A DNA stretch of 36,314 nt. Origin: Chloroflexota bacterium (GTDB lineage: Bacteria; Chloroflexota; Anaerolineae; Promineifilales; Promineifilaceae). Position numbers and translations under genes: made by a program. Positions within the stretch are counted from its first letter, which is position 1. Every line of letters begins with the position of its first letter. The DNA lies in assembly GCA_020629055.1 (NCBI GenBank), contig JAHDEB010000043.1, positions 1 through 36,314 of the forward strand, given 5' to 3'. The notes under the pieces are model-generated. The model was not told where the DNA came from, did no database searches, and saw only the letters and a list, made by a program, of their open reading frames with translations. Positions 1 through 36,314 of this stretch are shown here, piece by piece.

Positions 1-369
1 GAGCAGAATCCGGTTGACCTACTCAACACCATTAACGATCGAGCCATCAACATTTTGCTTTTACCCGATGGGGAGCCAACAAACCCAAGTTATGAGCAGC
101 CCCAAATCGAAGCGGCCCTGCGTACTGTACAAAACTGCTATTTGTATTCGGCCGACGGTGTTACGCCCGACCCGACCCTAAAAATTACGATCAACTCCCG
201 GCCGGTTGTCGAATGGACCGAATTAATCTTCAACGATCACGACTACCAACCCATCCCTGAATTCGCCGACCAAAAAGCTGCATGGGCAGCCTTGAATGGT
301 TCCGCCCAATCCCTTACCCAGACCTTCCGCCAGATTACGCCTGACGAAGCATTAACTCGACTCTGCTAA
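1..369 (+). CDS. Hypothetical protein, 3' end (5' truncated by window edge)
   Basis: The frame is open from base 1 to the TAA at 367-369, so this is the last 122 residues of a gene that begins before the window. A TTG at 55 is in frame, but the reading frame continues upstream of it with ordinary coding sequence (EQNPVDLLNTINDRAIN), so 55 is unlikely to be the true start. The fragment is soluble-looking, rich in Pro, Thr and Asn, with no membrane segment or motif that I recognise. It contains two CGGCCG sites, like the neighbouring genes. The next gene starts 60 bases downstream on the same strand, so co-transcription is possible. I cannot assign a function. Confidence 0.7.
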   Translation, partial: EQNPVDLLNTINDRAINILLLPDGEPTNPSYEQPQIEAALRTVQNCYLYSADGVTPDPTLKITINSRPVVEWTELIFNDHDYQPIPEFADQKAAWAALNGSAQSLTQTFRQITPDEALTRLC

Positions 370-419
370 AGCTCGTCAAATCAACCGCATCGCTTATAAT
401 CCCTCACCATAAAATTCTT

Positions 420-424
420 GGAGG
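420..424 (+). promoter_or_regulatory. Shine-Dalgarno site fixing the M20 peptidase start
   Basis: A perfect GGAGG lies five bases before the ATG at 430. It decides for ATG-430 over the in-frame TTG at 418, which overlaps the site itself. Confidence 0.8.
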
Positions 425-429
425 AATCA

Positions 430-1848
430 ATGAGCGCACGCGACATCATACTCAATCACATCAACGGAGAAGACGAGAAACTCGGTTACATCGCCAAAGA
501 AATCTGGGATCGGCCGGAAATCGCCCTAACCGAAAGTTTTGCATCGAAACTATTGGCCGACGAGCTAGCTGCGGCCGGATTTAAAATCACTTGGGGGGCA
601 GGCGGTATGCCAACAGCATTTGTTGCTGAATGGGGTTCCGGCTCACCCATTATCGGCTATTTGGGCGAATACGACGCGCTACCTGGCCTGTCGCAAGATT
701 TAGCCACCGCCAAAACCCCACTGGTAGACGGCGGACCCGGCCACGGCTGCGGCCATAATCTATTTGGCACCGCCTGCATGGGGTCAGTGATGGGGCTTAA
801 AAAAGCAATGGAGGCTGAAAACATTCCAGGCACCATTCGCTTCTACGGCTGCCCGGCCGAAGAAACGCTTGTCGGCAAAACATACATGGCCCGTGACGGC
901 GTCTTTGATGATTTAGATGCAGCGATTAGCTGGCACCCAGGCAGCACCAACATCGTTTGGAACGGCTCTTCGCTCGCCATGAACTCCTTCAAGGTCAACT
1001 TCCACGGCGTTGCCAGCCATGCAGGTGTCGATCCTGAAAACGGCCGTTCAGCCCTTGACGGGGTCATGCTGATGGACGTGGGCGTCAATTACTTGCGCGA
1101 ACACATCATTCAAGAAGCCCGCATTCACAGCGTCGTGACACACGGTGGACAGGCACCGAACGTCGTCCCAGCATATGCTCAAGTCTGGTACTTTGTGCGC
1201 GCCCCACATCGCCATCAGGTCGAAGAAATCTACGGCCGTATGCTCGACATCGCCCAAGGTGCGGCGCTCATGACCGGTACCAGCCACGACATCGAATTTA
1301 TTACCGGCTGCTACGACCTGCTGCCCAACGATACGATGTCTCAACTACTGCACGACTGCATGGTTGAATCGAACAACATGTCGTTTACGCCGCAAGAAAT
1401 CGCTTACGCCAAAGAGCTACAGTCGAGCTTCGCCCCCGGTATGCTTGATGCGGATTTCGGCCGCATGAAACGGTCAGCCAAATTTCCGCTCGAAGATTCA
1501 CGTAAAGATGACCCGCTTTGGCCCGATGTGATTCAGCACACCGACAACCCGGCCACCATGGGTGGGTCTACCGAAGTGGGTGATGTCAGTTGGATTACCC
1601 CGACGGGGCAAGTGACCACAACCTGCTGGCCCTTAGGCACCCCTGGCCACAGTTGGCAAATTGTCGCCTCTGTTGGCTCTGGCATCGGCAAGCAAGGGAT
1701 GATGCTTGCATCTAAGTCGATGGCTTTAGCCGGGTTAGATCTGCTCACTAAGCCAGACCTGCTTGACCAAGTCAAAAAAGAATTTGTAGAAAAGAAAGCC
1801 GGCCGCGATTATGTGACCCCGCTCCCCGAAGGGGCTAAAGCGGTTTAA
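430..1848 (+). CDS. M20D-family amidohydrolase (AbgB-like metallopeptidase)
   Basis: A 472-residue zinc-dependent amidohydrolase of the M20D group, whose members include the p-aminobenzoyl-glutamate hydrolase subunit AbgB and N-acyl amino acid deacylases. Visible motifs, numbered from ATG-430: GYLGEYDALPG (about 76-86), GHGCGHN with likely metal ligands Cys107 and His109, PAEE ending at Glu145 (metal-bridging/general-base region), His169 in SWHPGS, and the dimerisation-domain motif HGVASHAG with His197. No signal peptide, so cytoplasmic. Length fits AbgB-like proteins. The true substrate (folate breakdown product, indole-acetyl amino acid or another amide) cannot be read from sequence. An SDR gene follows 145 bases downstream on the same strand, but the gap argues against tight coupling. 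Confidence 0.9.
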   Translation: MSARDIILNHINGEDEKLGYIAKEIWDRPEIALTESFASKLLADELAAAGFKITWGAGGMPTAFVAEWGSGSPIIGYLGEYDALPGLSQDLATAKTPLVDGGPGHGCGHNLFGTACMGSVMGLKKAMEAENIPGTIRFYGCPAEETLVGKTYMARDGVFDDLDAAISWHPGSTNIVWNGSSLAMNSFKVNFHGVASHAGVDPENGRSALDGVMLMDVGVNYLREHIIQEARIHSVVTHGGQAPNVVPAYAQVWYFVRAPHRHQVEEIYGRMLDIAQGAALMTGTSHDIEFITGCYDLLPNDTMSQLLHDCMVESNNMSFTPQEIAYAKELQSSFAPGMLDADFGRMKRSAKFPLEDSRKDDPLWPDVIQHTDNPATMGGSTEVGDVSWITPTGQVTTTCWPLGTPGHSWQIVASVGSGIGKQGMMLASKSMALAGLDLLTKPDLLDQVKKEFVEKKAGRDYVTPLPEGAKAV

Positions 1849-1993
1849 ACGGTAGGGGCTATGACATTCGTATGGCAAATTTGAAATTGAATTCAAGTAT
1901 CAGCGAATGTCTCGCCCTGGCGATAAAAGTCTGTGACATCAGGAAATAATTAATAAGAAATAACTAACTCAAAATTTTTAATGAGAGATACCC

Positions 1994-2770
1994 ATGAGTA
2001 CACTATTTGATCTAACTGGAAAAGTCGCCCTCGTCACCGGGGCAAGTCGGGGAATCGGTGAAGCGATCGCCCATGCCTATGCGGAAGCGGGGGCGAATGT
2101 TGTATTGGCAAGCCGAAAGCAAGAAGGGTTAGACCCGGTTGCGGCCGCCATTAATGCGAAAAGCGGCGGCCGAGCAATCGCGGTTGCCGCCCACACCGGC
2201 TCGGGCGAAGCGATTCAGGCGGTCGTGGACGCAGCGACGGCTGAATTTGGTGGGATTGATATCTGCGTTAACAACGCGGCTACCAATCCCCACTTTGGCC
2301 CGATGATGACGGCGGAAGACAGCCATTGGCAAAAAATCATGGATGTGAATGTGATGGGGTATTTCCGTGTCGTCAAAGCCTGTATGCCCAGCATGATTGA
2401 ACGAGGCGGCGGCAAGGTGATTAACTTAGCCTCGATCGCAGGCACTGAACCGCAACCGATGATGGGGGTTTATTGTGTCAGCAAAGCGGCTGTGCTCATG
2501 ATGACGGAACAAATGGCGGCCGAGCTTGCCCAACACAATATTCAGGTAAATGCCATCGCTCCCGGATTTATCAAAACCGCCTTTAGTTCCGCCATCTGGC
2601 AAAATGAAGCGGTTAACAAACAAGTAACGGCCCAGATCCCCCAACACCGGATCGCAGATCCCAAAGAGCTCACCGGTATGGCCCTCTATCTAGCGTCTGA
2701 AGCCTCTAGTTTTACTACAGGAGCAACCATGCTTATAGACGGTGGGCAAAAAATCAGCATCGGTCTCTAA
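1994..2770 (+). CDS. Short-chain dehydrogenase/reductase (classical SDR, FabG/glucose-dehydrogenase-like)
   Basis: A 258-residue classical SDR predicted to oxidise or reduce a hydroxyl/carbonyl substrate with NAD(P)(H). The Rossmann motif TGASRGIG is at 15-22, the NNAA motif at about 93-96, and the catalytic tetrad reads Asn119 (MDVNV), Ser147, Tyr160 and Lys164 (YCVSK). It ends with the usual DGGQ C-terminal motif. It is cytoplasmic and full length. ATG-1994 is preceded by GAGAG at moderate spacing. Basic residues after beta-2 (SRKQE) suggest NADP(H) preference, an inference. Substrate unknown: 3-oxoacyl-ACP reductase, sugar dehydrogenase or alcohol dehydrogenase are all possible. The gene is followed by the 2788-2851 inverted repeat. 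Confidence 0.9.
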
Positions 2771-2787
2771 AACAAAAGTCCCACAAC

Positions 2788-2851
2788 TGTGATTCAAGAT
2801 TAACGAATTTTGATTGGCATCCCTCTTCAAACTCGTTAATCTTAAATCACA
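2788..2851. repeat. Large inverted repeat (19-bp arms, 1 mismatch) ending two bases before a start codon
   Basis: Left arm 2788-2806 and right arm 2833-2851 are reverse complements at 18 of 19 positions, separated by a 26-base loop. The left arm begins TGTGATTCAAG and the right arm ends CTTAAATCACA. No T-run follows on either strand, so this is not a classic intrinsic terminator. The right arm ends one base before ATG-2853 of the first GT87-like gene, and would occupy its ribosome-binding region if transcribed. It could be a translation-control hairpin, a dyad operator, or a degraded miniature element. Confidence 0.75.
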
Positions 2852-2852
2852 C

Positions 2853-4085
2853 ATGAAATCACGCTTAGCCACCTACACATTTATTATCGTTAGCCTACTT
2901 CTTGCCGGGGCATATGTCGTTACATGGATCCCAACCTTGTCGAATCCGGCCGATGCCGTCAACCGTGACTTTACGATTTTCGCAACGGCCGCCACCATTG
3001 CACGTGAACACGGCTATGGTGAAATCTATAGCATCAGTCGACAAATAGAAGCTCAAACTGCCATCGTCGGCTCACCGATTCAAGTCAAAGGTGGGCTCCT
3101 CCCATTTAACCACCCTCCTTTTCTAATACCGTTATTGAGCCTTTTTTTTGCAAGCACAACCAGTATTTACACAGCATTTCTAGGATGGGTTGTGTTCAAT
3201 CTTCTCTTATTTGGTTTTTGTCTATGGCTGGCTTACAAAATATTAAACCAGGCCGGCTGGCGACCAGATCAAACAGTTTTAATACTCGTCCCTCTCGCGT
3301 TAATCTTTCCACTTCAAACCAATCTATTTCAAGGGCAAGACATCTTATTCGTCCTGTTAGGGCTTCTTTTATTTGTTCGATCTCTCCAAACAGACAATCT
3401 GTTGTGGGGCGGCTTGGGGCTAGGGTTGACCACGATCTCACCTCATTTAGCACTAATTTTTTGTATCCCGATTTTCTTTAGTACTCGCAAACGTTTTTTC
3501 GCTTTTGCGGCCGGTGGCGCCTTCTTCGCAATCGTGTCTATCATCTTAATCGGGATGAATGGAATAACTGATTTTTTAACCATGCTGTCTCAAACAGCCT
3601 CGGCCGAAGCTGGCACTTACGGTGTGTTTAAAGATCAAATGTTTACCTTCTCTAGCCTCGTGTTCCGGCTATGGCCCGCTATTCCAGCCACCCTGCTTAG
3701 CACACTAACTTGGGTGGGCTATGTGGGCGCTATTTTAGGATTATCTTGGCTCCATTCCTCCTATAAAGGTGCAACACCAAACCAACTGCTATATTTAACC
3801 GGCTTTACCATCTCAATCGGTCTCTTTTTCGCCCCTCATCTTTATGGGCACGGTCTACTCCCCCTTTTTATCCCCTTTTTGGCGTGGGGCCATTATGCGG
3901 TTATCGGTCAAAATCGGCCGGCCGTGCATGTCGGCCTCTGCTTACTACTCGCCTCTGTTTTGATGTTATTTAACCTCGTCCCGGCCATTCCATTCCACCA
4001 GTTTTGGACCTTTGTGGTTCTCATCGGCACCATCTTTCTAAGCGCATCCGCCTTAAAGCAAAGCAGCAAACCCCATTTAACCTAA
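2853..4085 (+). CDS. GT87 (DUF2029)-like polytopic membrane glycosyltransferase, copy 1
   Basis: A 410-residue polytopic membrane protein with about nine or ten hydrophobic segments, starting with an N-terminal signal-anchor-like helix. The first extracytoplasmic loop has NPADAVNRDF, with an acidic residue (Asp of RDF) where GT-C glycosyltransferases place the catalytic acid. It then has a long loop ending in FNHPPFL, typical of GT87/DUF2029 polyprenyl-phosphate-sugar mannosyl- or arabinosyltransferases. Sugar donor and acceptor are unknown. ATG-2853 is preferred over an upstream TTG at 2814 because the latter lies in the loop of the inverted repeat and gives a non-helical extension. No Shine-Dalgarno is visible. 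The next gene is a paralogue 14 bases downstream, so the two form an operon from a tandem duplication. Confidence 0.75.
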   Translation: MKSRLATYTFIIVSLLLAGAYVVTWIPTLSNPADAVNRDFTIFATAATIAREHGYGEIYSISRQIEAQTAIVGSPIQVKGGLLPFNHPPFLIPLLSLFFASTTSIYTAFLGWVVFNLLLFGFCLWLAYKILNQAGWRPDQTVLILVPLALIFPLQTNLFQGQDILFVLLGLLLFVRSLQTDNLLWGGLGLGLTTISPHLALIFCIPIFFSTRKRFFAFAAGGAFFAIVSIILIGMNGITDFLTMLSQTASAEAGTYGVFKDQMFTFSSLVFRLWPAIPATLLSTLTWVGYVGAILGLSWLHSSYKGATPNQLLYLTGFTISIGLFFAPHLYGHGLLPLFIPFLAWGHYAVIGQNRPAVHVGLCLLLASVLMLFNLVPAIPFHQFWTFVVLIGTIFLSASALKQSSKPHLT

Positions 4086-4099
4086 AAAAGAAAGCCTCT

Positions 4100-5314
4100 A
4101 TGTCTGATCGAATACGAACCGTTTCATCTCTCTTTTTAGCCGTCTTGATTGTAGCCATTCTCATCATGTTTTGGTCAGCTACATTCAAGAATCCGGCCGG
4201 GGCGGTCAACCGAGACTTTCTAAGTTTCGCCCTCGCTGCCAAAATTGTTGATGAAGATGGGTATCAGCATATTTACCAATTGGATCGGCAGAAACAGGCG
4301 ATGGAAGAGATCATTAATGGACCACATCAGGTTGAAGGTGGCGTTTTGCCCTTCATCCATCCCCCATTTTTAATGCCGCTCATGAACTGGGTCATCGGCC
4401 CTAACCTGTTCAACTCGTTTTTAGCATGGACGGCCGTCAGCATCGGCGTATTGGCCCTATGTCTAAAATTATCAGCCGATTATTTAATCCATGCAGGTTG
4501 GCAAAAAAAGTCGGCCGTGTATCTGCTCGCCCCTCTGGCATTGTTCTTGCCCGTTCATATTACACTGCTGCAAGGACAAGACATTATCTTTTTACTCTTG
4601 GGCGTCGTCATTTTTCTAGTGGCCCTGCAACAAAATCGTCTAGTGTGGGGTGGATTTGGTTTGGCCCTCACCACCTTAACACCGCACATCGCCCTGCTGC
4701 TAGGCATCCCTCTATTTTTTAGCAAACGAAATTGGTTTTATTCATTTGTAGGCTGGAGCTTACTATTCGCCATTTTTAGTATCAGCCTCATCGGCATCAA
4801 TGGGGTTTTTGACTATTTAGACATCATTGGCGCAACCGCGTCAGCTGAAGGCAGAACCTATGGTGTCAACAAGAATGCGATGACCAATTTGATAGGGCTA
4901 ACCCTACGCTTGTGGCCCGCAATGTCATCAAACACCATATCTACAGTTACTTGGGGCGGCTATCTCTTCGGGATGGGCAGTCTTTGCTGGCTCCATTTTA
5001 ATTATCGTAAAGCAACAGAGAATACCTTTGAGCTTGTTTTTGCCTTCACGATCGCATTCGGCCTGTTTTTTGTCCCTCACCTACACTCTCACAGCCTCCT
5101 CCTATTGTGGGTTCCCTTACTCGTCTGGGCGCATCATCGAGTTCAGGCGCACATGCAGCCTCTCCCGCAAATCGCCCTCATTTTACTCATGGCTTCAACC
5201 TTAATTGCGCCACTCCTTGCCAACGCCCTGCCATTCAATTGGGTCGGGGTCTTCGTTGTTATCTTTTCTACAATGGCACTCCTCTACCGAGCCTTGAAAG
5301 ATAATCCATCCTAA
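4100..5314 (+). CDS. GT87 (DUF2029)-like polytopic membrane glycosyltransferase, copy 2
   Basis: A 404-residue paralogue of the preceding protein, recognisable along its whole length. Shared landmarks are NPAGAVNRDF in the first loop, GVLPFIHPPFL, LQGQDIIF, VWGGFGLALTTLTPH, TASAEGRTYGV and RLWPA. It is predicted polytopic with the same topology and the same conserved Asp (RDF) and HPPF loop. I place the start at ATG-4100. A longer reading from 4004 overlaps the upstream gene by about 80 bases and begins with non-conserved basic sequence. No clear Shine-Dalgarno precedes it (AAAGAAAG only). Probably a GT-C glycosyltransferase acting on a lipid-linked sugar at the outer membrane face. The retained conservation suggests both copies are functional, perhaps with different acceptors. 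Confidence 0.75.
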   Translation: MSDRIRTVSSLFLAVLIVAILIMFWSATFKNPAGAVNRDFLSFALAAKIVDEDGYQHIYQLDRQKQAMEEIINGPHQVEGGVLPFIHPPFLMPLMNWVIGPNLFNSFLAWTAVSIGVLALCLKLSADYLIHAGWQKKSAVYLLAPLALFLPVHITLLQGQDIIFLLLGVVIFLVALQQNRLVWGGFGLALTTLTPHIALLLGIPLFFSKRNWFYSFVGWSLLFAIFSISLIGINGVFDYLDIIGATASAEGRTYGVNKNAMTNLIGLTLRLWPAMSSNTISTVTWGGYLFGMGSLCWLHFNYRKATENTFELVFAFTIAFGLFFVPHLHSHSLLLLWVPLLVWAHHRVQAHMQPLPQIALILLMASTLIAPLLANALPFNWVGVFVVIFSTMALLYRALKDNPS

Positions 5315-5321
5315 AATAAAA

Positions 5322-5352
5322 AGCGGATGTGTGGGTTAGTCACACATCCGCT
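5322..5352 (-). terminator. Intrinsic terminator of the giant TSP3 gene
   Basis: A 12-bp perfect stem (AGCGGATGTGTG with its complement) and 7-base loop. On the minus strand it is followed by a T-rich tract (complement of the A-rich 5313-5321). It lies 60 bases past the stop of the minus-strand gene ending at 5412. It may also block read-through from the plus-strand GT87 pair, which ends at 5314. A second small stem (GATCGA/TCGATC, 5363-5380) precedes it. Confidence 0.85.
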
Positions 5353-5411
5353 GCAAAGAAATGATCGATTTGCGTCGATCACCGTTAGCCTAGAAACAGC
5401 CGGCTTACAGG

Positions 5412-8400
5412 TTAAGGGCGACGAGACTCTTCCGCCTCGGTAAACGGAGCCACGACCTGCATATAAAAGCTCATCGCATAATCTCGTTCTAAGCGGAACG
5501 TTGGGGCACCTAATCGCTCATAAACCGGATCATGGAAAATGACTTCATAAACCACTTCACCTTCAATCAAGAAGACACCGGGCTTAGCGTTACGAATGTA
5601 CACACATTGGCCATCTGTCCGTTGGCACCGAATATCACGGCCGCCGCTTGTTTGAAAGATAATCGGCGTCAAACTCTCCAAATCCCATTCATAAAATGCA
5701 CGTTCCACATCCGGCATGCCCAAACCGTCTAATGTCGCTTGGCGCGCCACACAAAGACCGTTCCCCACGTTGTCTATCCAATAGCGACATTCACTGTATG
5801 GCACTTCTGCATAGCGCACGCTGCCATCGGCCGTTACCGGCGACACAATTGGAGAATCAAGCAAATTGCCGCTCGATGGGTCAGGTCCATAAGTATCCCC
5901 AAAGATACGGATCATCTGGGTCACACTAATTGTCTCCTGAGACTGGACGCCAATCACACCATAAATGATGTCGCTATCCAACTCACAGCCAGGATACCCC
6001 GGATTGTTCAAGCACCAACGGGTTGTCATCATCGGCGGTATCGATGTTTCTACCCCCGGCCCCACATACAAGGGGACCTGAATCGGGTTAATCAACCGTT
6101 CACCCATGGCGATATCACGCGAGCGACTCCCGGAGAAATCGCCAAGTTCCTCAGCAAATTCAGCGTACACGAACGGCTCGACCACTTCATTCCCTTCCCA
6201 AATCTTGATCACATTTATGTTGTAATCGACCCGGTCATTCTCAGGAACTTGATCACCGCCAATATGCTCGGCCGCTGCATAGCCTAAAATCTCATTCAAG
6301 GGGTACGTCCCTGCAATACGGCCTCTAAAGGTCAAGAATTGCTCTTCAGTATTCAATTCAATCCCCAAGTCATTGCATACAGCCAGCCACGTGGTTTCAT
6401 CAACGTCACACACCCATGTTCCAACCGGTACCGCAACCGCATTGGTAATTTCCAGCGGCAACTGGATGGTAACAGTCGACTGTCGTGCGTGTTGGGGACC
6501 GTTATTCGCCACAAACGCTCGAATCTCGATCTCATGAGAAAGTTCCCAATCACCAGAGTAGGTTTTGGTTGGGTCATCAAAGGTGATGTTGCTCACCGGC
6601 TCAAATTCTAAGCGGGGTTCAAGGTCAGTTCGGCAATCGATCGTAATCGCCACATCTTCAGTCTCACCAAATCCACCATATCCTATCGGATTATTGGTCG
6701 CCTCTTGAGAAATGCGGAAGCGAGCATATGTCCGGCCGCAGGCGACTTCAAATGGAACGGTAAATTCCAAATCTGCTAGAACCTGATTCTGATCCGACCG
6801 GTTCACCACACGACTCTGAATCAACTCATAGAAGTCAAACAGCCCATTCCCGTCAAAATCGATCCACATATCAAAGAATGCACTTTCAAATTGGTCATTA
6901 AATACCTGAATATCAACCGAATAGGTACGATCTGGGAAATAGACCAAACCGGTATCATAGGCTGGGTTCTCTGTCTGATTCCAAGTCACCCCATTTTCAT
7001 CATCGATGTCATTGTTATCATCGTCTAAAGCATCTGGATTGCCCGGGAATGGATTTTCCTCATGGTCCGGCCGTGTGTCTTTGTTGCCCAGCCAAAGGTC
7101 TACATTGGTATTGATGCTATTAAAAGCATCGCCATAGCTAGGTGGCGCGTCTCCGCGATCTTGATCGGCCGAAAACTCACGATAGTCAACATCCCCATCC
7201 GTTTCCGCATTTGCATCCTCGTCATTCAAGTCTCGCCATGGCAAATCGACAATCCCATTATTGTCTCGGTAATCGCTTGCTGGGTTCACAAGGTCATCGA
7301 TACCATCCAGAATATCGTCACGATCAGCCAAAAACAAACCGCTTTCCCATTCGTCTAAGGCGAAGTCATTGTCACTGTCTAGGTCCAAATAGTCCGGTTC
7401 TCCATCTCCATCTGTATCTTCAGGCAATGGGAAGTTGCCGCCAAAATTACCCGTTAGCCGGTCATTTCTGTCAAAGACACCAATGGCACCATCGGTATCA
7501 AAATCATCATCGCGTACATCACCGTCGTTGCCATAGCGTGGGTCAAACCCTTTGGTCGGTTTCCCTTCAATCACGTCTGGAATCCCGTCGCTATCACTGT
7601 CTAGGTCGATGTAGTCGTGCAAAATGTCTGTGTCGCTATTAACGGGGATCGTTCCGATCGAGGTGAGGTAACTCGGATCACTGGTATCCCGGTCAAAAAT
7701 ATCCATTAGACCATCACCATCAGCGTCTGCGACCCCGCCATTCGCTGCGGCCGCCTCGGCCAACGAGATCGTTCCATCTTTATTAAGGTCGGCCGCAATC
7801 AAGGCTGCGCTTGCCCCACTTTCAATCAAGTCACTAATACCATCATTATCACTGTCTAAGTCACACGCATCAGGGATTTCATCATTGTCTGTGTCCCGAG
7901 TTGCGAAAAACGGTGGGAAGCGCTCGTCTGACATCATAAAACAGGGGACGGTCCCACCCGGATAATAAAAGAGGACCTGCAAATTGTATTGTTCGACCGG
8001 GCTGCCGGGAACAATGTAAATACCACCATGACAGCTTTGGCCAAACGCATACGAATTGGCCGTCCACCCATATTTTGTGTTGAACAAGTGGGATGTGACA
8101 TCAGTTGGCCCTGGATTCGCACTTGAGACACCGCCGTGAAACAGCCCTTCGAATGTGCCGCCTAGCTTTTGATACCAATTTTTACCAAAAATACTGTAGC
8201 AGCCAGCCTGAAGAACAAGCCCCGGTGCGGGACCATCTGCACTTTCTTTGATCATTGCAGCTGTTATAGCCCGAGCCTCACCACCCCCGTTTCGGTAAAC
8301 GTGGAAGTCATAGTCACCACCTGCGATCATCACATTCCCAGGGTCGATGGCGATCTCCCAAACTGGCCGAGATGCGGCCGCGACATTAAAATCAGTTGCC

Positions 8401-10430
8401 CCTCCCAGCGCAGTACAATCATCATTCCCGATCCATAAAACATCAAAGGTTTGGAAATCGGCAACGCTCATCGTGCCCCAATCTGCCGTTGGAACAACTT
8501 GCACGCAAATCCCATTATTCAACGAATGCACAGAATTTGCCCCAACCATCCCTCGCGTAACAGATCCTCCGTATAGAGCGACCGCCACTTGATCACTAGG
8601 GCAGTTATTGGTTGCCTGAGGGGAAAGGGTCGCGTGACTGTTATTGCCGCTGGTACGGCCACTAAATCCACTTGCTAAAGCATCTCCATCCGGATCAACA
8701 TTAATATTCTCTTCCCGATCCACAATCCCATCATTGTCGTCATCAATGTCAGTCGCATTGGGAACCCCATCACCATCTTTGTCATCTGGATCAATCGTTG
8801 GTGGCACCCAAAGTTCTCGATACGCGACTTCGGTGTTGTCCCCACTTTCATTTAGTAACGTTGTCTGAGGGTCATTGATTCGGCCGTTTGGATCTGGATA
8901 GCTCGGATTGGCAGGACCTCCACCTTCAACCGTTAACCCATGCTCTTCAGTGTCTGATCTACCATCATTATCACTATCTGTATCAAGATAGTCCGGCTCA
9001 TCCGCTGTGTCTGTATTCACAGGGTCATTAAAACTACCCCCAAACGTCCCGTTGTTATCATAGATACCGATAACGCCATCTCCATCAGCGTCATCGTCGG
9101 TCACGTTGTCGTCAGTTGCAAAATCTATCCCATATCTGTCTGTTAATTGAGCTTCAACCGCATCTGGAATGCCGTCATTATCGCTGTCTAAGTCAATATA
9201 GTCTTGCTCGTCTCCCCCATCGCTGTTCACAGGGTCAGTCCCGCCGGAAGCGGCTTCATCAGGATTACCTGGATCATTGTCAAAGATATCCATCAACCCA
9301 TCACGATCCGCATCCGCAACCCCACTTTCCCCTAAATTCACCGTTCCATTTTTATCCCCATCTGCACTAATTTTGCCGGCGGCCGCACCACTCTCAACTA
9401 AGTCACTGATCCCATCATTATCACTGTCTAAGTCACAAGCATCTGGAATGCCATCTCCATCCGTATCTTCAGTGCGGGCGATATTGAGCTGAAGTGCATC
9501 AAACAGCAAGACCGCGCCCGTTTTTCCAGGTGCATTGACCGCATTCTCTGCGCCAAATATGACCATGTTGTAATCTTTGGTTGGGGTAAATGTGATGTTG
9601 TATTCTTGCCAATTGCCGGCCGGTACAGTCAGTGACCCACGGTACACTTCTTCCATCCCGCTCGTTGAACCGATATAGCCTGAAGTTGGTAATGGAAATT
9701 CTGAAGGAACGCCGCCGGTTTTAGCGTAGACGACCAGTTGTCCAGAATAATTTCCCCCATAGGGTTCGGGGCCATCTTTGATCGCGCCTAACAATAGGTC
9801 AAAACTATATTCGGTTCCAACAATCATTGGGGCGGTTAAAATGTTGCCCACATATTCGGCATAACTTGAGCTGACATGGATAGAGCCGACAAACCCTTCG
9901 CCGTCTGGGGTTGGTGACGCTTGTCCCAAACCACCGGCCGGCCCCATAAAGCCACGCTCGTGATAATAATCTGAAGTGGCACCGGTGGCTTGATACCAGC
10001 CGATGACCCGATTCATTTGAGTAAAGCTTGTTGGTAATGAGGTGAAATCTTCAAAGTCTGGATTTGGGAATAGCGACTCAATATCCCCACCGCTAGATGT
10101 CCCTTCTTTGCCATCAACAATCCCATCATTGTCATTGTCAATATCGATGCTATCCGGCAAACCATCACCATCAGTGTCCCGATCGGTTTCGCCACACTCA
10201 AATACATCTGGGTCAGCTCCCCCCTGCCTTACATCAAATTGTGGCTCGCCTAATGCAGGTGAAAATACGTTGGGCGAAGATAGATAATGGGTGCCTAACT
10301 CTAAGCCAGACGAAAAAACGATATCCTGTTGCATCGATATCGCGATACAAGCCACACACATAACAAAACACAATCTAAATTTTGATCGTCGAATAAGTTT
10401 ATCTCGCATAATTTTTCCCACCCAAAGCAT
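5412..10430 (-). CDS. Giant secreted thrombospondin type-3 repeat / GEVED domain surface protein
   Basis: A 1672-residue acidic secreted protein. The N-terminus has basic residues then a hydrophobic stretch (about 18-35), a signal peptide. ATG-10430 is the outermost start; ATG-10409 (Met8), preceded by GGGTGGG, may be the real one. Domain order: TSP3-like calcium-binding repeat (84-106), unique ectodomain 1 (115-320), TSP3/EF-hand-like array of DxDxDGxxD units (320-500), another TSP3 unit (548-572), unique ectodomain 2 with several Cys (590-845), second TSP3 array (845-1040), a GEVED domain beginning DRGDAPPSYGDA (1090-1250), a DUF11-like beta-sandwich (about 1260-1400) and a C-terminal region without a recognisable anchor. 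The two TSP3 arrays are duplicates (see findings). Probably a cell-surface adhesin or structural protein. No LPXTG or other sorting signal is seen. Confidence 0.9.
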   Translation of the reverse strand: MLWVGKIMRDKLIRRSKFRLCFVMCVACIAISMQQDIVFSSGLELGTHYLSSPNVFSPALGEPQFDVRQGGADPDVFECGETDRDTDGDGLPDSIDIDNDNDGIVDGKEGTSSGGDIESLFPNPDFEDFTSLPTSFTQMNRVIGWYQATGATSDYYHERGFMGPAGGLGQASPTPDGEGFVGSIHVSSSYAEYVGNILTAPMIVGTEYSFDLLLGAIKDGPEPYGGNYSGQLVVYAKTGGVPSEFPLPTSGYIGSTSGMEEVYRGSLTVPAGNWQEYNITFTPTKDYNMVIFGAENAVNAPGKTGAVLLFDALQLNIARTEDTDGDGIPDACDLDSDNDGISDLVESGAAAGKISADGDKNGTVNLGESGVADADRDGLMDIFDNDPGNPDEAASGGTDPVNSDGGDEQDYIDLDSDNDGIPDAVEAQLTDRYGIDFATDDNVTDDDADGDGVIGIYDNNGTFGGSFNDPVNTDTADEPDYLDTDSDNDGRSDTEEHGLTVEGGGPANPSYPDPNGRINDPQTTLLNESGDNTEVAYRELWVPPTIDPDDKDGDGVPNATDIDDDNDGIVDREENINVDPDGDALASGFSGRTSGNNSHATLSPQATNNCPSDQVAVALYGGSVTRGMVGANSVHSLNNGICVQVVPTADWGTMSVADFQTFDVLWIGNDDCTALGGATDFNVAAASRPVWEIAIDPGNVMIAGGDYDFHVYRNGGGEARAITAAMIKESADGPAPGLVLQAGCYSIFGKNWYQKLGGTFEGLFHGGVSSANPGPTDVTSHLFNTKYGWTANSYAFGQSCHGGIYIVPGSPVEQYNLQVLFYYPGGTVPCFMMSDERFPPFFATRDTDNDEIPDACDLDSDNDGISDLIESGASAALIAADLNKDGTISLAEAAAANGGVADADGDGLMDIFDRDTSDPSYLTSIGTIPVNSDTDILHDYIDLDSDSDGIPDVIEGKPTKGFDPRYGNDGDVRDDDFDTDGAIGVFDRNDRLTGNFGGNFPLPEDTDGDGEPDYLDLDSDNDFALDEWESGLFLADRDDILDGIDDLVNPASDYRDNNGIVDLPWRDLNDEDANAETDGDVDYREFSADQDRGDAPPSYGDAFNSINTNVDLWLGNKDTRPDHEENPFPGNPDALDDDNNDIDDENGVTWNQTENPAYDTGLVYFPDRTYSVDIQVFNDQFESAFFDMWIDFDGNGLFDFYELIQSRVVNRSDQNQVLADLEFTVPFEVACGRTYARFRISQEATNNPIGYGGFGETEDVAITIDCRTDLEPRLEFEPVSNITFDDPTKTYSGDWELSHEIEIRAFVANNGPQHARQSTVTIQLPLEITNAVAVPVGTWVCDVDETTWLAVCNDLGIELNTEEQFLTFRGRIAGTYPLNEILGYAAAEHIGGDQVPENDRVDYNINVIKIWEGNEVVEPFVYAEFAEELGDFSGSRSRDIAMGERLINPIQVPLYVGPGVETSIPPMMTTRWCLNNPGYPGCELDSDIIYGVIGVQSQETISVTQMIRIFGDTYGPDPSSGNLLDSPIVSPVTADGSVRYAEVPYSECRYWIDNVGNGLCVARQATLDGLGMPDVERAFYEWDLESLTPIIFQTSGGRDIRCQRTDGQCVYIRNAKPGVFLIEGEVVYEVIFHDPVYERLGAPTFRLERDYAMSFYMQVVAPFTEAEESRRP
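7726..7875 (-). repeat. Internal repeat copy B of the TSP3 array head
   Basis: Encodes the DACDLDSDNDGISDL...VADADGDGLMDIFD segment of the second module. Bases 7840-7865 are identical over 26 nt to 9412-9437, about 1.57 kb away in the same orientation, marking an internal gene duplication. Confidence 0.8.
9280..9447 (-). repeat. Internal repeat copy A of the TSP3 array head
   Basis: Encodes the DACDLDSDNDGISDL...VADADRDGLMDIFD segment of the first module. It shares the 26-nt identical core 9412-9437 with 7840-7865. The protein-level similarity extends well beyond the identical DNA core. Confidence 0.8.
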
Positions 10431-10957
10431 CTTATTTTTGTGAATTCAATTAAAAATAAAGACGGATTGGACCATTGCTTACATTGATCAGACTCTTTGA
10501 GCGGGAGCTTGTGCCAACTAAGTACATAGCAAACGTGATGAGGATTGGAACCACCCATTTCAATCGAAATTATCTGAAACAATAACCGCTGAAAAATGAA
10601 TAACCAGTTGTTATTTCTAATGTTTCCAACGATAGGGTTCATTGCTTACACGAAATGTTTCTAATTAGGCAAGATGTAAGCTTGCGGGGTAAATTAGGCC
10701 ACTTTAACTAAAAGTTTTACAGCTTTTTCACGTACTTAGGCGTCATAAGGTAAGTCTTAGTAGGCAAAACAACAGCAAGAATTCTTAATCCGCCTCGAAA
10801 ATTAGAGTTGATTCCGTTCATTCTTAATTATATTGTCAAATTGTGTAGCGAAAATTGGAGGCTTCTTGGCAGGCTTCCCCATAGGCTAAATAAAAGTTTC
10901 TGTAGCGAAACAAGCTGCACGTTTCTAGTCGTTAATCTTGTTCCTGAAATTAAAAAA
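10431..10957. other. AT-rich intergenic region without a convincing gene
   Basis: This gap separates two minus-strand genes and contains no CGGCCG site, unlike most coding DNA around it. A 68-codon plus-strand frame (10808-11014) has no ribosome-binding site, no recognisable motif, and runs through a terminator, so I do not call it. I see a direct repeat of TGTAGCGAAA (about 10845 and 10901) and a small AATAAC/GTTATT stem near 10600. It presumably contains the promoter of the giant gene, whose -35/-10 I cannot place with confidence. Confidence 0.5.
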
Positions 10958-10991
10958 ACGCGATTTCATTTGAATAAAAATGAAACCGCGT
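10958..10991 (-). terminator. Intrinsic terminator of the holin-4-like gene
   Basis: Stem ACGCG(A)TTTCATT paired with AATGAAA(C)CGCGT, one internal mismatch, 8-base loop. On the minus strand a run of seven T (complement of 10952-10958) follows directly. It lies just past the stop at 11011. Confidence 0.85.
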
Positions 10992-11010
10992 CTTTTGAAC
11001 TTATAGCTGA

Positions 11011-11364
11011 TTAATCATCACTGTCGTCTTTCAAGAACGAGCTGAGCAGCCAGCTAACGATACTGACAACAATTGCTCCCCAAAATGCGGGGCCAAAGCC
11101 ATCAACTGAAAGTGCACCGGACAATCCGCTGGTTAGCCAAAGCATCAATGCATTAACCACCAAAGTAAACAGTCCGAGTGTTATCAAAATGAAAGGTAAG
11201 CTAATTAACTTTGTAATCGGCTTTATGATGGCGTTTACAACACCAAAAATCAGGGCCACAATGGCGATTTGGATCCAACTGCCTGTCAAGTTGATGCCGT
11301 TCACCACATATGCGGCCGCGTACAGCGCTACCGCATTGATCAATAGTCTAATCACTAAATTCAT
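11011..11364 (-). CDS. Phage holin-4-superfamily (PF04020) small membrane protein
   Basis: A 117-residue protein with four hydrophobic helices, ending in a polar acidic tail (KDDSDD). The pattern of an N-terminal RLLINAVALYAAAYVV helix, then NAIIKPITKLISLP and a long LFTLVVNALMLW helix, is that of the PF04020 family. This family is widespread in bacterial chromosomes and, despite the holin-like name, has no proven role in lysis. GAGG at 11369-11372 (minus strand) lies four bases before ATG-11364. It has its own terminator and is separated by 46 bases from the end of the helicase-associated gene upstream, so it may be the last gene of that transcript. No prophage genes are nearby. Confidence 0.85.
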   Translation of the reverse strand: MNLVIRLLINAVALYAAAYVVNGINLTGSWIQIAIVALIFGVVNAIIKPITKLISLPFILITLGLFTLVVNALMLWLTSGLSGALSVDGFGPAFWGAIVVSIVSWLLSSFLKDDSDD

Positions 11365-11410
11365 AATTCCTCACGTGTGTCTGGGGGATGGCGCCCTTCA
11401 CAAAACACCA

Positions 11411-13666
11411 TCAAAACCCATCTGGTTCAAGCAACAGCCCCAACTGTGTCGCCGCTTGGCAAAGCTCGGCCCATTTTCCGGGCATCACGATGACAGCGGT
11501 TTCGCTTAAGTTTTCGGCCAAAAATGGTCGGGTTTCCGGACGGCTGCGCAACGTGTCTAAAATCTTGGGATCTTTAACCCGAATGACGACCGTTTGTTCA
11601 ACCATTCCTTCAATCCCATTTTCAGACCATCGTTCAATCGCCCGCTTCAATCCGGCCGGTACTTTTCCATCGGCCGATGCTTGAGTTAAAAATTGCAACA
11701 CCCGCTTGGGTCCAATGCCTACATCTGTAGCTTGCTGTAATGAGCTGGGTGTTACCCTGTACGCAAATGGTTTTCCTGGGGTCGCAGGTTGCAGTCGGGC
11801 AAAGCGACCCGCTTGAAACCGTTTATACCTGTCCACAGCCGGTGAAAGTTGCAGTAAACCATCGTCCGAAAGTGTCAAAGCTTCAGTCGATCCGGTTTCA
11901 TTCGGCGGCTCATCTCCAATCCAACGCATCGCCCGCTCCGTTAGACGATACCTTTCAGGCCCGATATCAGCCATCCCCAACCAATGCAGAGGATATTCAA
12001 CCAGATAACGCAGCAGCCGCCCTTCAACCATTTCCCAATTATCAAACCCCTTCACATATTCTCCGCTAGCCAAATCACGGATATACCACATATCGTAATT
12101 GCCATTCGGCCGTTGAAAATCTGGGGTCTCTCTTTTAATGCGCTGAATCACATCGGTATAAAGTGACCACGAATCATCCAGTACAAGACTGTCTAATAGC
12201 GCCTTTCGGGCAAGTTCTGGATCATTAGACCAATTACTTCCTTCACACTTCAACGTCGGAACATGGCGCAAACCATTCCAACTACACGTCTGCCAGCCAT
12301 TCGCCAGCATCTGCAATTGGGCTTCACGCCCCTCTTGCAGCCACTCAACCGCAGCCTTGGTTGGGCGATACCCCTCAGGAATCCGTTTTAAATAAAGTAA
12401 GTTGACACCAATCGCAATCAATAAATTTAATCGGTTTTCATCTTGGTTTAAAAGATAAGGTTTGACTTGATCCGCGTTGCCGTCACGCAATTGCTCCATT
12501 TGGGCCAGCGTCAGCAAAGTAACAAAATCATCTACAGCTTCGGTCGAGGCCGCAACCCGACCATTGCCTAAATCTGTGTCCGCTGGGGCACCTGCGCCTG
12601 TCGGTACAGCGGGGGTTTTTCTAGGTGTTGTCTTTTGTGGGGTTACTGGGGTCGCAGCAGGAGTTTCTTTCGGATCAATGACGCCGTCTTTAACCTGAAC
12701 ACGGGACACCGTATCTTCACTTTGTTTATCTCGGGCCGGGGGTCCCGCAACTTGCGCATCTGGGGCAAGTTTTCGAGTTGCCCATTCCGGTTCCGGTTCA
12801 GCTTCTCGTTCCTCAATCGAGGTTCGAGGCATCCCTTTTTCTTCTTCTGCAATGCCATCATCCCCTTCATCAAACTCTGGTGGCAGTTCATCCGCATCGT
12901 CAACGTACTGCTCACCCTCTTCTTCAGCATCTGCCTTCTTTTTCTTAGGCGGCCGTTTGATTTGAATCGGTTTTTTCTTTACTTTTTTAACCTTGCTTTT
13001 CGCTTTAGCAGGCTTTTCCTCAGGGATAGGGTCCTCTGATATTGGAACAGATAGATTTTGCAGCAACTCGGCCGGTATTGAACGACCGACGCCTTTTAAG
13101 TCAGTCTTTTTCTTCTCTAGCCCATCTGGTGTCGCGACCGCTTCATACTTATTGTCTTCAGGCCCTTCGATAAATTCGATGGGGTCCTCGGCCGTCTGAT
13201 CCGCTTCACCCTCTTCAGATTCATCCCCTGCGTCTAACGTTTCTAGGTCGAACATGCTAAAAAACTCGTCCGGCATAAACATATATTCGACAGAAGGATC
13301 ATCACGGTCGATGCCTTTAAAGATCAAACCGCGATACCACAAATCCTCGGCCGCCGATTGAGGATCAAGCCATGGCTCTTCTCGCTCTAGCGCACCAGGC
13401 CCCATCTGGCGCACTTCACCAAATTGGCGTGTAAACGTCGCCAAAGGCATTTTTCCGCCCGCACGCACCAATGCTTTTACCGCCTCGACATTTTCTTGCG
13501 GTAAATACATTAGCTCTTGGGGAATGCCTAGATTGGGCAATTCTGCCACCAAGGTAGCGATACTCGTCTTTTTGTTTTGCCCGGTTAGATCTAACTCCCA
13601 CCACTCCCCAATAATGCGCAAAACGATGAGTTCATGTTCTTGAAGTGCTTTCTTTAGTGACCGCAT
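11411..13666 (-). CDS. Helicase-associated (XPB/Ssl2 N-terminal-like, PF13625) domain protein
   Basis: A 751-residue cytoplasmic protein. The C-terminal region (about 620-720) reads YRVTPSSLQQATDVG..., RVLQFLTQASADGKVP and IERWSENG, then VVIRVKDPKILDTL. This is the hallmark of the helicase-associated/XPB-Ssl2 N-terminal-like domain PF13625. No Walker A or DEAD/DEAH ATPase motifs are present, so it is not itself a helicase. Residues 1-150 form a winged-helix-like N-terminal region. Residues about 200-310 are a low-complexity linker, with a Lys-rich block (KKVKKKPIQIKRPPKKKK) followed by an acidic block. ATG-13666 directly abuts the TAG of the DinB-like gene upstream, implying translational coupling. 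Related proteins occur in Actinobacteria and Chloroflexota with unknown function; a DNA-binding or repair-associated role is an inference. Confidence 0.8.
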   Translation of the reverse strand: MRSLKKALQEHELIVLRIIGEWWELDLTGQNKKTSIATLVAELPNLGIPQELMYLPQENVEAVKALVRAGGKMPLATFTRQFGEVRQMGPGALEREEPWLDPQSAAEDLWYRGLIFKGIDRDDPSVEYMFMPDEFFSMFDLETLDAGDESEEGEADQTAEDPIEFIEGPEDNKYEAVATPDGLEKKKTDLKGVGRSIPAELLQNLSVPISEDPIPEEKPAKAKSKVKKVKKKPIQIKRPPKKKKADAEEEGEQYVDDADELPPEFDEGDDGIAEEEKGMPRTSIEEREAEPEPEWATRKLAPDAQVAGPPARDKQSEDTVSRVQVKDGVIDPKETPAATPVTPQKTTPRKTPAVPTGAGAPADTDLGNGRVAASTEAVDDFVTLLTLAQMEQLRDGNADQVKPYLLNQDENRLNLLIAIGVNLLYLKRIPEGYRPTKAAVEWLQEGREAQLQMLANGWQTCSWNGLRHVPTLKCEGSNWSNDPELARKALLDSLVLDDSWSLYTDVIQRIKRETPDFQRPNGNYDMWYIRDLASGEYVKGFDNWEMVEGRLLRYLVEYPLHWLGMADIGPERYRLTERAMRWIGDEPPNETGSTEALTLSDDGLLQLSPAVDRYKRFQAGRFARLQPATPGKPFAYRVTPSSLQQATDVGIGPKRVLQFLTQASADGKVPAGLKRAIERWSENGIEGMVEQTVVIRVKDPKILDTLRSRPETRPFLAENLSETAVIVMPGKWAELCQAATQLGLLLEPDGF

Positions 13667-14203
13667 CTAATTCATCTTCCAAAGTTCGCTATTTGCATGC
13701 TGGCGCAAATAAACCAACCAATGTAACACCGAAAGCTCGCCAAATTCATTGTGCATCACCGTCACATTATTCCCTTCTTGGCTCGCAAGTCGTTTGGCCA
13801 ACTCAACCGTTTGTTTTCTTGTTGTCACAAACTCATCTTGTAATTCGTTCCAGCTTATCCCGATTTTCGGCCGGTAAGCGTTATATTCATCCATAGAAAA
13901 CGACCGCTCACCCAGAGCCACTTCTAAGCGACTCTGTCCCCAACGTTCAATACCGATGACGTGGCTTAGTAACTTATAGTTTCGCTCAGTCGGCATTTTT
14001 TCTAGCAGCTGCTGGCTGGCTCGATTGCCGGTGGCTTCTAATTCAGCAACTAAATCTTCTAGCGAGGCACCTCGGCTTATCAATTGCAGGGCTTGCGGTC
14101 CGGCCCAATGTTTTAATCCTTCAGCGTTTTTCCACATTTCGCGAGCCATTAATCCAAGCCCTAAGCCAAATCCAAAGTAGATTAGTTTCGTCGATCGTTT
14201 CAT
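13667..14203 (-). CDS. DinB-like four-helix protein with N-terminal membrane-anchor-like helix
   Basis: A 178-residue protein. Residues 1-22 contain a Gly/Leu-rich hydrophobic stretch (LIYFGFGLGLGLMA) that may be a membrane anchor, unusual for this fold. The remainder resembles the DinB/YfiT superfamily: HVIGIERWGQSRL (His81), DEYNAYRPK, a helix with FVTTRKQTVELAKRL, then HNEFGELSVLHWLVYLRQHANSE. Canonical DinB proteins coordinate a metal with three His; here His81 and His169 are kept but the last position (HxxxH) is Glu173. It lies immediately upstream of, and is translationally coupled (TAGATG) to, the helicase-associated gene, suggesting a shared pathway. Start ATG-14203 has only a weak AGG upstream. 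Family assignment is by motif pattern, function unknown. Confidence 0.7.
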   Translation of the reverse strand: MKRSTKLIYFGFGLGLGLMAREMWKNAEGLKHWAGPQALQLISRGASLEDLVAELEATGNRASQQLLEKMPTERNYKLLSHVIGIERWGQSRLEVALGERSFSMDEYNAYRPKIGISWNELQDEFVTTRKQTVELAKRLASQEGNNVTVMHNEFGELSVLHWLVYLRQHANSELWKMN

Positions 14204-14261
14204 AATTTGGTCAACCTATTTCTATTGTTTGCCTACGGTCGTTCCATCAGCAAAGCGACAA

Positions 14262-14278
14262 GTTTGCAGTGCGCAAAC
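14262..14278. other. Short stem-loop in divergent intergenic region
   Basis: GTTTGC (14262-14267) and GCAAAC (14273-14278) with a 5-base loop. It lies in the 277-base gap between the divergently transcribed DinB-like gene and the small membrane protein. A possible operator dyad; no T-run follows. Confidence 0.35.
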
Positions 14279-14480
14279 GTCGAGATGAATTATACCGGTT
14301 TTGGTACCTTAATCACGCAAGCGAATCGTGTTCTTCTTTTTTGTATAGCCTAAGAGCTACTATCAATTTCTAGAGAAAGGCAAACTGGGTGGAACCAATC
14401 GGTTCCGGCCGTCGTTTTAAACTTACCAAGGTTTAACAGATCGGTTTTTCAGCAGAAAAGAAAGCACAGATGGAGGCACC

Positions 14481-14795
14481 ATGTTACTAAATTACATGAT
14501 TTTTTGGTCAATTGTTATGATGATGCTCGTTGGTTTAGTGCGCTTACGCTCATTGATCCAGTTTGGCATTATGGGAACACTTTCAGCAGCCACACTTCTA
14601 ATTTGCTGGCTTTTAGCCAGTTCCTTAGCAGATGGAACCGGTCTGGATATTAGTCACTTTAATCCCCTCGCTTATCCTGACCTTTATATCTCTCAGGGAC
14701 CGACAGGCTGGATGATTCTTTTGGTTGTCCCTTGTGGCTGGCTCGCCCCAATTCTCGGTGCAAATGCAGCAGAACGCTGGGGCTCTGTGCATTAA
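14481..14795 (+). CDS. Small three-helix membrane protein, unknown function
   Basis: A 104-residue protein with three hydrophobic segments (about 3-20, 28-47 and 76-96) joined by a loop containing DISHFNPLAYPDLYISQGP. A strong Shine-Dalgarno GGAGG at 14472-14476 precedes ATG-14481 by four bases, and a textbook terminator follows the stop, so the gene looks real and monocistronic. I do not recognise a family. It converges with the XRE regulator at 14873-15538. Confidence 0.8.
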   Translation: MLLNYMIFWSIVMMMLVGLVRLRSLIQFGIMGTLSAATLLICWLLASSLADGTGLDISHFNPLAYPDLYISQGPTGWMILLVVPCGWLAPILGANAAERWGSVH

Positions 14796-14799
14796 ATAA

Positions 14800-14845
14800 A
14801 AACAGGGTTGCTAAACGAGTAAAATCTCGTCCAGCAACCCTGTTT
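14800..14845. terminator. Bidirectional intrinsic terminator between convergent genes
   Basis: Outer stem AAACAGGGTTGCT/AGCAACCCTGTTT (13 bp) with an inner ACGAG/CTCGT stem. An A-rich tract precedes it and TTTCTTTTT follows, so it has T-runs on both strands. It serves the small membrane gene (plus) and the XRE gene (minus). Confidence 0.9.
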
Positions 14846-14872
14846 CTTTTTAGATGGCAGCCTGCGCCTAAC

Positions 14873-15538
14873 CTACAAAGTGATATCTAAAATACCTTCA
14901 GCAAAATCGCGCATTTTATTCACTTCCATCTCGCTCAAGTTCATCGCCATCTTTAAATAAGGTTGATTGCTTGTATTCATCACAAATACCCTTAAATCAT
15001 CCGGCATTTTATCAATTTCCTGGATCAGTTTCTGTTGCTGTTCGTGGGTAAGCAACGGGCTTGCACCGTCTTTATCCTGCAAGTCTCGCATCGAAAGGTC
15101 TAAGGCACCCACGATTCTTTCAGCCATTGAAATCGATAGTTCTGTAGATCCATCTTCGATTTTGGCTAATTCACCAGGCTCAATTTTAAGTGCTTTCGCC
15201 AAATCTTCGGCCGAGGTGCCTTTACCCTCACGTAATTTTTGTACCTGGGCACCGATTCCGGCACGCCGAGATTTTAATAAATCAGTGAAATCTGAGACCG
15301 GATAGCCACCTAAAGTGACGTTCCCCCAAAAATGCTCGAATGGCACATGTAAATACATGGCCAATGCTTCTAGAAAAGGCATGTCTGGAAAGCTCTTGCC
15401 TCGTTCAATATTTTCAAATTCCTCTTCCGGCATGCCAAAAACCTCTGCACACTCTGCAGTGGAACGGCCGGCGTGAATTCTGGCATCTTTTATTAAAACA
15501 CCCAATATCGACGCTCGAATTTGATCTGCATTATCCAT
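14873..15538 (-). CDS. Tandem double-HTH XRE-family transcriptional regulator
   Basis: A 221-residue cytoplasmic regulator with two XRE/Cro-type helix-turn-helix domains. The first (about 9-66) contains IKDARIHAGRSTAECAEVFG...FENIERGKSFPD. The second (about 93-150) contains VQKLREGKGTSAEDLAKALK...LAKIEDGSTEL. The remaining 70 residues are a helical tail. In the XRE fold each second/third helix pair contacts the major groove, so one chain could bind two half-sites. AAGG lies six bases upstream of ATG-15538. No ligand-binding domain is visible. Targets are unknown; candidates are its own promoter and the VWA surface-protein gene diverging 640 bases away. Confidence 0.88.
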   Translation of the reverse strand: MDNADQIRASILGVLIKDARIHAGRSTAECAEVFGMPEEEFENIERGKSFPDMPFLEALAMYLHVPFEHFWGNVTLGGYPVSDFTDLLKSRRAGIGAQVQKLREGKGTSAEDLAKALKIEPGELAKIEDGSTELSISMAERIVGALDLSMRDLQDKDGASPLLTHEQQQKLIQEIDKMPDDLRVFVMNTSNQPYLKMAMNLSEMEVNKMRDFAEGILDITL

Positions 15539-16179
15539 ACATTACCTTTTGCTAAAGAATTGCACTGAGTTTAGTTGATTATCGTCTAAATCGTTCTGAA
15601 CAAATAGATGGATGACGCAAAAACCTTTTCAATCCATTCGGTTCACATCTCTATCAGACAACGAAAATATTAACATAACGCCCCATGACTCACAACTGCA
15701 ACGGGTATTAAAGACCAATTCGTTATTTTAGGCTCTAAACAGATAGTCAAATGGTCCAACCCAGAAATTGATCTCCCATTTTTATTCAACAAACCTAAAT
15801 GGGCAAAACCCAAACCGATCAAAATAAGTCAAAATATCATCCATTCACTGTACTTGAACCACTCAAATTTCATAGCCTTTCCACCCCTGCCCCGTGCTAT
15901 GCGCCAAGCGAAATGATGAAATATTTATTGAATAAGATAAAATTCACGGAATCTTATAGCCAATTAGCAATTTTGCACTTGACCGAAAGGAAAGTTGCAA
16001 TCTAATCGTGATAGAATTGGCCCACCAAAAAAGCTATGCTGCGCATCAGCACTTTTGCCGGTAGAAGGAAGGATAAAAAAAGGAAGGGGTTGATACCATC
16101 AACTTCACTAAACAATTTTTCAACTTTTTATTTGCAAATAAATTAGATGCAATAAAAAAATAAGCCCTACCGCACACAT
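15539..16179. other. Long AT-rich divergent intergenic region
   Basis: This 641-base gap lies between the XRE regulator (minus) and the VWA/beta-helix gene (plus) and has no CGGCCG site. A 68-codon frame at 15799-16005 lacks a ribosome-binding site and recognisable homology, so I leave it uncalled. Near 16037-16047 is a small dyad, ATGC(TGC)GCAT. Near 16066-16098 are purine-rich AGGAAGG repeats. It probably holds both promoters and possibly regulator binding sites; I cannot define -10/-35 boxes with confidence. Confidence 0.5.
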
Positions 16180-19100
16180 ATGAATTTATCAGGCCGATCT
16201 CTCATCATTACACTTGTTATTCTAGCTCTTTTGTTAGTTGGATTAATTAGCTACTTGGCCTATAGCATCTTTAATTTGCAACAGCCTGCGGCCGATCCTG
16301 ACAGTGCCACCATTTTCCTCGTCGATAGTTCAATTCGAATGGGAGACCCCTTAGGCGAAGGAAATACAACCAAACTAGAGAACGCCCAACAAATTGTTAG
16401 CCAAGCGGTGAATCGCCTTCCGGAAACCGAGGTGGTCAGTGTGCATGTATTTGGTTCGGGCGTTGTCCCGGCCGGTTGTGAAGACTCGGTCAACCTCGTT
16501 CCAGTCGGCCAACGCAATGGGTCCCAAGTGGTTTCACAGGTGAATAGTCTTAGACCCGGCGCAGAAGATGCCGCCCTCGTAAAGGCTGCAATTGAAGCGG
16601 TTGAGGATTTAGGTAAATCTGGATTTGCCGGAGCCGCTACCCTTGTTATAGTGACAGGCGGTATCGGGACATGCGGTTTAGATGATGGTTTGATCACACG
16701 AGCAGCCAATCCGTATCCGATTGAATTAACCATTCGGCCGATTTTTATTAGTTCCGATCGGGAAGCTGAAGGGTTTACTTTTTCCAATAATATTAGTGGG
16801 GCTGAAATTTCCGTCGCCAACCCAGATGACATTGCAGGTGTGGTTGAGGAAATCATTTCAGGGAACATACCCGCCCCACCACCCATTCTCGACGTAGAAA
16901 CTGCAACGCCAACCGAAACCCCGCTCGCTCCGATTTTAGAGACAGATTTCGAAACAGAAACGCCAACTGAAGCTCCTGCTCAGCTAGAAACGGCCCAACC
17001 CACTGAATCTAGCGTCGAACCCGAAGCGACACCGACAGAAGAACCGGATGTGCCAACACCCACCCGAGGTATTCCCACACTCAACCCACCAACCCAAACG
17101 GTTGATCCAAACATCACCCCAACAACAATACCGACGCCAACCGAAACACCTACAGGGCCAATAGATACACTTGAGCCTACGAATACAGCGATTCCGGCCA
17201 CATCTACCAATACCCCCGTGCCTGGAGATACAGATACGCCTGTACCAAACACCCCAACACAAGAGACTCCTAATGAACCGACCAGCAGATTGTCTATCGT
17301 CGATATAAGTGTTGGGGAATCAGAAGGAAGCGTCTTTGTGGTTGTGTCCCGAACTTCTCCGAATAGCAAACGTGTGCTGGTCAATTACGACAGCAGCAAC
17401 GGTAGCGCTATCGCTGGATCTGATTATTTTCAAGTCAATGGACAGTTAACTTGGGAAGCCAATCAAGGTGGAGAACAGACGATTAAAGTTGATATTATCG
17501 ACGACCAAGTGCTTGAACCAAGCGAGGCCTTTAATATTCAATTATCAGGGGCAGTGAATGCTGAAATCCAAGATGGCTCGGCCGTGGTTACCATTCAAGA
17601 CAATGAGTCTGGTGACATTATCATTAATCCACAATCGATTAGCGTTAGCGAAGGTGCTGGCAAAACAAGCGCTGCAATCACCCTAAATGGCTCCCCATTG
17701 GCCCCGGTAACCGTAGGTCTGAGCAGTACAAATGGGAATCTCTGTATTCCAGAAAGCTCTATCACATTGGATTCAACCAATTGGGATTCTGGTGTTTCGA
17801 TTAGTGTGACGATTGTCGACAACCCCGGCTCGGATGGCTCTGGCGCTCAAACATGCACCATACAAACTTCTGCATCTAGTTCAACCGATAGCAGCTTTAA
17901 CGGCATCAATCCGGCCGACATCAATATCACGATAATCGACAACGATGCGACGTATGTCGATGGCACCTGCACAGACGCTGACAACAATGCGATCTGCGAT
18001 GACGGCATTCGCTTCCGTACCATTCAGGCAGCGATCAACAATGGCAACTCCGGCAGTTCACCCGTCCTCAACATCATCGTAGCTAGTTCTCCTCACCAAG
18101 AGTCTGGCATCGTCGTATCACGCGCCATCAACCTAAGTGGCCCAGATGGCACCATTGTTCAAGCCGCCAACAGCTCCGACTCCGCTTCCAATAGAATCAT
18201 GACGATTAACGGGGGTGTTACGGCAACCATTGATAATTTAACTTTAGAAAATGGAAATGCTGGCGGAGAAAATGGTGGAGCGATTCTAAATAACGGAACG
18301 CTAAGTTTGGTCAACATTACGCTCAAAAATAACAAAACCAATGGCTCTGGTGGAGCCATTGCGACAACGGGTGCGCTAACAGCCACGGGTGGCGGTTTTG
18401 ACAGCAATTTTAGCGGCACTTGCGGTGGTGCAGTCTTTGTAGACTCAAGTGGGTCGGCCAATATCTCTCAATCAAATTTGGCTCGCAATGAAAGTGGCAG
18501 CAACGGTGGGGCCATCTGCGCCAACGGATTTGCAGGGGTGACCACCAGCAGTTTAATGGGCAATATCGCGGCCGGTAACGGTGGGGTCTTATTTGTCAAT
18601 GCTGGCGGCTCGGTTGAACCATTCATCGATAGTTCGACCGTCTCGAACAATCGGGCGAACAACGGTGGGGCGATCTACATCAACAACGGAAGTAAAGCCC
18701 GAACAAGTGGGGCAACATACAGCTACAATCAAGCGGCCGGTGGGGCCGGTGGCGCCATTTACGCTGTGGGTGACTTTACGACCTGGAATGTGACTATCTC
18801 TGGTAATCAATCCAGTAACGGCGGGGCCGGTATCGAAAACCAAAGCGGCATAACAAATATCTTTAACTCAACAATCGCCTTCAATACCTCGCTGGCCGGT
18901 ACACCTTCAGGCGTTTCAGGGCTTGCCTCGGTTTTCAACTCGATTATCGACGGGAATGTGGGGGGCGATTGCACCGGATCTCTCAAGCTATTTTATGCAT
19001 TGATCGGCTCTGTTGCAGACAGTTGCGTCATTACAGAAATAGAAGACAGCGTCAATCAAATCAACAAATCGGCCGGTTTAGGCAGCCTGAAAAACAATGG

Positions 19101-19251
19101 TGGCGATACTGAAACCCACCTACCCGCTAACCCAGGGAATGCGATTGAAACCGGCTGGCCAAAAGATAAAGGCTGTGAGGGTGCAGACCAACGAGGAAAT
19201 CCTCGGCCGAACAATGATGCGCCATGTGATATTGGAGCTGTTGAACGCTAG
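16180..19251 (+). CDS. Signal-anchored VWA-like / Calx-beta / beta-helix 'choice-of-anchor Q' surface protein
   Basis: A 1023-residue exported protein. Residues about 8-30 form an N-terminal signal-anchor helix. Residues 42-228 are VWA-like: TIFLVDSSIRMG has a degenerate MIDAS (Asp49-x-Ser51-x-Arg53 in place of DxSxS), followed by VVSVHVFGSG and LVIVTGG. Residues 235-368 are a Thr/Pro/Glu-rich linker. Residues 372-475 form a Calx-beta domain (VNYDSSNGSAIAGSDYF, DDQVLEPSEAF), with a second Calx-beta-like unit to about 590. Residues 600-960 form a right-handed parallel beta-helix with eight GGAI-type turns. The C-terminus (DQRGNPRPNNDAPCDIGAVE) is the 'choice-of-anchor Q' signature. No Shine-Dalgarno is seen. 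Probably a surface adhesin. It faces two transmembrane kinases, convergently transcribed. Confidence 0.88.
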   Translation: MNLSGRSLIITLVILALLLVGLISYLAYSIFNLQQPAADPDSATIFLVDSSIRMGDPLGEGNTTKLENAQQIVSQAVNRLPETEVVSVHVFGSGVVPAGCEDSVNLVPVGQRNGSQVVSQVNSLRPGAEDAALVKAAIEAVEDLGKSGFAGAATLVIVTGGIGTCGLDDGLITRAANPYPIELTIRPIFISSDREAEGFTFSNNISGAEISVANPDDIAGVVEEIISGNIPAPPPILDVETATPTETPLAPILETDFETETPTEAPAQLETAQPTESSVEPEATPTEEPDVPTPTRGIPTLNPPTQTVDPNITPTTIPTPTETPTGPIDTLEPTNTAIPATSTNTPVPGDTDTPVPNTPTQETPNEPTSRLSIVDISVGESEGSVFVVVSRTSPNSKRVLVNYDSSNGSAIAGSDYFQVNGQLTWEANQGGEQTIKVDIIDDQVLEPSEAFNIQLSGAVNAEIQDGSAVVTIQDNESGDIIINPQSISVSEGAGKTSAAITLNGSPLAPVTVGLSSTNGNLCIPESSITLDSTNWDSGVSISVTIVDNPGSDGSGAQTCTIQTSASSSTDSSFNGINPADINITIIDNDATYVDGTCTDADNNAICDDGIRFRTIQAAINNGNSGSSPVLNIIVASSPHQESGIVVSRAINLSGPDGTIVQAANSSDSASNRIMTINGGVTATIDNLTLENGNAGGENGGAILNNGTLSLVNITLKNNKTNGSGGAIATTGALTATGGGFDSNFSGTCGGAVFVDSSGSANISQSNLARNESGSNGGAICANGFAGVTTSSLMGNIAAGNGGVLFVNAGGSVEPFIDSSTVSNNRANNGGAIYINNGSKARTSGATYSYNQAAGGAGGAIYAVGDFTTWNVTISGNQSSNGGAGIENQSGITNIFNSTIAFNTSLAGTPSGVSGLASVFNSIIDGNVGGDCTGSLKLFYALIGSVADSCVITEIEDSVNQINKSAGLGSLKNNGGDTETHLPANPGNAIETGWPKDKGCEGADQRGNPRPNNDAPCDIGAVER

Positions 19252-19286
19252 TTTTTCCTTGCACTAAGCTGAACTAGAAATAAGGC

Positions 19287-20966
19287 CTACTTCGTTTCGA
19301 TTTTAACATTATCAAAGCGAACCTCATGAGCCCCATCCCCATTATTGGCCGTTACCAGCCCGCTAATCCCAGCCACAGGTTCAGTGTCTCGACTAGACAA
19401 AACGCGAAAATCATTGATAAATAAATCGATATCTTCGCCTATGCAATGCATCTCCAACACAAATGTCCCTAAATCTCTAATGATCAACTCTTCAGAAATC
19501 TCCTCTGAATCGATGCTAACCAGCTCGTTATTTGTAAAGCGGAAAGAGGTTGCCGTCTGCACACCACCATTTTTGTCAACAACGACCCCAAAGAAGCGAG
19601 TCTCATCTTCAATTTGATGCAGTCTGCAAACCAAGCCAACCTTATAGTTATTTGCCCGGTCCGACTCTAAAAGTTCAACCCGCATCGCACTATCCGTCAG
19701 ATCATTCGCCAAGCTGGCGGGCCAAAGCTTTAAGTCCTGATTGTCCGTTTGAATTTGCAGCGCCCCATCAACGAATCCGATCCCATCAGCCAAATCCTCT
19801 TGGCTAGAATTAACATCGAATCGGTCAGAATAGACTAGATTGTCATTCACACCAGCTTGCAATGTTTGAACCGGCGTACTCGGTGCTTGGGTGACCGCTA
19901 TTGTTGGAACCGAAGTCGGGGTCACCCTAAAAAAGTCAGGATTTTGTGAAATTATAAATATCAGAAAGCCGGTTATCAAGGCGGCTAAGAGCAAGAACGA
20001 GCCAAAAATCAGAACCAACCAACGGCTATTCTTATCAACATCTTCCCATCCTGGCGTGTGCGGTTCATTCAACTCATCTGCGCCAGATATAGTCGAAATT
20101 CCGCGTGGTGGGGTTAGGGTTCTAATTGGCAAAGTCGGTCCCGAGCTTGACGGCCGTACCGGTGCATCTGGGTTACGAATCGCATATTGCAACAGCTGCC
20201 CAAATTGCCCGGCCGACTGCGGCCGCCCATCCGGTTTTTTAGACATCCCCCAAGTTATGAGTTCAGCGACCGCTGGTGAAATATCTGGATTCACATCACG
20301 AGGATCAGGCACCGGCTCGTTAATCTGTTTGACCATCACCGCAACCGGTGTCTCACCCGTGTAGGGCTTCTCACCCGTCAACAATTCGTATAAAGTCACT
20401 GCGAGAGAATAGATGTCGGAACGGCCGTCTAACGCATCCCCACGCGCCTGCTCGGGCGAAATATAAGCAGCACTACCAAGTCCGCGGCTCTCACCGTCAG
20501 AAGGGAACATTGCGATACCAAAATCAGATAAATAGACAAACCCATTTTGGTCCAAAAGCATATTAGATGGCTTCACATCTCGATGCAAAACGCCGCGCGC
20601 ATGAGAAAAATCAAGCGCCTCAGCCATTTGGATGATGACTTCAAATACTTTTTCTGGGTCGGGGCGACTTCCCCCTCTCACCCAGTCGGCCAAACTGCCC
20701 CCCTCTAGTAACCGCATCACAAGATATGGTTGATCACCTGAAAAACCAAAGTCGTAAACGGGCAAAATATGGGGGTGCTCAAGAGAAGCAATAATTTCCC
20801 CTTCACGGCTAAATTGATCTAACTTATCTTGGTTGCTAGATGTAATTAGCTTTAAGGCAACCTCACGCGATGTTTCTATCTGTATAGCCCGATAAACCGT
20901 ACTCATCCCTCCGCGGCCGGCGATCTCTAAAATTTGGTATCCGGTTATTTGAGGTAAGTCAGACAT
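19287..20966 (-). CDS. Transmembrane Hanks-type Ser/Thr protein kinase with lectin-like outer domain
   Basis: A 559-residue kinase (start ATG-20966; a TTG at 21008 would add 14 poorly plausible residues). The N-terminal catalytic domain (10-265) has the glycine loop GRGGMSTVY (17-25), Lys39 (VALKL), HRDVKPSN (128-135), DFG (148-150) and SPEQ in place of APE. A Ser/Pro-rich juxtamembrane linker leads to one transmembrane helix (about 316-340). The outer region (about 375-559) is a beta-rich jelly-roll resembling concanavalin A-like/LamG-type domains: FDVNSSQEDLADGIGFVDGALQI and FINDFRV. It probably senses a ligand outside the membrane and phosphorylates cytoplasmic targets. No PASTA repeats. 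A second kinase lies upstream on the same strand. Confidence 0.92.
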   Translation of the reverse strand: MSDLPQITGYQILEIAGRGGMSTVYRAIQIETSREVALKLITSSNQDKLDQFSREGEIIASLEHPHILPVYDFGFSGDQPYLVMRLLEGGSLADWVRGGSRPDPEKVFEVIIQMAEALDFSHARGVLHRDVKPSNMLLDQNGFVYLSDFGIAMFPSDGESRGLGSAAYISPEQARGDALDGRSDIYSLAVTLYELLTGEKPYTGETPVAVMVKQINEPVPDPRDVNPDISPAVAELITWGMSKKPDGRPQSAGQFGQLLQYAIRNPDAPVRPSSSGPTLPIRTLTPPRGISTISGADELNEPHTPGWEDVDKNSRWLVLIFGSFLLLAALITGFLIFIISQNPDFFRVTPTSVPTIAVTQAPSTPVQTLQAGVNDNLVYSDRFDVNSSQEDLADGIGFVDGALQIQTDNQDLKLWPASLANDLTDSAMRVELLESDRANNYKVGLVCRLHQIEDETRFFGVVVDKNGGVQTATSFRFTNNELVSIDSEEISEELIIRDLGTFVLEMHCIGEDIDLFINDFRVLSSRDTEPVAGISGLVTANNGDGAHEVRFDNVKIETK

Positions 20967-21098
20967 GAGGTAAGTGAAGGGGCATCGTCTACTTGATAAC
21001 TTTTCCAACCGTGCAAAAAACGGTCAGCTAGACAAAATGCAGCAAAGATTATAGCGTAGACTAGTAATCAATCCCAAGGTGGGCTTTTCGTCTGATCT

Positions 21099-23168
21099 TT
21101 ATTCGATAGAGCTAATATCGACTCGGTGAATTAAGCCGGTCGACTCTGACCCAACCCACAAATAGGCACAATCAGTTCCACAGGGTTCTACCGTTAAGGT
21201 TGTAGGGCTTACAATTTTATCCAGCGATCCGATAAATGATCCTTCCGCGGCATCAAAGACATTGATGAGGCTGTCCCCTCTCGCGACAACGTAAACGAAA
21301 TCCTCATGTACAGCAACATCTAAGGGAAGGTCGCTTGTGGCTATCGAACCAATCTCTTCCCCTGTAACCGAATCCAGTTGATAAAGCTGGTTATCCCGGT
21401 TGAGTGTTACCCATAATCTTTGGCTCTCATCCGTTCCGGTGATTGAGATAAGCTGACCCGTAACGTTAGACAGGTTAACTGTAACTTCAAATGTTCGAGT
21501 GGCGAGGTCGAACTTGAGCAAGTCACCACTCCCTTCCATAGCTACCCAAATTGCAGAACCGGCGTGATAGAGCGCTCCTGCGGAATTGGGGCTACCATCT
21601 GGCATCCCAACGACCAATCCAGCATCATAATTACTCAGTTCATTCCCTTGTAGATCGATTTCAATCAAATTCTGCCCGGTACTAATCCAAATTGAATCGT
21701 CAACACGCACAGCGTCTACGGGGATGTAGGGGAAATCTAACGTGCGTACATTGGCGCTATCAAGTGAAACGGCGACGAGCCCTTGGGTCAACTGACGGCC
21801 GACCAAGACCTCATTGCCAGCTGGTACCAAAAACTGCGGCCGGCTGCCAACTGGAACTCTTGCCAAAATTGATCCACAATCAATTTGATCTGCACTACAG
21901 TCGGTTCGAAGCAAAAATAATTCATTTGTATCGTGATTAATGACCCAAACCTGCCCAAGATCATCTAATTCAATATCTTTTGGCGTCTCTGAAATACTGA
22001 CCGCCACCGGTTCCAATTGTGGGATCGGGTTCGTAATCTGACGATAAAAAAGATAGGCAAGATACGCAAGGCCAAGCAACAACAAAATTCCTAAAGTCGA
22101 AAACAGTAAGATTCGTCGGTTTCTTTGGGTAAACCAAGTTTCCGTTGGCAGATCGATGACTTCTTGTGTTTGGTCATTCGCCTGTTGCTCCATTTCTTCC
22201 TTGGTCGGAATCTTGCGCATCCGCTTTTTAGTTTCTTCATCTGTCTGTCGCTCTACAGCTTCTTCTGTCGTGGCAGGTGCATCCACTTTGCCCGAAGACT
22301 GAAACGGAACCCAGTTGGGATCTAAATCAGCCAAGGCTTTGTTTAAATCAGCCGCAAACATCCGGCCGGTTTCGTATCGATCTGTATATTCTTTCGAAAG
22401 GACCTTGCTAAATATCCGGTCTAAATCAGCAGGTAAATCAGGCTGATAACCAAGAATAGATGGCACAGGATCAGAGATTTGCTTTAGAACGGTATCCATC
22501 GGATTTTGGCCCGAAAATGGCGGATGCCCAGACAAGAGTTGAAACACAATGACGCCGAGAGAATAAATATCTGTTCGGCCGTCCAGCTTTAAGCCACGCA
22601 CCTGCTCAGGCGACATATACTCAGGGGTTCCAGATATCCCCTCGTCGGTCCGTGTTAGGTCATAAGAGCCAGAAACTGTTTTCGCCAAGCCGAAGTCGGC
22701 CAAATAGGCGTTTTCCCGTTCATCAAGAAAAATATTCGACGGCTTAATGTCCCGATGAATAATGCCCTGCTGATGCGCATAATCGATCGCAGTAACCAGT
22801 TGGTCTACGACAGCCAGCATTTTCTTTAATGTCAGTTTTCCTGATTGGAAATGGTCACGTAGCGTTCCCCCATTCATATGGCGCATCACGATGTATGGGT
22901 TCCCAAACACCTCTCCAAAACCATAAACCGGAACAATATGCGGATGCTCCAAATGCGAGATCATATAGACTTCCCGCTCAAATCGTGCCACTGTATCTGA
23001 ATTGTCTTTATCTACTTCAGGTAAAAACTTGATCGCGACCAATCGGTTCATTGACTCTTGGAACGCCAAAAACACCTGACCCATTCCGCCAGATGCAATT
23101 TCTTCTTTGAGTATATATTGATCAATCTTTTGCCCGGGCTGGAATCGAGCAGTATGGAATTCGTTCAA
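21099..23168 (-). CDS. Transmembrane Hanks-type Ser/Thr protein kinase with beta-propeller outer domain
   Basis: A 689-residue kinase beginning at TTG-23168; AGGA lies a few bases upstream, and the first in-frame ATG falls inside the glycine loop, so TTG must be used. The catalytic domain (15-285) has ASGGMGQVF (25-33), Lys47 (VAIKF), HRDIKPSN (138-145), DFG (158-160) and TPEYMSPEQ. A charged linker (300-345) leads to one transmembrane helix (about 353-375). The outer domain (about 390-689) has repeated WV/IW...LxxxDxxT blades (QVWVINHDTNEL, SIWISTGQNLIEI, RLWVTLNRDNQLYQL, YLWVGSESTGLI) of an NHL/YVTN-like beta-propeller. It is probably a sensor kinase. It lies 132 bases upstream of the second kinase gene, on the same strand. 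Confidence 0.92.
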   Translation of the reverse strand: MNEFHTARFQPGQKIDQYILKEEIASGGMGQVFLAFQESMNRLVAIKFLPEVDKDNSDTVARFEREVYMISHLEHPHIVPVYGFGEVFGNPYIVMRHMNGGTLRDHFQSGKLTLKKMLAVVDQLVTAIDYAHQQGIIHRDIKPSNIFLDERENAYLADFGLAKTVSGSYDLTRTDEGISGTPEYMSPEQVRGLKLDGRTDIYSLGVIVFQLLSGHPPFSGQNPMDTVLKQISDPVPSILGYQPDLPADLDRIFSKVLSKEYTDRYETGRMFAADLNKALADLDPNWVPFQSSGKVDAPATTEEAVERQTDEETKKRMRKIPTKEEMEQQANDQTQEVIDLPTETWFTQRNRRILLFSTLGILLLLGLAYLAYLFYRQITNPIPQLEPVAVSISETPKDIELDDLGQVWVINHDTNELFLLRTDCSADQIDCGSILARVPVGSRPQFLVPAGNEVLVGRQLTQGLVAVSLDSANVRTLDFPYIPVDAVRVDDSIWISTGQNLIEIDLQGNELSNYDAGLVVGMPDGSPNSAGALYHAGSAIWVAMEGSGDLLKFDLATRTFEVTVNLSNVTGQLISITGTDESQRLWVTLNRDNQLYQLDSVTGEEIGSIATSDLPLDVAVHEDFVYVVARGDSLINVFDAAEGSFIGSLDKIVSPTTLTVEPCGTDCAYLWVGSESTGLIHRVDISSIE

Positions 23169-23248
23169 CTTTTGTCCTGTCGTAAATAAAAACGAGGCCG
23201 TGACAATTGTACTGTGGGCTAAAGATTAATGGACCTTCCTAGAATTAA

Positions 23249-23478
23249 TCTTCAGTTGAGCAAGGACGGGAACTATTTTGGGACAGCTACTTAATTACCG
23301 TTCCTAAGGACAAATACCAAAATGATGTAATTGCTATTCTCGCAGCTACTGAGCAAACGCTTAAGTCGTTTACCTTTGGCAATCCTGAATCTCTATTTCT
23401 AGATAATAGCAGAACAGTGTCACAGAAGTTTTAGAAGAATATGTGTTTGATGTTGTTGAATTGACTGAAATTCCTTGA
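23249..23478 (+). pseudogene. Frameshifted remnant of an unidentified gene
   Basis: Between 23249 and 23431 one plus-strand frame reads a protein-like stretch without a start codon (ELFWDSYLITVPKDKYQND, then IAILAATEQTLKSF and GNPESLFLDNS) and stops at TAG 23432-23434. A neighbouring frame picks up at about 23416 and continues SVTEVLEEYVFDVVELTEIP to the TGA at 23476-23478. Reading across one frameshift near 23410-23420 gives a continuous C-terminal fragment of about 75 residues. The upstream part is missing. It lies in a 565-base gap that has no CGGCCG site. I cannot name the family. The composition is balanced and coding-like, but chance cannot be excluded. Confidence 0.45.
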
Positions 23479-23623
23479 TATAGGATAGGCATTTCGACAC
23501 ACAGCTTTCAACTTATCTTAAGTCACTCTACTTTGCTATACAACAATATAGACGTGAATTTTTAGTTTCTGTTATGACGATACCGATATTTACGCCATCA
23601 TCCTTAGAAAATTTTAACAAAAA

Positions 23624-23658
23624 GGGGTGATTTAAAGAAAAATATCTTAAACCACCCC
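23624..23658 (-). terminator. Intrinsic terminator of the aminotransferase gene
   Basis: GGGGTG(A)TTTAA pairs with TTAAA(C)CACCCC, followed on the minus strand by TTTTTGTT. It lies about 75 bases beyond the stop at 23734. A second small stem (GAGACAA/TTGTCTC, 23691-23715) lies between the stop and it. Confidence 0.75.
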
Positions 23659-23733
23659 AATGCACTATTTTTAAAAACAATCGAGCAGTTGAGACAAATT
23701 CACAGAAATTGTCTCGTGACCACTGATTAAAAC

Positions 23734-24972
23734 CTAAGCTTCAGCAGAAGCAAGCTTGATGCAAAGTGCAACCACTTCCATCGCTTTTTCTACTTCTTCT
23801 ACAGGTGGACGGGTTGGTGCCAGACGAATGTTCTTATTATTCGGGTCAACACCACCTGGGTAGGTCGCTCCGGCTGGGGTCAGCGCAACACCTACCTCTT
23901 TCGCCAATTCTACCACACGACTAGCTACCGGTTTAGTCGTATTCAGGCTGATAAAGTAGCCCCCTTTTGGCTTGGTCCATTCCGCAAGGCCGGTACCTGC
24001 TAAATGCTGGGTCAGCACTTTGTCAACGACATCAAATTTCGGTTTGATAATAGCTGCATGCTGCTTCATTAAGCCTTCGATACCCCCGTCGATCGTTTGA
24101 AAGAAACGAACATGGCGATATTGCTCAACTTTGTTTGGGCCAATCGTTGTTAGGCCAAACAATTTAGAGAAGTAAGCAACATTGTCGACACTGCTGCCCA
24201 TAAATCCGATACCGCCACTTGCAAAGGTTACTTTTGAAGTTGAACCGAATAAAATGGCCCGATTTGGATTACCGGCCGCCTCTGCAGCTCGAATAAAGTT
24301 CAAGGGTTCATCTTTATCTGTATGATCCAAATGATGTACCGCATAAGCGTTGTCGGCCAAAATAGTGAAGTCAGGGGCCGCGGTCGGCATACTGACCAAA
24401 CGGCGTACTACCTCATCTGAAACAGATTCACCCGTTGGATTGCTGTAAACGGGAACAAAATAGATCCCCTTAATTGAAGCATCCTCGGCAACCAATTTCT
24501 CGACCGCATCGATATCTGGCCCTTCGCTCGTCATCGCCACAGGAACCAATTCAAAACCTAGCCCCTGAGCCAACTTAAAGTGGCGGTCATAACCAGGCAC
24601 AGTCACGATTAGCTTAGGATTATCTTGTGACCATGGTCGTGGGCTGCCATTAACCCCTTTGAGCAACGCCCAAGTTAAAACTTGGGTCATGATCATTAGG
24701 CTGGCATTGGTTCCTAAGATCACTTCGTCAGCGTTTACACCGATCATGCCGCTAAACAGCTCGCGGGCTTCTGGCAAACCGGCTACACCGCCTGGGTAAT
24801 TTCGAATTTCAATCCCAGAAGGGGTTACAGTGTCTTCACCGCTGACCATGTTCAGCATTCCGTTTGACAGATCAAAATTCGCATCGGCCGGTTGTCCGCG
24901 GGTCATCGCCAATTTTAGGTCCAAAGCTTTGTATGCTTCGAATTGCTCTTTGAGTTCTTGAATATCGCTCAT
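23734..24972 (-). CDS. PLP-dependent aminotransferase, class I/II (PF12897 aspartate aminotransferase-like)
   Basis: A 412-residue fold-type I aminotransferase. PLP-binding landmarks: Asn178 in YSNPTGE, Asp207 and Tyr210 in ADNAYAVHHL, and Schiff-base Lys247 in GSTSKVTFASGG. The N-terminus (LKLAMTRGQPADANFDLSNGML) and the RNYPGGVAGLPEAREL stretch match the PF12897 group, in which characterised members are aspartate aminotransferases. It lacks the MocR-type HTH domain. Cytoplasmic. Start ATG-24972 is preceded by AGGA at 7-8 bases. It diverges from the CobT-like gene across 226 bases, and its own terminator marks it as monocistronic. Amino-donor specificity is inferred only. Confidence 0.9.
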   Translation of the reverse strand: MSDIQELKEQFEAYKALDLKLAMTRGQPADANFDLSNGMLNMVSGEDTVTPSGIEIRNYPGGVAGLPEARELFSGMIGVNADEVILGTNASLMIMTQVLTWALLKGVNGSPRPWSQDNPKLIVTVPGYDRHFKLAQGLGFELVPVAMTSEGPDIDAVEKLVAEDASIKGIYFVPVYSNPTGESVSDEVVRRLVSMPTAAPDFTILADNAYAVHHLDHTDKDEPLNFIRAAEAAGNPNRAILFGSTSKVTFASGGIGFMGSSVDNVAYFSKLFGLTTIGPNKVEQYRHVRFFQTIDGGIEGLMKQHAAIIKPKFDVVDKVLTQHLAGTGLAEWTKPKGGYFISLNTTKPVASRVVELAKEVGVALTPAGATYPGGVDPNNKNIRLAPTRPPVEEVEKAMEVVALCIKLASAEA

Positions 24973-25198
24973 AGTTTTTCCTGTTTTGATTCACAAATTT
25001 CCTAATTTCTCTGGGAAGTCGGTTGGGGTATGAATCTTTAGAAAAATTATATCTGAACCCTTGGCTGAATCTTAACAATTAGAAAAAATCTTACAGGTTG
25101 TTCTAGAAATCGGCCGCCTGATAATAACCCCCTTTATTTTTCGCAAAAAAAGATGGTTCTGTGGTATTTTTCCAGACTCGATTTAATCGAAAAACACT

Positions 25199-26182
25199 AT
25201 GATTTATATTCCAGACATTCCTCTAATCGATTTTGCAGCCCAACAAGCGGCCCGCGACCGGCTACAAGCACTTGGGCATCCGAACGAAATGCTAAATGCC
25301 TTGGCGATTCGGGTGGCAACAATTCGTGGTGAGCTCGACGTTCAACTGGACCAAAAACGAGTCGTTCTAATCGGGGCAGATTCAGGTCACACGGCGGTAG
25401 ATCCGGCCGAAACTGTCCAAAGAATGCAAGAAACCGTAGATGGGAAAGCTGAAATTTGCGCCATTGCTCAGCAACATCAAGCAACTATCACCTTAACCGA
25501 TGTAGGAATGACTCATCCATTTACCCATCCATCGGTCCAAAGCCTTCGCATCGCCAAAGGTGGCAATATGGCCGCAGGGTCAGCAATGGTCATCACAGAA
25601 GTCAATGATGCATTTATGGTCGGCATGAATATCGGTTCGCTTGAAATTTCGAACGGTATGAATCTACTAGCGGCCGGGGCGATTACCAGTCGTGGCGGTG
25701 CACTTTCCGCCATTGCGGTCGCAGCCGTACTGGGGCAAATCCCCGTTGCTGAAATCATGCCAGAATCTGATCCATTTGCTTTAAACTTAACCATTCCGGC
25801 CCAAATCGAATTGATCGAACATGCGATCAAGCTGAACAACCCTGAAAAAATCGATGTGATCGACGTGATTCGCACAGTCGGTTCGGCCGAAATCGCCACG
25901 ATAGCAGGGCTCATGCTCGTTGCAGCGGCTGGTCGTGTGCCGGTTATCATTGATGGGTTAATTTCAGCCGCGGCCGCATACACGGCCGCCAGTTTAAATC
26001 CGGCCATGCGTTTTACACTCATCGCCGGAAAAGCACCCATTCATCCGGCCCATTCTTATATTTTGCAAAAATTAGGCTTACGTCCTCTAATCGAATTAGA
26101 AACAACCGACCAAGCGGCCGTTGGCGCCGCTTCCGCATTCACCATGGTCGATGCAGCGACACAGCTATTGGCAGACAAATAA
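25199..26182 (+). CDS. Divergent CobT-fold protein (nicotinate-nucleotide:DMB phosphoribosyltransferase-like), probably catalytically altered
   Basis: A 327-residue protein alignable along its length with CobT, which makes alpha-ribazole phosphate for the lower cobamide ligand. Conserved parts: LNALAIRVATIRG near the N-terminus, DVGM (101-104), SAEIATIAGLMLVAAAGRVPVIIDGLISAAAAY (split across 229-261), and KLGLRPLIEL (291-300). Key differences: the GEGSGA loop carrying the catalytic Glu of Salmonella CobT (Glu317) reads QAAVGA here, so the Glu is Ala306. The GIGEMGIGN motif with Glu174 reads NIGSLEISN, giving Ser147. DHG of the N-terminal domain reads DSG. No cobalamin genes are nearby. ATG-25199 has no Shine-Dalgarno. 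It starts a four-gene run with sppA-like, cmoA and cmoB. A non-canonical activity or regulatory role is possible. Confidence 0.75.
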   Translation: MIYIPDIPLIDFAAQQAARDRLQALGHPNEMLNALAIRVATIRGELDVQLDQKRVVLIGADSGHTAVDPAETVQRMQETVDGKAEICAIAQQHQATITLTDVGMTHPFTHPSVQSLRIAKGGNMAAGSAMVITEVNDAFMVGMNIGSLEISNGMNLLAAGAITSRGGALSAIAVAAVLGQIPVAEIMPESDPFALNLTIPAQIELIEHAIKLNNPEKIDVIDVIRTVGSAEIATIAGLMLVAAAGRVPVIIDGLISAAAAYTAASLNPAMRFTLIAGKAPIHPAHSYILQKLGLRPLIELETTDQAAVGAASAFTMVDAATQLLADK

Positions 26183-26186
26183 AATC

Positions 26187-26218
26187 GTTCAGACCGATCC
26201 GAGCATAAAAATCTGAAC
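26187..26218. other. Intercistronic stem-loop between CobT-like and SppA-like genes
   Basis: GTTCAGA (26187-26193) and TCTGAAC (26212-26218) are perfect inverted 7-mers around an 18-base loop, filling most of the 50-base gap. No T-run follows, so it is more likely an mRNA processing or stability element than a terminator. Confidence 0.4.
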
Positions 26219-26232
26219 AACTCTTTCAAATT

Positions 26233-28035
26233 ATGTCAGAACAAAACAAACCCTCTACGTTCAAAAAAATGTTAAAAATGCCGGCAAACTTCTTTAAGGG
26301 AGTAGGCCAACGTTACCGCAAGGGGCGTATCGCTCTGTTTAACTTTTGGCGGCGCAAGGCACAAGTCGGTTACGTCCGCATTTCACTCAGCGGCTCGTTC
26401 CCAGAACGAGAAGGCCCCGCACCCAGTTTTTTCCAAAGCTTTATTCCAAACCCATTAGAATCTGGCTCTAAGCCCATGTCGATGCAGGCGCACAACGCCC
26501 GGCTGCAGCAAATGATTGATGCGAAAAACCTGAAGGGGGTCATTTTCACACTAGATGGATTGGCCGTTAGCTTGGCCCGTTTGCAAAGTTTACGCCAAGG
26601 GTTTGAACGGCTAAAAGCGGCCGACAAAGAGGTCATTGTCACGATGAAATCGGTGTCGATCGGCCAACTTTATTTGGCAAGCGGGGCCGATAAAATCATC
26701 GTTCCGCATACGGCCGATTTCAGCGTGATGGGCCTTTATAGCCAAACGATGTTTTTTAAAGATGCACTGGCCGAGGTTGGGGTGGAAATGGCGAATTTTC
26801 AGATTTCGCCTTACAAGTCGGCCGTCGACCCTTTTAGCAAATCAGAAGCATCCCCAGAATTTCAAGAACAAACCAACTGGCTGATGGATGAAAACTGGGA
26901 ATTTCTCACCGCTGGTATTGCGGCCGGTCGCGGTATGAGCCAAGACGCCTTTAAAAAAATCATAGATGAAGCCCCACACACCGCTCCAGAGGCGCACCAG
27001 CTCGGGCTCATTGATCATTTAGCCTATGATGATGAAATCGAACATTTACTATTTGAACCCCAAACGGATGAAGAAAAAGCGGCCGACAAAACGATCCGCA
27101 TCACCGATTGGGAAACCGCATCTAAAAAAATGTGGCGCAAATGGCGAAAAATTGATCGTGAAAAGGTCATTGCCGTGGTCAGCTTAGAAGGGCCAATTGT
27201 GATGGGAGAGAGTCAAAATCCCCCTGTCGAACTGCCGATTCCTCTTGTAGGGGGCAAAAACGCGGGGGATGTTACCCTCGTTCGCCATATCCGTATGGCG
27301 GAACAAATGCCTAATTTAGGGGCACTGGTTTTCTATGTGAACTCTCCAGGCGGCAGTGCATTATCATCTGACCTAATCGCCCGCGAAATTGAGCGGGTAA
27401 GCAAAAAAGTACCGGTGATCGCTTATATGGGGGATGTGGCCGCTTCGGGCGGTTACTACGTTTCTGCTCCCGCCACACATATCATGAGCCAGTCAGTCAC
27501 CATCACCGGATCAATCGGTGTGGTTGCAACATTGCCAATTGTAACTGAGCTTTTAGGCAAATTGAAGATCAATTATCATGAATTTAAACGTGGCAAAATG
27601 GCAGGCCTGATCGGTAGCCCGAATTTGACTGATGAAGCACGCGAAAAAATTATGGGCATGATTGAGGATGGATACAAGACCTTCAAGTGGCTTGTTTCTA
27701 CCCATCGGGATATTCCATATGACACTCTTGATGAAATTTGTTTAGGACGAGTATGGACCGGCCGACAGGCGCAAGGTCATCATTTGGTTGACAGCCACGG
27801 CAACTTTCTAGATGCCCTGGCCAAAGCGCGTGAACTGGCCGACTTGCCGGACGATCCTGAGATCATGGTGCCGGTGGTCAACGTCTATGACAACAAAAAA
27901 GCATATGAGTTCGCTCCCCCATTCCCTGATCCCGCCAAAGCGATTAACAGTATGTTTAACCTGCCAGACCAATTGCGCAAACGATTTAGCGGTACACAAT
28001 ATTTAATGCCGTTTGATTTTAAGCTCGATTTATAA
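26233..28035 (+). CDS. sppA: S49-family signal peptide peptidase, SppA 67K type, lacking a membrane anchor
   Basis: A 600-residue double-domain S49 serine protease. The Ser/Lys dyad is intact: Lys195 in SPYKSAVDPF (equivalent to E. coli SppA Lys209) and Ser405 in GDVAASGGYY (equivalent to Ser409). The oxyanion-region motif YVNSPGGSA (368-376) and TGSIGV are also present. In E. coli the enzyme degrades cleaved signal peptides at the periplasmic membrane face and has an N-terminal membrane helix. Here residues 1-45 are basic and amphipathic (KMLKMPANFFKGVGQRYRK) with no helix long enough to cross the membrane, suggesting peripheral inner-face association or cytosolic use. It lies 50 bases after the CobT-like gene and 12 bases before cmoA. 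No Shine-Dalgarno. Confidence 0.9.
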   Translation: MSEQNKPSTFKKMLKMPANFFKGVGQRYRKGRIALFNFWRRKAQVGYVRISLSGSFPEREGPAPSFFQSFIPNPLESGSKPMSMQAHNARLQQMIDAKNLKGVIFTLDGLAVSLARLQSLRQGFERLKAADKEVIVTMKSVSIGQLYLASGADKIIVPHTADFSVMGLYSQTMFFKDALAEVGVEMANFQISPYKSAVDPFSKSEASPEFQEQTNWLMDENWEFLTAGIAAGRGMSQDAFKKIIDEAPHTAPEAHQLGLIDHLAYDDEIEHLLFEPQTDEEKAADKTIRITDWETASKKMWRKWRKIDREKVIAVVSLEGPIVMGESQNPPVELPIPLVGGKNAGDVTLVRHIRMAEQMPNLGALVFYVNSPGGSALSSDLIAREIERVSKKVPVIAYMGDVAASGGYYVSAPATHIMSQSVTITGSIGVVATLPIVTELLGKLKINYHEFKRGKMAGLIGSPNLTDEAREKIMGMIEDGYKTFKWLVSTHRDIPYDTLDEICLGRVWTGRQAQGHHLVDSHGNFLDALAKARELADLPDDPEIMVPVVNVYDNKKAYEFAPPFPDPAKAINSMFNLPDQLRKRFSGTQYLMPFDFKLDL

Positions 28036-28047
28036 ACCCCAATCCCA

Positions 28048-28770
28048 ATGAGTTCTGACAATATCTTCTCTAAAAAACGAGATGTCACCCCTTTTCAATT
28101 TGATGCAGAGGTGGTCAAAGTCTTCCAAGATATGATCGGCCGATCTGTGCCCGGTTACGAGCTAACCCTGCCTCTGATCGGCCTGATCGCTGCACGATAT
28201 GTGCGGCCGAACAGCCATGTCTATGATCTCGGCTGTTCACTGGGGGCGGCCAGCGTCATCATGCGCAATCATATTAAGCAGGATGGGGTCCACATGGTCG
28301 GCATTGACAACTCTCAGGCGATGGTGGACCAATGCCGCATCAATATCGCCAATGACGCGTCTGATGTGCCGATGGAGATCTTGCTCGGCGATATCCGTGA
28401 GGCCGACATTCAAAATGCCAGCATGGTTGTGCTCAACTTCACCCTACAATTTATAGATCCGGCCGATCGTGACAGCTTGATACAACGCATTTATGCAGGT
28501 CTAAACCCTGGCGGCGTCTTCGTTGTATCTGAAAAAGTCGTCTTCGATTCGGAACAGCAAACAGACCGTTTTATCGATTTACACCATGACTTTAAACGGG
28601 CCAATGGATACAGCGAACTTGAGGTGGCCCAAAAACGGACCGCCATCATGAATGTGCTCATCCCCGAAACGATCGCTGATCATCAGAAACGGATGCTGGG
28701 TGCCGGTTTTAAATCGGCCGAACTTTGGTTCCAAGCACTCAACTTTTGCTCCATGCTGGCGATTAAATAA
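28048..28770 (+). CDS. cmoA: Carboxy-S-adenosyl-L-methionine synthase CmoA
   Basis: A 240-residue class I methyltransferase-fold enzyme that converts SAM and prephenate to carboxy-SAM. SAM motif I is VYDLGCSLG (58-66). The N-terminal SVPGYE stretch and the C-terminal HHDFKRANGYSELE and LWFQALNF stretches are near-identical in pattern to E. coli CmoA, distinguishing it from ordinary methyltransferases. Length fits (E. coli 247). It starts 12 bases after the SppA gene and ends six bases before cmoB, so the three are co-transcribed. No Shine-Dalgarno is visible before ATG-28048, so translation may rely on coupling. Its product is used by CmoB. Confidence 0.95.
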   Translation: MSSDNIFSKKRDVTPFQFDAEVVKVFQDMIGRSVPGYELTLPLIGLIAARYVRPNSHVYDLGCSLGAASVIMRNHIKQDGVHMVGIDNSQAMVDQCRINIANDASDVPMEILLGDIREADIQNASMVVLNFTLQFIDPADRDSLIQRIYAGLNPGGVFVVSEKVVFDSEQQTDRFIDLHHDFKRANGYSELEVAQKRTAIMNVLIPETIADHQKRMLGAGFKSAELWFQALNFCSMLAIK

Positions 28771-28776
28771 AAGCCT

Positions 28777-29748
28777 ATGTTTGATTACTCAGCATTTCTT
28801 GACTCCGTCCAAAATACCCAATTGGCCTCTTGGGGGTCTAGCCTCGCCCAGACAATCCCATCAGCCCTAAACCCAGATGCACATGGCAAGCTGGCCGAAT
28901 GGCGCTCGGCCGTCGAGCGATTGCCAAGCGTCACCCCAAGCGAAATTGACCTGCTAAACGCGGTCACCATCGGCCGAGAATCGGACCTTTCGCCTGAACA
29001 ACATGCACACTTGCTAACTCAGCTACGCATCCTGCACCCATGGCGCAAAGGGCCGTTTCACCTGTTTGGCCATCATATCGAGACTGAATGGCATTCTGAC
29101 TGGAAATGGGATCGGGTTAAAGATGAAATCGCACCATTAACTAATAGGCGGGTGCTAGACGTAGGCTGTGGCAACGGTTATTTCGGTTGGCGCATGGTAG
29201 GTGCTGGTGCAAAAGAGGTGATCGGCATAGACCCCTATATCGTTTTTGTGATGCAGTTTTTCGCCATGCGTCGCTATTTGGCCGCAAGCAACAATTGGGT
29301 CTTACCCATCGGCATCGAGCAGTTACCGGCCGGGCTGCGCGCATTTGACACCACCTTTTCGATGGGTGTTCTTTATCACCGCAAATCACCGATTGACCAT
29401 CTGTTTCAGCTGCGTGATTCGCTCCGTTCCGGTGGTGAGCTTGTGCTCGAGACATTGGTTGTAGACGGCAAACTGGGTGAAGTGCTGGTGCCAGAAGGTC
29501 GCTATGCGCAAATGCGGAATGTTTGGTTTTTGCCCTCAACGCTGACATTAGAATCATGGCTGCGCAAATGTCAGTTCAAAAATGTACGATTAGTCGATGT
29601 GACCCCTACCACTTCAGCAGAACAGCGATCAACCGATTGGATGACGTTCCACTCGCTAAAAGATTATCTAGACCCTGCAGATTCAAGTAAAACGATTGAA
29701 GGTCACCCATCTCCGGTACGGGCCGTTTTTGTGGCGGATGCACCTTAA
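28777..29748 (+). CDS. cmoB: tRNA (5-carboxymethoxyuridine34) synthase CmoB
   Basis: A 323-residue SAM-fold enzyme that transfers the carboxymethyl group of carboxy-SAM to 5-hydroxyuridine at tRNA wobble position 34, giving cmo5U. Diagnostic stretches: PWRKGPF (88-94), TEWHSDWKWDRV, VLDVGCGNGY (126-135), FSMGVLYHRKSP, LETLVVDG, and RYAQMRNVWF. All are highly similar to E. coli CmoB, with the same total length. It lies six bases after cmoA. The hydroxylation enzymes that make ho5U (TrhO or TrhP) are not in the window. The gene converges on purB with only 49 bases between, and no convincing terminator is visible. Confidence 0.95.
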   Translation: MFDYSAFLDSVQNTQLASWGSSLAQTIPSALNPDAHGKLAEWRSAVERLPSVTPSEIDLLNAVTIGRESDLSPEQHAHLLTQLRILHPWRKGPFHLFGHHIETEWHSDWKWDRVKDEIAPLTNRRVLDVGCGNGYFGWRMVGAGAKEVIGIDPYIVFVMQFFAMRRYLAASNNWVLPIGIEQLPAGLRAFDTTFSMGVLYHRKSPIDHLFQLRDSLRSGGELVLETLVVDGKLGEVLVPEGRYAQMRNVWFLPSTLTLESWLRKCQFKNVRLVDVTPTTSAEQRSTDWMTFHSLKDYLDPADSSKTIEGHPSPVRAVFVADAP

Positions 29749-29797
29749 TGCAGGTTGCAAAAAAGGTAATGCTAATGATCCTAGGTGAAACGGCCGC

Positions 29798-31195
29798 TTA
29801 AGACAGACTATCCCGAATTAAACTCGCCATATCCCGCGCTCGTTCGGCCGCTGTTCCCACATGTGCCTCAGCCTGCATCAAATCACGTAATTCGTCCCCG
29901 GTCATATAGTTTTGCAATTCACGGTTACTTGCAACCAAATCGACCAATGGGTTTGGCCGCCCTTCCCGCACCGCTTGCCACGCCTGCAAACTCAGCTCTC
30001 TTAACCACTCATGGCCATCCTGCCGACTGGCACCTTTGGCAACGAGGGCCATCAGCACTTTCTCTGTCGCAGCAAAGGGGCCATAAGTGGCCAAATTCCG
30101 GCCGATCTGGGCATCGTCAATCACCATTTCTTTAAAGATGCGGATCGCACGCTTTAGAATCTCATCGGTGGCCAAAAAACCTTCCGGCATAAATACCCGA
30201 CGGTTGGCCGAATCGTCTAAACTACGCTCTAAAATCGCTTGGCTTCCATTGTCCCAAGCCACGGCCGGTAAACTGGCCACATAGCGGGCCAACGAACAGA
30301 TATTTTCAGTATTAATCGGATTTCGCTTAAACGGCATTGCGCTAGAACCAACCTGGTTTTTACCAAACGGTTCAGCCCATTCACCAAACGGGGGTGATTG
30401 CAGTATCCGAAAATCCATCGCCCATTTGTGCAAAGAGCCAGCAATGCCGGACAACACATTCATCACCCGCACGTCTTGCTGGCGGGTATAAGTCTGGGTG
30501 CTAATCGGGAACGCCTCGATGCCTAAATGGTCCATCGCCACAAATTCCATCTGCTGCGGTGTAACCCCGGTGCCATGCAAAATTTCGTCATAGCTGGCCT
30601 GGGTGCCTACTGCCCCTTTAAACCCTTTCCCTCGAATCCGTTTAATCAGCCGCTGTAAATCTTCGAAATCAGCTAAAAGATCTTGACCATAAACGGCAAA
30701 ACGATATCCCAAGGTTGAAGGCTCGGCCGGTTGAATGTGGGTATGCGCCATGACCGGCATATCGGCCGTGGCATCAATTTTATCTGCGATTACCTGTAGC
30801 AATTCTGCCAATAACTGGGCCAGCTGTTCAAGCGAAGCTTTTATACGAATACCATAGACGTTGTCGTTTACATCTGCGCTGGTTGCCCCCCAATGAATAA
30901 TGCCGCCGCCAACGGGACATTGCTCTGCATACGCTCGAATTTCTGCCATCACATCATGGCGGGTCTCTTTTTCAATCTCTAAGGCACGTGGAATATCGAT
31001 ATTCTCCGCTTGGGAAACCAGATCGGCCACCTGCTCGGCCGATACCAGCCCCGCCTGCTGTTGTGCACTGGCCAATGCGATCCAAACTCGCCGCATTTGA
31101 ATGCGTTTATTTTCCTCGGACCAAATTCGTCGCATGGCTGGACTGCCATAGCGCCAGGTAAAAGGAGAAATATATGTATCGTGCGAAAAAGTCAT
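29798..31195 (-). CDS. purB: Adenylosuccinate lyase PurB
   Basis: A 465-residue fumarase/aspartase-superfamily lyase catalysing two purine-synthesis steps: SAICAR to AICAR plus fumarate, and adenylosuccinate to AMP plus fumarate. It starts MTFSHDTYISPFTWRYGS, typical of PurB. HTH at 151-153 contains the catalytic-region His, SADVNDN is the second conserved region, and GSSAMPFKRNP (283-293) is the superfamily signature with the flexible-loop catalytic Ser. ATG-31195 has no Shine-Dalgarno, but TATACA lies just upstream (minus strand), so a leaderless or short-leader transcript is possible. A hairpin at 31215-31256 lies upstream. guaB, another purine gene, lies two genes upstream on the same strand. 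Confidence 0.95.
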   Translation of the reverse strand: MTFSHDTYISPFTWRYGSPAMRRIWSEENKRIQMRRVWIALASAQQQAGLVSAEQVADLVSQAENIDIPRALEIEKETRHDVMAEIRAYAEQCPVGGGIIHWGATSADVNDNVYGIRIKASLEQLAQLLAELLQVIADKIDATADMPVMAHTHIQPAEPSTLGYRFAVYGQDLLADFEDLQRLIKRIRGKGFKGAVGTQASYDEILHGTGVTPQQMEFVAMDHLGIEAFPISTQTYTRQQDVRVMNVLSGIAGSLHKWAMDFRILQSPPFGEWAEPFGKNQVGSSAMPFKRNPINTENICSLARYVASLPAVAWDNGSQAILERSLDDSANRRVFMPEGFLATDEILKRAIRIFKEMVIDDAQIGRNLATYGPFAATEKVLMALVAKGASRQDGHEWLRELSLQAWQAVREGRPNPLVDLVASNRELQNYMTGDELRDLMQAEAHVGTAAERARDMASLIRDSLS

Positions 31196-31214
31196 ATTTT
31201 GTATAAAAAGCAGA

Positions 31215-31256
31215 AAAGCATTATCCAGGGCAAAAACTTGCGCTGAATAATGCTTT
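31215..31256. other. Stem-loop between the 55-aa gene and purB
   Basis: AAAGCATTAT (31215-31224) pairs perfectly with ATAATGCTTT (31247-31256). An inner CAG(G)GC/GC(G)CTG stem extends it. On the minus strand TCTGC precedes a T5 run, so it could be an imperfect terminator for the small gene or a leader structure of purB. Confidence 0.5.
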
Positions 31257-31326
31257 CAGAGTTTAGATATTAAACAGAAACAGGATCGATTCTGCTGATT
31301 TGAATCAAATTAAAAAAGTGACAGGA

Positions 31327-31494
31327 TTAAAACTCTCCGCGACGACGACGACGACGTTTGCGGGTATTCCACTCCTCTTGTATTGAGCGCGTATCTTCAA
31401 TCAATGCTCGGCGTTCTTCCTCAAGCCGACGAAGGATTTCTTCATTCTTCTGCCTTTGAGTATCATCTAGAGAAACAATTTTTTTCCTGGCCAT
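31327..31494 (-). CDS. Small 55-aa coiled-coil protein with poly-arginine tail, unknown
   Basis: A minus-strand frame of 55 codons, ATG-31494 to TAA at 31327-31329. The product starts MARKKIVSLDDTQRQKNEE, has a charged amphipathic helix (ILRRLEEERRALIEDTRSIQEEW, split here only for description) and ends TRKRRRRRRGEF, with six consecutive arginines encoded by five CGT and one CGC. GAGG (31501-31504) lies six bases before the ATG. The periodic hydrophobic spacing suggests a short coiled coil, and the basic tail suggests nucleic acid or ribosome binding; both are inferences. It lies between purB and guaB on their strand. I recognise no family, but the strong ribosome-binding site and the composition argue it is a real gene. 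Confidence 0.7.
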   Translation of the reverse strand: MARKKIVSLDDTQRQKNEEILRRLEEERRALIEDTRSIQEEWNTRKRRRRRRGEF

Positions 31495-31500
31495 TTCGCA

Positions 31501-31504
31501 CCTC
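31501..31504 (-). promoter_or_regulatory. Shine-Dalgarno site of the 55-aa gene
   Basis: On the minus strand GAGG, within GATGAGGTG, stands six bases before ATG-31494. This is the main evidence that the short frame is translated. Confidence 0.65.
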
Positions 31505-31828
31505 ATCCTTTTTTATATTTGATTTTTTTCAGGTACTGCCATCGGTTAGTGTGATGGCACGACAACTTCGTCAAAAGTTCGGGGTTTTCCCGTAAATTAC
31601 AACTTGAAAGTGTCTGATTGTCTCTTAATCCCGGCCCAAAATTGAAAGCAAGATTAGGAAGACGTGGGGGTTAGTTTGTATGAATTTAACGTAAACCCGA
31701 TTATAACGAAAAATTTACAGGCGACAACAATTTGGTCCGAATGGGCCAAATTTAATCTGGGGGATGTCACAAATTGTTCTGGGAATTATTGAAGGCTTTG
31801 CCCTAATTTGTCCGAGACAAAAGGCTCT
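31505..31828. other. Intergenic region between guaB and the 55-aa gene, with two stem-loops
   Basis: No gene is visible in about 320 bases. Two structures stand out: TGCCATC/GATGGCA (31537-31559), in the leader of the 55-aa gene, and AATTTGGTCC/GGGCCAAATT (31729-31752), a 10-bp stem with one G-T pair and a GAAT tetraloop. The region may contain the promoter of the 55-aa gene or a small RNA. Confidence 0.45.
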
Positions 31829-31830
31829 AT

Positions 31831-31866
31831 AAGACCCATCTGGCGTGAAACACCAGACGGGTTCTT
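31831..31866 (+). terminator. Terminator-like hairpin downstream of guaB, T-run on the plus strand
   Basis: AAGACCCATCTGG pairs with CCAGACGGGTTCTT with one mismatch and a bulge. It stands 12 bases past the guaB stop, where a guaB terminator is expected. However, the clearer T-run (TTCTTTTG) is on the plus strand; the minus side reads CTTATAGAG. It may work in both directions or end a plus-strand transcript. Confidence 0.55.
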
Positions 31867-31877
31867 TTGTAGTCAAA

Positions 31878-33533
<1,656 letters not shown>

Positions 33534-33539
33534 TTAAGT

Positions 33540-34460
33540 TTAGTCTCGTTTGCGCGCGGGCTTGTAAACTCGGCCGCGAGATTGTGAGAACGTAGAGGAT
33601 GCCTCTTGCCCGGGGATTTTATCCGTAACGAGTAGAAGGACATAAACACCGGCTAAGGCGACGATGATCGCCACGAGCATCGACCAGGTTAGTGGGCTAT
33701 TGCCGATATTGGGTTGATCTGGACGGAACAACTCGATCCAAGCCCGATTGCCACCCCACCACAGCATGAAAAAGCCAAAGCCGAGTCCGGGGATAAGTGA
33801 GTCACGGTTGCGGCGGAAATAAACCATCATAATCGCAAAACCGATCAGCAGCGCCAATGATTCATAGAAGAAGGTAGGATGGAAGCGTGTGCCTACTGGC
33901 AAGCCTGCGTATGCAGCGATGGGACGATCGATCAACAATCCGAATGTTTCTGAGCCGGTTGGTGGCCCATAAAGTTCTTGATTGACAAAATTACCCCAAC
34001 GGCCGATACCCTGAGCCAACAAAATGGTTAGCCCGGCTACATCTGCAAAATGCCAAACGGCCAATCCTTTGCGGCGGGCCCACCAAAATGTAATCAGTGC
34101 GGAACCAACAAAGCCCCACATGATGTTGACACCACCTGCACGGAAGTTAAGTACTTCAGCGATTCCATTGTATTGTGTGCCGTTTGCAAGGTTATCTTGA
34201 ACCACATAGCCTATCCGGGCGAAAAAATAGCCGGAAATGACCGCGATCAAGAGACCGTTGTAAAAATCATCAGCATCGTGCCCACGTCTTTCAATCTCTC
34301 GGCCGGCGATAAATGCGCCCAGACCGATGCCGATCGCGATTAAGACCCCGTAGGTATAAATCGCAAACTGTTGCCAAACAAGTTCGCCTTCTACCCATGT
34401 AGGGAAAGGGATATTAAAAAGAATAACGGGGAGTAAATCCTGTAACTGATCAAAAAACAT
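33540..34460 (-). CDS. lgt: Prolipoprotein diacylglyceryl transferase Lgt
   Basis: A 306-residue polytopic membrane enzyme (about seven helices) that transfers diacylglyceryl from phosphatidylglycerol to the lipobox Cys of prolipoproteins. The Lgt signature GRWGNFVNQE is at 153-162. FHPTFFYES and a C-terminal RxWIELFRPDQP loop are also typical. The position of E. coli His103 (GGLSFHGG) reads GGVNIMWG here, as in Actinobacteria-type Lgt (GGLGIWGG), so this is a lineage trait, not a defect. ATG-34460 is chosen because AGGA lies ten bases upstream and the protein then begins MFFDQL; the 20 residues of the longer frame are basic and non-conserved. The tail is basic (KPARKRD). Confidence 0.93.
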   Translation of the reverse strand: MFFDQLQDLLPVILFNIPFPTWVEGELVWQQFAIYTYGVLIAIGIGLGAFIAGREIERRGHDADDFYNGLLIAVISGYFFARIGYVVQDNLANGTQYNGIAEVLNFRAGGVNIMWGFVGSALITFWWARRKGLAVWHFADVAGLTILLAQGIGRWGNFVNQELYGPPTGSETFGLLIDRPIAAYAGLPVGTRFHPTFFYESLALLIGFAIMMVYFRRNRDSLIPGLGFGFFMLWWGGNRAWIELFRPDQPNIGNSPLTWSMLVAIIVALAGVYVLLLVTDKIPGQEASSTFSQSRGRVYKPARKRD

Positions 34461-34520
34461 GTTTTTTTCCTGTTTTTTTCCTATTTTCGTTTTCGAACGT
34501 GAAATTAATAACGAATCCAA

Positions 34521-34542
34521 TCAACGCGATTGATTGCGTTGA
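34521..34542 (-). terminator. Weak stem-loop after the sulfatase-fold gene
   Basis: TCAACGC (34521-34527) and GCGTTGA (34536-34542) with an 8-base loop, two bases past the stop at 34545. No strong T-run follows on the minus strand, so termination is probably partial or the element stabilises the 3' end. Confidence 0.4.
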
Positions 34543-34544
34543 GT

Positions 34545-36128
34545 TTAATCGATATACCCAAGTCCTCGCAAATGTTCAAGCATTTGTGGGTCTTGTTCTA
34601 ATTCTAATGGAACACCGGCGATCAAATTATCACGTTGATTTTCCAACGTGCCGATCATCCGATTCAGATTCTGATTAAGCTGTTTCATCAATTCTCCATT
34701 CTCTGGCATGATCGATGTCAGCTCTAGCTGATCTGTGTTTAAATCAAATAATTCATCCGGCTCATCAGCCACCTGAATTAATTTTTTATCATTTTGTACA
34801 ATCGAGCGGCGCAAATCGTTGCACCGAAAACGATCGGCTAACCCCGGATTGCGGTCTTCCATCGCTTTTACAAAATTCATCGGTGGGAAGACTTCTGAAT
34901 AGGCGGTTTCGTGTTCAACGTCTCGGCCGGCAATCACTTCAGTTAGGGTCAACGCCTTCAGCTCAGCCTGAGATGTGGTAGAAATCTCTGCCCCATCGAT
35001 GCCGGCCGCATTCAAAATCGTATGGAATACACGACGGCTGCTAACCGGTCCTGAAACTCGCTTTCCTTTATATTGATTCAGCATTTTAGGCCAATGAACA
35101 ATTAAAGGAACATGCAGCAGTTCTTGGTATGCATTAAAGGCATGTCCGAAATAGCCGTGTTCACCCAAACCATCCCCATGATCCCCCACGATGATTGTCA
35201 GCGTATTCTCCGCATTTTTCCGTTCGGCCAAGGCATCAAATAAATTTTGCAAAAACTCATCTTGATAGTGGGTTTCAACATCGTACCAGCCGTTCAAGAC
35301 CTTATCTTCTAGCTCGGTTAACCCATCGGGCAGCGGCCGAGACCAACGGTACCCTTCGCTGTTCCACTCTTGCATCACACGGCGGGCCTCACGGCTGTTG
35401 GCCAATTCTGGGTGAATGCGCTCGACATATTCAATTGGTGGATAAAAAGGGAGATGGGTTTCCATCAAGTTCAGAAAAACGAAAAACGGGTTTTCCCGTT
35501 TGCCATCGTTCCGCTTAACAAATTCAGCGACGTCTAGCACGGAATTTTTGTTTTGCCCTTTAAAGCTAAACCACTTAGACCACAATGGGGTAAATATCGG
35601 GCTGAGTGAAAGCGAAAAGGCGGTGTCTGACTTGCCAAACCACTGTTGGATCGGCATCCCTACGTTTCGCCTTAAAAAGGCACTAACAGATTCTTTAATG
35701 CGGCCGAAAATCGATTTTTTATAGAACTCGGGTCGATTAGGAAACGATCCGGCATAGTTGTAGAACTCTTTAAAGCCCCGTTTTAACTCATTGTCTAAAA
35801 CGCCTACGAGCGGATTATTGCAAAATCCCGCCGTTTTATATCCGGCGGCCGCTAAAATTTCGGCTACATGCGGGGTGTCCGCCGCCAAGCGCAGGTTCGA
35901 CTGGGTAAGTTGGTGTGCCGTTGGAAATAGGCCGGTAAACATAGATGCATGACTCGGGATCGTCCATTGGGCGGCCGAAATTCCTTTCTCAAAGAGTACA
36001 GCTTCGTCCGCAAACCGTTTGATATTCGGGGTTAATTTAGATTCTGGGTTGTAACAACTGAGCCGATCTACCCGTTGGGTATCAAGCACAATCATCAATA
36101 TATCTGGATTTTCCATAGTCGAACGCAT
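34545..36128 (-). CDS. Sulfatase-fold (alkaline phosphatase superfamily) enzyme with Thr nucleophile
   Basis: A 527-residue cytoplasmic-looking protein (no signal peptide or membrane helix). Metal-binding residues: Asp16 in MIVLDTQRVDRLSCY, Asp316/His317 in VGDHGDGLGEHG, and His225 in METHLPF. The nucleophile motif reads WTIPSHASMFTG, with Thr56 where true sulfatases have Cys or Ser (CxPSR) converted to formylglycine. Thr is used by LtaS/OpgE-like phosphotransferases. So a phosphodiesterase or phosphotransferase is as likely as a sulfatase. The C-terminus (ELFDLNTDQLELTS, LEHLRGLGYID) matches sulfatases of the choline-sulfatase/arylsulfatase-A-like group. The start may be ATG-36128 or ATG-36116; neither has a Shine-Dalgarno. 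lgt lies downstream on the same strand. Confidence 0.85.
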   Translation of the reverse strand: MRSTMENPDILMIVLDTQRVDRLSCYNPESKLTPNIKRFADEAVLFEKGISAAQWTIPSHASMFTGLFPTAHQLTQSNLRLAADTPHVAEILAAAGYKTAGFCNNPLVGVLDNELKRGFKEFYNYAGSFPNRPEFYKKSIFGRIKESVSAFLRRNVGMPIQQWFGKSDTAFSLSLSPIFTPLWSKWFSFKGQNKNSVLDVAEFVKRNDGKRENPFFVFLNLMETHLPFYPPIEYVERIHPELANSREARRVMQEWNSEGYRWSRPLPDGLTELEDKVLNGWYDVETHYQDEFLQNLFDALAERKNAENTLTIIVGDHGDGLGEHGYFGHAFNAYQELLHVPLIVHWPKMLNQYKGKRVSGPVSSRRVFHTILNAAGIDGAEISTTSQAELKALTLTEVIAGRDVEHETAYSEVFPPMNFVKAMEDRNPGLADRFRCNDLRRSIVQNDKKLIQVADEPDELFDLNTDQLELTSIMPENGELMKQLNQNLNRMIGTLENQRDNLIAGVPLELEQDPQMLEHLRGLGYID

Positions 36129-36267
36129 CAGGGATAACGGTCAGTAACCGTTACCATAGCGCTCGTAATTTTAAATTGGGGGGATGGGTAATGCAACTCA
36201 GCAGGCCAATTGCAATTGTTTCATAACCAACGGTTTAGAAAGATGTAGGTCCCTCTCTTAAGGTTTT

Positions 36268-36314
36268 TTAAGTCCCAAAACGATAACCCACACCGCGAAC
36301 GGTGTTTATCCATT
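36268..36314 (-). CDS. OmpR/PhoB-family response regulator, C-terminal fragment (cut by window edge)
   Basis: On the minus strand the last 44 bases encode WINTVRGVGYRFGT followed by TAA (36268-36270). The string TVRGVGYRF is the near-invariant end of the winged-helix DNA-binding domain of OmpR/PhoB-type two-component response regulators. The gene body lies beyond the window's right edge, so the partner kinase and targets are unknown. The 139 bases between it and the sulfatase-fold gene contain no other feature that I can support. Confidence 0.8.
   Translation of the reverse strand, partial: WINTVRGVGYRFGT

Follow-up and report, generated by a model that had tools for sequence, protein, structure and literature searches.

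A putative CobT-derived pseudoenzyme encoded beside sppA in one genus of Chloroflexi

The window, a stretch of 36,314 nucleotides of Chloroflexota DNA, encodes a 327-residue protein (P0001) of the CobT family that has probably ceased to be an enzyme as regards the CobT reaction, its activity being judged from its sequence. CobT, the nicotinate-nucleotide:dimethylbenzimidazole phosphoribosyltransferase, is a vitamin B12 enzyme. Motif loss in P0001 is wider than the two glutamates implicated in catalysis and takes in practically every substrate-contact motif. A CobT-derived pseudoenzyme with a non-catalytic binding or structural role is the most likely explanation, favoured with some reserve. 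The source genome of the window (G000) was compared with four further genomes of its genus (G001 to G004); P0001 and its relatives in G002, G003 and G004 form a clade so far found in this one genus of a Chloroflexi class only. No report of a CobT pseudoenzyme was found in the literature searched, which is only part of all literature. A PF02277 or BLAST search would label P0001 as CobT, and a base-activating enzyme would then be wrongly predicted for these genomes.

The gene, its neighbours and its family match

The gene and its neighbours in the window are as follows:

23734..24972, − strand, aspartate aminotransferase type Ic (Rv3722c family), over the NF053594 cut-off, divergent
25199..26182, + strand, cobT-like gene (P0001, 327 residues), probable pseudoenzyme (PF02277 match, below the NCBIfam CobT cut-offs, AlphaFold model)
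26233..28035, + strand, sppA (peptidase S49, signal peptide peptidase), 50 bp after the cobT-like gene
28048..28770, + strand, cmoA, over the TIGR00740 cut-off, next in the same-strand run
28777..29748, + strand, cmoB, over the TIGR00452 cut-off, last of the same-strand run

The initial annotation had placed the cobT-like gene at the head of a run with SppA and CmoAB and away from cobamide genes. The run is on one strand with the cobT-like gene first, and the absence of cobamide genes holds for those genes of the window that were looked at, namely those for the aspartate aminotransferase, SppA, CmoA and CmoB. Of the neighbours, sppA alone is shared by all four clade-bearing genomes, always directly downstream. 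In G002 the surroundings match those in G000, cmoA and the aminotransferase included, and so do those in G003 up to the end of its contig, again with the aminotransferase. G004 shares nothing but the link to sppA; the gene that precedes its cobT-like copy matches translin weakly, under the Pfam cut-off. The sppA loci that were read in G001 and in the family's other genera have different genes upstream of sppA. The unbroken pairing with sppA suggests that the two genes are expressed together, though they need not act in one pathway. Near the cobT-like gene no riboswitch or other known RNA was found, and a scan for promoters and terminators gave results near chance level. The presence of cmoA and cmoB (tRNA wobble uridine 5-oxyacetic acid pathway), both over their equivalog cut-offs, was noted in this Chloroflexi genome; the pathway is best known from Proteobacteria.

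P0001 passed the curated cut-off of PF02277 (DBI_PRT, the CobT fold) along its full length (residues 8-325, E 1e-55, 189.8 bits against a cut-off of 22.6), and its phmmer alignment with S. enterica CobT and other solved CobTs was end-to-end and collinear. P0001 reached roughly half the threshold of each of the two NCBIfam CobT models, with 162.5 bits for the equivalog TIGR03160 (cut-off 319.3) and 172.4 bits for NF000996 (cut-off 306). With TIGR03160 the G002 orthologue scored 155.9 and the G004 relative 218.8, and the canonical CobTs of G001, G003 and G004, which passed both NCBIfam cut-offs, scored 457-470 bits.

Lost motifs and comparison with known CobT-fold proteins

Residue equivalences were taken from the phmmer alignment to the S. 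enterica E174A mutant chain 4kqf, with positions counted along the printed alignment, and from a second alignment of 39 rows made with MAFFT, which included 36 canonical Chloroflexi CobTs and agreed with the phmmer placements. The altered sites lie in the window at:

25382..25390, + strand, codons of Ser62, Gly63 and His64, the former DHGV motif, now D-S-G-H (alignments)
25679..25681, + strand, codon of Ala161, equivalent of Glu174 (phmmer against 4kqf, MAFFT)
25760..25780, + strand, codons 188-194 (PESDPFA), replacing the GRGTGVD loop (alignments)
25802..25804, + strand, codon of Gln202, equivalent of S. enterica Lys213 (phmmer, MAFFT)
26114..26116, + strand, codon of Ala306, equivalent of catalytic Glu317, LGEGxGA having become DQAAVGA (phmmer, MAFFT)

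Both catalytic glutamates had been described as absent, which was correct, but only one of them had been placed correctly. Glu317 falls exactly on Ala306 with phmmer and with MAFFT. Glu174, which had been put at Ser147, falls instead on Ala161 in ...AAGAITSRGG... in the phmmer alignment to 4kqf, and in the 39 MAFFT rows the invariant G160 is followed by Ala161 at that position; Ser147 lies within the helix GMNIGSLEIS, where the canonical CobT of G001 likewise has Ser. The change of DHG to DSG had been read correctly.

The general base Glu317 is thus missing from P0001, and the replacing Ala306, whose conservation was checked, is kept throughout the clade (4/4). Position 174 is Glu or Asp in the family, and Asp in most Chloroflexi CobTs (GDMGIGNTT); the ribose-contact acid is absent from P0001, which has Ala161 against canonical G[ED]MGIGN. 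GGAL, PESDP and Gln202 stand where canonical CobTs have GNTT, GRGTG and Lys213. Altogether TKPxGSLG, DHGV..GVS, GGAAIN, GNTT, GRGTG, GG, HxS and LGEGxGA are changed or absent, and the C-terminal ATFAEAGVS tail is lacking. The Glu at 317, the Lys at 213 and the His of DHG are each present in 36/36 canonical Chloroflexi CobTs, and given this invariance the losses in P0001 are far beyond chance. P0001 otherwise resembles CobT in length, in predicted fold and in the core EIAT..AG..AAA.RVPV.IDGLIS.

Several clade-specific features were found in the old pocket. His64, which is Val or Ile in canonical CobTs, is common to all clade members, and in P0001 the base-pocket loop (..EGVS..) that comes after D-S-G-H carries a deletion. 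Arg43, His64, Gln77, Asn136 and Ser151 are polar residues fixed in the clade and different from those of almost all canonical CobTs. The alignment held no new conserved Asp or Glu specific to the clade. A second glutamate was considered separately as a substitute for the lost one: two positions further along, Glu occurs in G002 and G003 (QAAEGA) and Val in G000, so that this residue is not conserved.

The fold was predicted with AlphaFold. Using the 39-row alignment, P0001 was modelled with pLDDT 95.0 and pTM 0.94, in a model that leans toward the CobT fold as the rows are mostly canonical CobTs; with three rows only, the pLDDT was 38. Foldseek matched the model to the CobTs of Yersinia and Salmonella (S. 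enterica) with TM 0.88-0.90, to ArsA/ArsB with TM about 0.87 and, weakly, to archaeal CobT with TM about 0.6. As the initial annotation expected, the overall fold of CobT is thus predicted to be retained, in a model that leans on the canonical alignment.

Loss of Glu317 alone is no proof of inactivity, since the general base of M. jannaschii CobT is Asp52, with Val at position 317 (PMC9561151), and the S. enterica E317A structure contains reaction products, according to the title of PDB entry 4kqi. The archaeal/cyanobacterial type of CobT (TIGR00303, M. jannaschii) therefore shares with P0001 a position 317 that is not Glu, having its base elsewhere. Archaeal CobT nevertheless retains the ribose-contact Glu150 and the phosphate-binding Gly154/Thr156 (PMC9561151), whereas the P0001 clade lacks both the ribose-contact glutamate and the phosphate-binding residues, and it is for this reason that the clade was taken as probably pseudoenzymatic with regard to the CobT reaction.

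In the ArsAB complex the non-catalytic role falls to ArsB, a CobT homologue. The ArsB of Sporomusa ovata (4hdk_B) was the second-best sequence match to P0001; like P0001 it has lost GNTT and GRGTG with a CobT fold, predicted in the case of P0001, and has a shortened DHG loop, and it aligns almost without gaps with the G004 protein through the lost GRGTG region. Unlike P0001 it still has the two motifs that contain the glutamates (GEMG and LGEGTGAA). ArsA and ArsB are encoded by tandem genes (PMC6461909), whereas in the four clade-bearing genomes a single cobT-like gene is followed by sppA. To judge from these sequences ArsB is the closest working analogy for P0001, but P0001 is not itself an ArsB.

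A more literal reading of the analogy, in which P0001 would pair with a canonical CobT as a heterodimer, modulating it or completing its active site, was given little credence. The shared losses of P0001 and ArsB, which works with ArsA, and the occurrence of a canonical CobT also in G003 and G004 are in its favour; the retention of both glutamates in ArsB, the position of the cobT-like gene apart from any cobT, and the absence of a detected partner in G000 and G002 are against it, as is the odd composition of the contig that carries the G003 CobT, which is possibly foreign.

Under the preferred explanation, a pseudoenzyme, P0001 would no longer bind NaMN or synthesize alpha-ribotide and would persist as a non-catalytic protein, probably a dimer. 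Its job would depend on the retained core (residues 216-285) and also on the remodelled pocket with the new His64. By analogy with ArsB, it might serve as a ligand-binding, regulatory or structural subunit and not as a transferase. The initial annotation had put forward nucleotide or base binding, activity on another substrate, or regulation as possible roles; a non-catalytic one is preferred here.

Relatives, ancestry and selection

The orthologue in G002 is 74% identical to P0001 and shows the same motif losses. That in G003, interrupted by a run of N, is 74% identical over its readable parts, again with the same losses; the losses in P0001 are therefore not a sequencing error. The G004 relative (41% identity; L023 10328-11296, upstream of sppA) retains DHG and has lost GNTT, GRGTG and LGEG, and by its sequence is in a half-eroded, intermediate state. 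G001 has a canonical CobT alone, and G003 and G004 have one in addition to the eroded copy. Searches at the level of the family (52 genomes), the class (396) and the phylum (400) turned up no further clade members; the best other matches in the phylum bear the canonical catalytic motifs DHG and LGEG. One genus thus offers a graded series from canonical (G001) through half-eroded (G004) to fully eroded (G000, G002 and G003), a good natural case of the passage from enzyme to pseudoenzyme with the fold still under selection.

In a tree of CobT homologues, one of the checks proposed in the initial annotation, the proteins of G000, G002, G003 and G004 formed one clade (100/99), and the canonical CobT of G001 adjoined it as sister (next split 100/99), though long-branch effects could shift the exact placement of the clade. 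The members of the genus branch in the same order in the sppA tree, with G001 first, G004 next and G000/G002/G003 last. Together the sequence trees group the clade with the genus's own CobT lineage and show it to be inherited, most likely vertically, with sppA. The stem of the G000/G002/G003 group measures 1.39 and the end branches 0.08-0.13, lengths that point to a fast burst followed by rates like those of sppA. In the simplest history, a copy from the genus cobT lineage would have come to lie beside sppA in the ancestor that G004 shares with G000/G002/G003, and this copy would then have changed fast and later settled.

Between G002 and G003 the cobT-like gene gave dN 0.096 and dS 1.29 (dN/dS about 0.07), and the neighbouring sppA gave dN 0.079 and dS 1.57; the ratio rests on this pair, synonymous sites being saturated in the comparisons with G000. 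Identity between G000 and G002 is highest over residues 216-285 (93%) and is 66% over residues 286-327. The cobT-like gene is under strong purifying selection, comparable to that on sppA, in agreement with the earlier argument from the well-kept remainder of the protein.

These values bear on two alternatives. A decaying relic without function, already disfavoured, is scarcely credible: catalytic motifs have been lost and the rate was raised on the stem branch, but the four genomes show no frameshift or stop (the break in G003 is the run of N), dN/dS is as low as stated, and the core is the best conserved part of the protein. That the CobT fold was re-tooled into a new enzyme, with the deleted loop, His64, Gln77 and Asn136 as active site, is unlikely but deserves more weight than the relic. 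The strong purifying selection and the five polar residues fixed in the clade are compatible with it; the lack of a new conserved acidic residue in the clade speaks against it, and so does the lower conservation of the old active-site region near residue 306 relative to the core.

Cobamide genes in the genus and other features of the window

Cobamide genes were searched family by family in genomes of which G000 is 82% and G002 77% complete. Those located in G000 were:

G000:C50 (L059) 5280-6092 and 7788-8324, CobS and CobU, on one contig
G000:C68 (L068) 8551-9567, CbiB
G000:C362 (L062) 6278-6841, PduO-type adenosyltransferase

Several B12-binding domains were also found in G000. About 260 bp upstream of the PduO-type adenosyltransferase there is a sub-threshold match to a cobalamin riboswitch (25.4 bits, cut-off 31.5; L062 5903-6017, G000:C362:43902-44016). 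CobS and CbiB were detected in G002, and a canonical CobT in neither G000 nor G002, both genomes being incomplete. CbiC, a marker of de novo corrin synthesis, was absent from the search of G000, G002, G003 and G004 and present in G001. By gene content G000 and G002 look like cobinamide salvagers, which should need CobT. An archaeal-type CobT (TIGR00303) was considered as a hidden substitute and set aside, as it had no match in G000 while control genomes did match. In G004 the canonical CobT lies beside cobS. The term paralogue, used in the initial annotation, therefore suits G004, where a canonical CobT is also present; the search of G000 for a second, canonical CobT found none, and P0001 is the only PF02277 protein found there.

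The canonical cobT of G003 belongs to a cobamide cluster on a contig of 8.5 kb (L025, G003:C478). The tetranucleotide correlation of this contig with other G003 contigs is 0.81-0.87, against 0.90-0.92 for those contigs among themselves; because of this lower correlation the G003 CobT contig may be foreign, either a contaminant or a horizontal transfer. The chance that incompleteness alone hides CobT in G000, G002 and G003 is about 1% (0.18 × 0.23 × 0.18), a rough figure that presumes independence and a foreign G003 CobT contig.

The presence of CobS and CbiB in G000 and G002, and of CobU in G000, where no canonical CobT was found, counts against the pseudoenzyme. It is the main ground for the view that a P0001-type protein is still the base-activating enzyme of G000 and G002, working by altered chemistry: G000 has CobS, CobU, CbiB and the adenosyltransferase and no other PF02277 or TIGR00303 protein, G002 has CobS and CbiB without a detected canonical CobT, and the relocation of the general base in archaeal CobT (PMC9561151) offers a precedent. 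This view was nonetheless judged improbable. P0001 lacks phosphate- and ribose-binding residues that even archaeal CobT retains, G004 carries a canonical CobT next to cobS in addition to its intermediate copy, and genomes of such completeness may simply miss cobT. It is similarly doubtful, and to be entertained only faintly, that the lower-ligand nucleotide comes from, or is delivered by, a motif-less CobT derivative through a mechanism unlike that of known CobTs, or that the pathway runs without known base activation; this would concern the lineage of G000 and G002, and perhaps G003, in which CbiB and CobS are kept, CobU was seen in G000, and a CobT of its own may be missing. A non-catalytic, CobT-derived protein is still preferred.

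Two further features of the window were recorded. At 19287-23168 the − strand encodes two Ser/Thr protein kinases in succession, which to judge by sequence belong to the bacterial PknB type; each has a putative membrane-spanning segment together with an extracellular part, which in one of them is beta-propeller-like, and similar kinase genes adjoin the G002 and G003 copies of the cobT-like gene. A protein of 1672 residues, encoded on the − strand at 5412-10430, carries a putative signal peptide and many Asp-rich repeats of the calcium-binding type (DTDGDGIPD), and is probably secreted.
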